Shown here in pieces: positions 1 to 64,000 of a stretch of DNA of 64,000 nt. The stretch comes from Gilliamella sp. ESL0443 (GTDB taxonomy: Bacteria > Pseudomonadota > Gammaproteobacteria > Enterobacterales > Orbaceae). A program made the position numbers and the translations under genes. The stretch is taken from assembly GCF_019469165.1 (NCBI RefSeq), contig NZ_CP048263.1, forward strand, positions 1,364,001-1,428,000, read 5' to 3'. How positions within the stretch are numbered: position 1 is the first letter of the stretch; each line of letters opens with the position of its first letter. Below the pieces are notes generated by a model, which did no database searches, had not been told where the DNA came from, and was given only the letters and a program-made list of their open reading frames with translations.

Positions 1-204
1 ATTTTCATCTAACATCGGGAAAGTAATTTTGCCAGTCAAAGGATCAGCAAATAACAACTTTAAATGAGGACAAATCCAATTTGGATTAACTTCTAAAGGC
101 TTATCACAACTAAAATGTAACCGAAAATAACTCTCTGACGGCCTTTCAACTTTAATCACCGTCAATGAAGCATTAATAATGTATTTTTTTGATTTTTCGT
201 GCAT
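1..204 (-). CDS. Siderophore-interacting protein, N-terminal part (runs off the window start)
   Basis: An open frame on the minus strand starts at ATG 204-202 and stays open to base 1, giving 68 residues. The translation begins MHEKSKKYIIN and contains SYFRLHFSCDKP followed by PHLKLLFADPLTGKITFP. This resembles the FAD-binding front part of siderophore-interacting proteins (ViuB/YqjH type), which release iron from ferric siderophores by flavin-dependent reduction in the cytoplasm; the PHLKLLF pattern is typical. A purine-rich AGAGGAA-like stretch lies upstream of the ATG. The NAD(P)H-binding half would lie outside the window, so the family call is moderate and the exact siderophore cannot be told. 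Confidence 0.6.
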   Translation of the reverse strand, partial: MHEKSKKYIINASLTVIKVERPSESYFRLHFSCDKPLEVNPNWICPHLKLLFADPLTGKITFPMLDEN

Positions 205-294
205 TTGGTGTTCTCTTCTATTCCTCTAATATCGCATCACTATCATACAACATAATTGGTATAAAAAAGGGGAATTTTTAATCGCGGGAAAGAG

Positions 295-319
295 AAAAAA
301 AACCACCCTAAATGGGTGG
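295..319 (-). terminator. Rho-independent terminator of the fsa gene
   Basis: Stem arms 303-308 (CCACCC) and 314-319 (GGGTGG) enclose a 5-nt loop. On the minus strand the hairpin is followed by a run of eight U. It lies about 20 bp past the fsa stop codon. Confidence 0.85.
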
Positions 320-340
320 AACCTAAATCAATAGCAAGTA

Positions 341-1003
341 TTAAAAACGTAAGGCTCCAAACGCCCCACACCAATCCTGATCGAATTTAACCACCGCAGC
401 ATCGACGGCAGGATCTGAAATAAACAGCTCCGCCACATCCACCGGCAACGTAATTGACTGACAACCGGCAAGCATACAATCTAAAGCTTGTCTTGGCGTT
501 CTAAAACTGGCTGCTAACACCATCGATTCAGGGCAATGCAAATCTAACAGCGCTTGTAGCTCATAAACCGTATCTTTACTATTACCACCTTGGGCATCAA
601 TACGGTTGACATAAGGAGCAATATATTTTGCACCAGCAAGCGCAGCCAAAAAGCCCTGACCCGCACCATAAACGGCCGTACCTAAAGTTGGAATACCCTG
701 CTTGGTCAACTCCTTAATCGCCATCAACCCCTCGGCATTAACAGGGATTTTAGTCACAATCGATGGAATGACTTTACGAAGTTGCTCAGCTTCCTTAATC
801 ATCTCTTTAGCATTATGAGAAAGCACTTGCGCGAATAACAACTTATCAGAACCCAGCAAATCTTGTAATTCAGATAACAAATCAAAAATTGGCTTACGCG
901 ATTTAGCGACAATACTTGGATTAGTGGTAACCCCCTTTATTGGTAAAATTGCAGCTAAACGCTTAATTGCTGCAACATCGGCTGTATCTAAATATAATTC
1001 CAT
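341..1003 (-). CDS. fsa: Fructose-6-phosphate aldolase (transaldolase-like)
   Basis: The 220-residue product matches E. coli FsaA/FsaB in length and almost throughout: [10 protein letters not shown] at the start, [33 protein letters not shown] with the Schiff-base lysine, [40 protein letters not shown] and [10 protein letters not shown]. The family cleaves fructose 6-phosphate to dihydroxyacetone and glyceraldehyde 3-phosphate, or runs the reverse aldol, in the cytoplasm. The ATG at 1003 is chosen over a GTG at 1009, because AGGAG (1013-1009) sits 5 nt before the ATG and overlaps the GTG. The gene is monocistronic, with its own terminator. A CRP-like site lies about 110 bp upstream and is shared with a divergent AraC-type gene. 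Confidence 0.92.
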
Positions 1004-1113
1004 ACCCACTCCTAATTAAATGCTTAATTGATGAGTAGCATAGTAAAAAAAAATTTAATTCAAGCCTAGAAGACAAAATTTCTATTTACTGGACTTTTGT
1101 ACGATAAATAGCA

Positions 1114-1135
1114 AAATGCGATCTCGATCACATTT
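1114..1135. promoter_or_regulatory. Near-consensus CRP (cAMP receptor protein) site
   Basis: The core TGCGA-TCTCGA-TCACA is flanked by AAA and TTT. Across 22 positions it differs from the ideal CRP palindrome at only two. It lies between fsa (minus) and an AraC-type gene (plus), about 110 and 100 bp from their start codons, so it could serve either or both promoters. Confidence 0.75.
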
Positions 1136-1235
1136 TTAATAATAATTAATAACACATTAAATTAAATAAATTTTTCAACTTTAACTCTACAAGCTATAAT
1201 TAAACAAACTGCACATTACTTGGTTTACTAACAAT

Positions 1236-2090
1236 ATGACCACAAACCTAAAAAACGTATTAACTCAGCTCACTAACCAACAAATCAACCACCTCTATTT
1301 TGCCAATAACCAACAAACGGCACCGCTACATGCTTATCAAGTTGATTTTCCGAGGATCGAAGTGATTATAGAAGGTCAACAGCTTATGCAATGGGCTGAC
1401 AGCAATGGCAAAATAATGACACAACAACTTGAAGTTAATGATCTGCTCTACATTACCGCTAACAGTTGGAACAAACCTATCCGCACAACCCCAATCACCT
1501 GGTTAAACATCTTATTTGGCAAACAGCAAATTGGCATCAGCATTGTTTATTGGGACGGTAACCAATTAATTCCGCTAGCACAAACCAACATACCAAGGCG
1601 AGGTCCACGAGTTGGCACCTTTATTATTCAAGCGCTATCTGAATTGACATGGCAAAATCAACCACAAACGCAAACCGGCTACTACTTGATTCAAAGCCTG
1701 CTTAGTAACACCCTAGATTTACTTAATGCCGACATAAAAACCGCATCAAAAACCACCAGCTTATTCGAAGCAATACGCCAATATATTGATACTCATTTTC
1801 GGGAAGATATAAGCCGTGAATTTCTAGCTAAAATGTTTTATATCTCACCCAACTATTTATCCTATCTATTCAAAAACGAAGGCAAAATTGGCTTAAATGA
1901 ATATCTCAACCATATCCGGATAGAGTACGCAAAATCACTACTTAAAGATTACGACTTAAACGTCAAAGAAATCTCGCTTGAAGCGGGTTTTAAAGATAGT
2001 AACTACTTTTGCCGAATTTTTAGAAAAAAAACAGAACGAACACCCACTGAATATCGACGGCAATATCATAGTAAATTATCGGAAAAGTAA
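1236..2090 (+). CDS. AraC/XylS-family transcriptional regulator
   Basis: This 284-residue protein has an N-terminal effector/cupin-like part (about residues 1-165) and a C-terminal two-HTH AraC DNA-binding domain (about 180-280). The C-terminal domain shows the usual marks: YISPNYLSYLFKNEGKIGLNEYLNHIRIEYAKSLL and ISLEAGFKDSNYFCRIFRKKTERTPTEYRR. The second helix-turn-helix (AGFKDSNYFCRIF) is canonical. It is divergent from fsa, with a CRP site in the shared 230-bp gap, so it probably responds to a sugar. The effector and targets are unknown. It is not RhaS/RhaR-like in its N-terminal half. A stem-loop with a T run follows 49 bp after the stop. Confidence 0.85.
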   Translation: MTTNLKNVLTQLTNQQINHLYFANNQQTAPLHAYQVDFPRIEVIIEGQQLMQWADSNGKIMTQQLEVNDLLYITANSWNKPIRTTPITWLNILFGKQQIGISIVYWDGNQLIPLAQTNIPRRGPRVGTFIIQALSELTWQNQPQTQTGYYLIQSLLSNTLDLLNADIKTASKTTSLFEAIRQYIDTHFREDISREFLAKMFYISPNYLSYLFKNEGKIGLNEYLNHIRIEYAKSLLKDYDLNVKEISLEAGFKDSNYFCRIFRKKTERTPTEYRRQYHSKLSEK

Positions 2091-2138
2091 ACTCAGTTAA
2101 TTGAAAGTAAGACAGAAGTTTCTAATTGCAAGCAATTA

Positions 2139-2171
2139 AGGAGCCCAAAAACCCCGCTCCTCAACTTTTTT
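2139..2171 (+). terminator. Terminator after the AraC-type gene, overlapping dispersed repeat copy A
   Basis: AGGAGC (2139-2144) pairs with GCTCCT (2156-2161) around an 11-nt loop and is followed by CAAC and six T. The downstream arm and T run belong to the dispersed 26-bp repeat; the upstream arm is unique flank. Confidence 0.55.
2146..2171 (+). repeat. Dispersed 26-bp repeat, copy A
   Basis: This unit begins CAAAAACCCCG, has CTCCTCAAC in the middle and ends with six T. The same unit occurs at 6577-6602 (identical), 7607-7632, 35687-35712 (inverted) and 49337-49362. Function unknown. Confidence 0.85.
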
Positions 2172-2296
2172 ACTATAAAAACAAAAAAATTAGTCCTAAT
2201 CAAGACGGTGTTTTAAACACTTCAAGTCAACTATCTAACGGACTTATTGCTATCTCCAGTTTATTTACTCAAGTAATATGAACTATCGAATAAAAG

Positions 2297-3832
2297 TTAA
2301 GGAGAAACACAAAGTCCGTTGTAGTTGCGAGATCGGTCCACGAATAGCGTATTACCGTAGTACGAGCCCACAACAAACGGCTGATTATATGTAGGATTGG
2401 TATCAACTGTCCAATAATTTTTAAAGGAAAAATTGGCTTGTGAGTAATTTTTCATCAATCCCCACTCGGTAAAAAATCCTGCGCCGATTATACGCTGATA
2501 ATAATTATCGATTGAAGAAGGAGTTGCACCGACTGAACCTCTACATTCATTATTTAAAGTACTATTTTCAGCACAAAAAGCATTAGTTAAATCTTTAACC
2601 TTAGGAACTTTGTAACCGATACGTTTACACCAAGATAATGTATTAGCATAATTGTCTTCAAAAGTACCTCGGTTGATGAACCACTGCTTTAACTCAAACC
2701 CATACTTAACAACTTCATTACCTTGGCTGTCACGACCGATTAACTCGAAAGTCTGAGGTAAGGAGGGGCTTGGTATATTTCCAGGATTTTTAGCTCTCCA
2801 TTGTGATGAAGTTGCAACAGGGCCAGTTAATGTAACACGAATCCCTGTATTTGATGAATTTGTCATAGTAGCGGTAATACCGCCATGGGAGACCGTATCC
2901 CAAGTTAATGGCTGATGATTACCAGCAATAATTAAATCAAAAAACAAATTGTTAGCGCCTGTAGTGGGGAAGTTTAAATTATAAGATGACGAAATAAAAG
3001 ACTGTGGAATAAAACCCTTATCAGTTTTCCACATAGTAGTTGGACCAGCATAACTATAATTACCGTAAGTTGTATCTGGCTTGGCAAAACAAACCGTTGG
3101 CAATTCTTTAGGATTAATATGATAAGTAACACTATTAGCATTAAAAGTACTACTATTAGGAATGCCATAACGAGTAGTTAATGTTCCACTTGTATTAGCT
3201 AATGTAACACGATAAGAACCATTACACAGTGATGGCACTGTATCACGTGATAAGAATATATAGTCTTCATCAACAATATACAAATTTAGGTCACCAGTAA
3301 CTGAAACATCAGCATCTCCATCATCATCGCTCCAATAATTAAAAGGCGCAGCAATAAGAGTATTCAAACCAACTGAATAGCTATTCCTTGGCATTAACAT
3401 ATCAATATCAGAAAAGCTTTGACCAGCTACAGGCAATTCAATTGGGATTGTTGACGAATTATTTGTTGAAGGTGTGTATTTATCCCCATTAGAAAGAGAT
3501 ATCCATAACAGATCGTCAGTATTGATGGCTCGCGTGCGCCCTTCATCAAATGTTAAATAAGGCGCATTCCCTTGAATCGCATTTGATGTTATAGAAGTTA
3601 ATGCATCACAAGAATACGAAGTTATAAACAAAAAGCCATACGACAAAAGCATTTGGCGAGATAATATGAAAGCATAATATAATCGTTTGGAAGATATTTG
3701 CAATGATCTACATAACGATCTTAAAATTTTGACGATTAATAAACTAGAGTTAAAAAAAAGACTTTTTGAGCTTAAATTAAGTAAGTGTAAATTATAAATT
3801 GAACAGATTTGGTCTTTGAAATTGCATATCAT
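2297..3832 (-). CDS. Secreted adhesin-like protein, full-length paralogue 1
   Basis: The 511-residue protein opens with a long basic N-terminus (about residues 1-60). A hydrophobic signal-like segment ending near SYSCDA (about 61-76) follows. Then come a repeat-rich beta-type ectodomain and a C-terminal domain of about 120 residues with a cysteine near its start (LSWCKRIGYKVPKVKDLTNA) and one three residues from the end (GLCVSP). An acidic stretch, WSDDDGDADVSV, may bind calcium. The ATG at 3832 is supported by AAGG 8 nt upstream and by the matching MxxNF start hidden in the paralogue at 4725. The C-terminal domain recalls the C-type-lectin-like tips of invasin/intimin proteins, but no beta-barrel translocator is present, so surface attachment is unexplained. 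Exact function is unknown. Confidence 0.6.
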   Translation of the reverse strand: MICNFKDQICSIYNLHLLNLSSKSLFFNSSLLIVKILRSLCRSLQISSKRLYYAFILSRQMLLSYGFLFITSYSCDALTSITSNAIQGNAPYLTFDEGRTRAINTDDLLWISLSNGDKYTPSTNNSSTIPIELPVAGQSFSDIDMLMPRNSYSVGLNTLIAAPFNYWSDDDGDADVSVTGDLNLYIVDEDYIFLSRDTVPSLCNGSYRVTLANTSGTLTTRYGIPNSSTFNANSVTYHINPKELPTVCFAKPDTTYGNYSYAGPTTMWKTDKGFIPQSFISSSYNLNFPTTGANNLFFDLIIAGNHQPLTWDTVSHGGITATMTNSSNTGIRVTLTGPVATSSQWRAKNPGNIPSPSLPQTFELIGRDSQGNEVVKYGFELKQWFINRGTFEDNYANTLSWCKRIGYKVPKVKDLTNAFCAENSTLNNECRGSVGATPSSIDNYYQRIIGAGFFTEWGLMKNYSQANFSFKNYWTVDTNPTYNQPFVVGSYYGNTLFVDRSRNYNGLCVSP

Positions 3833-4229
3833 AACAAATACCTTATCAATTAAGTTTTATTTAAATTTTTATTTTTATCTACTGCTCCTTAACTAACAAT
3901 AACTTCTCATTAAAATACTACTTACTAAACTGCGAGTAAAGGATAAAAATCTCCCACCCTATGCGCAATGTATTTCATTACTAAATAATTAATACTGTAA
4001 CATTCTATCTTACAAATAGACATTTTAACAATGAGAATTGTGATTTTATAATACAACACATTCGTCAATAAAATCCATCATAGCCTAAAGGCCGATTATT
4101 GATATGCTTTACAAAATCGTTTTTTAACGCTTGGCTACATTGACTCTTTGAGTCAGCTAACTCATAACAACTTAAGGCTATATTTTCTCAACCACCTTCA
4201 TTGAGCTTACAATTAGGCACAGCAAAACT
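3833..4229. other. Gene-free stretch between adhesin paralogues
   Basis: About 400 bp of AT-rich sequence. It sits where the missing body of the truncated middle paralogue would be, but only a few codons past its nonsense stop (SFAVPNC, minus strand) can be followed before a second stop. It probably also carries the promoter of the gene starting at 3832. No RNA gene was seen. Confidence 0.5.
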
Positions 4230-4544
4230 CTAACCTGTAGCAGGGAAAACGATGGGGGTTGCAGATGAAGAATTGGTAGAAGGCGTATATTTAACACTAT
4301 TAGATAACGTAATACCGTTCAGATCATTTGTATCAACCGTTCGAATACAACCATCATCAAACGTTAAATATGGAACATTACCGTGGATAATATTTGAAGT
4401 TTGTTTGGTTAATGCATAGCTGGAAAAAAAGACAGACAGCAAAATAGCTAAAATAGTCTGCCTGAATAATTGAGGAATTATCGCGTTTGAGATCTCTTGT
4501 ATAAACGCCTTAAAAACATGCAAAACATCGGCATTTAACTCCAT
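4230..4544 (-). pseudogene. Truncated adhesin-like paralogue 2 (nonsense mutation and deletion)
   Basis: The 104-residue frame has a signal peptide (IPQLFRQTILAILLSVFFSSYA) and the first part of the ectodomain (NIIHGNVPYLTFDDGCIRTVDTND). It closely parallels NMIHGNPPHLTFDGGRTSTLD in paralogue 3. The frame ends at TAG in the context PATG-stop-SF, where the intact paralogues read G-Q-S-F; a CAG to TAG change would explain the stop. Past it only a few residues continue before another stop, and the remaining ~350 codons are missing. A short secreted peptide could still be made, but this looks like a gene remnant. Confidence 0.75.
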
Positions 4545-4724
4545 TTAATTTATAATATATATTTGCAATTAACATAGTGATTTGATTTATTTTATTTTTA
4601 TGCCTTCTGTTTCATCTTTTAGCCATTAAGCTAAAATTGGGTAAAAAGTATAATCGCCACCCAAAATTGGATTTTTCAATTCGTTAACGAATATACTTTT
4701 TATATTTCCACCTCGCTAATGGCA

Positions 4725-6119
4725 CTAAGGATAAGTGCAAAACCCTACCGATTTATCATACGAGGGTTCAGCCCAATGTATATGACCATCTGTAGGAAAA
4801 ACGACGAACCGACTCAAACTTTTTTCATCACTGGTCCAGTACCATCGGACGGCGTCAAAGTTGGTTCGATCATATTTGCCTATATTACCCCACTCCGCAA
4901 GCAAGCCTGCACCAATTGTACGCATATAATAATCACCTGATGATGAAGGTGTACCACCAGTAATTTCATAACGTTTTGCATTAGTTAAATCTTTAACTCT
5001 AGAAAGGCGATAACCAATACTTTTACACCAGGATTCCATGCTAGAATAGGTGTAATAGCTTTTACCTCGGTTGACAAACCATTGTTTTAATGTAAAACCA
5101 TATTTAACGATAGCTTTACCTTTACTATCTCGACCAACTAACTCGAATGTCTGAGGCAAAGTAGGCTTAGTAATAGGACCTGGATTGCCGGAATTCCATT
5201 GGGATTGAGTTGCAACAGGGCCAGTTAAGGTAACTCGTGCGCTTGTAGCTGTAACATCAGTCATAGTAGCAGTGATACCACCATGCGAAACAGGAGCCCA
5301 AGATAGTGCCTCAGTATAACCAATCCGCAAATCAAAGAACATGTTGTTAGCTCCAGTAGTTGGAAAGTTTTTACCATAATCTAATGGGTTAGTTGACTGA
5401 GGGAAAAAACCAAGAGAAGGATTGAAAATTTCAGGAGGACCTGCTTTTACACCACCCTCTCCCTCATAAGATAAGCTTGGGCTGACAAAACAAATATCAA
5501 TACCCACAGGTTTGACATAATAAGTGACATTATTGGAATTAAGACTACTACTATTTGGAAGACCATAACGAGTGCTTAATGTACCACCTATAGCCTCTAA
5601 TACAATCCGATAAGGTGCACCACAAGACGTTAGCACTGTATTGCGCGATGATATAGTTCTACCGATTCTATCATAGATAGATAACCTTAAAAAACCAGAA
5701 ATATTAATATCACCATCACCATCATCATCATCCCAATAAGGAAGTAGAATTCTGTCTAATTCGACTGAATCTTCTCCTCTTGGGATGAACATATTTATAT
5801 CAGAAAAGCTTTGACCTTTAGCAGGTAACTCAATTGGTGTTGAAGATGATGAAGTATTGGTTGTAGTCGTGTATCGCTTTCCGTTAGATAACGTAATATT
5901 GAGCAGATAATCAAGATCAAGAGTACTAGTCCGGCCACCATCGAAAGTTAAATGCGGTGGATTACCATGAATCATATTCGTGGTTTTAGAGGTTAATGCA
6001 TGGCTAGAATAAAAAGGTATTAACAAAAAGCCAAGCGGTAAAAAGATCTGCCGAAATAATTTAGATCTGAGAGTTGATCGGAATGATCTAAATGACGATC
6101 GAAATAACGATCGGTGCAA
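4725..6119 (-). CDS. Secreted adhesin-like protein, paralogue 3; ATG out of frame (putative phase-variable)
   Basis: From the weak TTG at 6119 the product has 464 residues: an arginine/serine-rich lead (RSLFRSSFRSFRS), a signal segment (IFLPLGFLLIPFYSSHA), an ectodomain with WDDDDGDGDINISG, and a C-terminal domain with paired cysteines (SWCKSIGYRLSRVKDLTNA ... GFCTYP). It is paralogous to the gene at 2297-3832. The open frame continues upstream from 6119 to a TAA at 6296-6294 without any ATG, GTG or TTG, and the translated upstream part (YNLNSPNLNSKPLFF) still aligns with paralogue 1 (YNLHLLNLSSKSLFF). The homologous ATG, with AGGA 9 nt before it, is at 6262-6260 in another frame, separated by a GTTGCCT tandem repeat. 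As sequenced, translation from that ATG stops after 19 codons. The true CDS probably spans 4725-6262 when in phase. Confidence 0.65.
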   Translation of the reverse strand: MHRSLFRSSFRSFRSTLRSKLFRQIFLPLGFLLIPFYSSHALTSKTTNMIHGNPPHLTFDGGRTSTLDLDYLLNITLSNGKRYTTTTNTSSSSTPIELPAKGQSFSDINMFIPRGEDSVELDRILLPYWDDDDGDGDINISGFLRLSIYDRIGRTISSRNTVLTSCGAPYRIVLEAIGGTLSTRYGLPNSSSLNSNNVTYYVKPVGIDICFVSPSLSYEGEGGVKAGPPEIFNPSLGFFPQSTNPLDYGKNFPTTGANNMFFDLRIGYTEALSWAPVSHGGITATMTDVTATSARVTLTGPVATQSQWNSGNPGPITKPTLPQTFELVGRDSKGKAIVKYGFTLKQWFVNRGKSYYTYSSMESWCKSIGYRLSRVKDLTNAKRYEITGGTPSSSGDYYMRTIGAGLLAEWGNIGKYDRTNFDAVRWYWTSDEKSLSRFVVFPTDGHIHWAEPSYDKSVGFCTYP

Positions 6120-6222
6120 CGATTCACTATGCGATCTTAAATTTTCGTCGAATAATAAACCGGAGTGAAAAAAAAGAGGTTTAGAGTTTAAATTTGGTGA
6201 ATTTAAATTATAGGTTGGCCAA

Positions 6223-6247
6223 GTTGCCTGTTGCCTGTTGCCTGTTG
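6223..6247. repeat. Heptanucleotide tandem repeat (GTTGCCT), 3.6 copies, at the start of an adhesin-like gene
   Basis: Three full GTTGCCT units plus GTTG lie between the ATG at 6262-6260 (minus) and the adhesin-like frame. Because 7 is not a multiple of 3, gain of one unit or loss of two would fuse the ATG to the long frame; the present number does not. Confidence 0.9.
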
Positions 6248-6542
6248 AAAATTGTAATACATATTCGACTATCCTGTCAAGTAAATTTTTGATTTATTTA
6301 CTATTTTATGTTTGTTGATAAAATTTTAGCTATTCAGCTAAATTGATCCGAAAGTATAATAACTGGAAAAATATGACGCAATAAATTTTTTACTTTATAT
6401 TGTTAACTTTTGTAAATGCGATCAAAAAAAGATCCAAATAATTATTTGCTAAATTTGGGTTTAATTGATAAATATCAACTTTATAAATCTTTAAAATTAT
6501 AGTTTTTAATCCAGAGAAAATTTAATTTTATTTAATTTTTGT

Positions 6543-7526
6543 TTATTTATTGATTTCTAGGTAGAGATTTAAATGCCAAAAACCCCGCTCCTCAACTTTT
6601 TTGATTATCATTTTTCGCTCTTCTTGATCAAAAAACGTCCACGCAACAAAACGGCTAATTTTTTGTCCTTGAGCCATAGAGACAATTTTATATTCAGTTG
6701 CCACTTTTAGTTGTTTTTTTATTTTGCTTAGCGTCTCTTTTTTCGATACCAATGAGGTAAACCACAGGCATTGCGTTTTGTATTTGATACTCTCTTTTAT
6801 CATTCTAGTGATAAATGCACTTTCACCCCCTTTGCACCAGAGTTCAGCGTGTTGTCCACCAAAGTTGAGGATGAGATTATCTTTCGTTGAATTTACTTTT
6901 CCCAACTTTTTAAGTTTAGTGTAAGCACTTGCATGCGCTTCTTGTTCGGAGGCGTGAAAAGGTGGATTGCATAGGGTAGCTAGGTAAAATTCTTTAGGTT
7001 GAATGATATTTTCAAAAATAGCTTCGTTGTCAGGTTGTAAGCGACATTGTAATGTGTTTTTTAATAGATCATTAGATTGTGCTATCAATGAAGCAACTTT
7101 TATTGATGTTGGATTGATATCACTACCAACAAATGACCAACCATACTCTGCACAACCAATAATTGGATAAATAATATTCGCCCCAACCCCAATATCTAAA
7201 ATGCGAACCTGTTTACCTGTAGGAATTTGGTTATCTTGCGCTAACAGATCGGCAAGATAGTGTATATAATCTGCTCGTCCCGGAATTGGCGGACATAGAT
7301 AGTTGTCAGGAATATCCCAATACGAAAGTTGATAATAGTGCAATAATAGCGCTTTATTTAGCATTTTTACTGCAGTAGGATCAGCAAAATCAATCGTTAA
7401 CCGTCCATATTGATTAGGCTTTACAAAATTAGATAGCTCGTTCAATGTTTTGATAAGTAAATCAAATGGATAACCATTAATGTGTTTATTGCGGTGGTGT
7501 AAAGCTGTTTTTTTGATTGATTGCAT
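6543..7526 (-). CDS. rlmF: 23S rRNA (adenine-1618-N6)-methyltransferase with unusual C-terminal tail
   Basis: The 327-residue protein shows WDIPDNYLCPPIPGRADYIHYLADLL (residues ~70-95), the SAM-binding DIGVGANIIYPIIG (~111-124), the N6-adenine methylase motif NPPF (187-190), LNFGGQHAELWCKGGE and MAQGQKISRFVAWTFF. It methylates one adenine of 23S rRNA using S-adenosylmethionine. The E. coli enzyme ends soon after the RFIAWTF block. Here about 20 extra residues follow, of which 309-317 (KKVEERGFW) are encoded by a copy of the dispersed 26-bp repeat. The repeat seems to have entered the 3' end and replaced the original stop. Confidence 0.92.
   Translation of the reverse strand: MQSIKKTALHHRNKHINGYPFDLLIKTLNELSNFVKPNQYGRLTIDFADPTAVKMLNKALLLHYYQLSYWDIPDNYLCPPIPGRADYIHYLADLLAQDNQIPTGKQVRILDIGVGANIIYPIIGCAEYGWSFVGSDINPTSIKVASLIAQSNDLLKNTLQCRLQPDNEAIFENIIQPKEFYLATLCNPPFHASEQEAHASAYTKLKKLGKVNSTKDNLILNFGGQHAELWCKGGESAFITRMIKESIKYKTQCLWFTSLVSKKETLSKIKKQLKVATEYKIVSMAQGQKISRFVAWTFFDQEERKMIIKKVEERGFWHLNLYLEINK
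6577..6602 (+). repeat. Dispersed 26-bp repeat, copy B, inside the 3' end of rlmF
   Basis: Identical over 26 bp to copy A at 2146-2171. On the minus strand it is read as KKVEERGF within the RlmF tail. Confidence 0.9.
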
Positions 7527-7606
7527 GGATGATCCAACATAGAGAATTAATCACTATTATAACGTTTTTGAGCAAATTTGTGAAAATAGCGAGAGATTTT
7601 ATGCTT

Positions 7607-7632
7607 CAAAAACCCCGCTTATCAACTTTTTT
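7607..7632 (+). repeat. Dispersed 26-bp repeat, copy C
   Basis: Same unit as copies A and B, with CTTATC in place of CTCCTC (two mismatches). It lies in the gap between the divergent starts of rlmF and the antiporter gene, the only copy located between two gene starts. Confidence 0.8.
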
Positions 7633-7722
7633 TATAATCGTTAAGTTATACGATTGTGGATGATTCGAAAATTAATTTTGAATTTGTTATAATCATCCAC
7701 TTTAAATCCAACCGATAATACA

Positions 7723-9141
7723 ATGAAAAATATAAAAAAGTTTTTGATATTCCCTTTTTTGAGTTTAATGCTTATGTCTTTTGATTCCTATGCGAGTGAG
7801 TTTAATGGACAGGCGTTATCATTACTTTGGGTGATCCCTTTCGTTGGAATTTTGTTATCGATTGCTTTATGTCCACTATTTTTAGCCCGATTATGGCATT
7901 ATCACTACGGTAAAGTTGTTGCCGTTTGGACGTTATTATTTTTGGGGTTTGCACTGGTTTCATTTGGTTTAACGACCACAATTGAGCTAACAGTACATGC
8001 CATTGTTCAGGAGTATATTCCTTTTATATTATTACTTTTGGCTTTGTTTACGGTTTCCGGTGGCATTCTGGTTAAGAGTGATAAAATCAGCACACCAAAA
8101 TCCAACGTTATTTTACTGATGATTGGCGTTGTGCTTGCTTCAATTATGGGAACAACTGGCGCTGCGATGTTGATGATTCGTCCACTACTTCGAGCTAATC
8201 GTCAACGACAGTATGCTGTACACACGGTAATATTTTTTATCTTTTTAGTTGCCAATATTGGCGGTGGATTAACGCCTTTAGGCGATCCACCGTTATTTAT
8301 TGGTTTTTTAAAAGGTGTCGATTTTTTCTGGACAGTTAAGCATATGCTGTTGCCTGTTGTGTTTACATCTGGGTTATTGCTAATTATTTATTATTTTATC
8401 GATCATTACTATTACGTTAAGCAGTATGGTGTGAATAGCAATCCAATTAGTGCTAAGCCTGTTAAGTTATATGGTCTAAATAATCTTGTATTATTATTGG
8501 CTATTATTGCTAGCGTGATTTTGTCTGGTGTGTGGCATTCATCGATAAGTTTTACTATTTTAGGTTCACAAATCGCATTACAAAATTTAGTTCGTGATGG
8601 TCTTTTTATTGCTATTACGATAATTTCAATAATGATTACCCCAAAACAAGTTCGAGCAGGCAACGAATTTAATTGGGAGCCGATAAAAGAGGTTGCTAAG
8701 TTATTTATTGGGATTTTTATTACTATTGTACCTGTGCTGGCGATTTTACGTGCGGGTAATGATGGTGCGTTGGCTTCGGTCATTTCATTGGTGACTAATG
8801 ACCAAGGTGCGCCAATAAATAGTATGTATTTTTGGTTATCAGGATTGCTATCCGGATTTTTAGATAATGCACCAACTTATCTGGTCTTTTTCAATCTTGC
8901 TTCGGGTAATGCTAGTAGCTTAATGACGACGTTTGAAAGCACTTTACTGGCCATTTCAATGGGCTCGGTATTTATGGGCGCTTTAAGTTATATTGGTAAT
9001 GCCCCTAACTTTATGGTTAAAAGCATTGCAGACCAAAATAAAATCAATATGCCTAGCTTTTTTGGTTATATGAAGTGGTCAATCGGGATTTTGATTCCGG
9101 TTTTTATTATTGATAATTTGGTGTTTTTTGTGTTTTTTTAA
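7723..9141 (+). CDS. nhaD: NhaD-type sodium:proton antiporter
   Basis: The 472-residue inner-membrane protein has a signal-like N-terminus and about 11-12 membrane segments. Recognisable stretches are GTTGAAMLMIRPLLRANRQR (~143-162), NIGGGLTPLGDPPLFIGFLKGVDF (~178-201), SGFLDNAPTYLVFFNLA and GALSYIGNAPNFMVKSIA, which are typical of the NhaD/ArsB-like ion transporter superfamily. NhaD proteins exchange Na+ or Li+ for protons under salt or alkaline stress. No partner gene is next to it. An inverted repeat (CCCCAAG/CTTGGGG, 9163-9196) follows the stop, but with a long loop and no T run. The symbol rests on family resemblance only. Confidence 0.75.
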   Translation: MKNIKKFLIFPFLSLMLMSFDSYASEFNGQALSLLWVIPFVGILLSIALCPLFLARLWHYHYGKVVAVWTLLFLGFALVSFGLTTTIELTVHAIVQEYIPFILLLLALFTVSGGILVKSDKISTPKSNVILLMIGVVLASIMGTTGAAMLMIRPLLRANRQRQYAVHTVIFFIFLVANIGGGLTPLGDPPLFIGFLKGVDFFWTVKHMLLPVVFTSGLLLIIYYFIDHYYYVKQYGVNSNPISAKPVKLYGLNNLVLLLAIIASVILSGVWHSSISFTILGSQIALQNLVRDGLFIAITIISIMITPKQVRAGNEFNWEPIKEVAKLFIGIFITIVPVLAILRAGNDGALASVISLVTNDQGAPINSMYFWLSGLLSGFLDNAPTYLVFFNLASGNASSLMTTFESTLLAISMGSVFMGALSYIGNAPNFMVKSIADQNKINMPSFFGYMKWSIGILIPVFIIDNLVFFVFF

Positions 9142-9216
9142 GAAATGACTCTTTTTAGAATTCCCCAAGCAAAGTGCGTATTATTTTTACTTGGGGTGAA
9201 TGTTAATTAGTCTTAT

Positions 9217-10379
9217 TTAAAAGAAATATTTAAAACGGACCCTTGCACCATAACGATTATCGTTACCTCCTCCTTGTTTTTCATCGCGCTCTAATCTAGA
9301 TAAGTAAGTCCCTAAATAGATATTGAAGTTATCCATATCCATCACATTTGAAATTAAGTATGAGGCATTGACAGTATGTAATTTATATTTACCTTTAGCA
9401 TAAATTTCACCATCACCTCGATAATTTGTATTAAATGCTTTTATATCATTGGCAGCATAGATGTAACCAAGACCAATACCTTTCCAAATACCATTGATAC
9501 CCGCGGTAAAATCTTTTTCTTGTTCGGCATCTAAATAGGAGATGCTGCTATTGAGCAGTAATCCCTCAGATGATTTATCAAAATCACCTGCACTATTCCA
9601 ACTCATCGTTAAGCCATACCCATTACGTTTTGACTGATCATGCCATTTGCCGTTTATATCATGATAAGCGTTATTAACAACATTACGCTCCATTGCTAGA
9701 GCTGCTGATATATCATTATTTCGGTAGGATATGATGGGACGTAAGTAAACGACGTTTTTATCTTTTTGCAATTTATATCCATGATAACGGCTATGATCAA
9801 ATAAGGAGGTACCATCTTTTACCATTGCATTAACTTGCAAGTTCAAATCCCCCAACTCTTTGGTTAATTCGATTGCACCGCCGTTACTGCTACGCCCTCT
9901 ACCCTCTTTCATCATATAGATGTAACCACACTATATAAATCGTTGGCAGTATTGCCAGAATATTCTATGAAGGTATCTTGCCCAAGTGGGAACATGTCGT
10001 AAGCTTCATAGCGACCAATTCGTAGGCGCCAATCATCTTTTTTACCAAAATAGAAACTAGCATCATCTAGGTTAACTTTACCTCCCATATCAGCAAGCGG
10101 TTGCACCGAGAATCCTGCATAGTTCTGATTCGCTAATTCTCTTTTCCCATCCAAGCCGAATAAAATACGGCCATTTATATCCCACTGATCTGTGTCATTA
10201 GCATCAAAGTCTGCCGATGTTCTAAGTGAGGTTAACTGCTTTTTTTTGCTTGCAGCATCAATATTAAATTCGACATCGCCATAAAGTTTAAGTGTTCCTT
10301 GTTCGGTCTGCCATTCAATGGATGCTAATGCGGATAAAGAATAGAAACAGCAGACTCCAGCTATTATTTTTAATTTCAT
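9217..10379 (-). pseudogene. Carbohydrate porin (RafY-like), broken by a frameshift
   Basis: Two abutting frames together make one outer-membrane porin. The first (9912-10379) has a signal peptide ending SALASIEW, then LKLYGDVEFNIDA and FYFGKKDDWRLRIGRYEAYDMFPLGQD. The second (9217-9915) continues with MMKEGRGRSSNGGAIELTKELGDL and ends KYFF, with the C-terminal phenylalanine usual for outer-membrane barrels. The junction is at ACATCTATATGATG. Adding one base between TC and TAT would join VVTS to YMMKEGRG and restore one frame. It is last in the GH78-symporter-porin run, so its likely role is rhamnoside entry through the outer membrane. It could be a true mutation or a sequencing error; two separate peptides would not form a normal porin. 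Confidence 0.75.
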
Positions 10380-10405
10380 CGTTATTTCCTTTTAATGTAA
10401 ATTGA

Positions 10406-11760
10406 TTAAACTTTTTGTTCATCATTAAGATTTCTGGCATCTAATTCAGCTCGAATTGAAGTATAACTGTCATCAAGTTTGTAGAACTTAGCTATCCAAA
10501 TCATCGAGGCAATAATTAAAATGGCAGGTAAATATAAGTAACAGAGTTTGATTGCAAAAAGCGCACTTGGTACTTGAACTGCATTGGCAACATATCCACC
10601 AGATGAGAGTAAAAAACCGGTAATAGCACCAGCGCCAGCCATCGCCACTTTGCCAAAGAATCCATTGATTGATGTCAAAATTCCAGCAGTATTAATACCG
10701 GTTTTCCATACACCATAATCAACCGGGTCAGCCTGCATTGAAAAATAGATAGCAAGGCGTTGCCCAGCACCGAGTGATAAGATAACCGCGCCGATGATAA
10801 GACCAAGATGATTCACGCCCGATAACATCATTATTCCCATACCAATTAAGTTGATAGCGCTTGAAAATAGATAGACATGTCGTTTTTTCATCTGATTGGC
10901 TAAGAATGGTACGGTAAGTGTGCCAATTAAGGGGACGAAAGTTGATATTCCCGCAATTATTGCGGTAAGGTTTTCGCTTTGGACGTAATAGTTGAAGAAA
11001 TAGACTAAGGAGCCAGTTTGTAAAAAGAATGCGCCCCACATAAGAAAGATGTTAGTTGCAAAGATTTTCCATGGGTTGTTGTCTTTAAACCTTTCCATGC
11101 TCTAGTTAAGGTCATTCGCTCTTGTTGTATAGTGATTTTTTCCTCAACATTTTTAAAACTGACTATCAGAAAGAAAGTCGCAATAATCCCAAAAACAATA
11201 GCGGTATATAAAAAGCCATGTGTTTGATCACCATTTCCCAATGTCGCAACTAGCGGTAATGTTGCCACTGCAACAATCGTTGAACCTAAGGAACCTAATA
11301 AAATTCTTACTGAAGATAAGGTTGTTCTTTCTAATGAATCCGCAGTTAAAAATGGCAACATTGCACTAAATGGTATATTGACCAAGGTATAGATAAAAGA
11401 GAGGCAAAGATAGGTGATAAAGGCATAGATTAGTTTACCTGTCGTACCAAAATCAGGCACATAGAAAACTAAAATACACAATATGCCAAACGGTATTGCG
11501 CCGATTAATAGCCATGGACGACAACGTCCCCAACGTGTGGATGTATTATCGATAACTAAGCCCATTAAGACATCAGCAACACCATCAACCAGCCGGGTAA
11601 CTAAAAACATTAGACCGACATAATAAGCGGGTAGTGCCATTACGTCCGTATAAAAATACATAAGATATAATGAGATTAATTGCCATACTAAATTACAAGA
11701 TAAGTCAGCAATCCCATAACCTATGCGTTGCCGCCAAAGAGAAAATAATGAATTGACCAT
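10406..11760 (-). pseudogene. GPH-family sugar:cation symporter (MelB/YicJ-like), broken by a frameshift
   Basis: The N-terminal frame (11005-11760) carries RIGYGIADLSCNLVWQLISLYLMYFYTDVMAL and DNTSTRWGRCRPWLLIGAIPFG, the signature of glycoside-pentoside-hexuronide:cation symporters. The C-terminal frame (10406-11098) supplies the remaining membrane segments. They overlap out of phase near 11084-11098. Restoring one T in the minus-strand GGTTTAAAG run gives TRAWKGFKDNNPWKIFATN, a natural join and a protein of about 450 residues, the usual family length. Placed between a GH78 rhamnosidase and a porin, it probably imported a rhamnose-containing glycoside across the inner membrane. As sequenced it is not functional. 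Confidence 0.8.
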
Positions 11761-11785
11761 TTTTTTATTCCTTATAAATTTTTAG

Positions 11786-13354
11786 TTAAAGTTTATTTTG
11801 TCGAATAAACCAAGCCGGTGTGCAACTCCAAGCATGACAGTAGCTATTGATGATTTTGCTACCATACGGTGAATAATTAAGGTCGTTTGGATCAAACAAT
11901 TCCCAAAATGTGTCTGCCCCAAATTCGACCATTTTTCCCCAATATGCTTTAATCTCATCAATGGCTTGTTGTTTCATGCCTGTTTTGAACAAGGCTAAGA
12001 TGTAGTGATGTCGTAAGTAAGGCGTGTTCATGCCGATTTCTGGTGGAGTTGTTATTAATTGGGTTAATAATTTTTGTTGATGAGCTAAATCGCCTACATC
12101 AGCTAAAACCATCCAAATTTGTGTGGCGTAACTAATTTGTTTTTGTTCGCCACTGGTGTAAAAACCGGCTTGCTCGTCCCATAATGTTTGTGCTGCTCTT
12201 TTAACCAAATCTAATTTTTGGTTAAGCGCCTGAGTTATATCAGGTTGAAAATGTTGGGAAAGTCGACATGCTTTGTCTAAACAGTAAATTAAAACACCTT
12301 GAGAAGCGCCTTGTTTATTGAGTTTTTCGTGCCAATCAATAAATGACCACCAATCATCACTATCTTGAACTAATCCTTGCGCGTCACAACGTTTTAGATT
12401 TATTTCAATTTGCTGTAATGCGATCGGCCATAGCTCTTTAACCGTTTGTCGATCATTAGTTTGATTAAAGTAGTCGTAAAGGACATCGACAAAAAGAAGT
12501 GAGTAATCAAATAAGAACGTATCGTCAGCAATAATGTCAGGTTTAACAAAGACATTAGAGGAAACCAGACCATCTTCCCGACGATGGCTAGCAAAGAGGT
12601 ATAAGCATCTGCGAACTAAATCGTGCTGTTGAAAAGTGACGTTGTTCACTAGGGCTTGTAAGCGTAAATCGCCTAACCACAGTCTTCTATCTCTTTTCGG
12701 TCCATCCTCGAATACGTCTTGCATACAATTTCGAAGCGTGTGAATGGAGACTTGATCTATCTTCGCTAATAGCGGATCTGATGATTGATAGCTAAGACAG
12801 TGTTCTGGTGCTGAACTGACTGTGTTAAAAGTGATATCTTTAAATAAAATTTGGTATTTAGGCGATAGTGAGACAATATCTATTTTTAAGTATCGAAAAC
12901 AGTAGCGTCGAGATAAGTTGATTTTAGCGGGTAAAATATCAATGTACTCATCATGCTGTTGTAACCAGCTTTTGCTAAGCCAACCTTGATATTGACTGAA
13001 TGGTTCAGCAATTTCACACAGTGTTTCACCAAATGTTAATTTTATATGCGCAGGCGCATCAGGAGGGCTACCAGTAGATTCGCACAAGAAAGAGAGGTAA
13101 CCAACATTGTGTTGACCAAAATCAATTATAAAACTATCACCTGAATGAAAACTCTGATTGAGATAATCATTTGCATCACTCACTATTTTTGATGACCAAT
13201 GATGAATAGCACTTGGATCATTGATGAGCGAAATAATCTTTTGGGGTGAGATCTTTTTTTGATAAATCTTTGGTTGTAATTGCTTTGCTTTCAGAATAAA
13301 TGCATTATCTTTTACCATAACTGCATCAATATTTTTTTGAATTGCTTGTGCCAT
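11786..13354 (-). CDS. GH78 family alpha-L-rhamnosidase, short form
   Basis: The 522-residue protein contains an N-terminal beta-domain part (FIIDFGQHNVGYLSFLCES, LTFGETLCE) and an (alpha/alpha)6 catalytic part from about residue 200. The hallmark is EDGPKRDRRLWLGDLRLQ (~222-239), the GH78 motif with the catalytic acid region, followed by DDWWSFIDWH and a C-terminal GADTFWELFDPNDLNYSPYG. The family removes terminal alpha-L-rhamnose from plant glycosides. It has no signal peptide, so it would act in the cytoplasm on imported rhamnosides. It is first in a minus-strand run with the symporter (25-bp gap) and porin, and divergent from an AraC-type gene. Linkage specificity cannot be told. Confidence 0.85.
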   Translation of the reverse strand: MAQAIQKNIDAVMVKDNAFILKAKQLQPKIYQKKISPQKIISLINDPSAIHHWSSKIVSDANDYLNQSFHSGDSFIIDFGQHNVGYLSFLCESTGSPPDAPAHIKLTFGETLCEIAEPFSQYQGWLSKSWLQQHDEYIDILPAKINLSRRYCFRYLKIDIVSLSPKYQILFKDITFNTVSSAPEHCLSYQSSDPLLAKIDQVSIHTLRNCMQDVFEDGPKRDRRLWLGDLRLQALVNNVTFQQHDLVRRCLYLFASHRREDGLVSSNVFVKPDIIADDTFLFDYSLLFVDVLYDYFNQTNDRQTVKELWPIALQQIEINLKRCDAQGLVQDSDDWWSFIDWHEKLNKQGASQGVLIYCLDKACRLSQHFQPDITQALNQKLDLVKRAAQTLWDEQAGFYTSGEQKQISYATQIWMVLADVGDLAHQQKLLTQLITTPPEIGMNTPYLRHHYILALFKTGMKQQAIDEIKAYWGKMVEFGADTFWELFDPNDLNYSPYGSKIINSYCHAWSCTPAWFIRQNKL

Positions 13355-13603
13355 ATTCTTCTCCTATAGAAAACATTTAGGAGTATAGCTATGCAAAACA
13401 AAAGCTAGCCACTAAGATACTGCCAGATTGCGTTTATAAATGGCAATATTAAAAAGCTTATACCGAGCAAGTTCACATTTTTAAGAATATTATTTTTTAT
13501 CTCATGTTTAATTACTTTATTGTATTTATATGACGGATAAAAATTGTCTTTTATTTAACGGGATACCTTGATAATAAGTTACCGTTGTAAGGATATAATC
13601 AAT

Positions 13604-14410
13604 ATGTATACTTTAAAAATTGACACTTATTTTAATCATAAATCAGATAAATTAGCCCTTTATAAGAGTGACCCTGAGGACAACGGTTGCGAGCATAATC
13701 ATGAGTTCGATGAGTTAGTGATTGTTGAGCACGGTCATGGTTTACATGTTATTAATGGTAAGCCGTTATTTATTCAACAAGGTGATGTTTTTTTAGTTAG
13801 AGGGCATGATTACCATTTTTATGATGATCTCGGAACGCTAAAGCTAACTAATATCCTGATTAATCCCAATCAGAATTTTACTTTTTTGAAGAATATGGAG
13901 GAGCTATTAAGGCCTATCTCCGCAAGTGATTTAAGTTCTTATATTTGGTTAGCGCCTAATATTCGTAAAGAGTGTAATTCTGTTATTGATCAGTTATTTA
14001 ATTTAAATAATTCAATTGAGCATCGTGAGTATCTGTTTTTTAAATTGCTTGTTATCATTAAGCAATATCAACGTCAGTCACAACAAAATAATACCCGCTA
14101 TAAACTCCATCTTTTGCTTAACCATCTTCAAGAAAATTGCTTTGATGAATATGATTGGAACAATATAGCGCAAACATTTCATTTAACAACACGTACAATG
14201 TTTAGGCATATTAAACAAGCAACCGGCCTAACTCCTGAAAATTACATCAGACGATTACGGTTAATGTCAGCAAGATTAAAGATTAGAGAAAGTGATATGA
14301 CTATTACCGAAATATCATTACTTTGTGGTTTTGTTAATAGTACTCATTTTACTACACTGTATAAAAAAACGTTTGGTATCACGCCATCTGAAGAGCGAAA
14401 ATTTAACTAG
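13604..14410 (+). CDS. RhaS-like AraC-family regulator of the rhamnosidase operon
   Basis: The 268-residue protein starts MYTLKIDTYF at 13604, with AAGGA about 11 nt upstream; a frame-extending start at 13568 has no such site. The N-terminal cupin carries HNHEFDELVIVEHGHGLHVINGKP and RGHDYHFYDDLGTLKLTNIL, very like the rhamnose-binding half of RhaS. The C-terminal AraC domain has WNNIAQTFHLTTRTMFRHIKQATGLTPENYIRRLR and ISLLCGFVNSTHFTTLYKKTFGITP. It is divergent from the GH78-symporter-porin genes and probably activates them in response to rhamnose or a rhamnoside. It is a third RhaS/RhaR-type protein beside the pair at 15580-17276. Confidence 0.82.
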   Translation: MYTLKIDTYFNHKSDKLALYKSDPEDNGCEHNHEFDELVIVEHGHGLHVINGKPLFIQQGDVFLVRGHDYHFYDDLGTLKLTNILINPNQNFTFLKNMEELLRPISASDLSSYIWLAPNIRKECNSVIDQLFNLNNSIEHREYLFFKLLVIIKQYQRQSQQNNTRYKLHLLLNHLQENCFDEYDWNNIAQTFHLTTRTMFRHIKQATGLTPENYIRRLRLMSARLKIRESDMTITEISLLCGFVNSTHFTTLYKKTFGITPSEERKFN

Positions 14411-14455
14411 ATTTTAATATGGTTGGGTTTTAAATAACGATTAAGGATTTAAGTA

Positions 14456-14481
14456 CTTGTGACAGTTTACACTGTCACAAG
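14456..14481. terminator. Stem-loop between convergent genes
   Basis: A perfect 11-bp stem, CTTGTGACAGT/ACTGTCACAAG, with a 4-nt loop lies between the stops of the AraC-type gene and the DUF1266 gene. T-rich tracts are weak on both sides. Confidence 0.6.
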
Positions 14482-14488
14482 CATTAAC

Positions 14489-15313
14489 TTAATTATTCAA
14501 CGGATATTTGAGCCATGGGCTTTCTTCCGAAGTGGTGCTTTCGGTGTAGATATCAAATAGACCAGAAAGCGAAGCATCATCAGGCTGGTACACAGCACGA
14601 CCTAGCATATAACTTTGACCAAATTCTTTCCAATTGGCAAAATTTTCTTTAACCGTTGGTAAAACTGAGTTAATCGATTGCCATGCTTGATCTTTGCTAA
14701 TATAGCCCGCTATATAGCTTGCTCTGGCAATATAAACTAGGCGTCCTAAATCCCATGCAATTGAACCTCGTAGTAAAATTTGACGCAATTCGTCTTGGTC
14801 TTCAGCGACTTTGTTTTCAATCAGCATTGAAGATACTTGATCTAATCTTGAGCAATAGATTGTAATAATATCACGGTAATCTTCTGGAACTTGGTCATCA
14901 ATACAACTTTGCCACTGCTCTTTAGGTACGTTTAGATAAATTTCAATCGCTACATCAATGAGTTTGTGAGTTGATCCAAAAGAGGATAAACATTCAGTAG
15001 CACTTTCCGGAGAAGTAATATCCCAAGCTGTACTTAAGCGATATCGCTGTTCTTTTTTACCAGAGTTTCTGGCATCACTTTCTAAGCTATCCCAACAAAA
15101 CATATGCTGCTCAGCAATAATAAGTCCAGCTGATAATGCATTTTGCTGGTCAACTGTCAGTTGTTCAGTTTTTTGAGAATTTTGGGGAAAAGATTTGTGT
15201 TTTAAAGTTTTAATGAGAATCGTAATCACTCTATTGTATCGTACAAGTAGTGACGCTAAAAGAATCAAAATTACAATTAAGATTTCCATATGAGTATCTT
15301 CAATTTTTGACAT
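14489..15313 (-). CDS. DUF1266 family protein with N-terminal membrane anchor
   Basis: The 274-residue protein has one membrane segment near the N-terminus (ILIVILILLASLLV) followed by a soluble region. Its later part has the DUF1266 pattern: RYRLSTAWDITSPESA, LLRGSIAWDLGRLVYIARASYIAGYISKDQAWQSI, and WKEFGQSYMLGRAV. No function is established for this family. An internal ATG at 15289 (MEILIVILILL) is an equally plausible start, because neither ATG has a clear ribosome-binding site. It sits inside the rhamnose region between two regulator genes, but its orientation and isolation give no evidence of a rhamnose role. Confidence 0.7.
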   Translation of the reverse strand: MSKIEDTHMEILIVILILLASLLVRYNRVITILIKTLKHKSFPQNSQKTEQLTVDQQNALSAGLIIAEQHMFCWDSLESDARNSGKKEQRYRLSTAWDITSPESATECLSSFGSTHKLIDVAIEIYLNVPKEQWQSCIDDQVPEDYRDIITIYCSRLDQVSSMLIENKVAEDQDELRQILLRGSIAWDLGRLVYIARASYIAGYISKDQAWQSINSVLPTVKENFANWKEFGQSYMLGRAVYQPDDASLSGLFDIYTESTTSEESPWLKYPLNN

Positions 15314-15426
15314 AAATCAATTTAAGTGCTCAAAAAATATCACAAATAATAATTTCCAACAAGATAAAAATTAAAAAAAAATTAAGCTGTTTATATCACT
15401 CATTTTTTAAACAAAGTAGTTTGAAA

Positions 15427-15448
15427 AAATGTGAAGCTTCGCACATTT
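15427..15448. promoter_or_regulatory. CRP-like site upstream of rhaSR
   Basis: The core TGTGA-AGCTTC-GCACA, flanked by AAA and TTT, differs from the CRP consensus arms at one base. It lies about 130 bp before the rhaS start and about 115 bp before the divergent DUF1266 gene. Confidence 0.65.
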
Positions 15449-15579
15449 TTAATAAAAATTCCTGTATAGCTATAATTTATTGCCAAAATATTATATTAGC
15501 TGTCCAAATTTTAAAGGTGAGATTTCGATTTACTTTTTAGAATGTGGTTGTAGGTTTTTTATAAGGAGTGAGGTTCAAA

Positions 15580-16398
15580 ATGATTGAGATGTTACTTGAT
15601 AAAGATTTTTTTTCGTCTAGCGATCAAAATATCACCGTTGAGCCTCGGGCGCCTCAACCCGTCTACCCTGAACATACGCATAATTTTAATGAAATTGTTA
15701 TTGTGACAAGTGGGTATGGAAAACATATTTTAAATGGGCGACTATTTGATTTATATCCAGGTATGATGTTTTATATTAAGGCTTCGGACTGCCATTTGTA
15801 TGAGAACGTTAACAATCTACATTTGACCAATATTTTATTTAGGGATCCTGAGAATTTTCATTTTATTAATGGGATAAATCAGTTAATTCCAAATCCTGAT
15901 CCGATTCATTCTCATTACTTTTTTGATAAAAAATCTGATGACAATATTCAATCGATTATTAAACAATTGACGCAAAATCAATCAAGTGCTGTACAGGAAA
16001 GTTTATTTTTACAATTACTACTTATTTTTAATAAGAATTTTTATGTCAATGAAGGTTCTGGATCATCTGATAATCGCGTTAAGCAGTTGTTGCGTTGGTT
16101 ACAGATCAATTTTAAGGAGCAAATTGATTGGGAACAGTTAACGGCACAATTTTCATTGTCATTGCGCTCTTTTCATAGGAAGATGAAAAATGAGATTGGC
16201 ATCACGCCTCAAAAATATTTAATCAAGTTGCGTTTAGCTAATGCTTATACTCAGTTAATTTATAGCAATAAATCTATTACAACCATTGCGCAAGAATGTG
16301 GTTTTAATGATAGTGCTTATTTTTCTACCTGTTTTAAACAAGAATTTACGTTTTCGCCACAAGCATTACGTAATAACCCAGATAAAGGGTATCATTAG
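15580..16398 (+). CDS. rhaS: L-rhamnose operon activator RhaS
   Basis: The 272-residue AraC-family protein aligns with E. coli RhaS along its length: DFFSSSDQNITVEPRAPQPVYPEHTHNFNEIVIV, NVNNLHLTNILFRDPENFHFINGINQLIP, then WEQLTAQFSLSLRSFHRKMKNEIGITPQKYL and IAQECGFNDSAYFSTCFKQEFTFSP. RhaS binds rhamnose and activates the catabolic and transport genes. The ATG at 15580 is chosen because GAGG lies 6 nt before it; a GTG at 15568 overlaps AAGGAG and is unlikely. rhaR follows after 29 bp. Unlike in E. coli, the pair points towards the end of the rhaBAD-type operon instead of diverging from its promoter. Confidence 0.88.
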   Translation: MIEMLLDKDFFSSSDQNITVEPRAPQPVYPEHTHNFNEIVIVTSGYGKHILNGRLFDLYPGMMFYIKASDCHLYENVNNLHLTNILFRDPENFHFINGINQLIPNPDPIHSHYFFDKKSDDNIQSIIKQLTQNQSSAVQESLFLQLLLIFNKNFYVNEGSGSSDNRVKQLLRWLQINFKEQIDWEQLTAQFSLSLRSFHRKMKNEIGITPQKYLIKLRLANAYTQLIYSNKSITTIAQECGFNDSAYFSTCFKQEFTFSPQALRNNPDKGYH

Positions 16399-16427
16399 TT
16401 GTTTTACTAGTAAGTCAGGAACAGTTT

Positions 16428-17276
16428 ATGGAAAGATGTTTGCGTTTATATAAACAAGATTATTTTATTTCAAAGATGAATACTGTTACTGTCGAAAAAC
16501 GTGATCATCAACACCCTTTTCCTTTACATGATCACGATTTTTATGAAATTGTGATTGTTTGTTCAGGTAATGGTTTGCATTATTGGAATGATTATATTTA
16601 TCCAATTACCAGTGGGGATATTTTATATATTAATCCTAACGATGTGCATGGTTATGAGTCAGTTAATGATTTAAAATTGGATAATATTTTATATTTGAGA
16701 GAGTCACTTTTTTTATTATCGACTATCGAGTCTTATTTACCTAAAGTGACAGCCAAACATAATGAGCGTTCTTGGCGAATTCAACCTTCATACCTTAAAC
16801 TTTTATCGCCTCTTATCGAAAAATTAGCTATTGAATCAAAGAAAAATAATTTAGCCTCCGTGCATTTATCTGAGGCACTATTTTTGCAATTAGTTATTTT
16901 GTTAGACCGGATAAAACAGGCACCCAAGGTAACGGAGCCGACTGCGACTCATCAGTTAGATTTATTGTTTACCGCGCTTCATAATAGTATTGCAACGCCA
17001 TTTAATGTTGATGTTTTTTGCAAGGAAAATCATATTGCAAGCCGTTCACTTAGTCGTTTATTTAAAAGCCAAACAGGGATGACCATTAGTGGTTATTTAC
17101 AAAAAAGGCGATTATGTGATGCCATGTCTTTACTTCGTAATACTAACTATTCGATTAGTATGATTGCTGCTGAGTGTGGTTACGATGATAGTAACTATTT
17201 TTCCTCAGTGTTTAAAAAGCAAACCAATCAAACGCCTTCAGAGTACCGGGCTAAATTTAATGATAAGAAGTGCTAG
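16428..17276 (+). CDS. rhaR: L-rhamnose operon activator RhaR
   Basis: The 282-residue AraC-family protein resembles E. coli RhaR: LYKQDYFISKMNTVTVEKRD, HDHDFYEIVIVCSGNGLHYWNDYIYPITSGDILYI, and HGYESVNDLKLDNILYLRESL in the sensor half. DVFCKENHIASRSLSRLFKSQTGMTISGYL and IAAECGYDDSNYFSSVFKKQTNQTPSEYR lie in the DNA-binding half. In E. coli, RhaR senses rhamnose and switches on rhaSR. It follows rhaS closely, so the two are probably co-transcribed. A strong two-way terminator separates it from rhaM. Confidence 0.88.
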   Translation: MERCLRLYKQDYFISKMNTVTVEKRDHQHPFPLHDHDFYEIVIVCSGNGLHYWNDYIYPITSGDILYINPNDVHGYESVNDLKLDNILYLRESLFLLSTIESYLPKVTAKHNERSWRIQPSYLKLLSPLIEKLAIESKKNNLASVHLSEALFLQLVILLDRIKQAPKVTEPTATHQLDLLFTALHNSIATPFNVDVFCKENHIASRSLSRLFKSQTGMTISGYLQKRRLCDAMSLLRNTNYSISMIAAECGYDDSNYFSSVFKKQTNQTPSEYRAKFNDKKC

Positions 17277-17304
17277 GTGAAGGTAGATTAAAAATATATT
17301 CAAT

Positions 17305-17335
17305 TTACTCTCTTTTAGGCTTTAAAAGAGAGTAA
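17305..17335. terminator. Bidirectional terminator between rhaR and rhaM
   Basis: A perfect 13-bp inverted repeat (TTACTCTCTTTTA/TAAAAGAGAGTAA) with a 5-nt loop lies between two convergent stop codons. Confidence 0.85.
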
Positions 17336-17339
17336 TGTT

Positions 17340-17654
17340 TTATTCTAAATAAAAGACTTCTGCTAATGATTCACTAATTGGGCTGTTGTCTGGGTTGCTT
17401 GGCATGATATCTTTCATAAACGCCCACCATTTTTGACAAGCTGCTGTTTTAGCTACTGCATCCCATCGCTCTTCTGATTCGATTTCAACATAAGCAAAAA
17501 GTAGATTTCTTTTGCTGTCTAAAAATATTGAGTAATTGTGAGCGCCATGGGCTTTTAGTTCTTTTACCAGCTCGGGAAAGATTTCGTCATGCCGTTTTTT
17601 ATATTCAGCATGTTTGTCAGGATGAACCTGCATTATGCTTGCTTTTCTTATCAT
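17340..17654 (-). CDS. rhaM: L-rhamnose mutarotase
   Basis: The 104-residue protein has the same length as E. coli RhaM and shows [29 protein letters not shown], the active-site histidine region [11 protein letters not shown], and [22 protein letters not shown]. It interconverts alpha and beta anomers of L-rhamnose so that the isomerase receives its preferred form. It is the last gene of the minus-strand rha operon, 71 bp after fucO. Confidence 0.93.
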
Positions 17655-17725
17655 AATTGCTCCTTTTTAATGAAAAGGTTAAATTTGCATTTAACCTATT
17701 TCATTATCACGTGTACATTCAATTT

Positions 17726-18880
17726 TTATTGGTAAATAGAATGATATAGTTGCTCAATTTCTTTTACGTTAGTGTCACGCGGATTGCCTCCGGTACAAAC
17801 ATCATCAAAAGCAGCTTGAGCTAACGCAGGGATATCCTCAAGTTTTACGCCAATATCTTTTAATGTAGGAGGGATACCAACATCTACGTTAAGTTGTTTA
17901 ACAGCATCGACAGCAGCTTTTCTTGCTTGTTCGATCGTCATTTGTTCTGTTTTAGCCACTCCCATCGCTTTAGCAATATCACGATATTTTTCACCAGTAA
18001 ATTCGGCATTGTAAGCCATGATATGAGGTAAAAGTACCGCATTAGCTACACCGTGAGGCGTTCCATAAAATGCTCCAAGTGGGTGAGCCATTCCGTGAAC
18101 TAAACCTAATCCCACATTTGAAAAGCCCATGCCAGCAATATATTGGCCTAATGCCATGTCTTGAGAACCTTTTGCAATCCCTTTTACTGAGTCACGTAAT
18201 GAACGAGATATGACTTCTATTGCTTTAAGATGGAACATGTCTGATAGTTCCCAAGCGCCTTTGGTTATATAACCTTCAATGGCGTGAGTTAAGGCATCAA
18301 CACCTGTTGCTGCTTTTAAACTCGCTGGCATACTTGTCATCATATCGGAATCTATGATTGCGACAACGGGAATATCGTGAGGGTCAACGCAGACAAATTT
18401 ACGTTTTTTCTCTTCATCGGTAATGACGTAGTTAATGGTCACTTCAGCTGCTGTACCTGCTGTTGTAGGAATAGCGATTGTGGGTACTGCTGGTTTTTTC
18501 GTTGGCGCTACCCCTTCAAGACTACGAACATCAGAAAATTCTGGATTGTTGATAATAATACCGATCGCTTTTGCGGTATCTTGTGGTGAGCCACCACCAA
18601 TTGCAATTAGGTAGTCGGCACCCGATTGTTTGAAGACTTCAACCCCTTTTTGAACAATACCAATAGTTGGATTTGGCATGACTTCATCAAATATTTGATA
18701 AGCAAAGCCATTGTCATCTAATAGTTTTGTTACTTTAGTTGCTACTTTGAATTTAATTAAATCTTTGTCAGTAACCACTAATGCTTTTTTAAAACCCCGT
18801 TTTTTTACTTCATCTACGATGTGGCTGATTGAACCAGCGCCAAAGTAAGATGTTTCATTTAGAATCATTCTATAAGCCAT
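17726..18880 (-). CDS. fucO: Lactaldehyde reductase (iron-dependent alcohol dehydrogenase)
   Basis: The 384-residue protein is a group III alcohol dehydrogenase close to E. coli FucO: GGGSPQDTAKAIGIIINNP for NAD binding, TTAGTAAEVT, and metal-binding residues in DALTHAIEGYI and GLVHGMAHPLGAFYGTPHGVANA. It reduces L-lactaldehyde, made by the RhaD aldolase, to 1,2-propanediol and regenerates NAD+. It sits 12 bp after rhaT in the rha operon, which points to rhamnose rather than fucose metabolism. Confidence 0.92.
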   Translation of the reverse strand: MAYRMILNETSYFGAGSISHIVDEVKKRGFKKALVVTDKDLIKFKVATKVTKLLDDNGFAYQIFDEVMPNPTIGIVQKGVEVFKQSGADYLIAIGGGSPQDTAKAIGIIINNPEFSDVRSLEGVAPTKKPAVPTIAIPTTAGTAAEVTINYVITDEEKKRKFVCVDPHDIPVVAIIDSDMMTSMPASLKAATGVDALTHAIEGYITKGAWELSDMFHLKAIEVISRSLRDSVKGIAKGSQDMALGQYIAGMGFSNVGLGLVHGMAHPLGAFYGTPHGVANAVLLPHIMAYNAEFTGEKYRDIAKAMGVAKTEQMTIEQARKAAVDAVKQLNVDVGIPPTLKDIGVKLEDIPALAQAAFDDVCTGGNPRDTNVKEIEQLYHSIYQ

Positions 18881-18892
18881 AATGTTTTCCTT

Positions 18893-19927
18893 TTAATTCG
18901 TCATGCCTAAACCAACAATGTTCGCTGCAAAAATGATAACTAAGCAGCCAATACAAAGTATTCGTACTGGTTTTTTGCCAGTACCAAACCACTCTTTTAG
19001 TGCTAATCCAACAATACCACCACAAAGTACATAGAAACTCATATGTAACATCCAACTCATGAAACCATATTCAGTTGGAATATTTGCATGCCCCCAAGCA
19101 TAGAAGAAGAATTGGAAATACCACATTGCGCCACCTAAAATGGCAAATAGTATGTTGCTAATAAGTAGGGATTTGGCAACTGAGATATCTTTTTTAAATG
19201 AAAGTTCTTTTTTAGCGCAGAGTCGACTAATACAGAAACCTAGATTAATAATTGCACCACCACCCATAATAATGACATAGCTTGGGAGAGCTACGTATAG
19301 ATGGTCTACGCCAAGTTCGGCAGCTTTTTCGTGCATTGGTACTGCTGCACTCATGGCAAATGACATACCAGCAGAGAAGATACCACACATGATGGCAAGA
19401 AGAAGTCCTTTCTTTAAATTAAAATCTTCAACTTGTACTCCGAGTGTTTTTTCTTTCAATAAACCCGCATAAGTTACGATAGCGACACCAATAACAGCAA
19501 CAACGACACCTAATAATGTCATTTTTCCGCCAGTTGAAGCCAATAATTCACCAAATTTACCTTGTAGTATTGGCGTCATTAGCGTACCAACGATTAAGGT
19601 TATGCCAATCGCAATACCTATGCCCATCGACATGCCTAAATAACGCATTGTTAGTCCGTAACCAATGTTACCTACTCCCCACATGGCGCCAAATAAGAAA
19701 ACTGGAATTAATATATCTGAACTAAACGATCCGTAATAAGACCAAAAGTCAGGCAATAAGAAGTAACTAATTGACCATGGCAATATGATCCATGAAAATA
19801 GTCCGGCTATTGACCACATGGTTTCCCATGACCAATTTTTTACTTTTTTAAGTGGTGCGTAAAAACACGCGGCAGAAGCGGCACCAACAAAGTGCCAAAA
19901 TATGCCTAAAATAATTGAACTACCCAT
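18893..19927 (-). CDS. rhaT: L-rhamnose:proton symporter
   Basis: The 344-residue protein matches the length of E. coli RhaT and has about ten membrane segments. It opens with [34 protein letters not shown] and carries [23 protein letters not shown] and [41 protein letters not shown], all characteristic of RhaT. It drives free rhamnose into the cell with protons. It lies 53 bp after rhaD and 12 bp before fucO. Confidence 0.94.
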
Positions 19928-19980
19928 ATATTTATCCTTATATTTTTGAAATATAATTTGATATTTTTTATTAGTAGCTT

Positions 19981-20805
19981 TTACTGTTTTAATGCTTCTT
20001 CCATTGGGTTCACATCAAAACGCTCAGCTAATAATCTGAACTCTTCCGTGGATATGGTTTGACGTTTTCCTCCCATTGATAGGACTTTTACAAGAACTTC
20101 TGCTGATTTTTCAGCTGTATCAATCAAGCCGAAAGCTTCATCTAACGTTGGTCCTGTTCCAAATACACCATGGAAAGCCCATAACACTAAACTATGTTTT
20201 GCCATCTGTTTTGCTGTGGCATAACCAATTTCGTCTTTTCCTGGAACCATCCAAGGAACGACACCAACACCATCTGGAAATACAACTAAACATTCGGTAC
20301 TCATTTCCCACAACAATCGCGTTATTACCGCAGTATCAAGTTCTAGGACATAAGTTAATGCAATTAAATTGGTCGCATGACAGTGCATGATCACGCGGTC
20401 TTTTCCTTGGCTTTGTTCGATTCTTACAATATGTGATTGCAGATGAGCAGCGAGTTCAGAAGTCGGTAATCCACCATTTATTAATCCCCACATGATGTAA
20501 TAACCCTTGCCTTGTTCATCAATTTTGACAATGGCTAACGTATCAGCAGGATCTAAAATGACATTGCGGAAAAACTTACCTGATCCTGTGACAATAAAGT
20601 ACTGGTTAGCAAGTTTAGTCACATCTTGTGTTAACGATACGTGACGGGGATTTTTATAAAAGTCACTTTGAAAAGAGACCACATCACTTTCAAGTAATCT
20701 TAAGCTAACATTACCACCATTACGCTCATCCCATCCTTTTAACCACATATCGTAAGTGGCTTTGATCATCCCTTTTACAAACCAAGAAGAAAGAATCTGT
20801 TGCAT
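19981..20805 (-). CDS. rhaD: Rhamnulose-1-phosphate aldolase
   Basis: The 274-residue class II aldolase has [34 protein letters not shown] at the start. [12 protein letters not shown], the zinc-binding [10 protein letters not shown], and [31 protein letters not shown] follow. It splits L-rhamnulose 1-phosphate to dihydroxyacetone phosphate and L-lactaldehyde. It follows rhaA after 10 bp and precedes rhaT. Confidence 0.94.
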
Positions 20806-20815
20806 TTTGTTTTCC

Positions 20816-22069
20816 TTATGATCGTTTAGTTAAAACTGTTGTTTCATATTGACGAACTTCATCTAACCATCGGCTACCAACTGGGACGTCATTCAATAAA
20901 CAGTACTGATCCCAAACTGCTTGCCAAGGTAATGATTTTTGTTCTTCGAGTAATGCTAGTCGTGAAGTAAAGTCACGATCGTGTTCATATTTTTTTAATT
21001 GTTCGGTAGGTTCTAATAGTGCTTTTAACAAGCATTTTTTCATGTTGCGAGTGCCAATTACCCAAGCGGCAATACGGTTTATAGAGGCATCAAAGAAATC
21101 TAAACCAATATGTACGCGGTCAAATAGTTTGTTTCGAATGATTTCGCTCGCGATATTTTGAGTTTCATCATCAAAGAGCACTACGTGATCACTATCCCAA
21201 CGCACTGGACGGCTAACATGTAGTAAGAGATGTTCAACAAAAGGCATTACGGCAGAAATTTTGTCTGAAATGACTTCAGTTGGATGGAAATGTCCAGCAT
21301 CTAAACATAGTGCAGTTTTACGTGATGTAGCATAAGCGAGATAGAATTCATTTGATCCAGCAGTATAAGATTCAAGACCAATACCGAACAATTTACTTTC
21401 GACTGCATCAATGTGATATTTTTGATCAATCTTTTCTCGAATAATTTCATCCAATGATTCAACTAAATGTTGTCTTGGTGCAAATTTATCGACAGTAATG
21501 TCTTTCATTCCATCTGGTAGCCAGATATTCATGACTGATGGTGTACCTAATTCTTTACCAAAATATTCTGATACTTTACGACAAGCTTTTCCATGATCTA
21601 TCCAAAATTGACGAATTTCTGGATTAACATGAGTAAGAGTGCCTTCGTTACTTAAAGGGTGTGAAAAATATGTTGGATTGAAATCTAGACCAATCTGATG
21701 TTTTTTAGCCCATTTGACCCAATTGGCAAAGTGTTCTGGTTTGACTTCATTACGATCGACTTTTTGATCTGATTCTAAATAAGAAGCATGTAGATTTAAT
21801 CGTTTTGGTCCTGGTATAAGGCTAAAGGCTTTATCTAAATCTGATCTTAATTCATCTGCATTACGAGCTTTACCCGGATAATTACCTGTCGCTTGTATAC
21901 CACCAGTTAATTCACCTTCTTGCTTTTCAAAACCAGCAACATCATCGCCTTGCCAGCAATGTACAGAAATCGGTAATTTTGCCATTGCTGCTATAGCAGC
22001 ATCTGTATCCACACCGATTTCAGCAAATCTTGCTTTAGCGATCTGATAGGCATTTTCAATTGCGCTCAT
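20816..22069 (-). CDS. rhaA: L-rhamnose isomerase
   Basis: The 417-residue protein aligns with E. coli Rha[17 protein letters not shown] near the start, [72 protein letters not shown], and the metal-site [19 protein letters not shown]. It converts L-rhamnose to L-rhamnulose using divalent metals. It lies 40 bp after rhaB and 10 bp before rhaD. Confidence 0.95.
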
Positions 22070-22109
22070 GAAATACTCCTTAATAAATATAAAATTTTTC
22101 TATAATTGG

Positions 22110-23510
22110 TTAATTACTTTTGGGTTGATAATATTTAGTGTCAAAATTCTGTGAAATGAGTTGTCTTAATGCGTTAACATCAGCAATTTCACCTAATGAA
22201 ATTAACTGGTAACCCACATTGCCTAAGGCTGATGATTCAATGGGACCTGCGGTAACATTGACATTGCATAAGTCAGCACATAACTGGTTTAAAAAAGCAT
22301 TTTGGCAACCACCACCGACAATATGTAATGTGTTAATTGGTTTACCACTTAGCATCGATAATTCGTTTAATACATCTCGATATAGATGTGCTAGGCTGTC
22401 AAAAATACATCTCACCAATTGAGGGAGATTTTTAGGAGCCTGACCAATGTTTTCTAAACATACCTGTTTGATGGTTTCTGTCATTTCATCAGGATTTAGA
22501 AACCTTGGATCATTAGGATTAATGAGAAAAGCAAAAGGTTGCTCTTGTTTTGCCAATGTGATTAATTGATTGATATCTTTGACTTCGTGTTCAGAACAAA
22601 CGCGTTGGAATAACCATAATCCCATGATGTTTTTTAACACTCGATAATTACCATCAACACCACCTTCATTGGTAATATTCGCTTTTAACGCTTCTTTTCC
22701 TGTGAAAGGTTGTTTAGATTCCAATCCCATAAGTGACCAAGTACCTGAACATAAATAAGCACTATGTTGGTCCATTAATGGCGCAGCTATAACAGCACTG
22801 GCAGTATCATGGCTTGCAATTGCAATTACTGGAATACGATCGCCCTTTGCACTTTGCCAATATCCAACTTGGTTTCCGGGCATACAAATATCACCAAACC
22901 ATTTACGTGGTATGCCTAGATAATCAAGTAGATCTTTGTCCCAAGTTTGAGTTGCAACATTAACAAGTTGGGTTGTGGTGGCATTGGTATATTCACGATT
23001 TAAAACACCGGTCAATCGATAAATCAGATAATCAGGAATCATCACAAAATCAGATGCTTGCGATAGCCAAGATGGTGATTCAAGCATCATAGCTTTGAGT
23101 TGATAGAGTGTATTGAAGGTTAAGAATTGAATTCCGGTTTTTTGATAAATATTTTCTGTTCCAATTTCATCTTGTACCTTTGACATGATATTGTCAGTAC
23201 GATGATCGCGATAAGAGTATGTCGGTCCGACGATTTGGCCTTGCTTGTCAAGCAATACATAATCAACGCCCCATGTATCTATACCAATACTATCGAGTTT
23301 GATTCCTTGTTGAATAATTTTGTTTAATCCATTTAAGATTTCTTGTTCTAAATAGTTCAAATCCCAACAAAAATTTTTACCATCACTTTTATACCCATTA
23401 CTGAATCGGTGGATTTCTGTTAATGTGATTTTTTGAGATTGATAACTCGACAACATAACTCGGCCACTAGATGCACCTAAATCAATTGCAGCAATATATC
23501 TATCTGCCAT
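22110..23510 (-). CDS. rhaB: Rhamnulokinase
   Basis: The 466-residue FGGY-family kinase has AAIDLGASSGRVML at the N-terminus, LDSIGIDTWGVDYVLLD, GTENIYQKTGIQFLTFNTLYQL, SHDTASAVIAAPL, SGTWSLMGLE and the ATP-site HIVGGGCQNAFLNQL. It phosphorylates L-rhamnulose with ATP. It is somewhat shorter than the E. coli enzyme but keeps all family blocks. It is the first gene of the operon rhaB-rhaA-rhaD-rhaT-fucO-rhaM. A CRP-like site lies about 110 bp upstream. Confidence 0.94.
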   Translation of the reverse strand: MADRYIAAIDLGASSGRVMLSSYQSQKITLTEIHRFSNGYKSDGKNFCWDLNYLEQEILNGLNKIIQQGIKLDSIGIDTWGVDYVLLDKQGQIVGPTYSYRDHRTDNIMSKVQDEIGTENIYQKTGIQFLTFNTLYQLKAMMLESPSWLSQASDFVMIPDYLIYRLTGVLNREYTNATTTQLVNVATQTWDKDLLDYLGIPRKWFGDICMPGNQVGYWQSAKGDRIPVIAIASHDTASAVIAAPLMDQHSAYLCSGTWSLMGLESKQPFTGKEALKANITNEGGVDGNYRVLKNIMGLWLFQRVCSEHEVKDINQLITLAKQEQPFAFLINPNDPRFLNPDEMTETIKQVCLENIGQAPKNLPQLVRCIFDSLAHLYRDVLNELSMLSGKPINTLHIVGGGCQNAFLNQLCADLCNVNVTAGPIESSALGNVGYQLISLGEIADVNALRQLISQNFDTKYYQPKSN

Positions 23511-23617
23511 TATAACTTACCCTCAATTTTGCTAATGGGGATAGTCTAGAGAACTATTTTGATAGACACTTTTAATTGACTGCCATTGTTAGTGAAGTTT
23601 GGCAAAATTTTTAAAAT

Positions 23618-23639
23618 TCTTGTGATCTTTGCCACAAAA
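23618..23639. promoter_or_regulatory. CRP-like site upstream of rhaB
   Basis: The core TGTGA-TCTTTG-CCACA differs from the CRP arms at one base. It lies about 110 bp before the rhaB ATG and about 85 bp before the divergent psd ATG; the rha operon is the expected target. Confidence 0.6.
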
Positions 23640-23721
23640 TATGAATTAAGTTGTGCTATTTATACTTTCAGAATAAATATTGATATAATGCATTATTTCG
23701 AAAATAATTTGAGAGCTATCT

Positions 23722-24570
23722 ATGTTAAATCAGTTAAAAGCAATTATTCAGTATCTTCTTCCAAAACAATTATTAACTACCCTATTTGGTTGGTTAGCTA
23801 ACAGACGTTTAGGAAAAGTCACTACATGGATGATTATCGGTTTTTGTAAATTATATAAAATCGATTTAAGTGAAGCTAAATTGACTGATGCTAAAGAGTA
23901 CAAAACGTTCAATGACTTTTTCGCTCGTGAGCTAAAAGAAGATGCGCGAACAATCGATGATGCGGCAAATAGTATTGTAATGCCAGCAGATGGGGTAATT
24001 AGTCAATTTGGTAACATTCAAGATAATCTTCTTTTGCAAGCTAAAGGACATTTTTATTCTTTAGAATCCCTGCTTGCTTGTCATCCTGATATGATTAAGT
24101 TTTTTAAAAATGGATCTTTTGCAACTACTTATTTATCACCTAAAAACTACCATCGTTTTCATATGCCTTGTGATGGTATATTGCGTGAGATGATTTATGT
24201 TCCTGGCTCACTATTTTCAGTGAATAAAGCAACAACAGAAACTATTCCTAATATTTTTGCTCGAAATGAACGTGTAATTTGTCTATTTGAAACTGAATTT
24301 GGACCAATGGCACAAATTATGGTTGGGGCAACGATTGTAGGAAGTATTGAATTAAATTGGGAAGGCGTTATTACGCCTCCTCGTGACGGCATAATGAAAC
24401 GTTGGACTTATTCTGGTCAGATTAAATTAGCGAAGGGTGAAGATATGGGTTGCTTTAAATTAGGTTCAACCGTTATTACGCTGTTTGCTTCAAATGCTGT
24501 TGAATTTGACAGCCATCTTAAACTTGGTGACGTTACTCGTGTAGGTCAAAAACTAGCTGAAAGGATCTAA
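23722..24570 (+). CDS. psd: Phosphatidylserine decarboxylase proenzyme
   Basis: The 282-residue protein has [98 protein letters not shown] and the self-cleavage motif LGST at residues 247-250. Cleavage before the serine makes the pyruvoyl cofactor. The membrane-associated enzyme turns phosphatidylserine into phosphatidylethanolamine. It lacks the acidic C-terminal tail of the E. coli protein. mscM follows after 4 bp, as in E. coli. Confidence 0.95.
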
Positions 24571-24574
24571 CTTT

Positions 24575-27193
24575 ATGTTGATGCGTGGTTTTTTGGGTGG
24601 AATATTACTCCTTCTGTCTTGCTTTGCTTTTGCTGAAGAATCAATACCTAATATTGATAATGAAGATCAGCTTACCGAAGTTATTGCTAAGCTTAATGAA
24701 AAAAATGAAGATCTTCGTCAGAATATGGAGTATCAAAAAGCGCATTTAACCAGCATCATCAATGAACAAAATAATATTAATACCCAAATTTCCCATGTTC
24801 AAAATACGCTCGCAACCCTTGCTGAACAGGGCGAATGGTTAAGTTTTTCAACAGCATTAGGTGAAACCCTTCGCCAACAATTATTACGATTACCTGAAAA
24901 ACCTAAATCACAACCCCTTGATGCTGAAATCGCAGAAGCCAAAGTTCAGCAACTCAATTATTCAAATACCTTAGCTAGGCTAGATAGTTACCCTACGTTA
25001 CCAAGTAATTTGAATAATCTAAAATCAGCTAGTCAATATCGCCGTTTATTAAGAGAACAAAGTGAGCTCATCAAAACGTTGATTTCGGGTACTGATACCA
25101 CGATTCTTGAACTAACTAAATTAAAAATATCGAATAAGCAACTAACCAATGCTATCGATGAGGTTAATGATGCTGCACACCGTTACTTTTTCTGGGTTGC
25201 TGACGTCAATCCCGTTTCATTAAGTTTTATTCTTGATTTAGCCAGAGATGTCGTTTATGTCACCGTTCAAATTGATACGCTGTCACAACTATATAATGCT
25301 GGTGTTGAAGTGCTTAGTGCGCCAAAACCACTGTTTTTCCTAGTATTATCTTTATTGTTTGTATTTGTACATTTCAAAATGCGAGGAAAATATAACGCTT
25401 TCTTAAATAAATCGGCGGCTCGGGTTGGTAAAGTCACCCAAGATAGTTATTCACTTACTTTGGAAGTGATTGTTTTGTCATTAATTATGGCATTGCCTGT
25501 TCCTATTTTATGGGCTGCTTTAGGTTATGCTCTTCAAATTAACTGGGATTATCCTGTAGCCGTTGCTCTAGGCTATGGCGTTAATGCAGCTGCTCCAATT
25601 TTGTGGGTGTTTATTATCACCGCGCATTTTGCGTCTCAAAATGGGCTATTTATTACTCATTTTGGATGGTCAAAGAAAAATGTCCGTCAAGCTATGAAAT
25701 ATTATCAACTGTCGGTTTGGGTGGTTATCCCTTTAGTAATGGTTGTAATGAGCTTTGATCAGTTTAACAATCGTCAATTTGCAGCAACTATCGGTCGTAC
25801 CGCATTCATTATTCTCTGTTTTGCACTCGTATTTATGACTAATTCTATTCATCGCGCTGAAGTTCCACTTTATATCGATAAAAAAGGATCTGGCGATAAT
25901 TTATTAAGTCATATTCTGTGGTTTGTGTTGTTGAGTGCACCATGGTTAGCCATTATTGCTGCTTGTTTAGGTTATTTATCGACAGCTGAAGTATTATTAG
26001 GACGGTTAGAAGCTTCGGTCATTATCTGGTTTGGCTTGTTAGTGGTCTATTTTATGATACGCCGTTGGATGTGGATACAAAAACGACGAATTGAATTTGA
26101 ACGTACAAAACAACGTCGATTAGAACGTATGCAGCGCGCTAAAGGAATTGAAGAAGATCTCACCCCATTAAATGATAATATGGATGAACCTGTTATCGAC
26201 TTAGATGTGATCAGTGCCCAATCATTACAACTAGTCAGGTCAATTATTATGCTAATTGCTTTAATTAGTATGATTTTACTTTGGTCTGAACTTCATTCCG
26301 CTTTTGCCTTTATGAATAATATCAAGCTATGGGGAACAAGTACCATTATTAATGGCAACGAAATTGAACAACATATTACCCTAGGTGCTGTCTGTATCGC
26401 GATCTTGGTTATGACCATTACTGTTCAGTTAGTAAAAAACTTACCGGCGCTGCTTGAGTTAGGCATTTTACAACATTTAGACCTCGCACCCGGCACTGGA
26501 TATGCCATTTCAACCGTATCAAAATATATTATTTTGATGGTTGGTTGTATGATTGCTTTTTCATTTATCGGGATTGATTGGTCTAAGATTCAGTGGTTAA
26601 TAGCGGCATTAGGTGTTGGTTTAGGATTTGGTTTACAAGAGATTTTTGCTAACTTTATTTCTGGCTTAATTATTCTGTTTGAAAAACCGGTGAGAATTGG
26701 CGATACCGTAACTATTCGTGATTTAACAGGTAACATTACCAAAATTAATACTCGTGCAATAACGATTGTTGATTGGGATCGTAAAGAAATTGTTATGCCA
26801 AATAAGGCTTTTATTACTGAACAATTGGTCAACTGGTCTTTATCTGACTCAATTACTCGTATTGTGTTAACTATACCCGCTACGATTGATGCCGATAGTG
26901 AACTGGTTATGAAGCTATTACAACAAGTTTCAGAGGAGTGTGAATTTGTTCTTAACGATCCTGAACCGCAAGTCTTTTTAGTGGATATTCAAGAAGGTAT
27001 TCAATTATTTGAGCTACGTGTTTTTGCAGCTGAAATGGGGCATCGTATGAAATTACGTAGCTCAATACAAAAATTGATTCTTGAAGCTTATCGCCAACAT
27101 AATTTGACATTGCCATTCCCACCTTTACAAACCAATTTAGAAGCGCTTGGTCGCAAAAGTGGGCGTCGTAGTTATACAATTGGTACTATTTAA
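24575..27193 (+). CDS. mscM: Large MscS-family mechanosensitive channel (MscM/YjeP-like)
   Basis: The 872-residue protein has a signal peptide (GFLGGILLLLSCFAFAEE), a periplasmic coiled-coil region (~25-200), about eight membrane segments, and a C-terminal MscS core. The pore-lining part is LIAALGVGLGFGLQEIFANFISGLIILFEKPVRIGDTVTI (~675-714). It belongs to the large KefA/YjeP class that opens under membrane tension during hypo-osmotic shock. It is shorter than E. coli MscM by over 200 residues, mainly in the periplasmic part. The psd-mscM pairing supports the name. Its stop overlaps the end of the convergent DedA-type gene. Confidence 0.88.
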   Translation: MLMRGFLGGILLLLSCFAFAEESIPNIDNEDQLTEVIAKLNEKNEDLRQNMEYQKAHLTSIINEQNNINTQISHVQNTLATLAEQGEWLSFSTALGETLRQQLLRLPEKPKSQPLDAEIAEAKVQQLNYSNTLARLDSYPTLPSNLNNLKSASQYRRLLREQSELIKTLISGTDTTILELTKLKISNKQLTNAIDEVNDAAHRYFFWVADVNPVSLSFILDLARDVVYVTVQIDTLSQLYNAGVEVLSAPKPLFFLVLSLLFVFVHFKMRGKYNAFLNKSAARVGKVTQDSYSLTLEVIVLSLIMALPVPILWAALGYALQINWDYPVAVALGYGVNAAAPILWVFIITAHFASQNGLFITHFGWSKKNVRQAMKYYQLSVWVVIPLVMVVMSFDQFNNRQFAATIGRTAFIILCFALVFMTNSIHRAEVPLYIDKKGSGDNLLSHILWFVLLSAPWLAIIAACLGYLSTAEVLLGRLEASVIIWFGLLVVYFMIRRWMWIQKRRIEFERTKQRRLERMQRAKGIEEDLTPLNDNMDEPVIDLDVISAQSLQLVRSIIMLIALISMILLWSELHSAFAFMNNIKLWGTSTIINGNEIEQHITLGAVCIAILVMTITVQLVKNLPALLELGILQHLDLAPGTGYAISTVSKYIILMVGCMIAFSFIGIDWSKIQWLIAALGVGLGFGLQEIFANFISGLIILFEKPVRIGDTVTIRDLTGNITKINTRAITIVDWDRKEIVMPNKAFITEQLVNWSLSDSITRIVLTIPATIDADSELVMKLLQQVSEECEFVLNDPEPQVFLVDIQEGIQLFELRVFAAEMGHRMKLRSSIQKLILEAYRQHNLTLPFPPLQTNLEALGRKSGRRSYTIGTI

Positions 27194-27720
27194 CCAAACA
27201 AGGTTTCTAACCATGGCACCCCAAATGCACCGGGTGCCAATAAAACAAATGCCCAGATTGGTGCTGAAGCAATATTGGCGATATTGAATTTTGCTGCTGG
27301 CATATGCATTGTTCCTGCAATTAATGGAACGATTGCACGCAATGGCCCAAAGAATCGACCAATAAACACGCCGAAAGTACCGTATCGCTGGAAAAATTGT
27401 TCAGCACGAAATATCATTTTTGGGTATTTATTTAAAGGCCATGAAGAGATTACCTGTTGGTGATAATGTTTACCTAACCAATAAGAGATGAAATCCCCTA
27501 CAATGGCACCTAATGATGCCGATATCAAAACAGGAACAAATGAGATCACCCCTGTTCCCACTAATGCTCCTGCACCTAATAAAATTGCTGTAGCAGGTAC
27601 CAGCAATGAAATAATCGCTAATGACTCGCCAAACGCTAATATGAAAATAATTGGCAATGCCCAAATTTGATGATGCTCAATAAATTGCATAATAGTATGC
27701 GTAATCTCATTTAATGACAT
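27190..27720 (-). CDS. DedA family membrane protein
   Basis: The 176-residue inner-membrane protein has the DedA/SNARE-associated pattern: FGESLAIISLLVPATAILLGAGALVG, GAIVGDFISYWLGKHYH, FFQRYGTFGVFIGRFFGPLRAIVPLIAGTMHMP and FNIANIASAPIWAFVLLAPGA. The two conserved arginines of GRFxGPxR are present. DedA proteins are linked to lipid-carrier recycling and envelope proton-motive-force maintenance. This one is somewhat short. Its last 4 bp overlap the end of mscM on the other strand. Confidence 0.85.
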   Translation of the reverse strand: MSLNEITHTIMQFIEHHQIWALPIIFILAFGESLAIISLLVPATAILLGAGALVGTGVISFVPVLISASLGAIVGDFISYWLGKHYHQQVISSWPLNKYPKMIFRAEQFFQRYGTFGVFIGRFFGPLRAIVPLIAGTMHMPAAKFNIANIASAPIWAFVLLAPGAFGVPWLETLFG

Positions 27721-27897
27721 AATTTTTTAGCTTCTATTTTTTTAGAATAACTCATTTTAACACAACAAAAGCAGTATAGTTCGACTAATCATTGGTAGAA
27801 ACTAACAAAAGTAATAAGTTAAATGACAGGCTTTTTATTGATATCAACCTCAGTTATTATAATTGGAATTAAATTGCTAATAATGATGAGACATACC

Positions 27898-28707
27898 ATG
27901 ACAGTAGGCATTGAAAAATGTAATGTGAATAAATTTAAACAAGGTCAATTACAACCATTGCAAGAAGATACTGTCGCAATTGAAAAACCTGTTGCGCTTA
28001 TTTATAACGGTATTTCTCACGTGGTAATGATGGCAACACCCAAAGATCTTAATTATTTTGCTATTGGCTTTTCATTAACAGAAAAAATCATCGAGTCTGT
28101 TGATGAAATTTATGGTATTGAGATCATCGATACTAAGCAAGGCATTGAAGTCCATATTGAGCTATCTTCACGACGTTTTATGCAATTAAAAGAAAAACGT
28201 CGAAATTTAACTGGTAGAAGTGGCTGTGGAATTTGTGGTACCGAACAGATAGAGCAAGTTTGCCAGTTTATTCCCCCCCTTTCTTTAAACGATAAAATTC
28301 ATCTTTCTGATTTTGAACAGTCCCTTAATTATCTGAAGAAGGTTCAAACTGTGGGCAGCCAAACTGGTTGTACCCATGCTGCGGTATGGTTAGATTTAAA
28401 CGGTAATTTTATTGTTGGATTTGAAGATGTGGGTAGGCATGTCGCTTTAGATAAACTATTAGGCTATCGTGCCACATTTCTACGAAAACATAATGAAAAT
28501 TTAAAAGGGGTAATTCTTGTTTCAAGTCGGGCAAGTTATGAAATGGTACAAAAAACAGCCCGTTGTGGAGTCGAGATCCTCTTTGCCGTTTCAGCAGCAA
28601 CTTCTATGGCGATTGAACAAGCTAAACAGTGTCAGTTAACATTAGTTGGATTTTTTAGAGATACTCAAGGTGTTATTTATTCGACTAAAGAACGTATTCT
28701 CAAATAA
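27898..28707 (+). CDS. fdhD: Formate dehydrogenase accessory sulfurtransferase
   Basis: From ATG 27898 the product has 269 residues, near the E. coli FdhD length. It carries EKPVALIYNGISHVVMMATPKDLNYFAIGFSLTEKII, the sulfur-carrying cysteine motif GRSGCGICGTEQ, GSQTGCTHAAVWLD, FEDVGRHVALDKLLGYRA and LVSSRASYEMVQKTARCGVEILFAVSAAT. FdhD passes sulfur from IscS to the molybdenum cofactor of formate dehydrogenase. Earlier in-frame starts at 27823 and 27883 would add a hydrophobic lead absent from the E. coli protein and have no better ribosome-binding site. No formate dehydrogenase gene lies in the window. Confidence 0.92.
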   Translation: MTVGIEKCNVNKFKQGQLQPLQEDTVAIEKPVALIYNGISHVVMMATPKDLNYFAIGFSLTEKIIESVDEIYGIEIIDTKQGIEVHIELSSRRFMQLKEKRRNLTGRSGCGICGTEQIEQVCQFIPPLSLNDKIHLSDFEQSLNYLKKVQTVGSQTGCTHAAVWLDLNGNFIVGFEDVGRHVALDKLLGYRATFLRKHNENLKGVILVSSRASYEMVQKTARCGVEILFAVSAATSMAIEQAKQCQLTLVGFFRDTQGVIYSTKERILK

Positions 28708-28894
28708 TATGCAGTTTTTATTTAAATTAATTAAAAATTAATCGATATTAATTATCATAATAAAAACAATATATTAACTTTTTTATACGAAGATATCTCA
28801 TCCCACGTCTTTCTTTATTGGTCGAAGACCATCATAATATACGCTAAAAATAAAAATGACTTTGTTTTTATTATAGATTACGTGAACTTTTTCT

Positions 28895-28916
28895 ATTTAT
28901 GATTTTGATCACACAG
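28895..28916. promoter_or_regulatory. CRP-like site upstream of the nucleoside phosphorylase gene
   Basis: The core TATGA-TTTTGA-TCACA has one strong arm and one arm with a single mismatch. It lies about 45 bp before the phosphorylase ATG, so it would be close to the promoter. Confidence 0.55.
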
Positions 28917-28959
28917 TTTTATCAATTAAGTATCTACTAAAATTTGAAAGGATAGTGTT

Positions 28960-29778
28960 ATGCATCAAACAGCAGATATTCAACAAGCAGTTAACTATAT
29001 TCAACAACACACAGACAAAAAACCAACAATCGGGATTATACTTGGATCGGGTTTAGGTCCTTTTGCCGAGACTCTTGAAGATGCCGTCCATATTCCTTAT
29101 GACAATATCCCTCACTTTGCTAAATCTGCTGCTGTTGGCCATGCAAATGAATTAGTGATTGGTAAATGCGGTGATAAGACTGTTGTCGCAATGAAAGGCC
29201 GTTTTCATTACTATGAAGGTTTTTCATTAGATCAAGTTACCTTCCCTGTGCGTGTAATGAAAATGCTAGGCGTTGAAAAACTAATCATTACCAATGCTTG
29301 TGGCGCAGTCAATACTAGCTTTAAGCCAGGGGATTTAATGATAATCACTGATCATATTAACTTAACCGCTAATAATCCATTAATGGGGCAAAATAATCCT
29401 GAATTAGGGGTTCGCTTTTTGGACGTAAGCGAAGTTTATAATAAGCAATTAAGAGCAACAGTTAGCGAAATAGCCAAGGAACTAAATATCACATTACAAC
29501 AAGGTGTTTATGCTTGGTGGACAGGCCCTACTTATGAAACCCCAGCAGAAATCAGAATGATCCGTACGCTTGGTGCTGATGCGGTTGGTATGTCTACGGT
29601 TCCTGAAGCAATTATTGCTCATCACTCTGGCATTAAAACTATCGGTATTTCATGTTTAACTAATATGGCTTGTGGCATTTTAGATCAACCTTTAGGGCAT
29701 GAAGAAGTGATTGAAACAGCTGAACGCGTTAAATCAACTTTCTTACAATTGATAACTAAAACAATTGCGCGTTTTTAA
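28960..29778 (+). CDS. Purine nucleoside phosphorylase (PNP-I / XapA-like)
   Basis: The 272-residue trimeric-type phosphorylase shows GIILGSGLGPFAETLEDAV with the phosphate-binding serine, VGHANELVIGKC, MKGRFHYYEGFSLDQVTFPVRVMKMLG, ITNACGAVN, TGPTYETPAEIRMIRTLGADAVGMSTVPEAIIAHH and ISCLTNMACGI with the base-site asparagine. It cleaves inosine, guanosine or xanthosine with phosphate. Whether it is PunA- or XapA-like cannot be settled by eye; the neighbouring XapB/NupG-type permease 47 bp downstream favours a xapAB-like unit. A CRP-like site precedes it. Confidence 0.88.
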   Translation: MHQTADIQQAVNYIQQHTDKKPTIGIILGSGLGPFAETLEDAVHIPYDNIPHFAKSAAVGHANELVIGKCGDKTVVAMKGRFHYYEGFSLDQVTFPVRVMKMLGVEKLIITNACGAVNTSFKPGDLMIITDHINLTANNPLMGQNNPELGVRFLDVSEVYNKQLRATVSEIAKELNITLQQGVYAWWTGPTYETPAEIRMIRTLGADAVGMSTVPEAIIAHHSGIKTIGISCLTNMACGILDQPLGHEEVIETAERVKSTFLQLITKTIARF

Positions 29779-29825
29779 TTTGTATAATTTCACATCAGCA
29801 GTTCACTTTATTTTGGATATAAATA

Positions 29826-31052
29826 ATGAACATGAAGCATAGATTACAAGTAATGATGTTTTTCCAATATTTTATTTGGGGAAGCTGGTTGACAACTTTT
29901 GGTATTTATTTAATCAATACGTTGCATTTCTCTGGTGCAGAAGTCGGTCTGGTTTATAGCACTAAAGGCTTTGCGGCATTATTTATGCCGTTTATTATTG
30001 GAATAATTGCGGATAAATTTATTCCACCAAAATACTTATTTATGCTTTGCCATACTGTTTGTGCTATTGCACTATTTTATGCGGCAACCGCAACAACACC
30101 AATTCAACTTTATTGGTTGATGCTTATCAATGCAATGGCTTTTATGCCAACAATTGCATTATCTAATTCAATTAGTTATCACTGTTTAGATAAAAGCAAT
30201 TTAGACTCTATTACTGTTTTTCCAAAAATTCGTGTTTTTGGGACAATAGGCTTTATTATTGCTATGTGGACAATCAGTTTACTAAAATTCGATATTAGTA
30301 ATGCACAACTCTATATTGCTTGTGGTGCGTCTGTGATTTTGGTCATCTACAGTGCGACTTTACCTGATATTAAAGTCATCGCTAATCAACAACAATCATG
30401 GATTTCACGCCTTGGCTTAGATGCGTTTGTATTATTGAAAAACCCTGTAATGTCGATATTTTTTCTCTTTTCGATGCTATTAGGGGCTATATTACAAATC
30501 ACCAACACCTTCGGCGGAGCATTTTTGAAAGATTTTGGTAGAATCCCAGAATTTCAAGATAGCGTGATTGTACAACATCCAGCAATATTATTATCAGTGT
30601 CACAAATGGCTGAAGTTGCCTTCATTTTGACGATCCCATTTTTTCTCAAGAAATTTGGAATCAAAAAAGTCATAATAATCAGCTTAATCGCTTGGACACT
30701 TAGATTTGGCTTTTTTGCCTATGGTGATCCTACGCCATTTGGTTTTGTATTATTGATGTTATCAATGATTGTATATGGTTGTGCTTTTGACTTCTTTAAT
30801 ATTTCAGGCTCTATCTTTATTGAGAAAGAAGTTAACTCTAATATACGTGCGAGTGCCCAAGGGCTATTTATGACGATGGTTAATGGTATTGGTGCGATTA
30901 TAGGTTCTTTCATCAGTGGTTTTGTCGTTGATATCAATACTCATGATGGATTAAAAGATTGGCACTCAATATGGTTAATTTTTGCGGCTTACGCATTAAT
31001 TTTAGGTTTTGTTTTTTATTTTACCTTTAATTATAAACAATCTGCGAAGTAA
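29826..31052 (+). CDS. Nucleoside:proton symporter (NupG/XapB family)
   Basis: The 408-residue MFS protein has about 12 membrane segments and NHS-family marks: MMFFQYFIWGSWLTTFGIYL at the start, GFAALFMPFIIGIIADKFIP, NAMAFMPTIALSNSISYHCL, FPKIRVFGTIGFIIAMW, and AQGLFMTMVNGIGAIIGSFISG. It would import purine nucleosides with protons for the phosphorylase gene immediately upstream, as in E. coli xapAB. A terminator follows the stop. Confidence 0.87.
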   Translation: MNMKHRLQVMMFFQYFIWGSWLTTFGIYLINTLHFSGAEVGLVYSTKGFAALFMPFIIGIIADKFIPPKYLFMLCHTVCAIALFYAATATTPIQLYWLMLINAMAFMPTIALSNSISYHCLDKSNLDSITVFPKIRVFGTIGFIIAMWTISLLKFDISNAQLYIACGASVILVIYSATLPDIKVIANQQQSWISRLGLDAFVLLKNPVMSIFFLFSMLLGAILQITNTFGGAFLKDFGRIPEFQDSVIVQHPAILLSVSQMAEVAFILTIPFFLKKFGIKKVIIISLIAWTLRFGFFAYGDPTPFGFVLLMLSMIVYGCAFDFFNISGSIFIEKEVNSNIRASAQGLFMTMVNGIGAIIGSFISGFVVDINTHDGLKDWHSIWLIFAAYALILGFVFYFTFNYKQSAK

Positions 31053-31066
31053 CATCTTATCAATAT

Positions 31067-31093
31067 AAATAAGGGATACATCGTCCCTTATTT
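31067..31093 (+). terminator. Terminator after the nucleoside permease gene
   Basis: AAATAAGGGA and TCCCTTATTT form a perfect 10-bp stem with a 7-nt loop, followed 8 nt later by eight T. Confidence 0.8.
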
Positions 31094-31182
31094 ATCCTCT
31101 GTTTTTTTTGAGTATTACCATACCGTAAAAAATAGTGACATAAAGCCGCAAGATATAGCTTGTTGGCTATGATTGTTTTATG

Positions 31183-31197
31183 CGCCAATTATTGGCG
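31183..31197. promoter_or_regulatory. 15-bp palindrome upstream of the DMT transporter, possible operator
   Basis: CGCCAATTATTGGCG has perfect 7-bp arms around one base and ends 34 bp before the transporter ATG. There is no T run, so an operator is likelier than a terminator. The binding protein is unknown. Confidence 0.35.
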
Positions 31198-31231
31198 ATA
31201 AATATAGTTTTAAAAGTAATGAGATTTTAGT

Positions 31232-32125
31232 ATGAAAGAAAAATTTTTTGGTGGTTTATTAGTTTTTTTAGGTGCATGTAGTTTTGGCGTTCTCTCTTCT
31301 ATTGTAAAAACCGCTTATCAATCAGGTTATACCCTAGGACAAGTTACTGGTGTTCAATGTTTTTTAGGTATGTTGATATTATGGGGGATCCATCTGATTG
31401 TAAAAACGCTCAAACAACCAAAGATTAAAAATAAAAAAACATTAACCCCAAAATGGAAAGTATGTGCAGTAGGTATATTTCCCGGATTAGTGGGTATTTG
31501 CTATTATCAATGTGTACAGTTGGTGCCAGCATCAATTGCGATTATTTTGCTTATGCAATACTTATGGATTAGTGTCATTATTGATTTTGTTATTTTTAAA
31601 AATAAACCTTCACCACTTCAATTAGTCACAGTCGTTATCATAATTGTTGGTAGTTGTTTTGCTGCGGGTCTTTTTAATCAAGCTATTGAATTAAATTTAA
31701 CAGGTTGTTTATTTGGTTTTCTAGCAGCGCTTATGTATTCGCTTTTTATTACAACTAGTAGCAATATCGGCAATGAATTACCAAAATTAGAGAAAAGTGC
31801 CTTGATGATAACCGGTGCTTGTATTGTGACTTTCTGTATTTTTCCGCCACTATTTTTCTTTGAACTCAGTATTGACGATAAAATTTATCAACTCGGATTT
31901 TTATTGGCCTTATTAGGCACAGTCTTACCCCCTTTTCTATTTTCAGTCGGTATGCCTAAAATCGGTATTTCGCTTAGTGCTATTTTATCCGCTGCAGAAC
32001 TACCTGTTGCAGTAACCTGTTCTTATTTTTATTTAAAAGAATCGGTCTATTTGAATCAATGGATTGGAGTAGTGATTATTTTGTTTGCAATCGCCTTACC
32101 AAATCTAAAACATTTAAAGAAATAA
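31232..32125 (+). CDS. EamA/DMT-superfamily transporter
   Basis: The 297-residue membrane protein has ten predicted segments in two EamA-type repeats. The first begins FFGGLLVFLGACSFGVLSSIVKTAYQSGYTLGQVTG, and the segment PGLVGICYYQCVQLVPASIAIILLMQYLWISVIIDFVIFK is typical. The second repeat ends AILSAAELPVAVTCSYFYLKESVYLNQWIGVVIILFAIALP. The family includes exporters of amino acids and other metabolites; the substrate here is unknown. It stands alone between two hairpins. Confidence 0.82.
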   Translation: MKEKFFGGLLVFLGACSFGVLSSIVKTAYQSGYTLGQVTGVQCFLGMLILWGIHLIVKTLKQPKIKNKKTLTPKWKVCAVGIFPGLVGICYYQCVQLVPASIAIILLMQYLWISVIIDFVIFKNKPSPLQLVTVVIIIVGSCFAAGLFNQAIELNLTGCLFGFLAALMYSLFITTSSNIGNELPKLEKSALMITGACIVTFCIFPPLFFFELSIDDKIYQLGFLLALLGTVLPPFLFSVGMPKIGISLSAILSAAELPVAVTCSYFYLKESVYLNQWIGVVIILFAIALPNLKHLKK

Positions 32126-32136
32126 TATTCAACAAA

Positions 32137-32160
32137 TTAAGTGTGGTTATCCACACTTAA
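32137..32160 (+). terminator. Stem-loop after the DMT transporter gene
   Basis: A perfect 10-bp stem (TTAAGTGTGG/CCACACTTAA) with loop TTAT lies 11 bp past the stop codon. The T run is weak. Confidence 0.65.
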
Positions 32161-33370
32161 TTATCTTCAAACAGGTTTTGTACTTAACTTTTTAACCAAT
32201 AGTCTAAATATTCTTTACAGGATTCTTTTGTTACTCACAAATATTATAACGTTAAGCATAGGCTGTTTTTATCTATCGTGGAGATACAATAAGTTGCCCG
32301 GATCCCCACTATTTTATCCTGAAGAATATTTGACGTGATAACAATTAGTATATTGTAATGATTCTGAGCTCAAAATCGCTCGAGTGAAAAGAGCAAAAAA
32401 AATAATCAGAATGCCAATAATATTTTTCACCGTTATTCTGCCCATTAAAATAATGAAATGTTTAAATAATCTCGCTAAATTAAATTAACAATATATCATT
32501 TATCAAATACTGGACAAAAATATAAAAAAATACTAGTATTTAATAACCTGAAAAACAGTAATGTTATTGATAAAATAGTTTATGTTTTTTAAGGTATTTT
32601 TTACATCTTTAAAATAAAGTCTTTACCGAGGTTGATACATTTTGTTATTTAGTTTATTTAGTTAAATAAAGTAGAAATGAAGTAATATTATCTTTTGGTA
32701 TTTAAAAATTTATTGATCGTCCCAATATAAAGTAATATATTTTTATCTGAAAAATATTTTGCATCACCAAGAGTTAATTATTTTCTAAAAATATTTTCTA
32801 GTAGAGTAATAACGAAAGAGTTTAAGTCCGATATACGATAAATTAGTAGTTGAGTTTATCCCTTTTATTGCAAACATTTTCAAGAAGATTTGATACTTCT
32901 TAAATGGACTTATATCAACCAATGATTGGATTGAGGTATCAATATGCCCCCTAATCTATATTCTAAGACAAATATTTTATCAAGATGAATAGCTTGACTG
33001 AGTGATAAATGTTTAGTTGTAAGAAGTCTTATTTATTTTAATCCAGATAGAGTTTATTTAGTTAATCTTTGATTTGTAGATCATAATTGGTATTTTTTTA
33101 ATTAGTTTTTTCAAAATATTATGGAGGGTACTGAAAAAATAGCCGGTTTAAATAAGCTAGTAATTAGTCTGATAGGCTTATCGTAATCGTATGGTCTTTT
33201 TTGTAAAAAAACCACAAGTTTTAATAGTCAGTAGTAAATAGCAGTATTTTAAAAATCTTAATTGATTTTTATTTATAAACATAAAGTTATACAGATATAC
33301 CTTGGCAATGAGTGTTTATTATCAAATTTATTGTTCTATTTTTACCCTGAATTAAAAAGGAAGTTACAGA
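32161..33370. other. 1.2-kb AT-rich stretch without a supported gene
   Basis: No frame of convincing length or composition was seen on either strand. A 65-codon frame at 32141-32338 overlaps the preceding hairpin and resembles no family. A short hairpin, mostly A-T pairs (GGTCTTTTTT, then AAAAAAACC), lies near 33193-33213. A 21-codon frame at 33121-33186 (MEGTEKIAGLNKLVISLIGLS) looks somewhat peptide-like but stands alone. The end must hold the promoter of the gene at 33371. It may be decayed coding DNA. Confidence 0.5.
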
Positions 33371-33841
33371 ATGAAGACATATAAAAAGCCATTATTTACC
33401 TTAGTGCACAGTAATGATGCTATTCCTGAACACAAAACTTTAGCTTATTTAGATTCAACATTAAATGATTATACCGATCACATCGACGAAATTATTGGTT
33501 TACGTATCAAGGAGTTAAAACTACACCATTCTGAATACAGGGAACATCATAATGACACTAATAAGAAATCAGGTTTTTCATTTATTTTCCCTGAAATATT
33601 TGAATCAGAACACCATAAAAAACAGATTGGCATGTTAAAAGAAGAGATGTTAATTGCCAAAGAGTCCAATAAAGTTATGGAATTACTTAGTGATCGTTTA
33701 AAAGAATTTGCCAAATTTTACCCAGAAATACAACTTAATTTAAATAATGTTCAACTATTACCAACTAAATTTAAAGAGTACCTTTTTGCTCCACCTTTAG
33801 TCTTAACCGAAGATAATGCAATTATGCTTTGGGATGACTAG
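33371..33841 (+). CDS. Orphan protein of unknown function
   Basis: The 156-residue soluble protein is preceded by AAGGAAG at a good distance from the ATG and followed by a strong terminator, so it is probably real. It is not recognised. Visible features are a histidine-rich patch (LHHSEYREHHND, ~51-62, and EHHKKQ, ~77-82), an amphipathic helical middle (LKEEMLIAKESNKVMELLSDRLKEFAKFYPE) and an acidic end (EDNAIMLWDD). No signal peptide or membrane segment is seen. It follows a long gene-free stretch and is convergent with amtB. Confidence 0.65.
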   Translation: MKTYKKPLFTLVHSNDAIPEHKTLAYLDSTLNDYTDHIDEIIGLRIKELKLHHSEYREHHNDTNKKSGFSFIFPEIFESEHHKKQIGMLKEEMLIAKESNKVMELLSDRLKEFAKFYPEIQLNLNNVQLLPTKFKEYLFAPPLVLTEDNAIMLWDD

Positions 33842-33871
33842 AAAAAACTTAACAATAATTAATAAGCTAAA

Positions 33872-33899
33872 AATCTACAGTAGTAACATACTGTAGATT
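33872..33899. terminator. Bidirectional terminator between the orphan gene and amtB
   Basis: AATCTACAGTA/TACTGTAGATT form a perfect 11-bp stem with a 6-nt loop; eight or more T follow on the plus strand and an A run precedes it, so it can act in both directions. Confidence 0.85.
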
Positions 33900-33923
33900 T
33901 TTTTTATTTATAGTTTTTATATA

Positions 33924-35204
33924 TTAACTATTAAATGCGCTTTCACCGTGACTGTTAATATCAAGTCCTTCACGTTCATATTCTTCTGAAACACGTAAAC
34001 CAACTGTAATATCAGCGATTTTATAAGCAATGAAGGCAATAATTGCAGTCCAAATTACACAGGTAATCACACTCATTAATTGTATGCCAACTTGGCTAGC
34101 CATAGTAACACCTTCGGCAAAGCCTATACCACCCAGTGATTCGGAGGTAAATACTCCAGTTAATATACAGCCAACAATACCACACACGCCATGAACGCCA
34201 AATACGTCGCAAGTATCATCTACTTTTAAGACTCTTTTTAAAGATGATACGCCCCATACTCCTGCAAAACCACAAGCAAGCCCAATTAACATTGCTCCAC
34301 CAACACCAACAAAGCCAGCAGCAGGTGTTACACCAACTAATCCAGCTATTACACCCGATGCAGCGCCTAAACATGATGGTTTGCCACGTAGTATCCATTC
34401 GGCAATGGTCCAGGCGAGTACGGCTGCAGCTGTTGCAGCTACGGTATTGATGAAGGCTAGTCCAGCGATTTCGTCAGCGTGTGTTGATGATCCTGCATTG
34501 AATCCAAACCAACCAATATATAATATTGCGGCCCCTAAATAAACATAAGGTAGGTTGAATGGTTTTAATGGTTCACGGTTATAGCCAATACGGCTTTTAA
34601 GCATATAAGCACCTAATAGACCGGCAACAGCTGCATTGATGTGCACAACGGTTCCGCCAGCGAAATCCAATGCACCTTCATCACCAAGGATACCACCACC
34701 CCATACCATATGTGCCATCGGAATATAGGAAAAAGTAAACCATAACACCATAAAGATAAGGACAGCTGAAAAACGGACTCTTTCAGCAAACGCACCTAAG
34801 ATCAAACAACAAGTAATACAAGCAAATGAACCTTGGAATGCAATCCAAATTAGTTCGTAAATCGAACCTGAAATATCAGTAATACCAACATTAACCAATA
34901 AGAATTGCTCAAAATTGCCGAAAAACCAGTTACCTTCACCAAATGCTAATGAATACCCATAAGTAATCCATAATACAGCAATTAAAGAAAAGGTGACTAA
35001 AACTTGCGATAACATGGATAGCACATTTTTAGATCGTAATAATCCGCCATAAAAAAATGCGATACCAGGCACAGACATAAATAACACTAATGCAGTACAA
35101 ATCATCATAAAACCATTATCGGCTTTATCCGCAATTTCCACTTCGTCGGCAAAGACTGGACTGGCTAAAACTAAACTTAAAGAGAGAATAATTTTCTTCA
35201 ACAT
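33924..35204 (-). CDS. amtB: Ammonium transporter
   Basis: The 426-residue protein has a cleavable signal peptide (IILSLSLVLASPVFADE) and eleven membrane segments. AmtB marks include MFMSVPGIAFFYGGLLRSKNVLSMLSQ-type sequence, AFQGSFACITCCLILGAFAERVRFSAV, MAHMVWGGGILGDEGALDFAGGTVVHINAAVAGLLGAY with the first pore histidine, and FGVHGVCGIVGCILTGVF with the second. It conducts ammonia across the inner membrane and is blocked by GlnK. It lies 20 bp after glnK and shares its sigma-54 promoter. Confidence 0.95.
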   Translation of the reverse strand: MLKKIILSLSLVLASPVFADEVEIADKADNGFMMICTALVLFMSVPGIAFFYGGLLRSKNVLSMLSQVLVTFSLIAVLWITYGYSLAFGEGNWFFGNFEQFLLVNVGITDISGSIYELIWIAFQGSFACITCCLILGAFAERVRFSAVLIFMVLWFTFSYIPMAHMVWGGGILGDEGALDFAGGTVVHINAAVAGLLGAYMLKSRIGYNREPLKPFNLPYVYLGAAILYIGWFGFNAGSSTHADEIAGLAFINTVAATAAAVLAWTIAEWILRGKPSCLGAASGVIAGLVGVTPAAGFVGVGGAMLIGLACGFAGVWGVSSLKRVLKVDDTCDVFGVHGVCGIVGCILTGVFTSESLGGIGFAEGVTMASQVGIQLMSVITCVIWTAIIAFIAYKIADITVGLRVSEEYEREGLDINSHGESAFNS

Positions 35205-35224
35205 AATGATATCCTTATTGATAG

Positions 35225-35563
35225 TTATAGTGCTGACTCATCAGTCTCGCCGGTACGAATTCGAACTACATGTTCTAATGGCGTAACAAATATTTTGCCA
35301 TCACCTATTTTTCCGGTATACGCAGCTTTTGTAATGGTGTTAATGACTTCATCGAGTAATTCATCGCTAATGGCTAACTCTATTTTTACTTTTGGTAAAA
35401 AGTTAACATTGTATTCAGCGCCTCGGTACAGTTCGGCGTGACCTTTTTGTCGACCAAAACCTTTAACTTCAGTAACAGTTAAACCAGTAACACCTATATT
35501 GGATAGTGATTCCCTAACCTCTTCTAATTTAAAAGGCTTAATAACTACAGTGACAAATTTCAT
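35225..35563 (-). CDS. glnK: PII nitrogen regulatory protein
   Basis: The 112-residue protein shows [37 protein letters not shown], the T-loop tyrosine in [17 protein letters not shown], and [26 protein letters not shown] proteins sense 2-oxoglutarate, ATP/ADP and, through uridylylation of the T-loop tyrosine, glutamine. Position before amtB identifies it as GlnK rather than GlnB. A sigma-54 promoter lies 39 bp upstream and an NtrC-type site about 170 bp upstream. Confidence 0.93.
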
Positions 35564-35601
35564 CCATTACTCCTTATAACTATTAATCTTATTAAAGTTA
35601 A

Positions 35602-35617
35602 TGCAAAGGGCGTGCCA
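35602..35617 (-). promoter_or_regulatory. Sigma-54 promoter of glnK-amtB
   Basis: On the minus strand the bases read TGGCACGCCCTTTGCA, an exact fit to TGGCACG-N4-TTGC(A/T). The GG and GC doublets have the right spacing and the start would fall about 25-30 bp before the glnK ATG. Confidence 0.88.
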
Positions 35618-35686
35618 AAAATTAAAAAGAGGGTGATTAATATTGTGAAATACTTAAAATGAGTAAGGGTTATTAGTTGCTATTTA

Positions 35687-35712
35687 AAAAAAGTTGAGGA
35701 ACGGGGTTTTTG
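35687..35712 (-). repeat. Dispersed 26-bp repeat, copy D (inverted)
   Basis: Reverse orientation relative to copies A-C and E, with one mismatch in the GAGGAACGGGG part. It lies between the NtrC-type site and the sigma-54 promoter of glnK, in the DNA that would loop on activation. Confidence 0.85.
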
Positions 35713-35734
35713 ACGCTAAAAATAGCCTCATTGT

Positions 35735-35751
35735 CGCACTAATATGGTGCT
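35735..35751. promoter_or_regulatory. NtrC-type enhancer site
   Basis: CGCACTAATATGGTGCT fits the NtrC dyad GCAC-N7-GTGC with near-consensus flanks. It lies about 118 bp upstream of the sigma-54 element. A further GGTGC half-site is near 35765. Confidence 0.7.
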
Positions 35752-35787
35752 TGTGCTTATTTTTGGTGCTGTTTTAAATGTGCCAAA

Positions 35788-37266
35788 TTAGAATGTTACC
35801 ATTAATTTTCGATATTCATCATAAGCAAAATGGTCAGTCATACCGCTGATATAATCTTGAATTAAACGACAACGATAGTAAAATTCCCAACAATCAAAGT
35901 GTTGATTGTCTATCTGCTCAAGTGCTTGTTGATAAGCTACGCAATGTTTTGCTGATAGTTTGTGATACAACCGAGTTTCGATAGGATATTTTTTGTGATT
36001 ACCTGTTTTGACTAATTTTATAAAATCATCAGTAGGCATAGCTAAAAGTGGGCTGTAGATATCTAGCAATCCAGTAATGATTCGGTAACCTTGCAGTTCG
36101 ATATTTTCAACCGTTTCATGGTTAAAGATGTGTTCAAAGCCAACTGTTTTGAAGATACTAAGTAATTTATATTCCGCACCATGATCTTCAAGTAGAGCAT
36201 GATTAAAGGAACCATGATAAATTGCTTCGATGTTTTCGATAAATCGTTCAGCTGCATGAGGTACGAGTTGACCAATGGTATTTACGCGCAGATACATAAA
36301 AAACTGGTCGATACCTATCGCTTCAAATTCATTCTTTTTCAAATTTTCATAAGGGCGATTCACAACTTCATCAAATAAATCACCTTTTTTAACGGGTCCC
36401 CATGCTTCTTTTAAATAATGATAAAGCTGCTGAACAGTTAAAATTTTCTTTTCTACAGCATCTTCAAGATCGGCGATGCAGTAAGAAATATCATCTGCTG
36501 CTTCCATAATATAAGTGAGCGGATAACGATGGAAAGGTTGGATATCAAGTTGTTCCGAAAGTGTTTTAATAAAAGACTCTTCAGATAGATAATACCCAGG
36601 TTTTTTCATTAAGTAATTAAATTCATCAGGTATAGGATCAGACCAATAAGCTGGTTTCGAATATTTAAGAATTGACGCAATTTGCGAGTAAGTTAAATTG
36701 AGTCGTAAAATCGTATGAACTAATCGAATCGCTTGTGCATTACCCTCAAAATTAGAGAGATCTTGGCGTATTTTTAATTTTAATGATTGAGTTGATTTAT
36801 CATCAGTATCCTGAATATTAAGCACTGAGTAGCATGACGTTTTATCTATACCTAAACGCATACCAAACCAATGATTGATTGCCGCTTCACCAAAGTGACC
36901 AAATGGTGGATTACCTATATCATGCATTAAACATGCCATTTCAACTAAGCTTTCAATTGACATAACTGAATTTTCAAGGCCAAAGGCTTTTAATTGTCCA
37001 GATTTATTAAGTCGATAAATAATCTCTTTTACAATATAACGACCAACTTGTTGTACTTCCATTGAATGAGTAAGGCGTGTTCGAACGACAGAATTACGCT
37101 CTAAAGGAAATACTTGTGTTTTTTGTTGTAAACGCCTAATGGCAGCAGAATTAAGGATGCGACCACGATCACTTTCGAAAAAGCGTAAAACCGAGTAATC
37201 ATCAAATGCTTCACGCGGTTTACTTGCATATCGTTGATAATTAATTTTTTTACTAAAGTCGATCAT
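35788..37266 (-). CDS. dgt: Deoxyguanosinetriphosphate triphosphohydrolase
   Basis: The 492-residue HD-domain protein has [65 protein letters not shown], the metal-binding [19 protein letters not shown] and [23 protein letters not shown]. Together these give the H...HD...D set. It hydrolyses dGTP to deoxyguanosine and triphosphate. Its length and domain layout match E. coli Dgt. The gene precedes purEK on the opposite end of its own transcription unit, 24 bp after the purK stop. Confidence 0.93.
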
Positions 37267-37290
37267 ATCGCAGTCCCTTGATTTAATCAG

Positions 37291-38355
37291 CTATAATTTT
37301 TGTTTTGCCCACGCTATTGGTTGACTATATTCCGCTGGTAATAAAAAGGATAATTGCTTTAATGCTTCAATTAATTTTGGGCTATAGTTATGAGTTAGGT
37401 TGATGTGTCCAACTTTTCGCCCTTCTCTTACTTCTTTTTCATACCAGTGTAGATGCGCTAAATCAACTGATAACCATTTGAGATTAAAATCTGTTCCAAT
37501 CAAATTCACCATGACCGATGGGCAAAAAACATCCGGTTTAGGCATTGGTAGTCCTAAAATTGCCCTTAAGTGTAATTCGAATTGGCTAATAGATGCCCCA
37601 TTTTGGGTCCAATGTCCGCTATTATGTACTCTTGGGGCTAATTCATTAATTAATAAGTTATCACCCATGACAAAACATTCCATCGCCATAACGCCTACAT
37701 AATTGAGTTTATGCATGATGCTTGAAAGCATCTGTTCAGCTTTATTCTGCAATGTATTATTTTTACCAGGAATGGCAACACTCATTTTTAAAATGCCATC
37801 TTGATGGAAATTATTTGTTAATGGATAAAAGACAGTTTCACCTTTGGCATTTCTGGCACCAACTAGTGATAGCTCTTCTTCAAAAGGAATGGCTTGTTCA
37901 ACAATAGCATGTTGATAAACATCGTCTGGAATCGAATCGTGAGCAGTTATGCGCCATTGGCCTCGACCATCATAGCCACCTGTTCGACGTTTAACGATTA
38001 ATAAATCACCCAAATTTTTAAATAAATTCGGCCAATCATTTTCATTATTAAGCGGGTACCATTTAGCCGTAGGTAAATTAAGCTCATCAAGTAACTGCTT
38101 TTGACTTAAACGATCTGCTATTATTGGAAATACATCTCGATTAATGAAGTGGGGGTGGCTCGCTAAGAGTTGAGTAAATGTTGTTTCGGGCCAACGCTCA
38201 ATTTCAGCAGTAATGACTGAACTTTGGTAAGGGATGGTTGCAGGATCAACATCCAAGCCAACTGGATAGACATGGATTCCTAAAGGTTCACCAGCTTGTC
38301 TAAGCATTCGTCCTAGCTGGCCATTTCCTAAAACACAAACAGATTGCATTGTCAT
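37291..38355 (-). CDS. purK: 5-(carboxyamino)imidazole ribonucleotide synthase
   Basis: The 354-residue ATP-grasp enzyme matches E. coli PurK in length and sequence: VCVLGNGQLGRMLRQAGEPLGI, SSVITAEIERWPE, DRLSQKQLLDELNLPTA, IVKRRTGGYDGRGQW and NELAPRVHNSGHWTQNGASISQFELHLRAI. It makes N5-CAIR from AIR, bicarbonate and ATP in purine synthesis. Its ATG lies 1 bp after the purE stop, so the two are coupled. Confidence 0.95.
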   Translation of the reverse strand: MTMQSVCVLGNGQLGRMLRQAGEPLGIHVYPVGLDVDPATIPYQSSVITAEIERWPETTFTQLLASHPHFINRDVFPIIADRLSQKQLLDELNLPTAKWYPLNNENDWPNLFKNLGDLLIVKRRTGGYDGRGQWRITAHDSIPDDVYQHAIVEQAIPFEEELSLVGARNAKGETVFYPLTNNFHQDGILKMSVAIPGKNNTLQNKAEQMLSSIMHKLNYVGVMAMECFVMGDNLLINELAPRVHNSGHWTQNGASISQFELHLRAILGLPMPKPDVFCPSVMVNLIGTDFNLKWLSVDLAHLHWYEKEVREGRKVGHINLTHNYSPKLIEALKQLSFLLPAEYSQPIAWAKQKL

Positions 38356-38356
38356 A

Positions 38357-38857
38357 TTAAATATCGACTCTCGGATCAGGATTATTCAAAACTTCATCAG
38401 TTTGACTCAATCGCCAATTTGATAAACGTAGATAGATCTCTGGGTTATGCAATGCCAGAATTTGTGCAGCTAATAAAGCTGCATTTGCCGCTCCAGCTTT
38501 ACCTATAGCTAATGTTCCAACAGGAATACCTTTAGGCATTTGTACGATAGAATAAAGGCTATCAATACCACTAAGCGCTGCACTTTGAACTGGAACACCT
38601 AACACTGGTACTAGTGTTTTCGCCGCTAACATACCAGGTAAATGCGCAGCCCCACCTGCTCCAGCTATGATCACATCAAAACCTCGTGATTTGGCATTTT
38701 GCGCAAATTCAAACAATTTATCGGGTGTTCGGTGTGCAGAAACAATTTCGACATGATAAGCAATGGTTAAAGTATCTAAGATATCCGCAGCATGTTGCAT
38801 GGTACTCCAATCACTTTTCGATCCCATTACAATGGCAATTTTAGGTTGAGTATGCAT
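38357..38857 (-). CDS. purE: N5-CAIR mutase, catalytic subunit
   Basis: The 166-residue protein has [108 protein letters not shown], near-identical to E. coli PurE. It moves the carboxyl group of N5-CAIR to give CAIR. It is the first gene of purEK. No clear ribosome-binding site is seen, and a PurR-like palindrome overlaps the start codon. Confidence 0.95.
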
Positions 38858-38867
38858 AAACGTTTAT
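38856..38867. promoter_or_regulatory. PurR-like palindrome overlapping the purE start
   Basis: ATAAACGTTTAT is a perfect 12-bp palindrome with the AAACGTTT centre of the PurR operator, but the outer bases differ from the E. coli consensus. Its last bases form the AT of the purE ATG. Confidence 0.45.
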
Positions 38868-39009
38868 AGGAAGATATAAAATATTAAGTGTTCAAAGTAT
38901 ACACTAAAATTAAATGAATGGGCTAGCAAGAAGTAAGGTTGATTATCAATAAGTTAAATTATCAGATTGAGAATATCCGCCAAGATTATGACGGATAATT
39001 ATCTGTATA

Positions 39010-39360
39010 TTACGGACTCACTGCCGCAACAATTTTTATTTCAATTAAATACTCTTTTTTCATTAACCCTGCATGAACGGTACAACGAACAGGCGCTTTT
39101 CCTTTTGCTACCCATTCGTCCCATGCTTTGTTCATGGCAGAGAAATCGTTTTTATTTACTAAAAATAGTGTCGCATCAAGAATGCGAGTTTTATCACTAT
39201 TTGCTCTAGCCAAGATGTGATCTATTTCAGCTAATGCACTTTTAGTTTGTATATAAGCATCATCACTCAAATCAGTTGGTACACTAGTATAGTAAATTAC
39301 ATTGTTATGAATTACGGCTTCCGACCACCTTTCCGCAGGATCTATTCGTGTTATTGTCAT
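39010..39360 (-). CDS. RidA/YjgF-family protein, YoaB type
   Basis: The 116-residue protein aligns closely with E. coli YoaB: MTITRIDPAERWSEAVIHNNVIYYTSVP, ILDATLFLVNKNDFSAMNKAWDEWVAKGKAPVRCTVHAGLM, and EIKIVAAV. The arginine in PVRCTV is the conserved RidA residue that contacts imines or enamines. RidA members deaminate reactive 2-aminoacrylate; the substrate of the YoaB branch is not known. It precedes uvrB's end by 24 bp on the same strand. Confidence 0.88.
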   Translation of the reverse strand: MTITRIDPAERWSEAVIHNNVIYYTSVPTDLSDDAYIQTKSALAEIDHILARANSDKTRILDATLFLVNKNDFSAMNKAWDEWVAKGKAPVRCTVHAGLMKKEYLIEIKIVAAVSP

Positions 39361-39384
39361 TATATTTTCCTTAAAGACTAATTA

Positions 39385-41388
39385 TTAAGATACCTTTATA
39401 AAATCCGAACGCAATTTTTTAATCTCATCACGTAATACACCTGCTTTTTCAAATTCAAGATTCTGAGCAGCTTCGTACATCATGGCTTCAAGTTCTTTAA
39501 CTCTTGCCTGAACTTCTTTTATTGAAACATAATTATACTGACCACCTTGTTCAAAGGCTTGAATTTTAGCCGTTGATTTTTTAGTGCTTAAACCTGCATC
39601 TAAAATATCTTTGATTTCTTTACGCACTGATTTTGGTGTAATACCATGTTCCTGATTGAAATCTTCCTGTTTTTTACGACGCCTTGCAGTTTCATCAATA
39701 GTAAGTTGCATTGCTGGCGTAATTTTATCAGCATATAATATTGCTTTACCATTAACATTTCGAGCTGCGCGTCCCACGGTCTGAATTAATGAGCTTTCTG
39801 AACGTAAAAATCCTTCTCGGTCAGCATCTAAAATTGCGACTAATGATACTTCTGGGATATCTAATCCTTCTCGAAGTAAGTTAATACCAACTAATACATC
39901 AATTTTACCTAAACGCAAGTCGCGAATAATTTCCATTCGTTCAACAGTGTTGATATCAGAATGCAAATATTTAACATTGACATTATGTTCTGATAAATAG
40001 TCTGTCAAATTCTCAGCCATTCGCTTAGTCAATGTGGTCACAAGAACGCGTTCGTCTTGGTTTATGCGTAATTTAATTTCAGACAAAAGATCATCAACTT
40101 GAGTAGCCACAGGCCTAACTTCGATGATTGGATCTAATAATCCTGTAGGTCTTACCACTTGTTCGATGATTTCACCTGCTGATTTTTCAATTTCATATTT
40201 AGCAGGTGTTGCCGAAACATAAATTGTTTGTGGCATGATATTTTCAAATTCTGTAAATTTTAATGGTCTATTATCTAAAGCCGAAGGTAATCGAAAACCG
40301 TATTCAACCAGATTAAGTTTTCGCGATCTATCACCATTATACATTGCACCCAATTGTGGGATTGCTACATGCGATTCATCAATAAACAATAAGCCATCAG
40401 CCGGTAAATAATCAAATAATGTTGCTGGCGGATCGCCTGCATTTCGTCCTGCCAAATAACGAGAATAGTTTTCTATCCCAGAACAATAACCAAGCTCTGT
40501 CATCATCTCAATATCAAATAGTGTGCGTTGAGTTAATCGTTGCTCTTCTAGTAGACGATTATTGTCCAACAATACTCTTTGGCGTTCTTGAAGCTCTTGC
40601 TTAATTTCGACAATTGCGTCATCCATGATATTTCTTGGTGTGACATAGTGTGTTTTTGGATAAATAGTAATACGTGGTACTTCATTAATTGCATTACCTG
40701 TTAATGGATCAAATATGACTATTCTTTCAACTTCATCATCAAAAAGCTCAACACGCACTGCATGTTCATCTGAATCAGCTGGAAATATATCAATTACATC
40801 GCCACGAACACGAAAAGTACCGCGACTAAAGCCAATTTCATTACGTGTATATTGTAATTCTGCTAAGCGCGTTAATACTGCGCGTTGGTCAGTAATCGTC
40901 CCTCTTGCCAAATGTAATATCATTGACATGTAAGTTTCAGGTGCACCTAAACCATAAATAGCCGATACCGAAGCAACGATAACAACATCACGGCGTTCTA
41001 ATAATGATTTGGTTGCCGATAGTCTCATTTGTTCAATGTGCTCGTTAATCGATGCATCTTTCTCAATAAATGTGTCTGTAGACGGAACATAAGATTCTGG
41101 CTGATAATAATCATAATAAGAGACGAAATATTCCACCGCATTATCTGGAAAGAACGCTTTCATTTCACCATATAGTTGAGCAGCCAAAGTCTTATTAGGC
41201 GCTAAAATAATTGTTGGGCGATTATGCTTTGCAATAACATTAGCCATGGTAAAAGTTTTACCAGATCCTGTTACTCCTAATAATGTTTGATGCGCAATTC
41301 CATCATCAAGATTTTGATTTATACGATCAATTGCTACCGGCTGATCACCTGCTGGTTTAAAATCAGAACATAATTTAAATTTTCTCAT
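39385..41388 (-). CDS. uvrB: Excinuclease ABC subunit B
   Basis: The 667-residue helicase-like protein has the Walker A GVTGSGKT (38-45), the beta-hairpin [73 protein letters not shown], and the C-terminal UvrC-binding UVR motif (~630-660). It loads onto DNA damage with UvrA and recruits UvrC for nucleotide excision repair. Two DnaA-box-like sequences lie about 240 bp upstream. No convincing LexA box was found by eye. Confidence 0.97.
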
Positions 41389-41784
41389 TACATCGCAACC
41401 TAAAATTTCACCTATTAATAAAAATTATCCCCAAAAACACTTGACCTTTAAAAATGTTATATTTTTTGTTCAGTTAAGTTAAAAGTTTGTTAAGACATTA
41501 TTAAAACTATACCTTGATTTATCGTAACGTTATGATTAATAATAATTATTAAAATCATGGCTAAGTTGTAATCAAATTAAATAAAAACCTGATAGACATT
41601 GAAGTTAGCACACTTTTCAATTAACTATTCACAGACTTATCCACAGGCAACGGGGATAACTTGCTAAGTATAATCAATATAGACTTTTTTAAATTTTTAG
41701 CTTAAAAAAACGCCACTAAAAAAAAGTTTTTTTATTGATTATTTCTATTTTTAAGTCTTATTTTAATAGTCTATAACTAATCCA
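41389..41784. other. Gene-free stretch upstream of uvrB
   Basis: About 400 bp of AT-rich DNA between uvrB and the end of modF. It holds the uvrB promoter region and two DnaA-box-like sites at 41625-41645; no gene or RNA was seen. Confidence 0.6.
41625..41645. promoter_or_regulatory. DnaA box pair upstream of uvrB
   Basis: TTATCCACA at 41637-41645 is an exact DnaA box, and CTATTCACA at 41625-41633 differs at one base. They are 12 bp apart, about one helical turn, on the same strand. Confidence 0.55.
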
Positions 41785-43245
41785 TTATTTGATACGCTCA
41801 ATTTTATATTGATAGCCAACAGTATCATTTGGCACAAAAGTTAATCGATGAGTGATGCATTTTGGTGCATCTTCTGCATGATGTGAAACAAACAATAATT
41901 GTGTACGACCTTTACCAATTAAATTATCAATCCAATTTTTTACTAGTTCTCTATTTAGATGATCCAGTCCTTGTAGCGGTTCATCTAAGATAAGTAATGT
42001 TGGATGTTTCACTAAAGCTCTCGCTATCAATACTAATCGCTGTTGTCCCCAAGATAATGATTGAAAGGGTTTATCGGCTAAATCAGTCAAATTTAATAAT
42101 TGTAACCATTGCTTAACTAACTTTGCTTGTTTATCACTAATCGCTTGGTAGACCCCAATTGAATCAAAGTACCCCGATACCAATACATTTTCCACACTCA
42201 AGCTAACTCGATAGTCAAGATGAAAACTACTACTGACATAACCAATATGACGTTTAATATCCCATATTGTTTCGCCAGACCCTCGTTTTCGCCCAAATAG
42301 CGTCAAATCATTACTATAACCCTGAGGATGATCGCCAGTTATTAGACTTAATAATGTCGATTTACCTGCGCCATTTGGACCAATGATCTGCCAATTTTCA
42401 TTCGCTTTTACCAACCAACTAAGTCCATTAATAATTGCCTTTCCATCATATTGAACATGACCATTATTTAATATAATGCGGTCTAATGTATCGGGTAGTT
42501 GAATGGGTGTTTCATCCGGTTCGGGTAAAGTAAAGTTTGATAGCTGTTCTAAATTCGCAAGTTGCTTGATGGCTACGTCATTTAATATGGTGTCTTTGGG
42601 TCCAAATTTCAATAGCTGGCAGTTAGCAAGTATTCCAATATTTTTTACAAATATTGGGATTTCATTAAAACGATTCAACACCATTACAATCGTAATATTT
42701 TTTTCAGCGAGTTGTTTAAGTTTTTCAGCTAGGTTTGCTCGAGATGCAACATCTAAACCATCAAACGGTTCATCTAAAATTAGCAGCTCCGGTCGACTCA
42801 TTAATGTGCGACATATCAATGTTTTGCGTGTTTCACCGGTTGAGAGATATTTAAAGCGACGATCTAACAGATGTTCAATACCAAATTGTCGGGCTAAATG
42901 TTCGCAAAGTTCGGCATCTTGATTAACTTCTTGAATAATTTCTGCTGTAGTTAATCCAGTATCATCTTCGTTGTCACTAAGCATATCGGTATTATTGCGT
43001 TTCCATTCATCATCTATTATTTTTTGAAGTTGCTCAAATGAGATATGCGCTATTGATTTAAATTGATTGATAACTTTACCCGACACTAACGGTTGATTAC
43101 CAGCTAATGCTTTAGCCAATACCGACTTGCCTGAGCCATTTCGACCTACAAAAGCGACAATGTCACCACTATTGATAGTCAATGATTCAATTTTAAAAAC
43201 GTTGAAATCACTTATTTTATATACTGCATTTTCAATTTGTAACAT
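41785..43245 (-). CDS. modF: ModF, double ABC ATPase
   Basis: The 486-residue protein has two ABC ATPase domains. The first has Walker A GRNGSGKSVLAKALAG (~33-48), signature STGETRKT and Walker B LLILDEPFDG. The second has GPNGAGKSTLLSLITGDHPQGY (~290-311), signature LSWGQQRLVLIARAL and LLILDEPLQGLD. E. coli ModF (PhrA) sits next to modE; its role is unclear, although it resembles transport ATPases without a membrane partner. Here it is 15 bp after modE in the same operon. Confidence 0.9.
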   Translation of the reverse strand: MLQIENAVYKISDFNVFKIESLTINSGDIVAFVGRNGSGKSVLAKALAGNQPLVSGKVINQFKSIAHISFEQLQKIIDDEWKRNNTDMLSDNEDDTGLTTAEIIQEVNQDAELCEHLARQFGIEHLLDRRFKYLSTGETRKTLICRTLMSRPELLILDEPFDGLDVASRANLAEKLKQLAEKNITIVMVLNRFNEIPIFVKNIGILANCQLLKFGPKDTILNDVAIKQLANLEQLSNFTLPEPDETPIQLPDTLDRIILNNGHVQYDGKAIINGLSWLVKANENWQIIGPNGAGKSTLLSLITGDHPQGYSNDLTLFGRKRGSGETIWDIKRHIGYVSSSFHLDYRVSLSVENVLVSGYFDSIGVYQAISDKQAKLVKQWLQLLNLTDLADKPFQSLSWGQQRLVLIARALVKHPTLLILDEPLQGLDHLNRELVKNWIDNLIGKGRTQLLFVSHHAEDAPKCITHRLTFVPNDTVGYQYKIERIK

Positions 43246-43260
43246 AAATACCTCAAACTG

Positions 43261-44064
43261 CTAGACTAATGTGGCAACAATGATGTTCTGGGGATGGATG
43301 GATATGGTAGTTTTTTGGCCTTCGGTTAATTTTAGATGATTAATTTCACTGGTTGATTTATTAGCATAAAGCATCATACCGGAAGGTAATGAAAATGAGA
43401 TCTCAGATAATTGACCATCGCTTACTATTTTTTCAACTTTAACTCTCAATTGATTTTCATTTAAATCATTCAATTCAATCAAAGGTGCTTTAATCAATAA
43501 AAGAACAGTTTTATCAATATTCAATTTTAAACGCGCAATACTTTGTTGAGTTATATAAGCTTTTAATTCAGTTTGGTTATCATTTAATTTTACTTTTACA
43601 AACCCAGCTATATTGTTAGTTTCAATGCTCGAAACATTGCCATAGATTTGATTACGGGCGCTAGTCTGTAATGATAATTTAGCGGTTATTTTTAATATAT
43701 CATCAAGAGGAATATTGTCATCATTTAGAATATTAAAAGCATTATATTGGAGTTGAGTTAAGAGATCATAAAGCTGAATAAACCTTACCGCATAAGCGCT
43801 AAGTTTTGTACCTCCGCCATTTTTACCACCCGTTGCTGTTATTAAAAAAGGTTTTGGTGATAACTGATTGATTTCGTTTATCGCATCCCAAGCAGTTTTA
43901 TAGCTAATACCGACTTTCTTAGCCGCTTGGGTTAGTGAGCCAGTTAGTTCTATTGCTTTTAATAAGGCAATTCGTCTGGGATCAGTAAATAATTGCTGAT
44001 TTATGTTTAAAGTTAATAATATTTCTGGTGACAGCATTACTTTATGCCTTAATTGAATAAACAA
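43261..44064 (-). CDS. modE: Molybdate-dependent regulator ModE
   Basis: The 267-residue protein has a winged HTH (RIALLKAIELTGSLTQAAKKVGISYKTAWDAINEINQLSPKPFL, ~32-76), followed by TGGKNGGGTKLSAYAVRFIQLYDLL. Two Mop/TOBE-type domains with SARNQIYGNVSSIE and KTTISIHPQNIIVATL bind molybdate. With molybdate bound, ModE represses the transporter genes. A near-perfect ModE operator lies 140 bp upstream of its start, in front of the divergent modA. Confidence 0.94.
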   Translation of the reverse strand: MFIQLRHKVMLSPEILLTLNINQQLFTDPRRIALLKAIELTGSLTQAAKKVGISYKTAWDAINEINQLSPKPFLITATGGKNGGGTKLSAYAVRFIQLYDLLTQLQYNAFNILNDDNIPLDDILKITAKLSLQTSARNQIYGNVSSIETNNIAGFVKVKLNDNQTELKAYITQQSIARLKLNIDKTVLLLIKAPLIELNDLNENQLRVKVEKIVSDGQLSEISFSLPSGMMLYANKSTSEINHLKLTEGQKTTISIHPQNIIVATLV

Positions 44065-44204
44065 GCTACTTTCAATAAAAAAGTAAATCTATTGTAGACG
44101 TTTTTTTCTTTTCCTTCAAAAAATGTCCTTAGCCATATTCGTAAAGAATAAAAATAGTGTACTGCTTAAAGTTTGATTGTACTTTATTAATAAATTTTGA
44201 TAGC

Positions 44205-44232
44205 ATCGCTATATAGTTCATTATATAACGAA
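44205..44232. promoter_or_regulatory. ModE operator of modABC
   Basis: ATCGCTATATA (44205-44215), a 6-bp spacer, and TATATAACGAA (44222-44232) reproduce the known ModE palindrome almost exactly. It ends 13 bp before the modA ATG, where it would cover the transcription start. Confidence 0.92.
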
Positions 44233-44245
44233 TGTGAGGAATAAA

Positions 44246-44986
44246 ATGCGTAGAATCATTGGTGTATCACTATTTATAGTAACTTTACTCGTCAGTTTAA
44301 CAACATCTGCCACCCAAAAAATTACGGTATTTGCAGCAGCATCACTTACGAATGCAATGCAAGATATTGCAACTACTTACAAAGATGCAGAAATTGTTTT
44401 CTCATTTGCTTCATCTTCTGTATTAGCCAAACAAATTGAACAAGGGGCACCTGCTGATATATTTATGTCTGCTGACCAAAAGTGGATGAATTATCTTATT
44501 GAACACAAAGTTGCAGCAGATAAACAGAATTTGTTAAAAAATGGATTAGTATTGATTGCTCCAAAACAATCTAAATTAGAAAAGGTAGAAATTAATGCAA
44601 ATACTGATTGGCAAGCCATTTTACCAAAAGGAGAAAGGTTAGCTGTTGGTGATCCTGACCATGTACCTGCAGGGCTTTATGCTAAGGAATCTTTAACCAA
44701 TTTAGGCGTATTTGATAAATTATTGCCTCAAATGGCGCCAGCAAGTAATGTCCGTGATGCATTAATGTTAGTTGAGCGTAATGAAGCTGCATTAGGTATT
44801 GTTTACAGTACTGATGCGAAAGTAAGTGATAAAGTGAAAATTATTGGTAGCTTTCCCGCTGAGACATTTACGCCAATTGAATATCCGATCACATTACTTA
44901 AACCTGAAGCAAAAGAATTTTATCAATATTTAAGTTCTGAAACTGCCAAAAAGATTTTCCAAAAATATGGTTTTATAACTGAATAG
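44246..44986 (+). CDS. modA: Molybdate ABC transporter substrate-binding protein
   Basis: From ATG 44246 (GAGGA 5 nt upstream) the product has 246 residues. A GTG at 44234 overlaps that site and is rejected. It has a signal peptide (IIGVSLFIVTLLVSLTTSA), then ITVFAAASLTNAMQDIATTY, FSFASSSVLAKQIEQGAPADIFMSADQKWM, AVGDPDHVPAGLYAKESL and ALGIVYSTDA, all characteristic of ModA. It binds molybdate in the periplasm and delivers it to ModB. First gene of modABC under a ModE operator. Confidence 0.95.
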   Translation: MRRIIGVSLFIVTLLVSLTTSATQKITVFAAASLTNAMQDIATTYKDAEIVFSFASSSVLAKQIEQGAPADIFMSADQKWMNYLIEHKVAADKQNLLKNGLVLIAPKQSKLEKVEINANTDWQAILPKGERLAVGDPDHVPAGLYAKESLTNLGVFDKLLPQMAPASNVRDALMLVERNEAALGIVYSTDAKVSDKVKIIGSFPAETFTPIEYPITLLKPEAKEFYQYLSSETAKKIFQKYGFITE

Positions 44987-44998
44987 AATTTAAACAAG

Positions 44999-45688
44999 AT
45001 GATGTTAACTGAGTATGAATGGCAAACATTGCTGTTAAGCTTGAAAATAGCAGGAGCAGCAATTGTCTTTAGCCTTCCAATAGGTGTGTTGACAGCTTGG
45101 ATTTTAGCAAAATGTCAATTTATCGGTAAATCACTATTTGATAGCATTGTCCATTTGCCTTTAGTGTTACCTCCAGTAGTATTAGGCTATCTTCTACTCT
45201 TAACAATGGGTCGCCATGGCTTTATTGGCGAATGGTTAGATAAATATTTTCATTTAAGCTTTAGCTTCAATTGGCAAGGTGCAGCTTTAGCTTCTGCTGT
45301 GGTTGCGTTCCCGCTTATGGTTCGATCGATTCGATTAGCAATTGAATCGATCGATTCACGTTTAGAAAATGTAGCTCGAACCTTAGGTGCTAAACCATTT
45401 CGAGTCTTTATGACTGTCACGTTACCGTTAGCTTTCCCTGGGATTTTAATGGGAGTCGTGCTCGGTTTTGCTCGTTGCTTGGGTGAATTTGGCGCGACAA
45501 TTACCTTTGTATCAAACATTCAAGGAGAAACACGCACCCTTCCATTAGCAATGTACACCTTATTACAAACCCCAGATGGCGAGTCAGGAGCATTACGACT
45601 TTGTATTGTTTCGATCATTTTATCTTTAGTTGCCTTATTCGTTTCAGAGATGCTAAATCGTTGGCATAAAAAGAAATTAACAGGATAG
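44999..45688 (+). CDS. modB: Molybdate ABC transporter permease
   Basis: The 229-residue inner-membrane protein has five to six segments with LPLVLPPVVLGYLLLLTMGRHGFIG, SAVVAFPLMVRSIRLAIESIDSRLENVARTLGAKPFRVF, and GFARCLGEFGATITFVSNIQGETRTLPLAMYTLLQ. The EAA-type loop (ENVARTLGA) contacts the ATPase. It lies 12 bp after modA and 5 bp before modC. Confidence 0.95.
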   Translation: MMLTEYEWQTLLLSLKIAGAAIVFSLPIGVLTAWILAKCQFIGKSLFDSIVHLPLVLPPVVLGYLLLLTMGRHGFIGEWLDKYFHLSFSFNWQGAALASAVVAFPLMVRSIRLAIESIDSRLENVARTLGAKPFRVFMTVTLPLAFPGILMGVVLGFARCLGEFGATITFVSNIQGETRTLPLAMYTLLQTPDGESGALRLCIVSIILSLVALFVSEMLNRWHKKKLTG

Positions 45689-45693
45689 CGATA

Positions 45694-46374
45694 ATGTTAA
45701 ATATCAATGTAAGCAAAAAACTTGCCTCGTTTGTTTTCGAATTTAAACATGAAATTAACTGCCAAGGTGTGACTGCTATTTTAGGGGTTTCTGGTTCGGG
45801 AAAATCAACACTTATCAACCTTATTAATGGTTTAATCAAACCTGATAATGGTTATATCAATTTAAAACAAGATAGTTTAGTCGATACAGAAAAACATATT
45901 TTTGTCACACCAGAGAAAAGACAAATTGGTACTGTTTTTCAAGATGCGCTACTTTTTCCTCATTATAAAGTAATCAAAAATTTAACTTATGGGGCAAAAT
46001 CGTTAGATACAGAAAAATTTGATGATATTGTCACTGTGCTCAATATTGGCTCACTACTTGATCGTTATCCAGCGATGCTGTCAGGTGGTGAAAAACAGCG
46101 AGTTGCTATTGGTCGAGCTTTATTAACCAACCCCAAATTATTATTGATGGATGAACCTTTATCCGCTTTAGATATGCCTCGTAAAAAGGAGTTATTAAGC
46201 TATATTAATAAACTAGTGAGTGACTTGAACATACCTATTATCTATGTCACTCACAATATTAATGAAGTCAAACGTATTGCTCAGCATGTAGCCGTGTTAG
46301 AACAGGGGAAATTAATAGACTTCGGTACGACAGAACAAATATTACAAAGTAACTATTTGAAAGACTGGCTATAA
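45694..46374 (+). CDS. modC: Molybdate ABC transporter ATPase, short form lacking the Mop domain
   Basis: The 226-residue protein has Walker A GVSGSGKSTLINLINGL (~30-46), a Q-loop in TVFQDALLFPHYKVIKNL, signature LSGGEKQRVAIGRALL, Walker B LLLMDEPLSALD and the H-loop IIYVTHNI. It ends right after the ABC domain ([10 protein letters not shown]). E. coli ModC is about 350 residues and carries a C-terminal Mop/TOBE regulatory domain, missing here. The stop lies within the end of lpxH on the other strand (22-bp overlap). It should still energise ModB. Confidence 0.9.
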   Translation: MLNINVSKKLASFVFEFKHEINCQGVTAILGVSGSGKSTLINLINGLIKPDNGYINLKQDSLVDTEKHIFVTPEKRQIGTVFQDALLFPHYKVIKNLTYGAKSLDTEKFDDIVTVLNIGSLLDRYPAMLSGGEKQRVAIGRALLTNPKLLLMDEPLSALDMPRKKELLSYINKLVSDLNIPIIYVTHNINEVKRIAQHVAVLEQGKLIDFGTTEQILQSNYLKDWL

Positions 46375-47105
46375 AGCTTTAATGTAGTACTATTCTCTTC
46401 TTGTTTTATATATGAAATACCATCATGCCAAGCACCTAATACTATTCTGGTTACTGATTCACCATTAATGGTTAGATGATGGGTTGCAGGTTTATGAGTA
46501 TGGCCATGAACCATTATATTGGCATTATTCTCAATCATCATATCAATCACTGCTTGTGGATTTACATCCATGATCGTTTCTGATTTTATTTGATTATGCT
46601 GACTACTCTCTTTTCGTAATTTCGTCGCAATTTTTAATCGAATAAATAATGGTAAGAATAAAAATAACTTTTGTAGCCACTTTTTATGCATGATTTTTCG
46701 GAATTTTTGGTATTGATGATCATCAATACAAAGCAGGTCGCCATGTAAAAAAACAATATTTTTATCCTGATTGACTAAACAATTAATATCACCTAGTAAG
46801 GTCATATCACATCGTTTAGCATAGTCTTTACCAATCAGAAAATCACGATTACCGTGGACAAAAAACTTTTTAATTTGCTTTGAGGATAACTCATTTAAAG
46901 CATCCGAAATCTGCTTGTGTAGTGTTGAATCAACATCATCCCCCACCCAATAGTCAAACAAATCCCCTAGAATATAGAGTTCACAGCCATTAGGTAATTG
47001 TTTAAGAAATGACAAAAAGCCTGCTGTAATATCAAAATGATGTGCAGCAGGCTCGTTTTCACCGAGGTGAATATCTGCGATAAAAAAGCGAACAGGATTA
47101 TTCAA
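46353..47105 (-). CDS. lpxH: UDP-2,3-diacylglucosamine diphosphatase
   Basis: The 250-residue metallophosphoesterase has [71 protein letters not shown] and [14 protein letters not shown]. It makes lipid X from UDP-diacylglucosamine in lipid A synthesis. Its start overlaps the ppiB stop by 8 bp, indicating coupling, as in E. coli. Confidence 0.95.
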
Positions 47106-47589
47106 CCGTTACACTCTTAATCACGACATCTTCAACTGGCACATCAGAATGCATTCCATTACGGCCAGTTTTAACGGCTTTGATCTTATCGACAACATCC
47201 ATGCCATCCACAACTTCAGCAAATACGCAGTAACCAAAACCATTAATATCAGAAGAACGATAATTTAAATAATCATTATCAACGACATTAATAAAGAATT
47301 GAGCCGTCGCGGAATGAGGATCACTTGTACGTGCCATAGCTAAAGTACCACGACTATTTTTTAGACCATTAGCAGCCTCATTTTTGATTGGAGCCTTGGT
47401 TTTTTTCTGTTTCATACCTGGCTCAAATCCACCACCTTGAATCATAAAATTATTAATCACTCGATGGAATATAGTGTTGTCATAGAAACCTTCTTTACAA
47501 TATTCAACAAAATTTTTGACTGTTTCAGGAGCTTTATCATCAAAAGTATTGATCTTAATATCACCTAAAGAAGTATGAAATATAATCAT
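47098..47589 (-). CDS. ppiB: Cytoplasmic peptidyl-prolyl cis-trans isomerase B (cyclophilin)
   Basis: The 163-residue cyclophilin has [38 protein letters not shown] with the catalytic arginine, [25 protein letters not shown] and [21 protein letters not shown]. It has no signal peptide, so it is the PpiB rather than the PpiA type. lpxH follows with overlap. Confidence 0.94.
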
Positions 47590-47656
47590 AAGATGTCCTT
47601 ATTTTCATTTTTTAATTCATAAAAATCATAATACAAATCTGTCTATTATCTTAGAC

Positions 47657-48508
47657 TTACTCGCTAAATCTTTCACATGCCTCTAATGTATTACTCATTA
47701 GCATTGCAACCGTCATTGGCCCTACTCCACCAGGTACAGGTGTGATCCAACCAGCATGTTGGCTAGCGATATCGAATTCTACATCTCCAACAAGTTTGCC
47801 ATCAGGTAAACGGTTAATTCCAACATCAATTACGATAGCACCAGGTTTGATCCATTCTCCCTTAACATAGTTAGGGATTCCAACACCCGCAACAACAATA
47901 TCAGCATTACGAACATGCTTTTCTAAATCAATAGTTCTGCTATGAGTAATCGTTGTGGTACAACCTAATAACAATAATTCTAACGCCATAGGACGTCCAA
48001 CAATGCTTGATGCGCCTACAACTGTTGCGTTTAAGCCAGATAAATTAATGGCGGTTGATTCTAACATTTTAACAACACCATACGGCGTGCATGGGCGTAA
48101 TATCGGATCGCGTTGTAATAAATGGCCAATATTATAAGGATGAAAACCATCAACATCTTTACGAGGATCGATACGCTCTAACACTTTTGTCTTATCAATG
48201 TTATCTGGTAATGGAAGCTGAACTAAGATGCCATGAACATCGGCTCGTTGATTTAATTCATCGATCAACGCTAATAATGCCTCAGTGGTTGAAGATGGAT
48301 AATCATAAGCAAAAGAAGCAAAGCCGACATCGTCACAAGCTTTTTGTTTATTTTTAACATAAATTTTAGAAGCGGGATCAGAACCAACTTGTATAACAGC
48401 TAGTCCTGGAACAGATAAACCTTGTTCAGTCCGTGATTTTACCTTTTTGGCTATTTCGTTACGTATTTGCTGCGCTAACGCTTTACCATCAATTATTTTT
48501 GCAGTCAT
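47657..48508 (-). CDS. folD: Methylenetetrahydrofolate dehydrogenase/cyclohydrolase
   Basis: The 283-residue bifunctional enzyme has [30 protein letters not shown] with the catalytic lysine, [68 protein letters not shown] for NADP binding, and [21 protein letters not shown]. It interconverts methylene-, methenyl- and formyl-tetrahydrofolate. Confidence 0.96.
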
Positions 48509-48571
48509 AAGCGATTACTTCTTTTACCCAATGAATGGGGTATTCTCGCAAAAGTTTTTATTATTGTCTAT

Positions 48572-49276
48572 TCACTTATCGGTTGATTGACTAAGTTCTG
48601 TTAAAATCTGTTGATATTGTTTGTCTATATCAGTAATTACCGAACAAATATGTGAATCGAATGCTTTAAGTTTAGGTTTTTGAGCTTTCCATTCATTTTT
48701 TGAGATATCTTTGATGGCACCGAAGTTTTTAAAGAAGTTAAATTCTAAAATACTTCCCCCCACAACATTATAAAAAATACGTTCGCCGATATCTTGTCCA
48801 TCTTTTTTTAATTTATTAAAGTTTTGGTAATAAAATTTTGTTGTTCCATTTTCAGTAATAATTGAACGATGTAATAACTTAACTAATCGTTTATATAATT
48901 TATTTAATTCGCCATGTAGTTCGCGGTCATCACTTAATTTTCTTGTTATTGCTAGATCAAAAGCAACTTTTACTTCCAATAATAAATCTAATGATTGTTG
49001 TTCTAGTAGTGGTAATTGTGATCTTAGACTTTTTTGAAATTCATTGAGATTTTTACGTAATTGAGGGCTAGCTGATATTGTTTTCTTATTAAGTATTACT
49101 TTGCCATCATTCTTGATCGACAAATCATTCGACTTATTTACGATTTGGATGTTGTCTTTATTTATCACTATATCGTAATTGGGTTTTACAGCACACTCTT
49201 TTTGTGCCGCAAACACTGTTATTGATAAGGTTAATGAAAAAATAACTATTATTTTTTTTAGCATTTTGACATCCAT
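48572..49276 (-). CDS. DUF2884 (YggN-like) periplasmic protein
   Basis: The 234-residue protein has a signal peptide (KKIIVIFSLTLSITVFAA) and resembles E. coli YggN: ECAVKPNYDIVINKDNIQIVNKSNDLSIKNDGKVILNKK, LRKNLNEFQKSLRSQLPLLEQQSLDLL, and ICSVITDIDKQYQQIL near the end. The family is conserved in enteric relatives but has no known role. The two cysteines, near the mature start and near the end, may pair. It stands alone, 63 bp from folD. Confidence 0.75.
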   Translation of the reverse strand: MDVKMLKKIIVIFSLTLSITVFAAQKECAVKPNYDIVINKDNIQIVNKSNDLSIKNDGKVILNKKTISASPQLRKNLNEFQKSLRSQLPLLEQQSLDLLLEVKVAFDLAITRKLSDDRELHGELNKLYKRLVKLLHRSIITENGTTKFYYQNFNKLKKDGQDIGERIFYNVVGGSILEFNFFKNFGAIKDISKNEWKAQKPKLKAFDSHICSVITDIDKQYQQILTELSQSTDK

Positions 49277-49336
49277 TTAATGGTTGAAATTTAAATTATA
49301 GCGAGTAATATCAAATTAGCATCAATTTAAAGAATT

Positions 49337-49362
49337 AAAAAACCCCGTTCCTCAACTTTTTT
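49337..49362 (+). repeat. Dispersed 26-bp repeat, copy E
   Basis: Same unit with A for the first C and GTTCC for GCTCC. It lies between the starts of the DUF2884 gene (minus) and grxA (plus). Confidence 0.85.
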
Positions 49363-49543
49363 TAATAAAAGCAGCTATAAAATAATCAATTAATCATTTA
49401 AATGATTAAAACGTATACCTTACACGCTATGCGGATGTAATATCAATAGATATAATCTATTATATCAACTAGATTTATCTACTTTTTTTTATTCAAAACT
49501 AAAGTATAGTAATTTTATTCAATTTAACTCATAGAGGTGAAAT

Positions 49544-49810
49544 ATGTACGCTGTTATTTTTGGACGTCAAGGATGTCCATATTGTGTGCGAGCTAAAGAG
49601 CTTGCCGAGAAGTTATCTCAAGAACGTGATGATTTTTCATATCGATATGTAGATATAAATGCAGAAGGTATTACCAAGGAAGATCTTTCTAAAAGTGTTG
49701 GTAAACCGGTTGAAACCGTACCGCAAATTTTTATTGATGAAAAACCAATTGGTGGCTGTACTGATTTTGAAGCATATGCCAAAGCTAATTTGGGATTATT
49801 TCAAGACTAA
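49544..49810 (+). CDS. grxA: Glutaredoxin 1
   Basis: The 88-residue protein has the CPYC active site (FGRQGCPYCVRAKELAEKL, ~6-24), then YVDINAEGITKEDLSKSVGKPVETVPQIFIDEKPIGGCTDFEAYAK with the cis-proline TVPQ and glutathione-binding GGCTD. It reduces disulfides such as those of ribonucleotide reductase using glutathione. GAGGTG lies 5 nt before the ATG. A terminator shared with tsaB follows. Confidence 0.95.
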   Translation: MYAVIFGRQGCPYCVRAKELAEKLSQERDDFSYRYVDINAEGITKEDLSKSVGKPVETVPQIFIDEKPIGGCTDFEAYAKANLGLFQD

Positions 49811-49832
49811 ATACTTTTGCACATCAAATACA

Positions 49833-49856
49833 GATAAACCATTTCGGTGGTTTATC
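49833..49856. terminator. Hairpin between convergent grxA and tsaB
   Basis: GATAAACCA/TGGTTTATC form a perfect 9-bp stem with loop TTTCGG, directly before the tsaB stop codon on the other strand. Confidence 0.75.
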
Positions 49857-50537
49857 TTAACGCCCCGGCAATTTTTGCCATGTAACTTCATTACGCAAAT
49901 AAGTTGGCTCGACATCTTCAACTTTAACAACTTCTTTTCTTAACCATTTTTGATGAGCGATAACCACCAAATCTTGTGCTTCTGGTAAGAATACTTCACT
50001 AGGCTTAGTTCCTGTTAACATTTCAGGATAAGTTTGCCAACCCGTACCTGCTGAATAATAATCATTGTGACTTTTTTGAATTTTATTTATTACATTTTCA
50101 GGTTTGACGACACATTCTGGAATGATCGTTTGCCAATTTTGGTTTTGATACTCATATTGTCCTAAATAGACTTCGCCCATTCTAGCATCTATCGCAGGTA
50201 TGACTTTCTTTGCCTCTGTTTTCCTATAAGCGCCTTGCGCTAGGGTCATCAAAGTTGAGACACCTATCATCGGTTTATCAATTCCTAATGCTAATCCTTG
50301 AGCTACACCAATACCTATTCTTACTCCAGTAAAGCTACCAGGACCTTGAGCAAAAGCAATAGCATCAAGTTGTGAAAGCGTGCAACCTGATTGACTTAAA
50401 ATTTTATCAACCATTGGTAAGATCTTTTTAGTATGATCACGTGCCGAAATCATAAAATCATGAGTGATTTCATTTTGAAAATATAGAGCTACAGAACAAG
50501 CTTCTGTCGAAGTATCAATGGCTAAAATAGTACTCAT
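49857..50537 (-). CDS. tsaB: tRNA threonylcarbamoyladenosine biosynthesis protein TsaB
   Basis: The 226-residue ASKHA-fold protein has ILAIDTSTEACSVAL, LSQLDAIAFAQGPGSFTGVRIGIGVAQGLALG, PMIGVSTLMTLAQGA and IDARMGEVYLGQYEY. It supports TsaD in making the t6A modification of tRNA. Its start overlaps the yoaA stop by 4 bp. Confidence 0.95.
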   Translation of the reverse strand: MSTILAIDTSTEACSVALYFQNEITHDFMISARDHTKKILPMVDKILSQSGCTLSQLDAIAFAQGPGSFTGVRIGIGVAQGLALGIDKPMIGVSTLMTLAQGAYRKTEAKKVIPAIDARMGEVYLGQYEYQNQNWQTIIPECVVKPENVINKIQKSHNDYYSAGTGWQTYPEMLTGTKPSEVFLPEAQDLVVIAHQKWLRKEVVKVEDVEPTYLRNEVTWQKLPGR

Positions 50538-52462
50538 TTGGTTTCCAGATTATCTGATTGGTTGTTAGATAATAAAAAATTGATTACCTTATTAACATCT
50601 CGGGTTCTTGGCGATGGTGGTAAACTATTTATAAACGTTGCCCCATAAGGTCGCATAACTAATCTATTATCGCAAATAATAATTGCTCCTCGATCATTAT
50701 GATGACGGATTAATCGCCCAACACCTTGTTTTAAGGTGATAACGGCTTCAGGTAATTGCACTTCATTAAAGGCATCGCCACCTTGCATTTGGCAATCTTC
50801 CATTCTCGCTTTCATTAAGGGATCATCTGGTGAGGTAAACGGTAATTTATCTATAATAACACAAGATAAAGTATCTCCCCTAACATCAATCCCTTCCCAA
50901 AAACTGCTCGTTGCGATTAATAGTGCATTACCACTTTCAATAAACTGTTCAAGAAGTTTTGATTTGCTTGTTTCACCTTGAACTAAAACCGGTAACTCGG
51001 TATGTAAGCGAAAATGTTCAGCTAATGCATTCATCATTGCATAAGATGTGCAAAGGAAAAAACAACGCCCTTTGTTTGCCTCAATAACCGGTAATAAAAT
51101 ATTGACAAGTTTTTCAGCATTGCCCCTTTCATTTGGTGATGGTATATAACGTGGTACACACAAAATAGTCTGATTGGTATAATCAAATGGGCTTTCTAAA
51201 ATTAATGATTCTGCATTAGTTAAACCTAAACGTTTGGTAAAGTAATCTAATTGATTATCAACTGATAATGTTGCTGATGTGAAAATCCAGGCACCTTTAC
51301 GCTGGATTAATAATTCCTCAAATTTTTCCGTTACCGACAATGGAGTTAATGCAAAGAGGAAAGAGCTGTATGAACTTTCATACCAATAACTGAAACCTGG
51401 TACATGAGTTTCGGACAATTTTTTTAATAATTGCTGGTATTGGTTAACTCGATCATAACAATTATCTAAAGTTGTGGATCGCCCTATCGCTAATAACAGA
51501 ACTTCTTTGCAAAAATCAAGCGCATCAAATAAATAAGATAATTCTTGTTTAATATTGGTTTGATTGAATAGATAACGAAGATTTCCTTTATTATTTTGCT
51601 GGCTTATCAACAATCTTAAATCTTGGGTACATTTTTGTAGTTTATCAGCACACTGCTGGAGTTGTGACATGTCTTTGACTTCTGTTCTATAAGCCAAATT
51701 TATCTCTTTAGCTAAGTCGAACAGTTGTCGACTTGTTAACTGCTCACCAAAATAGTGACACGCAAGATCAGGAAGTTGATGCGCTTCATCAAATATCATC
51801 ACATCAGCTTTAGGAATTAATTCACCAAATCCGGTATCTTTCACAACAACATCAGCTAAAAATAGATGATGATTAACAACAACAATATCAGCGTTCATGG
51901 CTCTTTTACGAGCTTTAACCACATAACAATCGTTGTAATGTTCACAATCACTACCCAAACAATTATCATTTGTGCTAGTTAAAATTGGCCAAATTGGATT
52001 ATCTTCGGTAACAGTTGTACATTTACTAATGTCACCATCTTTTGTTTTGATTGACCAATTTTTAACCCGAACCAGATCAGTTCGTAAATTCTTATCTAAA
52101 TCTCCGGCAGCAGCATATTGATGATACATGCGCTCTAAACAGAGATAATTGGCTCGACCTTTAAGAAGTGAAATTTTACCAGTATAGTTTAAAGCTTTTT
52201 TGATAATGGGTAAGTCTTTACTATATAACTGTTCTTGTAAATTCTTGGAGCCTGTCGAGATTATTGCTTTTTTCTCACTGCGTAATGCAGGAACTAAATA
52301 AGCAAATGTTTTACCCGTTCCAGTACCCGCTTCGACCACCAATGACTTTTGTGCATTTATTGCTTCAGTGACCTTATTTGCCATATGTCTTTGTGGTTCT
52401 CTAGCAACAAAACCATCTATAGCTGTCGCAAGCAAACCATTTTCTGCAAAATCATTAATCAC
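50534..52462 (-). CDS. yoaA: DinG-family ATP-dependent DNA helicase YoaA
   Basis: The 642-residue XPD-like helicase has Walker A EAGTGTGKTFAYLVPAL (~42-58), an iron-sulfur cluster region with cysteines at CLERM, CTTV, CLGSDCEHYNDC, the DEAH box (MIFDEAHQLPDLA), and motif VI QGVGRLIRHHNDRGAI. YoaA unwinds damaged or stalled DNA and binds DNA polymerase III subunit HolC in E. coli. The yoaA-tsaB pairing is conserved in gammaproteobacteria. Confidence 0.92.
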   Translation of the reverse strand: MINDFAENGLLATAIDGFVAREPQRHMANKVTEAINAQKSLVVEAGTGTGKTFAYLVPALRSEKKAIISTGSKNLQEQLYSKDLPIIKKALNYTGKISLLKGRANYLCLERMYHQYAAAGDLDKNLRTDLVRVKNWSIKTKDGDISKCTTVTEDNPIWPILTSTNDNCLGSDCEHYNDCYVVKARKRAMNADIVVVNHHLFLADVVVKDTGFGELIPKADVMIFDEAHQLPDLACHYFGEQLTSRQLFDLAKEINLAYRTEVKDMSQLQQCADKLQKCTQDLRLLISQQNNKGNLRYLFNQTNIKQELSYLFDALDFCKEVLLLAIGRSTTLDNCYDRVNQYQQLLKKLSETHVPGFSYWYESSYSSFLFALTPLSVTEKFEELLIQRKGAWIFTSATLSVDNQLDYFTKRLGLTNAESLILESPFDYTNQTILCVPRYIPSPNERGNAEKLVNILLPVIEANKGRCFFLCTSYAMMNALAEHFRLHTELPVLVQGETSKSKLLEQFIESGNALLIATSSFWEGIDVRGDTLSCVIIDKLPFTSPDDPLMKARMEDCQMQGGDAFNEVQLPEAVITLKQGVGRLIRHHNDRGAIIICDNRLVMRPYGATFINSLPPSPRTRDVNKVINFLLSNNQSDNLETK

Positions 52463-52744
52463 TTAAAATGCACCTAATTAGAAGATAAGCCCAATTTGTC
52501 TATGTATATTGGAAAATTTATTTAAGAAATAAGCTAACGTTTGAAAAAAATAAAATATTCATAAAGTTGAGATGAAATTATAAATAAACAGTTATCTAAA
52601 TTACAAGCTATACTATAGCAATAACCCAGACAAAAATATATACATGAATATTCACTATAAAGAAAAAGCTTAGTTAGAAATAGATTAAGTTTCAAATCTA
52701 TTGACTAAATAAGCTTATATCTATTAACCGTATATATTTTAGTA

Positions 52745-53719
52745 TTACTTTTTAAACTTAGTTTTCAAATAAATTAGATAATGCTTTATTCCTAATAGAT
52801 ATTTTTTTTGCTTAAGCATTAACTTTGAATAAGCACGAATTGAAGAGGTTTTTTTAGGATTATACAAAGGTAAACTGTCATTCTGCCATGGTGATTTTTC
52901 TAAATAAGCATCAAATAATTTAGAACGATAAGGCTCATGCCAAGGTTTATTTTTCGTTATATAATGAATAAAAATAGTTTCGCTAGGGACATTTGCATCT
53001 TCATTACCATTAACCGATAATGCTAATAAATTATTAAATTTTCTTGGCAATATTAATCGTTTTTCTCCGACACAAATATTCAAAACATCTTGGTCTGGAT
53101 ATTGGTACTTTTCACCACTATTCAATAGTTCTAATGTCTTATCAGTAATTTCGTCTTCGCACCAAAGAGGAATATTAATCAGCATAACACCAGAATTAAA
53201 ATAAGAGCCTTCAACTATATGATATTTAGTACATTGAGATTGTTGCATATATGGTTCGTCAGCAACCGCGGCGACTAAAATACCACTTAAATCAATACTA
53301 TCAATATCTGATAAACTATTAATACATAAAGTATCACTATCAACATAGAGTAATTTATCAGTAGTATTTTTTAATAATATTGGTGCTATTAAACGAACAC
53401 AGGCTGAAAGTGGAAATTGTTCGGTATTTTTTTGATCGACTTTAAACTGATCATTAATAATATATTCAGTTATTGATATAGTATCGAACTTTATTTCACT
53501 AAATTTAAATCTATTTTCATCAGATAGATTATGAGTAAATAAATGAAAATGAATCGGTCTTAAAGGATTATTTTCAAAAATAGATAAAATATTTATACCA
53601 GCTGATAATGCATAATTATCATCAAAGCATAATAAAATATGCAAAACAGACTGGTTATTGTCAAAATTATGTGACAGTAATTCATTTCTTTTGTTAATAA
53701 ATCTATCAACTTGAATCAC
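52745..53719 (-). CDS. GT8 family LPS glycosyltransferase (WaaJ/WaaI-like), copy 1
   Basis: The protein has about 324 residues from GTG 53719, or 327 from ATG 53728. The previous gene's stop is part of TAAGG, which abuts that ATG but lies 9 nt before the GTG, so GTG may be the real start. GT8 features are LLCFDDNYALSAGINILSIFENN, the metal-binding DSD of LLYVDSDTLCINSLSDID, YFNSGVMLINIPLW, YPDQDVLNICV, FIHYITKNKPWHEPY and a C-terminal basic helix (YLIYLKTKFKK) that may hold the membrane. It adds a sugar to the LPS core from a UDP-sugar; which one is unknown. It pairs with the neighbouring GT8 gene. Confidence 0.82.
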   Translation of the reverse strand: MIQVDRFINKRNELLSHNFDNNQSVLHILLCFDDNYALSAGINILSIFENNPLRPIHFHLFTHNLSDENRFKFSEIKFDTISITEYIINDQFKVDQKNTEQFPLSACVRLIAPILLKNTTDKLLYVDSDTLCINSLSDIDSIDLSGILVAAVADEPYMQQSQCTKYHIVEGSYFNSGVMLINIPLWCEDEITDKTLELLNSGEKYQYPDQDVLNICVGEKRLILPRKFNNLLALSVNGNEDANVPSETIFIHYITKNKPWHEPYRSKLFDAYLEKSPWQNDSLPLYNPKKTSSIRAYSKLMLKQKKYLLGIKHYLIYLKTKFKK

Positions 53720-53730
53720 GACGAACATCC

Positions 53731-54708
53731 TTATCGTTTTTTAGTAACTTTGTGCTTAAGATAAAGTAAATAATATTTGAACGCCGAAAAATACTTTTTC
53801 TGACTAGCTAACAATTTTGCATACCGTCTTGTAGTTGAAGGCGCATTTTCATTAGCCAATGATAATTTTTGATTAGCCCATGGTGAAGAAGCAATATAAG
53901 TTTGATAAAGTGGAGTTAAATATAACTGATACCATGGTTTATTGCCGGTAACATAATGAATAATAACAGTATCTTCACTTAACAAATTATCTTCATTACC
54001 ACCAACGGTAAGTGATGTAAGTTGATTATAAATTTTAGGAAGAAAAACAGTTTTACCTTGCATTAATATATTTAAAACATCTTGATCAGCAAACTTATAT
54101 ACTTTACCGCTATTTATCATAGCAAACGCTTTATCAGTAAGATTATTATCTACCCACATATCAGTATTAATATAGATCATTCCGGCATTAAAATATTCAC
54201 CGTAAGGGATATCACAAGCTGGGCATTGTTTTTCTTGCGTTTTATCAACATCAGGTACCACTGCTGCATATTTATCACTTAAATCAGTGTGAATTAATTC
54301 ATTAAGATTATTTGTACAAAGTACATCGCAATCTAAATACAAAACTCGCGAAGTCACTTTATTTAATATCTGAGGAACGACAAATCGTAAGCAGGTTGAG
54401 GCAGACACATGCAATACTAATGTATCAGGATTAATCGAAAAATCATCCCCTATTTCATAACAAATTATGCTAACATTATCGTTGTTTAGTTGATTAAACA
54501 TTGATATTTTTTCATTAGTTACATTATTAGCAAATAAATGGAATACCAGATTTTTATCCATATTATTTGAGATAACTGAGGACATCGCTATTCCTGCTGG
54601 CATTGCATAATTGTCATCAAAACAAAATGCAATATGTGTGGTTTCTAAAGATGCTTGAGCATTTTCAAATAATGTAGAGATTTTTTTGATAAAAAGATTT
54701 TCTTTCAT
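53731..54708 (-). CDS. GT8 family LPS glycosyltransferase (WaaJ/WaaI-like), copy 2
   Basis: The 325-residue protein parallels copy 1: IAFCFDDNYAMPAGIAMSSVISNN, DCD in VLYLDCDVLCTNNLNELI, YFNAGMIYINTDMW, FADQDVLNILMQGKTVFLP, IIHYVTGNKPWYQLY, and a lysine-rich end. The metal site has DCD rather than DSD or DAD. The gene runs into copy 1, and the pair is divergent from a third GT8 gene. It probably extends the outer LPS core, sugar unknown. Confidence 0.82.
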   Translation of the reverse strand: MKENLFIKKISTLFENAQASLETTHIAFCFDDNYAMPAGIAMSSVISNNMDKNLVFHLFANNVTNEKISMFNQLNNDNVSIICYEIGDDFSINPDTLVLHVSASTCLRFVVPQILNKVTSRVLYLDCDVLCTNNLNELIHTDLSDKYAAVVPDVDKTQEKQCPACDIPYGEYFNAGMIYINTDMWVDNNLTDKAFAMINSGKVYKFADQDVLNILMQGKTVFLPKIYNQLTSLTVGGNEDNLLSEDTVIIHYVTGNKPWYQLYLTPLYQTYIASSPWANQKLSLANENAPSTTRRYAKLLASQKKYFSAFKYYLLYLKHKVTKKR

Positions 54709-54858
54709 TTTTACTAATATTTAAGGATGATTTTAGAAAATTTGAAATAACATTGTAACATACGTTAAATTAAACAATGAAGTAATAATCAATTTTATAT
54801 TGACATATTAATTGGGTAATGACTAAATATCACGATTAGTTATTTAAGAGTGTCTGGA

Positions 54859-55815
54859 ATGAATAATATTATTAATATCGCATATTGTACTGATTCAAAT
54901 TATCTTGAACATGTAGGTGTGTCGATAAGTTCTATAATGCATAATAATCTCAATAATAATATTCATTTTCATGTTTTTTTGTATGATGTTTCGCTAGAGG
55001 AACAACAGAAGTTAGAACAACTTAGTCCTTCAATTACGCTACATTCAATCCCTTTAGATGAGTTGACAAAATATTCTGATACTCAAAATTACAAAGTCAA
55101 ACATATTAATCGGTCGATGTATATACGACTATTAGTTCCCAGACTATTAAAGGGTGTTGTTGATAAATTCATTTATCTTGATGCGGATACTTTATGTTTT
55201 GCTAATATTTCTTCAATTTCGGATATTAATATAGATTCGGTGGTTTGTGGTGTAACGCCCGATTCATTAGACAAAGAAAATATGTTGAAAAACCAGAAAA
55301 GGCTTCAACTTAATTCAACTAATTATTTTAACTCTGGTTTTTTGTATATTAATGTTAATAAGTGGATTGAGTTTGATACTGAAAATAAAGTTAATCAAAT
55401 ATTACTATCGTCTGAAAAAAAACATCTAATTTATCCTGATCAAGATGCTTTAAATGTCGTATTACAAAATCAAGTTTTATGGATAGATCCTAAATGGAAT
55501 TATTTATTTACCTGGATAAATGACAAGCAAAAAGAGACATTTTTTTACAACAAAAAATCGTTACCATACATAATTCATTTTACTGGTGCAAGAAAGATGT
55601 GGTATCAAGAACACACTGGACTTGCACAAAATTTGTATAATTTTTATAAACACTTCACCCCTTGGGCAAATACCCCTCTTAAAAGTTATAAGTATAAAAT
55701 GCGGGTTAATGATTATCGTATTTATGCCAAATCTCATCTTAAAGATAAAAATTTGATTAGTAGCTTAAAGTATTATTTGCTTTATTTAGTTTTGAAAATA
55801 AAGAAACAGTCTTAA
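54859..55815 (+). CDS. GT8 family LPS glycosyltransferase, copy 3
   Basis: The 318-residue protein starts MNNIINIAYCTDSNYLEHVGVSISSIMHNN at ATG 54859, with AAGAG 8 nt upstream; a GTG at 54850 overlaps that site. It carries DAD in FIYLDADTLCFANISSI, YFNSGFLYINVNKW, YPDQDALNVVLQNQVLWIDPKWNYLFTW, IIHFTGARKMWYQEH and a basic tail. It has the usual GT8 pattern, but differs enough from copies 1 and 2 to suggest another sugar or acceptor. A degenerate gene end lies just downstream on the opposite strand. Confidence 0.82.
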   Translation: MNNIINIAYCTDSNYLEHVGVSISSIMHNNLNNNIHFHVFLYDVSLEEQQKLEQLSPSITLHSIPLDELTKYSDTQNYKVKHINRSMYIRLLVPRLLKGVVDKFIYLDADTLCFANISSISDINIDSVVCGVTPDSLDKENMLKNQKRLQLNSTNYFNSGFLYINVNKWIEFDTENKVNQILLSSEKKHLIYPDQDALNVVLQNQVLWIDPKWNYLFTWINDKQKETFFYNKKSLPYIIHFTGARKMWYQEHTGLAQNLYNFYKHFTPWANTPLKSYKYKMRVNDYRIYAKSHLKDKNLISSLKYYLLYLVLKIKKQS

Positions 55816-55820
55816 TTTAA

Positions 55821-55974
55821 TTAAATATATTTATGCATAGTTGTAATTAATCTATCAGGCTTAAATGTATTATTACTAACATAAAAAATTTTTTGTTTAT
55901 CCATATTATTATTAGGTAACCAGATATCTTTATCTATTCACAATTCCATATTTGTATGATATCTTCTATATATT
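55821..55974 (-). pseudogene. Decayed gene end, protein unknown
   Basis: On the minus strand the frame reads YRRYHTNMEL, stop (TGA, perhaps once TGG), IDKDIWLPNNNMDKQKIF, then YVSNNTFKPDRLITTMHKYI and a final TAA. The residue mix is protein-like, unlike the AT-rich noise around it, and fits the C-terminus of a sugar-handling or transferase protein, but no family is recognised. Nothing continues upstream of a TAA about 55 codons from the end. Confidence 0.35.
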
Positions 55975-56300
55975 ATTTATCTGAAATCAAATTTTATTAT
56001 AACCATTTGAAATAATTTGATAATTAAATATAAAAAGACTTTGAATTTTTAAATCTATCCGGAAATGTTTAAAGGTGTTATGATCATTATATCGTCAATG
56101 TAATCATTTCTGATTAAAAATCTTTTTTAACAAACTTAGGATTTAGCTGATTCTTTCTTTTGACAAATAAAAAAATTAAAATAGAAATAAATTTTAATTA
56201 AATGAATATCCTAATTTTTAGGAAAAAATAACATTTCCAATTGAATTTTTGAAATTTATATTTCAATCCATTTAAAATTATCTCTATTTAGAGCGTTATT
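55975..56300. other. Gene-free AT-rich stretch
   Basis: About 325 bp downstream of the convergent GT9 gene. No frame, hairpin or RNA gene is supported. Confidence 0.5.
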
Positions 56301-57422
56301 TCATTCTAATTTTATTAATTCTTCTTTTAACTGTTCAAGTACAATGTTTGGATTAAGATTTGCAATTGGATCACCTAGACCTGTACCAAGATTTTCTTTA
56401 GTGAATATTTGCAATGCATTAGGATAGTTAGGTCCCCATACAAAGTTATTAATAAATTTATTATCAATTATTCGATTATTATATATACAAAGCATTTTTT
56501 TATCATATATCGATGCAACATGTACAATTGAAGTATCAACGGTAATAACTAAAGTTGCGAACTTAATCAAAGCTACAGTTTCAAAAAAGGAGCCTAACGG
56601 ATTAATAATGATATTTGTTGAGGTCTTAATATGTTTTATTTTATTCGGCTCCCCAACTACTATAGTTACACAATTATCATAGTGAGATAGGAAAGATAAA
56701 ATAGTTTCAATTTGTGTATCAGAAAAGCTTCTTGCTATATTGGAACCATAAGGGTTAAAAATAATAATATTTTTACCTGATAATAAATAGGGCCTAATAA
56801 ATTTTTCTACAGATTCATGAGCTTGATCAGGAAGATTCACATGATATTTAATTGAATCAGCTTCTATATTTAATAGTTTTAAAATTTGTTCACTTCTCTT
56901 TGAAATATGTGATGTATATTGATCATAAAAAATCGATGTATCATACAATTTATATTTTTCTTGATTAAAACCTATAGCATGTAAAGGATTAATCGCTAAA
57001 ATTATTTGAGAACGTCTTATACTATTATGACCTTTATCAACAAGATCAATAGCTACGTCAATAGATAAACTATTAAGTTGTTTTTTAAATTGCTTTATCC
57101 CTTTCTTTTTATCATACAATATAACACCATCAACGGTAATAAATTGTTCAAATAGAAATGCAATTCTTTTTTCAACTACAACATATACTTTTAATCTATT
57201 TTCTCTTAAAGATTTAATCAAATAAGAGGTAACTATTGCATCACCAATACCTTGATCATTCATTAAAATAGCTGCTGAAAGGTACTCTTTCGGAGTTAAC
57301 GGTGATCTTACCTTTTTTTTTCGATTTAAAAGAGCTAATTTAACAGCTAGTTTTATTGGTTTAATTTTTAAATTCCGCTGCCTATTTAAGAATTTAATAA
57401 ACTTCAAAAATTTATTTATCAT
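56301..57422 (-). CDS. GT9 family (heptosyltransferase-like) glycosyltransferase
   Basis: The 373-residue protein has a basic N-terminus, then AAILMNDQGIGDAIVTSYLIKSLREN, the GT9-type acceptor motif, SIDVAIDLVDKGHNSIRRSQIILAINPLHAIGFNQEKY, and in the C-terminal half IIIFNPYGSNIARSFSD, TIVVGEP, LIKFATLVITVDTSIVHVASIYDKKMLCIY. The VDTSIVHVAS block is the nucleotide-sugar site shared with WaaQ/WaaF. It probably adds heptose or another sugar in LPS core. It is 61 bp after the msbA-like gene on the same strand. Confidence 0.78.
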   Translation of the reverse strand: MINKFLKFIKFLNRQRNLKIKPIKLAVKLALLNRKKKVRSPLTPKEYLSAAILMNDQGIGDAIVTSYLIKSLRENRLKVYVVVEKRIAFLFEQFITVDGVILYDKKKGIKQFKKQLNSLSIDVAIDLVDKGHNSIRRSQIILAINPLHAIGFNQEKYKLYDTSIFYDQYTSHISKRSEQILKLLNIEADSIKYHVNLPDQAHESVEKFIRPYLLSGKNIIIFNPYGSNIARSFSDTQIETILSFLSHYDNCVTIVVGEPNKIKHIKTSTNIIINPLGSFFETVALIKFATLVITVDTSIVHVASIYDKKMLCIYNNRIIDNKFINNFVWGPNYPNALQIFTKENLGTGLGDPIANLNPNIVLEQLKEELIKLE

Positions 57423-57483
57423 CTTACTTTTAAGATCCTAAAGTGAAAAATTTTAGCAAATTATTTATTATTAATTTTTGATA

Positions 57484-59253
57484 TTATTTATTAAAATTTA
57501 TTTGATACAAATCTGCATACAATCCATTTAATGACAACAACTCTTTATGGGTACCTTGCTCTATAATTTTACCACTGTCTATTACTAATATTTTATTAGC
57601 ATTTTCAATGGTGGATAAACGATGTGCAATAATGAGCGATGTTCGCCCTTTTTGTAAATCATCTAAAGCTTTTTGTATTGCTTGTTCTGATTCTGTATCT
57701 AAGGCTGAAGTTGCTTCGTCAAGAATTAAAATAGGAGTGTTTCGTAATAACGCTCTTGCTATAGCAATCCTTTGGCGTTGACCACCAGATAATAATACAC
57801 CACTCTCACCAACAATTGTTTCGAATCCGTTTTCAAGTCCCATTATAAAATCATAGGCATAGGCTTGTTTAGCTGCTTCCTCTATTTGCTCTTGTGAATA
57901 ATCTCCAACTCGGCCATAAGCAATATTATTTGCAACAGTATCATTGAATAAGTGTACATTTTGTGAAACCAAACCAATTTGATTGCGTAAACAACTTAGT
58001 GTTAAATCTTGAATATTATGGTTATCAATCAAAATTTCACCGTTACTGATATCATAAAAGCGAGTAAGCAAACTTGCTATTGTACTTTTTCCTGAGCCAG
58101 AACGACCAACCAAAGCAATGGTTTTATATGGTTCGACTGAAAAACTAATATTTTGTAAAGCTGGTTCTTGTCTGCTTTCGTAAGTAAAACTGACATTTTT
58201 AAATTCAATGGCGCCTTGTACCCGTTGAATATTTATTTTGCCATCATCTTTTTCAATTGGTTGTTCAAAAATAGCAAATAGAGTTTGACAAGCAGCCATA
58301 CCTTTTTGAAAATCAGCATTAACACTTGTTAGACTTTTTATTGGTTGCATCAACGCAACTAGTGAAGAAAAAACAACTGTAAATTGACCAGGTGTAATAT
58401 TCAAATCAGGGTTACTCGCCATTAATAGAACAAACGCAATGGCAAAGGAAATTATAAGTTGAACTATAGGTGTTGATAAAGCTGATATTGAGACTAGTCT
58501 CATACCATCTCGCCGAAATTTATTATTTACTTTATTGAAGTTTTTAGACTCTTCATCTTGCGCACCAAAAAGAATGATTTCACGATGCCCTTTCAACATT
58601 TGCTCGACGGACATAGTTACCCCACCCATCGAATTTTGCATGTTTTTAGCTAATTTCCTAAATTTTACCGATATAAAAGTTATTAAACCTATCACAATGG
58701 GAGTAATGATAATTAATGATAAAGATAGTTCCCAACTATTAATAAACATTGTATAAAAAAGCCCACAAATAAAGGCAGACTCTCGAACAATTGTAATTAA
58801 TGCATCAGAAGAAGATGAAGCGACTTGGTCGGTATCATAGGTTATACGTGAAAGTAATCTTCCTGTTGAGTTTTTATCATAAAAACTTACTGGTGCATCA
58901 ACAAAATGGTTAAAAAGTTGTTGACGAATTTTAAGTACGATTTTTGTGGAAATAAAAGATAAAAAGAATGAATATCCATAATTAGCAACTCCTCTCAGAA
59001 GAACTAACCCAAAAATATAGAAAGGAGCCATAATTAAAAATTGCTGATCGTTTTGAACAAATCCCTTATCCAATAAAGGTTGTAGCATACCAATCAATGA
59101 AGTATCAGCAAAAGCACTAATAACGAGTAAAATTATTGATAATAAAAGAATTAATTTATGTTTGGCAATATAAGGCCATAACTTGGAAAAAGTTTGCCAT
59201 GTTGAAGCATCTTTATCGATATCACTATGAGCTGATTGAATATTTTTTTTCAT
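57484..59253 (-). CDS. msbA: Lipid A/LPS flippase MsbA, paralogue 1
   Basis: The 589-residue half-transporter opens DASTWQTFSKLWPYIAKHK, close to the E. coli MsbA start. It has six membrane segments (~20-310) with SFYDKNSTGRLLSRITYDTDQVASSSSDALITIVRE and MSVEQMLKGHREIILFGAQ. An ABC domain follows, with Walker A GRSGSGKSTIASLLTRFYD, signature LLSGGQRQRIAIARALL, Walker B ILILDEATSALD and AHRLSTIENANKILV. It moves lipid A-core across the inner membrane. It is 12 bp after a second MsbA-like gene and looks the more conserved of the two. Confidence 0.88.
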   Translation of the reverse strand: MKKNIQSAHSDIDKDASTWQTFSKLWPYIAKHKLILLLSIILLVISAFADTSLIGMLQPLLDKGFVQNDQQFLIMAPFYIFGLVLLRGVANYGYSFFLSFISTKIVLKIRQQLFNHFVDAPVSFYDKNSTGRLLSRITYDTDQVASSSSDALITIVRESAFICGLFYTMFINSWELSLSLIIITPIVIGLITFISVKFRKLAKNMQNSMGGVTMSVEQMLKGHREIILFGAQDEESKNFNKVNNKFRRDGMRLVSISALSTPIVQLIISFAIAFVLLMASNPDLNITPGQFTVVFSSLVALMQPIKSLTSVNADFQKGMAACQTLFAIFEQPIEKDDGKINIQRVQGAIEFKNVSFTYESRQEPALQNISFSVEPYKTIALVGRSGSGKSTIASLLTRFYDISNGEILIDNHNIQDLTLSCLRNQIGLVSQNVHLFNDTVANNIAYGRVGDYSQEQIEEAAKQAYAYDFIMGLENGFETIVGESGVLLSGGQRQRIAIARALLRNTPILILDEATSALDTESEQAIQKALDDLQKGRTSLIIAHRLSTIENANKILVIDSGKIIEQGTHKELLSLNGLYADLYQINFNK

Positions 59254-59265
59254 AAAATTTTTTTA

Positions 59266-61002
59266 TTAAGAATTAAATTGCATTTGGTACATTTTGGCAT
59301 AAATACCATTTTCAAGTACCAGCTTATTATGTGGGCCTTCTTCGACTATTTTTCCATCATCAATAACTAATATACGATCAGATTGTTCAATAGTTGATAA
59401 TCGATGAGCAATAATTATAGAAGTTCGATTTTTTTGTAAATTTTCTATTGCTTGTTGAACTAATCGTTCAGATTCATTATCTAACGCTGAAGTAGCTTCA
59501 TCGAAAACTAATATTGGGCTATTACGCAAAAGCACTCTGGCGATCGCAATTCGTTGTCGTTGTCCACCTGAAAGTAAAATACCATTATCGCCAATTTCTG
59601 TATCAAAACCATGTTCTAATTTTTCGATAAATTCTATCGCATTAGCCTGAATTGCTGCATTAATAATATCTTGTTTCTTATATTTATTTTTGGCACCATA
59701 CACAATATTGTCAGCTATAGTACCATTAAATAAATGCACTTTTTGTGATACAAATCCAATTTGATTACGTAGCGATTTTAGCGTGTAATTTTTAATATTT
59801 ATACCATCAAGCAATATTTCCCCTTTTTCTACATCATAAAATCTTGGAATCAAACTTGCTATAGTTGATTTTCCTGCACCAGAACGACCGACCAATGCTA
59901 CTGTTTCACCTGGCTTGATTTTAAAACTTATATTATTTAAAGAAGGAGTAGTTCTTGAAGGATAAGTATAGGTTACTTGATGAAATTCAATTTCCCCATT
60001 TGCCCGCTGCAACTCAACTGTTCCATTATCTTCCTCTAAAGGGGAATTTAAAAGCCCAAAAAGCGATTCGCAGGCCACAGAGCCTTTTTGTAATTCAAGA
60101 TGAACACTCGTCAATTCTCTTAAAGGTCTCATAACAGCAACCATAGCAGAAAAAACAACAGTAAAAGATCCAGGAGTAATATCTATAGTTTGGTTTGCCA
60201 CAAGAAATAAAATAAAACCTAACGCTAATGTGGCTACTAGTTGAATTATAGGAGTTGACAATCCAGACACTAATACGATTTTTAATAAGCTTCGTCTAAA
60301 AATTTTATTGATTGTATAAAAATTGTTTTTTTCGTGTTTTTGAGCATTAAAAACTAGTATTTCTTTATGACCTTTTAACATTTCATCGGCAGCTGTTGTG
60401 ATATTCCCTATCCCTTTTTGCATAGAAAGAAGTGAATTTCGGAATTTTTTTGCAATAAATTGAGCAATAAAAATAACTAAAGGTACGACAATAATAAGGA
60501 CTAGTGCCAATTTCCAATTCCCATAAAACATCACTATGCATAACCCGATAGCATAAGCTATTTCTCTTACTAATATGATAAGCGCATCAGAAGATGCTTT
60601 AGATAACAGCTGTGTGTTATATGTAATAACAGTAACAAGCTCACCAACTGGGTTTTTGTCTAAAAAATTAATAGGACTTTTGACTAAATGATCAAAAATT
60701 AATTGCCGAAACTTAGTTACTACTTTACCTGAAAGCCAAGAAAGACAATAGGTTGAACAGTAGTTAGACAAACCACGTAATGCGATTAATGCAATAATAC
60801 CAACTGAAAAAAGAATAAGTAATTCATAATTTTTATCCATTAATCCATTGTCTAATAAAGGTTTAGTTAATGAAATTAATGTTGCATCAGTTGCGGCATT
60901 CAATAAAAGAGCAAAAATTGCAACAATTAAAGCTTTTTTATGGGGATAAATAAAAGGCCACAATTGTTTAATGGTATTCAGAGAGCTATATTTATTTGAC
61001 AT
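59266..61002 (-). CDS. MsbA-like ABC transporter, paralogue 2
   Basis: The 578-residue protein has the same layout: NTIKQLWPFIYPHKKALIVAIFALLLNAATDATLISLTKPLLDNGLMD, NFLDKNPVGELVTVITYNTQLLSKASSDALIILVREI, DEMLKGHKEILVFNAQKHE, and an ABC domain with GRSGAGKSTIASLIPRFYD, LLSGGQRQRIAIARVLL, ILVFDEATSALDNESER. It differs from paralogue 1 in the first membrane half and in details such as GELVTV for GRLLSR. It may be a second lipid A flippase or have shifted to another lipid-linked sugar. It is first in the run with paralogue 1 and the GT9 gene. Confidence 0.82.
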   Translation of the reverse strand: MSNKYSSLNTIKQLWPFIYPHKKALIVAIFALLLNAATDATLISLTKPLLDNGLMDKNYELLILFSVGIIALIALRGLSNYCSTYCLSWLSGKVVTKFRQLIFDHLVKSPINFLDKNPVGELVTVITYNTQLLSKASSDALIILVREIAYAIGLCIVMFYGNWKLALVLIIVVPLVIFIAQFIAKKFRNSLLSMQKGIGNITTAADEMLKGHKEILVFNAQKHEKNNFYTINKIFRRSLLKIVLVSGLSTPIIQLVATLALGFILFLVANQTIDITPGSFTVVFSAMVAVMRPLRELTSVHLELQKGSVACESLFGLLNSPLEEDNGTVELQRANGEIEFHQVTYTYPSRTTPSLNNISFKIKPGETVALVGRSGAGKSTIASLIPRFYDVEKGEILLDGINIKNYTLKSLRNQIGFVSQKVHLFNGTIADNIVYGAKNKYKKQDIINAAIQANAIEFIEKLEHGFDTEIGDNGILLSGGQRQRIAIARVLLRNSPILVFDEATSALDNESERLVQQAIENLQKNRTSIIIAHRLSTIEQSDRILVIDDGKIVEEGPHNKLVLENGIYAKMYQMQFNS

Positions 61003-61307
61003 AAGAAAGTAAATAAGTTTATTTGAAGTCGAATTATACTATACATACTTTGTGAATTTAAATTTAATTGCAATTCTTTTTCAACTAGAAATAATTTCTA
61101 TAACCTATATAATAATGTAAAGAATATCTAAATTAACTATCACTATTTAAACTGATCAACAGATAATATTAAGTTAAAAAGAACAGACACATCGATTTTC
61201 GTGAATTTTTCAATAAGTAATAAACATGATTTATTATAACTCAATAACAATAATAATAAATTAGATAGAAGTTAATTTAGTTCAAATAATGCAACAGGAA
61301 ACTAGCA
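61003..61307. other. Divergent intergenic region between msbA-like and waaO-like genes
   Basis: About 305 bp of AT-rich sequence that must hold the promoters of both divergent transcripts. No JUMPstart-type element or other named site was recognised. Confidence 0.45.
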
Positions 61308-62327
61308 ATGTATTTTAATGCGAGTAGTGTTATTAAAAAAAAAATTACAATTGGAACCACTAGTGATATTAATATCAATCAGTTAAACATTGCTTATGGA
61401 ATTGATAAAAACTTTTTTTTAGGCTGTGCTGTTTCAATTATGTCTATCTTATTAACTAATTCAGAACTCAATTTTAATTTTCATATTTTCACAAATTCTA
61501 TTAATGATGATTTTCAGCAAAAATTACAACAATTAACAGACAAATATAAAACCCAGATAACTATATATTTAGTGGAAGATTCTTATTTTACTAATTTACC
61601 AACAACAAAAAACTGGACATTAGCTACGTATTTCCGTTTCATTGTCGCAGATTATTTTTACAATAAAATAGACAAAATCCTTTATTTGGATGCTGATATT
61701 GTATGTAAAGGGTCTTTAGCAGAATTATTTAACTTAGAATTTGATAACAATATTGCTTATGTAGTTATTGAAAAAGACCCAATATGGTGGGAAAAATGTG
61801 CAAAAAGGCTTAATGAAAATAAATTATTGAATGGTTATTTTAACGCAGGTTTTCTACTAGTTAATCTGAAAAAATGGAAAGAGAATAATATAAATGAAAA
61901 AGCATTAAAATTGCTAACAAACGAGAACTTACGTAAGAAATTTACCCATTTAGATCAAGATGTGTTAAATCTATTATTATTGGATAAAGTTAAGTACCTT
62001 GATAGAAAATATAACCAACAAATTAGTATTAATTACGAGTTAAAATATAAATCAAATAAAGTTCGCAAATATCCTATAACCGATGCAACTATATTAATTC
62101 ATTATATTGGACCTACAAAACCTTGGCACAAATGGGCTGAAAATTATGAATGTTCAAAATATTTTTTGGATGCAAAAAATAATTCTCCATGGCAAATGAC
62201 ACCCTTATTATTAGCTACCACTTCGAGCCAAATGAGATATTGTGCAAAACATAAGTTACATCAAAATAAAGTCGTTGAGAGTTTAATTAGTTATTTAATT
62301 TATTGCTTGAAAAAATTAAAATTATAG
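61308..62327 (+). CDS. waaO: WaaO/WaaI-type LPS glycosyltransferase (GT8), copy 4
   Basis: The 339-residue protein aligns along its length with E. coli WaaO: MYFNASSVIKKKI at the start, LNIAYGIDKNFFLGCAVSIMSILLTN, TKNWTLATYFRFIVADYFYNKIDKILYLDADIVCKGSLAEL with DAD, YFNAGFLLVNLKKWKENNINEKALKLL, THLDQDVLNLLLLDKVKYLDRKYNQQISINYELK, LIHYIGPTKPWHKWAENYE and SSQMRYCAKHKL. WaaO adds the second hexose of the outer core by alpha-1,3 linkage. AGGAAA lies 6 nt before the ATG. Codons 10-12 contain an uninterrupted A10 tract (61335-61344). It ends 1 bp from the convergent gene. Confidence 0.88.
   Translation: MYFNASSVIKKKITIGTTSDININQLNIAYGIDKNFFLGCAVSIMSILLTNSELNFNFHIFTNSINDDFQQKLQQLTDKYKTQITIYLVEDSYFTNLPTTKNWTLATYFRFIVADYFYNKIDKILYLDADIVCKGSLAELFNLEFDNNIAYVVIEKDPIWWEKCAKRLNENKLLNGYFNAGFLLVNLKKWKENNINEKALKLLTNENLRKKFTHLDQDVLNLLLLDKVKYLDRKYNQQISINYELKYKSNKVRKYPITDATILIHYIGPTKPWHKWAENYECSKYFLDAKNNSPWQMTPLLLATTSSQMRYCAKHKLHQNKVVESLISYLIYCLKKLKL
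61335..61344 (+). repeat. A10 homopolymer in the 5' coding region of the waaO-like gene
   Basis: Ten consecutive A encode the KKK of VIKKKI; slippage by one base would end translation early. Confidence 0.9.
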
Positions 62328-62328
62328 T

Positions 62329-63330
62329 TTAATCGAAAGCATCTGTAATTGTTTCTAACATTGCATTGGAGCTATATTTGTATAATTTATCTAAACTGAT
62401 TGGAACAAATGGAGATTCTAAAAATTTTTTTATTTGATGGTGATTATTTTCATCAAGAATAAAAATTTGCTCTGGAGAATAAAAATCATATTCTTTTATA
62501 GATTTATTAGTAGTAATTAATCTTTTATTCAATAACACTGCTTCAATAGCTCTTAAAGTTACACCTGTTTGACCTATTTGTCCTATTTCTAAGATGACAT
62601 CACTATGTTTTACTTTTTCAATATTATCTAAATAACTAATTTTATTACCGAGTTTATAATAATCTGATGAGTGAAATAAACTTTCAGTATTGGTTGCATT
62701 ATAGTTAATTAAATTAAAATCTGTTTGATAACCATTTACATGCAAAATAGGGGCAATTCTGTTAAGCACTTTAGCTCTATCATCCCAATACTCCCCGATG
62801 AAAAAACATGTTTTAATAATATTAGATTTGTTATCTTGTTCGGCTCGCAATTTTTTCATTTCTGAATATGTAAAAGGAAGAAACTGATTCAAATATATAA
62901 ATTTATATTTCTTACAATCATTAAAATCAAAACTGTATATTTTATCAAAATATGGTGTAATTTTACTTATATAATCTTCATTTTGTTGTAACCATTTTTT
63001 TTTATTTTTCATACTATCGTTTAAAACATCAATAGTATCTCGTAACACCAAAACTCGATGGCATTTAACATCCTTAATTAAATCTATAAATCCTGAAACA
63101 CCAAAACCACTACATAATAAGATATCATCATATTTCAATTGTCTTAATTTTATAAATTGATGAAATTTTATAAACCAATGTCGAGGAAGGTTATTTCTAT
63201 CAAGTTTTAAATTAATATTTCTAAAATGTTTCATTAATTTATTAAAAAGTACAACATCGTACTCAGACTTAAGGGTATTAACCATATATTTTTCATAGTC
63301 AGCATTCCACTCGGCAAAATAAATAGTCAT
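62329..63330 (-). CDS. Putative glycosyltransferase, family not recognised
   Basis: The 333-residue soluble protein is not assigned with confidence. It has a two-domain look: an N-terminal half with KYDDILLCSGFGVSGFIDLIKDVKCHRVLVLRDTIDVL, and a C-terminal half with TCFFIGEYWDDRAKVLNRIAPILHVNGYQTDFNLI, SYLDNIEKVKHSDVILEIGQIGQTGVTLRAIEAVLLNKRLITTN, which resembles the nucleotide-sugar half of GT-B transferases (a helix after G-x-T-x-R-x-x-E). Context supports a role in LPS or another surface glycan: it lies 3 bp after rfbD and is convergent with the waaO-like gene. Confidence 0.55.
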   Translation of the reverse strand: MTIYFAEWNADYEKYMVNTLKSEYDVVLFNKLMKHFRNINLKLDRNNLPRHWFIKFHQFIKLRQLKYDDILLCSGFGVSGFIDLIKDVKCHRVLVLRDTIDVLNDSMKNKKKWLQQNEDYISKITPYFDKIYSFDFNDCKKYKFIYLNQFLPFTYSEMKKLRAEQDNKSNIIKTCFFIGEYWDDRAKVLNRIAPILHVNGYQTDFNLINYNATNTESLFHSSDYYKLGNKISYLDNIEKVKHSDVILEIGQIGQTGVTLRAIEAVLLNKRLITTNKSIKEYDFYSPEQIFILDENNHHQIKKFLESPFVPISLDKLYKYSSNAMLETITDAFD

Positions 63331-63333
63331 ACT

Positions 63334-64000
63334 TTAACCCTTAATTGAATCAATTTTAGCTATACAAAGTTCAAGTTTTTCAACCATATCTGAACTAAAA
63401 ATACCATATTGATTTAGTTTTTTCATATCAAGAACAGAATATTTTGGTCTTTTTGCTTTAAATTGAAAAAATGAGGTTTTAACAGGAAAAACTTCCGGTA
63501 TCTTATTCAATTTGCCTTGATTGGTAGCTGTCGTTATTATTTGCTTGGCAAATGAATACCAAGACATAGATTTATTACCACAATAGTGATAAATACCCCC
63601 TACAATATTTTTTTCGATAATACGAATCATCAACTCAGCTAAATCTCCTGCATAGGTTGGACATCCAATCTGATCATCCACTATAGATAATTTATTATTC
63701 TGATTGATTAATTTTAAAATAGTTTTTACAAAGTTATTTCCATATTCACTAAATACCCAAGATGTGCGAATTATTATTGCTGATGAATCAACACTCATAA
63801 CAGCAATTTCACCTTCTCGTTTTGTTTTACCATAGACATTGATAGGATTTGTCAAATCATCTTCTGTATAAGGGTATTTTTTTAAACCGTCGAAAACATA
63901 ATCCGTTGAAATATGGATGAATTTAGCTCTATTTTTTTTTGCCGCTAAAGCCAAGTTTTCCGGGCCAAAAACATTAACTTTATAAGCCAAATCGTATTCA
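63334..64000 (-). CDS. rfbD: dTDP-4-dehydrorhamnose reductase, partial (start beyond the window)
   Basis: The frame is open to base 64000, giving 222 residues without the N-terminal Rossmann glycine motif. It reads EYDLAYKVNVFGPENLALAAKKNRAKFIHISTDYVFDG, the catalytic YGKTKREGE, IIRTSWVFSEYGNNFV, IVDDQIGCPTYAGDLAELM and GGIYHYCGNKSMSWYSFA. The enzyme makes dTDP-L-rhamnose for surface polysaccharide. It implies that rhamnose is built into the envelope here while free rhamnose is degraded by the rha operon elsewhere in the window. Other rfb genes probably follow outside. Confidence 0.92.
   Translation of the reverse strand, partial: EYDLAYKVNVFGPENLALAAKKNRAKFIHISTDYVFDGLKKYPYTEDDLTNPINVYGKTKREGEIAVMSVDSSAIIIRTSWVFSEYGNNFVKTILKLINQNNKLSIVDDQIGCPTYAGDLAELMIRIIEKNIVGGIYHYCGNKSMSWYSFAKQIITTATNQGKLNKIPEVFPVKTSFFQFKAKRPKYSVLDMKKLNQYGIFSSDMVEKLELCIAKIDSIKG

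Follow-up and report, generated by a model that had tools for sequence, protein, structure and literature searches.

An adhesin-like gene in the genome of Gilliamella sp. ESL0443 is separated from its start codon by a short heptanucleotide tract that leaves the two out of frame (OFF). The initial annotation of the stretch analyzed here (64,000 nt, hereafter the window) had recognized in this arrangement the layout of slipped-strand phase variation, and that suggestion is supported by its recurrence at 123 loci, where reading frame tracks copy number and near-identical pairs of genes differ by 7 or 14 nt. We consider it probable that these tracts mediate phase variation, at the level of translation, of a large set of adhesins, almost all of which rest OFF, one repeat unit from ON.

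The out-of-frame gene and its protein family

The gene (4725–6262, minus strand) is assigned by its open frame, its family membership and the predicted fold of a paralogue. Its long frame is open from 6293 to a stop at 4725, is bounded by a TAA at 6296–6294, and contains no ATG, GTG or TTG ahead of a TTG at 6119. The ATG at 6262–6260, whose homologs are in frame in tract-free family members, lies in another frame, nine nt downstream of a Shine-Dalgarno (SD)-like AGGA (6275–6272), which SD counts in the family also support. The initial annotation had given this layout, and every position held on rechecking. The tract, (GTTGCCT)3.6 at 6223–6247, spans 25 nt at 100% match and comprises three full copies and four bases of the coding-strand unit AGGCAAC. 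Translation from the ATG gives MYYNFQQATGNRQLGQPII, 19 codons followed by a stop. Because the distance from the ATG to a conserved YNL motif is 50 nt (2 mod 3) here as compared to 36 nt in the intact, tract-free paralogue (2297–3832, minus strand), in which the ATG is in frame (ON), gain of one unit or loss of two restores the frame, as had been proposed; loss of two gives exactly the length found in the paralogue. A third family member, a degraded fragment with one internal TAG and 54% identity (4230–4544, minus strand), sits between the two genes.

The tract is the sole perfect period-7 tract of at least three copies in the window, and none arose in 30 Markov simulations. The exact 21-mer (AGGCAAC)3 occurs 13 times in the 2.40-Mb genome, a single contig, while its reversed control occurs 0 times; those occurrences that were read lie directly 3′ of the start codons of family members. 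These counts, together with the absence of period-7 tracts from 200 kb of gene body in our first set of sequences, rule out a chance repeat. The AGGCAAC tract is absent from the 34 other Gilliamella species searched, and the early impression of a one-species curiosity was given up once different units turned up at this position elsewhere in the genus. No copy of the tract was found in the viral contigs searched, and no family homolog in the plasmids searched.

The family occupies 31 tblastn places in the window genome, has members in 31 of 35 congeneric genomes and in 37 of 44 genomes of the taxonomic family, and reaches 58–59 matches in one genome; its named relatives are from Gilliamella. 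Pfam, NCBIfam and PDB sequence-profile searches returned no family for the protein, and fold comparison alone was informative. A structure model of the ON paralogue, with a mean pLDDT of 62, only six sequences in its alignment and a poor N-terminal half, matches the C-terminal tips of invasin (1cwv; Z 13.2 over 183 residues) and intimin (1f00; Z 12.1 over 175 residues), and the protein is thus predicted to share with them the Ig-like and C-type-lectin-like fold of the adhesive tip. The label “adhesin-like” therefore stands as a deduction from fold. Unlike invasin and intimin, the Gilliamella protein is small (about 440 mature residues) and has its own signal peptide, and no inverse-autotransporter beta-barrel was seen in Pfam and NCBIfam searches, the N-terminal half of the model being poor. 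Variability among paralogues peaks at the lectin-like tip, which makes up the final 50 residues; identity there falls to 0.29–0.50 in each of five genomes (G000, which is the window genome, G009, G013, G014 and G017). As a dN/dS of 0.75 was also obtained for pairs of OFF genes in G014, this pattern suggests diversification of the presumed binding face.

Repeat number and reading frame across Gilliamella

Our main survey covered 205 family ORFs in 30 genomes, each from a different Gilliamella species. A perfect 7-nt tract follows the ATG in 123 of these, with 19 different unit sequences spread over more than 10 species; 7 have a 4-nt tract, 72 are tract-free, and for 3 no start region was available. 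In the first set of sequences (159 ORFs, 30 genomes), 103 tracts of period 7 were counted in the start regions, whereas no other period reached more than 4. With a further 20 stretches added later, in which one in-frame case has unknown bases inside the tract, the totals come to 126 period-7 tracts with 21 units, along with 8 tracts of period 4, 4 of period 8 and 1 of period 9. Two neighboring copies in one genome (G032:C15:25729 and 27877) carry at the same position an octanucleotide tract, CAAAAAGC, of 2.5 copies, and are in frame.

As expected of a translational contingency locus, these tandem tracts lie in the 5′ part of the coding region and have units whose length is not a multiple of three, and an in-frame or out-of-frame start codon follows from their copy number (n). 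All 7 loci with n=2 are out of frame, as are 109 of the 110 with n=3, of which 108 share one offset while a locus in G031 has the other; in the single in-frame case (G000:745411) an extra C in the tract restores the frame. Five of the six loci with n=4 are in frame, and the sixth, in G021, has different flanks. Of the 72 tract-free members, 65 start in frame at an ATG or GTG, counted by a lenient rule that requires an SD-like element, and the remainder include a few that are truncated or have another start type. In the 4-nt members the start codon is followed by (GCCA)13–27 or (AGCA)22, and all three frames are represented (G010:C84, C36 and C78; G004:C43); with their long and variable tracts, these members look like classical tetranucleotide contingency loci. 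The pattern as a whole, tract-free and 4-nt members included, supports the view that translation truly begins at the ATG and is gated by the tract.

Close relatives also differ in copy number, by exactly 7 or 14 nt in near-identical pairs, as at contingency loci. G030 and G031, two genomes with 99.8% identity across 2.5 kb, are distinguished by one 14-nt indel (two units) at the tract; this is the only between-genome pair at near identity, both states are out of frame and both assemblies are incomplete. Within single genomes, paralogues with the same flanks have n=1 (ON) and n=3 (OFF) in G034 and G028, n=4 (ON) and n=3 (OFF) in G015, and n=3 and n=2 in G013.

The OFF genes are maintained. Median dN/dS of OFF–OFF pairs is near 0.4 in four genomes, 0.29 in G034 and 0.75 in G014, and ON pairs are similar at about 0.4, a comparison weakened by saturation and gene conversion; judged by this ratio, OFF genes are conserved like ON genes. 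The initial annotation had allowed that efficient initiation downstream of the repeat would undo the case for a switch, and this is argued against by the survey: none of the 117 OFF loci has an in-frame start with an SD match between the tract and the core of the signal peptide. Some ATG, GTG or TTG is present in this interval in 37 of the 117, and weak, leaky starts may thus occur, such as the TTG at 6119 in the window gene.

The proposed switch, the three-copy tract and competing explanations

In the switch that we propose, the reading frame would depend on how many 7-nt units separate the ATG from the remainder of the gene. With n=3, as in the window gene, or n=2, a ribosome starting at the ATG would stop after about 14–36 codons and no adhesin would be made. 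At n=1 or n=4, translation from the ATG would instead continue in frame through an extended signal peptide and then the entire secreted Ig-plus-C-type-lectin-like protein. Slippage or recombination between units would change the copy number, so that cells of one population could switch and surface adhesion in the bee gut could diversify. Across the genus, the diverse paralogues of a genome would number as many as tens, most of them resting at n=3 and needing one more unit to become ON.

In the sampled genomes this copy number is nearly constant, unlike that of classical contingency loci. Three copies are found in 110 of the 123 tracts and are the commonest value in 23 of 27 flank clusters, and n is never 5 or more; a constant three-copy tract, which the initial annotation had named as evidence against a switch, is thus nearly what is seen across paralogues. 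Only 6 of the 123 tract-bearing members are ON, as compared to the one third expected under free slippage, a deficit for which a nominal p-value overstates the evidence because paralogues share ancestry. No genome in the main survey has more than one such member ON, and the later batch adds one more in G021. No imperfect, mixed-unit tracts were found in the tract-free members searched, and homogeneous tracts with different units sit in similar flanks, which suggests that tracts turn over yet return to three. Three may be the shortest OFF tract still able to gain a unit and become ON at n=4; an n=2 tract, in contrast, would lose a unit and end at n=1, where no further slippage could occur. The preference for three would be explained equally well by a mutational bias that stalls at that number. 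We advance only tentatively, as rather less likely than the switch itself, the idea that three copies are a set-point at which selection or mutational bias keeps each adhesin gene silent but one unit from expression, so that nearly every sampled genome has at most one tract-bearing member ON.

The upstream regions supply the best mechanistic rival to a translational switch. SD matches are perfect (4/4) in 80 of 123 tract loci and in 44 of 65 tract-free loci. Upstream alignment identifies a putative promoter, TTGCGT-N17-TATACT (6353–6381, minus strand), conserved ahead of most tract-bearing members of the genome, where it has the form TTGCAT-N17-TATACT about 100 nt upstream, and an inverted repeat, TTTAGCT-gaat-AGCTAAA (6325–6342, minus strand), which is also found in most of these members and presumably lies in the 5′ leader; an Rfam search of window positions 1–14000, the inverted repeat included, gave no match. 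The same alignment places a second promoter-like element, TTGACA-N18-TACAAT (6251–6280, minus strand), astride the ATG, where it could be an alternative promoter or a by-product. In the family its counterpart, TTGACA-N18-TATAAT, is perfect (12/12) in 74 of 123 tract loci, as compared to at most 10 at upstream control positions. Were this element, with a spacer of 17 or 18 nt, a real promoter, the transcript would start within the tract, the ATG would fall outside the mRNA, and the tract would act on transcription or in the leader. We judge this very unlikely, because the hexamers decay (scores 7–12) in tract-free members that keep the ATG, SD and frame, and because tract loci in G017 show TACCAT or TATCAT rather than TATAAT; also against it are the other conserved promoter-like element upstream in G000 and the absence of SD-preceded downstream starts from OFF loci.

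Translational switching must also be weighed against the possibility that the three-copy genes are a silent archive, stably OFF and used mainly as gene-conversion donors for expressed members, with the tract serving as a lock. The prevalence of n=3 and the rarity of ON members are compatible with this, as are the conserved 5′ regions of paralogues (identity around the ATG of 0.92 in G009 and 0.89 in G017) and the 10 tract-free in-frame members of G000. We nevertheless find it unlikely: near-identical genes, ON and OFF members among them, differ by whole units, the 13–27-copy tetranucleotide tracts of the same family resemble classical switches, and 19 units, all in perfect tracts with no imperfect one among them, imply repeated turnover. 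There is a still slimmer chance that programmed −1 frameshifting makes n=3 the expressed state; 108 of the 110 three-copy loci would need the identical −1 shift, but canonical slippery heptamers are present in only 4 of 117 OFF loci, and tract-free, n=1 and n=4 relatives require no shift. An assembly error or simple pseudogenization, which the degraded fragment adjoining the gene might suggest, has almost no likelihood given that n=3 occurs at 110 loci in independent assemblies and that the long OFF frames are intact with a dN/dS of about 0.4.

Relation to known systems and further features

A close parallel to the proposed translational switch is neuO of Escherichia coli K1, which encodes a capsule O-acetyltransferase, is carried on phage CUS-3, and undergoes phase variation through a heptanucleotide, AAGACTC, with 3–53 copies across genomes and 20 the most common (PMC13001214). 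In both systems a 7-nt unit is repeated in tandem near the 5′ end of the coding sequence, and its copy number modulo 3 decides full-length translation; unlike neuO, the Gilliamella loci are chromosomal and belong to a family that can number tens of adhesin-like genes, with three copies and about 20 different units. A switch of this kind is already known, and the large scale and near-fixed copy number are what is unusual. Haemophilus influenzae has many tetranucleotide contingency loci, and its hmw1A and hmw2A genes have 7-nt repeats in the promoter, with 13–38 copies (PMC2651432). There, as in Gilliamella, repeat number alters the frame or expression of surface proteins, and the (GCCA)n members are closely similar, whereas the Gilliamella 7-nt tracts differ from the upstream hmw tracts in being intragenic, short and near-constant. 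The opa genes of Neisseria are likewise a set of paralogues for surface proteins, and every one has an out-of-frame repeat within the gene; this repeat, the pentanucleotide CTCTT, lies in the signal sequence and its copy numbers are larger and variable. The Gilliamella unit is instead 7 nt, its copy number near-fixed, and the protein of a different fold from the beta-barrel of Opa. A literature search for phase variation, slipped-strand mispairing or simple sequence repeats in Gilliamella, with most subscription papers lying outside its reach, returned nothing relevant.

If this reading is correct, a core symbiont of the honey bee gut would have a large set of potential frame-switch genes, in which tens of diversified adhesin-like proteins in a genome would each have a separate tract as gate. 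Most descriptions of contingency loci come from pathogens facing adaptive immunity; as the host here is an insect, attention turns to phages, competing strains or host glycans as the source of selection. The near constancy of the tract at three copies would likewise offer a testable puzzle on the maintenance of short repeats, and annotation pipelines would be expected to mis-start or drop tract-bearing genes.

Some members of the family in the window genome are arranged in tandem, and the second and third members of such clusters lack both the upstream promoter-like element and the tract. There, clusters near 725–727 kb, 844–848 kb and 1489–1494 kb have a first gene with the promoter-like element and tract, followed by genes without either that yet keep an SD and an in-frame ATG. 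Because only the first gene carries the two elements, its OFF state might lower expression of downstream genes by polarity.

The N-terminal coding regions of the family are also rich in GATC in the window genome, with 3.45 sites per 220 nt as compared to 0.26 in the body, often at 12-nt spacing; seven sites within about 90 bp (6045–6136) make up the densest 120-bp stretch of the window. Such enrichment was not seen in family genes of G009, G014 and G017. The sites encode Arg-Ser repeats, 73 of 89 RS pairs being coded through GATC, and the cluster could reflect either Dam-linked control or a by-product of 12-nt duplication.

Follow-up and report, generated by a model that had tools for sequence, protein, structure and literature searches.

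Can the insertion of a short dispersed repeat into the end of a gene, on its own, give a bacterial protein new sequence? The question is raised by rlmF in the window, the whole 64,000-nucleotide (nt) stretch that we analysed from the complete 2.40-Mb genome of a bee-gut Gilliamella species (Gilliamella sp. ESL0443; hereafter, G000), in which the gene runs through a repeat copy before it stops. The original prediction was that the repeat had been inserted into a coding end and had created new protein sequence there. Our analysis upholds part of this proposal, in that part of the RlmF C terminus does come from a dispersed repeat, but points to a different history. With a probability of roughly 70%, we favour a reading in which a set of gene cassettes became joined behind rlmF by recombination at an old edge repeat, extending the protein tail, and in which the repeat is not a fresh insertion. 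The rlmF tail would then be a small, clear case of a gene end rewritten where other DNA meets a gene at a repeat. Feature coordinates are collected in Table 1.

Table 1. Features of the window that bear on the rlmF end, in window coordinates unless marked as genome positions.
Feature	Position	Strand	Basis
Conserved neighbour beyond R2, taken to be an AraC-type regulator	1236–2090	+	Locus comparison
Repeat copy R2, other edge of the cassette array, same orientation as R1	2147–2168	−	Sequence match
Cassette gene 2, same family as gene 1, 511 aa	2297–3832	−	Family comparison
Cassette gene fragment	4230–4544	−	Family comparison
Cassette gene 1, intimin/invasin-like by predicted fold	4725–6119	−	Family hits and fold search
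Cassette leader	6120–6577	−	Leader at genome position 745499 matches at 86% over 480 nt
(CAACAGG)3 tract, preceded by an ATG that is not in frame with cassette gene 1	6227–6247	−	Tract survey
rlmF, 327 aa	6543–7526	−	ORF, PF05971 and NF008725
29 codons after WTF, residues 299–327	6546–6632	−	Translation and structure model
Repeat copy R1, codons of residues 309–317, left edge of the cassette array	6578–6599	−	Exact match
Repeat copy upstream of rlmF, 2 mismatches	7608–7629	−	Sequence match
Repeat copy	35690–35711	+	Ortholog in G017 and, with slight divergence, in G015
Repeat copy	49338–49359	−	Orthologous copy in G017, diverged in G015

The RlmF tail and the repeat

The window gene passes the curated NCBIfam equivalog model for RlmF, the 23S rRNA m6A1618 methyltransferase (NF008725; 435.6 bits against a cut-off of 302), and a Pfam profile search places PF05971 over residues 5–300 (E = 4.4e-116). 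As proposed, residues 309–317 (KKVEERGFW) derive from the repeat: their codons span an exact copy of the 22-mer AAAGTTGAGGAGCGGGGTTTTT, past which the frame runs on to a stop after WHLNLYLEINK. Two further claims need correction. The WTF block occupies residues 296–298, which leaves 29 residues after it rather than about 20, and E. coli RlmF does not stop at this block but has 14 more residues in the K-12 record, from which its sequence was read instead after E. coli rlmF was not matched by DNA similarity. Same-genus RlmF tails extend 13–29 residues past WTF in the 18 of 25 loci with script-readable ends, the remaining 7 lying outside the search pattern of the script and being left out of this range. 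Possession of a tail is therefore ordinary; what is unusual in the window RlmF is the last dozen residues. A tail common to all relatives without repeat-like DNA, which would have spoken against an insertion, was absent from this comparison, because the other 17 same-genus tails that could be read all differ from that of the window.

The structure model of RlmF (mean pLDDT 84.6) has a helix at residues 301–313, and its C-terminal end is predicted to be disordered, with residues 316–327 below a pLDDT of 50. The frame is open through both repeat and leader, and all RlmF members read here have some tail, as might be expected if the tail had been selected as a functional part of the enzyme. We find this most improbable, given that the tail lies beyond the Pfam domain, varies in sequence between lineages and ends in the region modelled as disordered; the extension is probably neutral.

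The 22-mer is a genome-wide repeat. The window holds 5 matches at three or fewer mismatches, compared with 0.00 expected from 100 shuffles, and the whole G000 genome holds 125 copies at two or fewer mismatches (66 on the plus strand, 59 on the minus strand), with none for a reversed-pattern control. The 105 copies that were fetched give the consensus AAAGTTGAGGARCGGGGTTTTT, and the conserved word slightly exceeds 22 nt, with A-rich sequence before it and mostly GAG or GAA after it. All but 5 of these 105 copies fall outside open reading frames (ORFs) of at least 70 aa called by a simple script. Among the five ORFs overlapped by a repeat, the only one longer than 150 aa besides rlmF is a 325-aa ORF at genome positions 93961–92984 (minus strand; locus L003), which we take to be ferrochelatase-like. 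It ends in ILQKPRSSTFLTN, with the repeat at 92997–93018, and QKPRSSTF in its end, QKPRSSTFLTN, is an antisense reading of the repeat copy. Across 44 genomes of the bacterial family, matches occur in 10, all within one of the five genera searched; the only match in one of these genomes, G003, has two mismatches. G015 has 11 matches and G036, whose genome is 81% complete, has none.

Repeat orientation is biased along the chromosome, with 47 plus and 7 minus copies at 0–0.9 Mb, 2 plus and 29 minus at 0.9–1.375 Mb, and 17 plus and 23 minus in the remainder. KOPS and Ter are replication-linked ideas of polarity that we considered for the repeat. A dif-like site lies at 0.99 Mb and a dnaA match at 1.995 Mb, and the GC skew, measured over twenty 10-kb samples, switches sign near 1.3–1.4 Mb. 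Replication-linked polarity was rejected: the orientation switches near the dif-like site and the skew flips elsewhere, so that, together with the mixed remainder, no simple replication rule describes the orientation. Close inverted pairs of repeats at genome positions 718456/718486, 1552417/1552476 and 2381984/2382024 could possibly fold into GC-rich hairpins and are candidate terminators.

The rlmF end in relatives and the join with the cassettes

Repeat or diverged repeat-like DNA lies at the rlmF-end codons in five of six close relatives, the exception being G022, and sister lineages show differing outcomes at these same codons. G017 has an intact lineage variant of the repeat shifted by one letter in phase, so that its RlmF ends in IKKF at the TGA within TTGAGG. 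G016 has the first half of the G017 variant and the same stop, the TGA of TTGAGG in another frame. In G034, G015 and G036, a diverged repeat-like stretch is in the frame of the window and closes with a TGA that serves as the stop, giving RlmF ends of QRVEQGTF and QRVEQRTS. The window alone has TTTTTGG, with a Trp codon, in place of the usual repeat end TTTTTGA, which gives KKVEERGF and a stop; its translation therefore continues for 11 residues. We read these sequences as suggesting that the repeat was present in the ancestor of the clade, with the stop usually inside it, and that the window is a derived exception. By eye, rlmF codons to about residue 311 align ungapped with outgroup tails, so the tail lysines may be native, and the diverged stretch of G015, G034 and G036 could itself be native rlmF, as outgroup tails resemble the 5′ half of the repeat by eye. 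The copy upstream of rlmF at 7608–7629 has an orthologous stretch, intact or diverged, in all six of these close relatives.

These comparisons bear on whether a mobile repeat was recently inserted at the rlmF 3′ end in the window lineage, by itself creating the tail. An exact repeat copy at the gene end, a second gene that also ends in a repeat copy, and the repeat-free G022, which has a different tail and by eye resembles an empty site beside G016, all speak for such an event. It is nevertheless unlikely, given that five other genomes have the repeat, or DNA resembling it, at these codons, which does not fit a fresh insertion in one lineage, and that the final 11 residues lie in a cassette leader, so that the repeat alone did not make the tail. 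Moreover, a search for the Y1 class of transposases in 35 Gilliamella genomes found no such gene in any that bears the repeat.

Another possibility is that R1 arose by micro-homology recombination, with a native rlmF end resembling the 5′ half of the repeat and only the 3′ half foreign. By eye, AAA AAG ATT TCA GGA of an outgroup (L067) aligns ungapped to AAA AAA TTT TGA GGA of G017, and AAA AAA GTT GAG GAG of the window also aligns ungapped to the outgroup codons. Lysine codons are A-rich anyway, however, and the likeness may be chance; we consider this origin decidedly unlikely, and it would be compatible with a cassette join at the repeat.

The case for the cassette join is carried by the leader homology. 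The usual order of a cassette unit is repeat, leader of about 480 nt and gene, and between R1 (6578) and R2 (2147) there are two cassette genes and one fragment. The remainder of the Trp codon, the codons for HLNLYLEINK and the stop all fall within the first 35 nt of the leader behind rlmF. We compared twenty 480-nt sequences from downstream of repeats, the stretch behind rlmF included. The leader at genome position 745499 matches the rlmF-side leader at 86% over the full 480 nt, starting at the first base, and 15 other leaders match part of it at 72–77%. These 15 matches start about 47 nt or further past the repeat, so the 35 nt that encode the tail are common to one leader only. Of the remaining sequences, two match weakly and that of R2, which has no following cassette gene, does not match. 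Similarity is concentrated on one side of the repeat: when the 145-nt flanks of 18 cassette-leading repeats are compared in pairs, 87 of 153 downstream pairs and 6 of 153 upstream pairs are similar, and the rlmF copy has similar partners in 9 of 17 comparisons after the repeat and in 0 of 17 before.

The homology of the window to its relatives is interrupted over the same interval. BLAST homology to G015, G034 and G036 ends at 6591, inside R1, and resumes at R2 (locus L032) or 37–55 nt beyond it (L031 and L042); the R2 counterpart is intact in L032 and diverged in L031 and L042. Taken alone, the left break is weak evidence, because intergenic DNA diverges and alignments often end at gene ends. 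The rlmF end and the next conserved gene lie 0.36 kb apart in L031, with a remnant of what we take to be a CRISPR-type array, 1.3 kb apart in L042, with such an array, and 2.8 kb apart in L032, with other genes and such a remnant. The arrays or remnants lie at L042:7150–8140, L031:7150–7260 and L032:7140–9650, in the interval from R1 to R2 that cassettes occupy in the window.

Presumed CRISPR-type mini-arrays also occur elsewhere, at 795617–795910 in G000 and at about 903.4 kb of C5 in G015 (L176:5430–5600), each ending no more than about 100 bases from a 22-mer copy or its remnant. A move of the block from rlmF to 795.6–795.9 kb of the genome is no more than conceivable: the leader there fits the rlmF-side arrays best (81–83%), but another G015 array comes to 81%. 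An empty site for a further G000 cassette array, at 1299481–1303544, was considered and rejected, as G017 has another gene and no repeat there.

Our preferred reading, recombination at an old edge repeat, would run as follows. In the clade ancestor, R1 would already have overlapped the last rlmF codons, with R2 before the next conserved gene. The interval between them would have been exchangeable, holding cassettes here and, in relatives, other genes as well as CRISPR-type arrays or their remnants. Recombination at the repeat would have brought the cassette leader up against the end of rlmF and probably renewed R1 at the same time; with TGA changed to TGG at the repeat end, RlmF would then read 11 residues into the leader. 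That the recombination was homologous, and that the events took this order, is what we infer. Several observations weigh against this reading: the match of the tail-coding 35 nt to the leader at 745499 only; the array at 1299481–1303544, where homology to G017 breaks not at the outer repeats but 315 nt before and 198 nt after them; the abundance of the cassette family in Gilliamella without the repeat; and the lack of a repeat at rlmF in G022.

Apparent upkeep of the repeat, and the cassette family

The repeat appears to be maintained at orthologous sites. In a comparison of G000 with 600 kb of G017, 21 G000 repeat copies had an alignable flank, and at 10 of these G017 has at least 20 of the 22 letters of a lineage-neutral core at the same place; of the other 11, ten align at a single flank, and the copy at 1441108 is spanned in G017 but has diverged. 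At the 10 kept sites, position 13 is C in nine and A in one in G000 and A in all ten in G017, and position 4 is G in all ten in G000 and A or T in nine of ten in G017. The shift at position 13 is incomplete, since the 16 repeat-like words in the 600 kb of G017 have 12 A, 3 C and 1 T. At seven sites the alignment to G017 covers both flanks, which are 65–85% identical; relative to the G017 consensus, six of these sites show 0–2 mismatches and the seventh shows 6. Four spanned counterparts in G015 have 2, 5, 6 and 9 mismatches to the G000 consensus. Judged from these alignments, the repeat looks to have been kept with a lineage-specific consensus in two lineages and to have decayed in G015, taken as G. 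apicola. Selection and homogenisation would both fit such upkeep.

A tentative proposal, which we hold to be possible though doubtful, is that the 22-nt repeat, rather than being a passive relic, serves as a genome-wide signal recognised by a putative protein, such as a recombinase, DNA organiser or uptake receptor. Copies would then stay near-perfect at orthologous intergenic sites, with a consensus that shifts in step across sites between lineages, as a dialect, and the repeat would have decayed in G. apicola, where the reader protein may be lost. If this is true, a signal repeat edges exchangeable CRISPR-type arrays and cassettes of possibly phase-variable, intimin-like surface proteins. 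We know of no enzyme for this repeat.

The cassette family has 32 hits in G000, of which three are short fragments and one is divergent (36%). A repeat in the same direction lies within 700 bp upstream of 22 and downstream of 19 of the 32 hits, with none in the opposite direction, and 38 of the 125 repeats adjoin cassette-family genes. The family is present in 40 of the 44 genomes of the bacterial family, many without the repeat; the repeat therefore does not make the cassette genes. The cassette protein matches no Pfam or NCBIfam model, and no N-terminal beta-barrel was seen by these searches. Its structure model, from four sequences, has a mean pLDDT of 53, with the first 146 residues below 50 and the C-terminal half better. 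For this half, Foldseek gave invasin (E = 7.8e-6) and intimin (E = 2.0e-5), and VIA aligned the model to invasin 1cwv (Z = 15.2, 234 aligned, rmsd 10.1) and intimin 3ncx_B (Z = 10.8, 172 aligned, rmsd 3.6). The C-terminal part is thus predicted to be an intimin/invasin-like passenger with Ig-like and C-type-lectin-like folds.

Many cassette genes also have a heptamer tract between a conserved upstream ATG and the gene, which we surveyed in the 23 of 32 G000 hits that lie in fetched stretches. A tract of 2 or 3 CAACAGG or CAACAGC units is present in 16, and the ATG is out of frame in 15 of these and in frame in 1; in the seven tract-free genes, it is in frame in six and there is no such ATG in one. 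The 15 out-of-frame genes have two frame offsets, one common to the thirteen three-unit genes and the other to the two two-unit genes. In G015, a member whose tract has four units (L149:8643) stays in frame over 529 codons, and a second member, with a different heptamer in three units, meets a stop after 15 codons; a third G015 match (L164) looks unrelated. This looks like the layout of a switch for slipped-strand phase variation: the tract sets the reading frame of many cassette genes, and the family may switch on and off. The repeat, confined to one genus of those searched and edging adhesin-like cassettes, merits more attention than the RlmF tail, as do its upkeep and the cassettes; with the tract, they give direct access to the ways in which a bee symbiont may vary its surface.

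Comparison with known systems

In the titles and abstract openings of the open-licence PMC papers listed for Gilliamella and Orbaceae, neither the repeat nor the cassette family is described. REP elements are palindromic hairpin repeats, whereas the consensus of the 105 copies is, by eye, polar and not palindromic. REP elements with RAYT are treated in PMC3733652; mobilisation by RAYT/IS200 was rejected here, Y1_Tnp (PF01797) being found in 1 of 35 Gilliamella genomes (G020), which has no repeat match.

The enterobacterial RU sequences are closer in outcome. According to PMC2759123, these are small, MITE-like mobile sequences of 103–168 bp that are fused to protein C termini, and an amidase example resembles the present case in that a dispersed repeat took away the regular stop and lengthened the protein by a C-terminal tail beyond the conserved domain. 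In contrast to RU as presented there, the Gilliamella repeat has 22 nt and no visible terminal inverted repeats, and the tail also draws on a cassette leader. No terminal inverted repeats of the MITE/RU kind were seen by eye in a column profile of the 105 copies, and no clean pair of filled and empty repeat sites with both flanks intact, in which a target-site duplication would be visible, was found.

The cassette protein shares with the intimin/invasin family (PMC3008723) a C-terminal part with predicted Ig-like and C-type-lectin-like folds; it differs in its lack of a Pfam or NCBIfam match and of a visible N-terminal beta-barrel. A DNA uptake sequence is one that favours the uptake of DNA during transformation. 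The dialects of such sequences (PMC7371117 and PMC2397512) are, like the Gilliamella repeat, dispersed short words with a lineage-specific consensus. The Gilliamella repeat differs from them in having 125 copies, with 100 of the 105 sampled outside called ORFs.

The neisserial dRS3 repeats and NIMEs, according to PMC3898611, comprise hundreds of repeats of about 20 bp, some flanking variable surface-protein genes. There, dRS3 is given as ATTCCC-N8-GGGAAT, with inverted ends, and as a prophage integrase target; the Gilliamella repeat is not palindromic, and AAAGTTGAGGARCGGGGTTTTT does not fit that pattern. Minimal mobile elements are incorporated solely by homologous recombination, the putative mechanism for the cassettes here too. 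A parallel for the arrangement behind rlmF is found in the minimal mobile elements of the same paper (PMC3898611), whole-gene cassettes that vary between strains and lie between two conserved genes: the contents between rlmF and the next conserved gene differ in just this way among L031, L042, L032 and the window.
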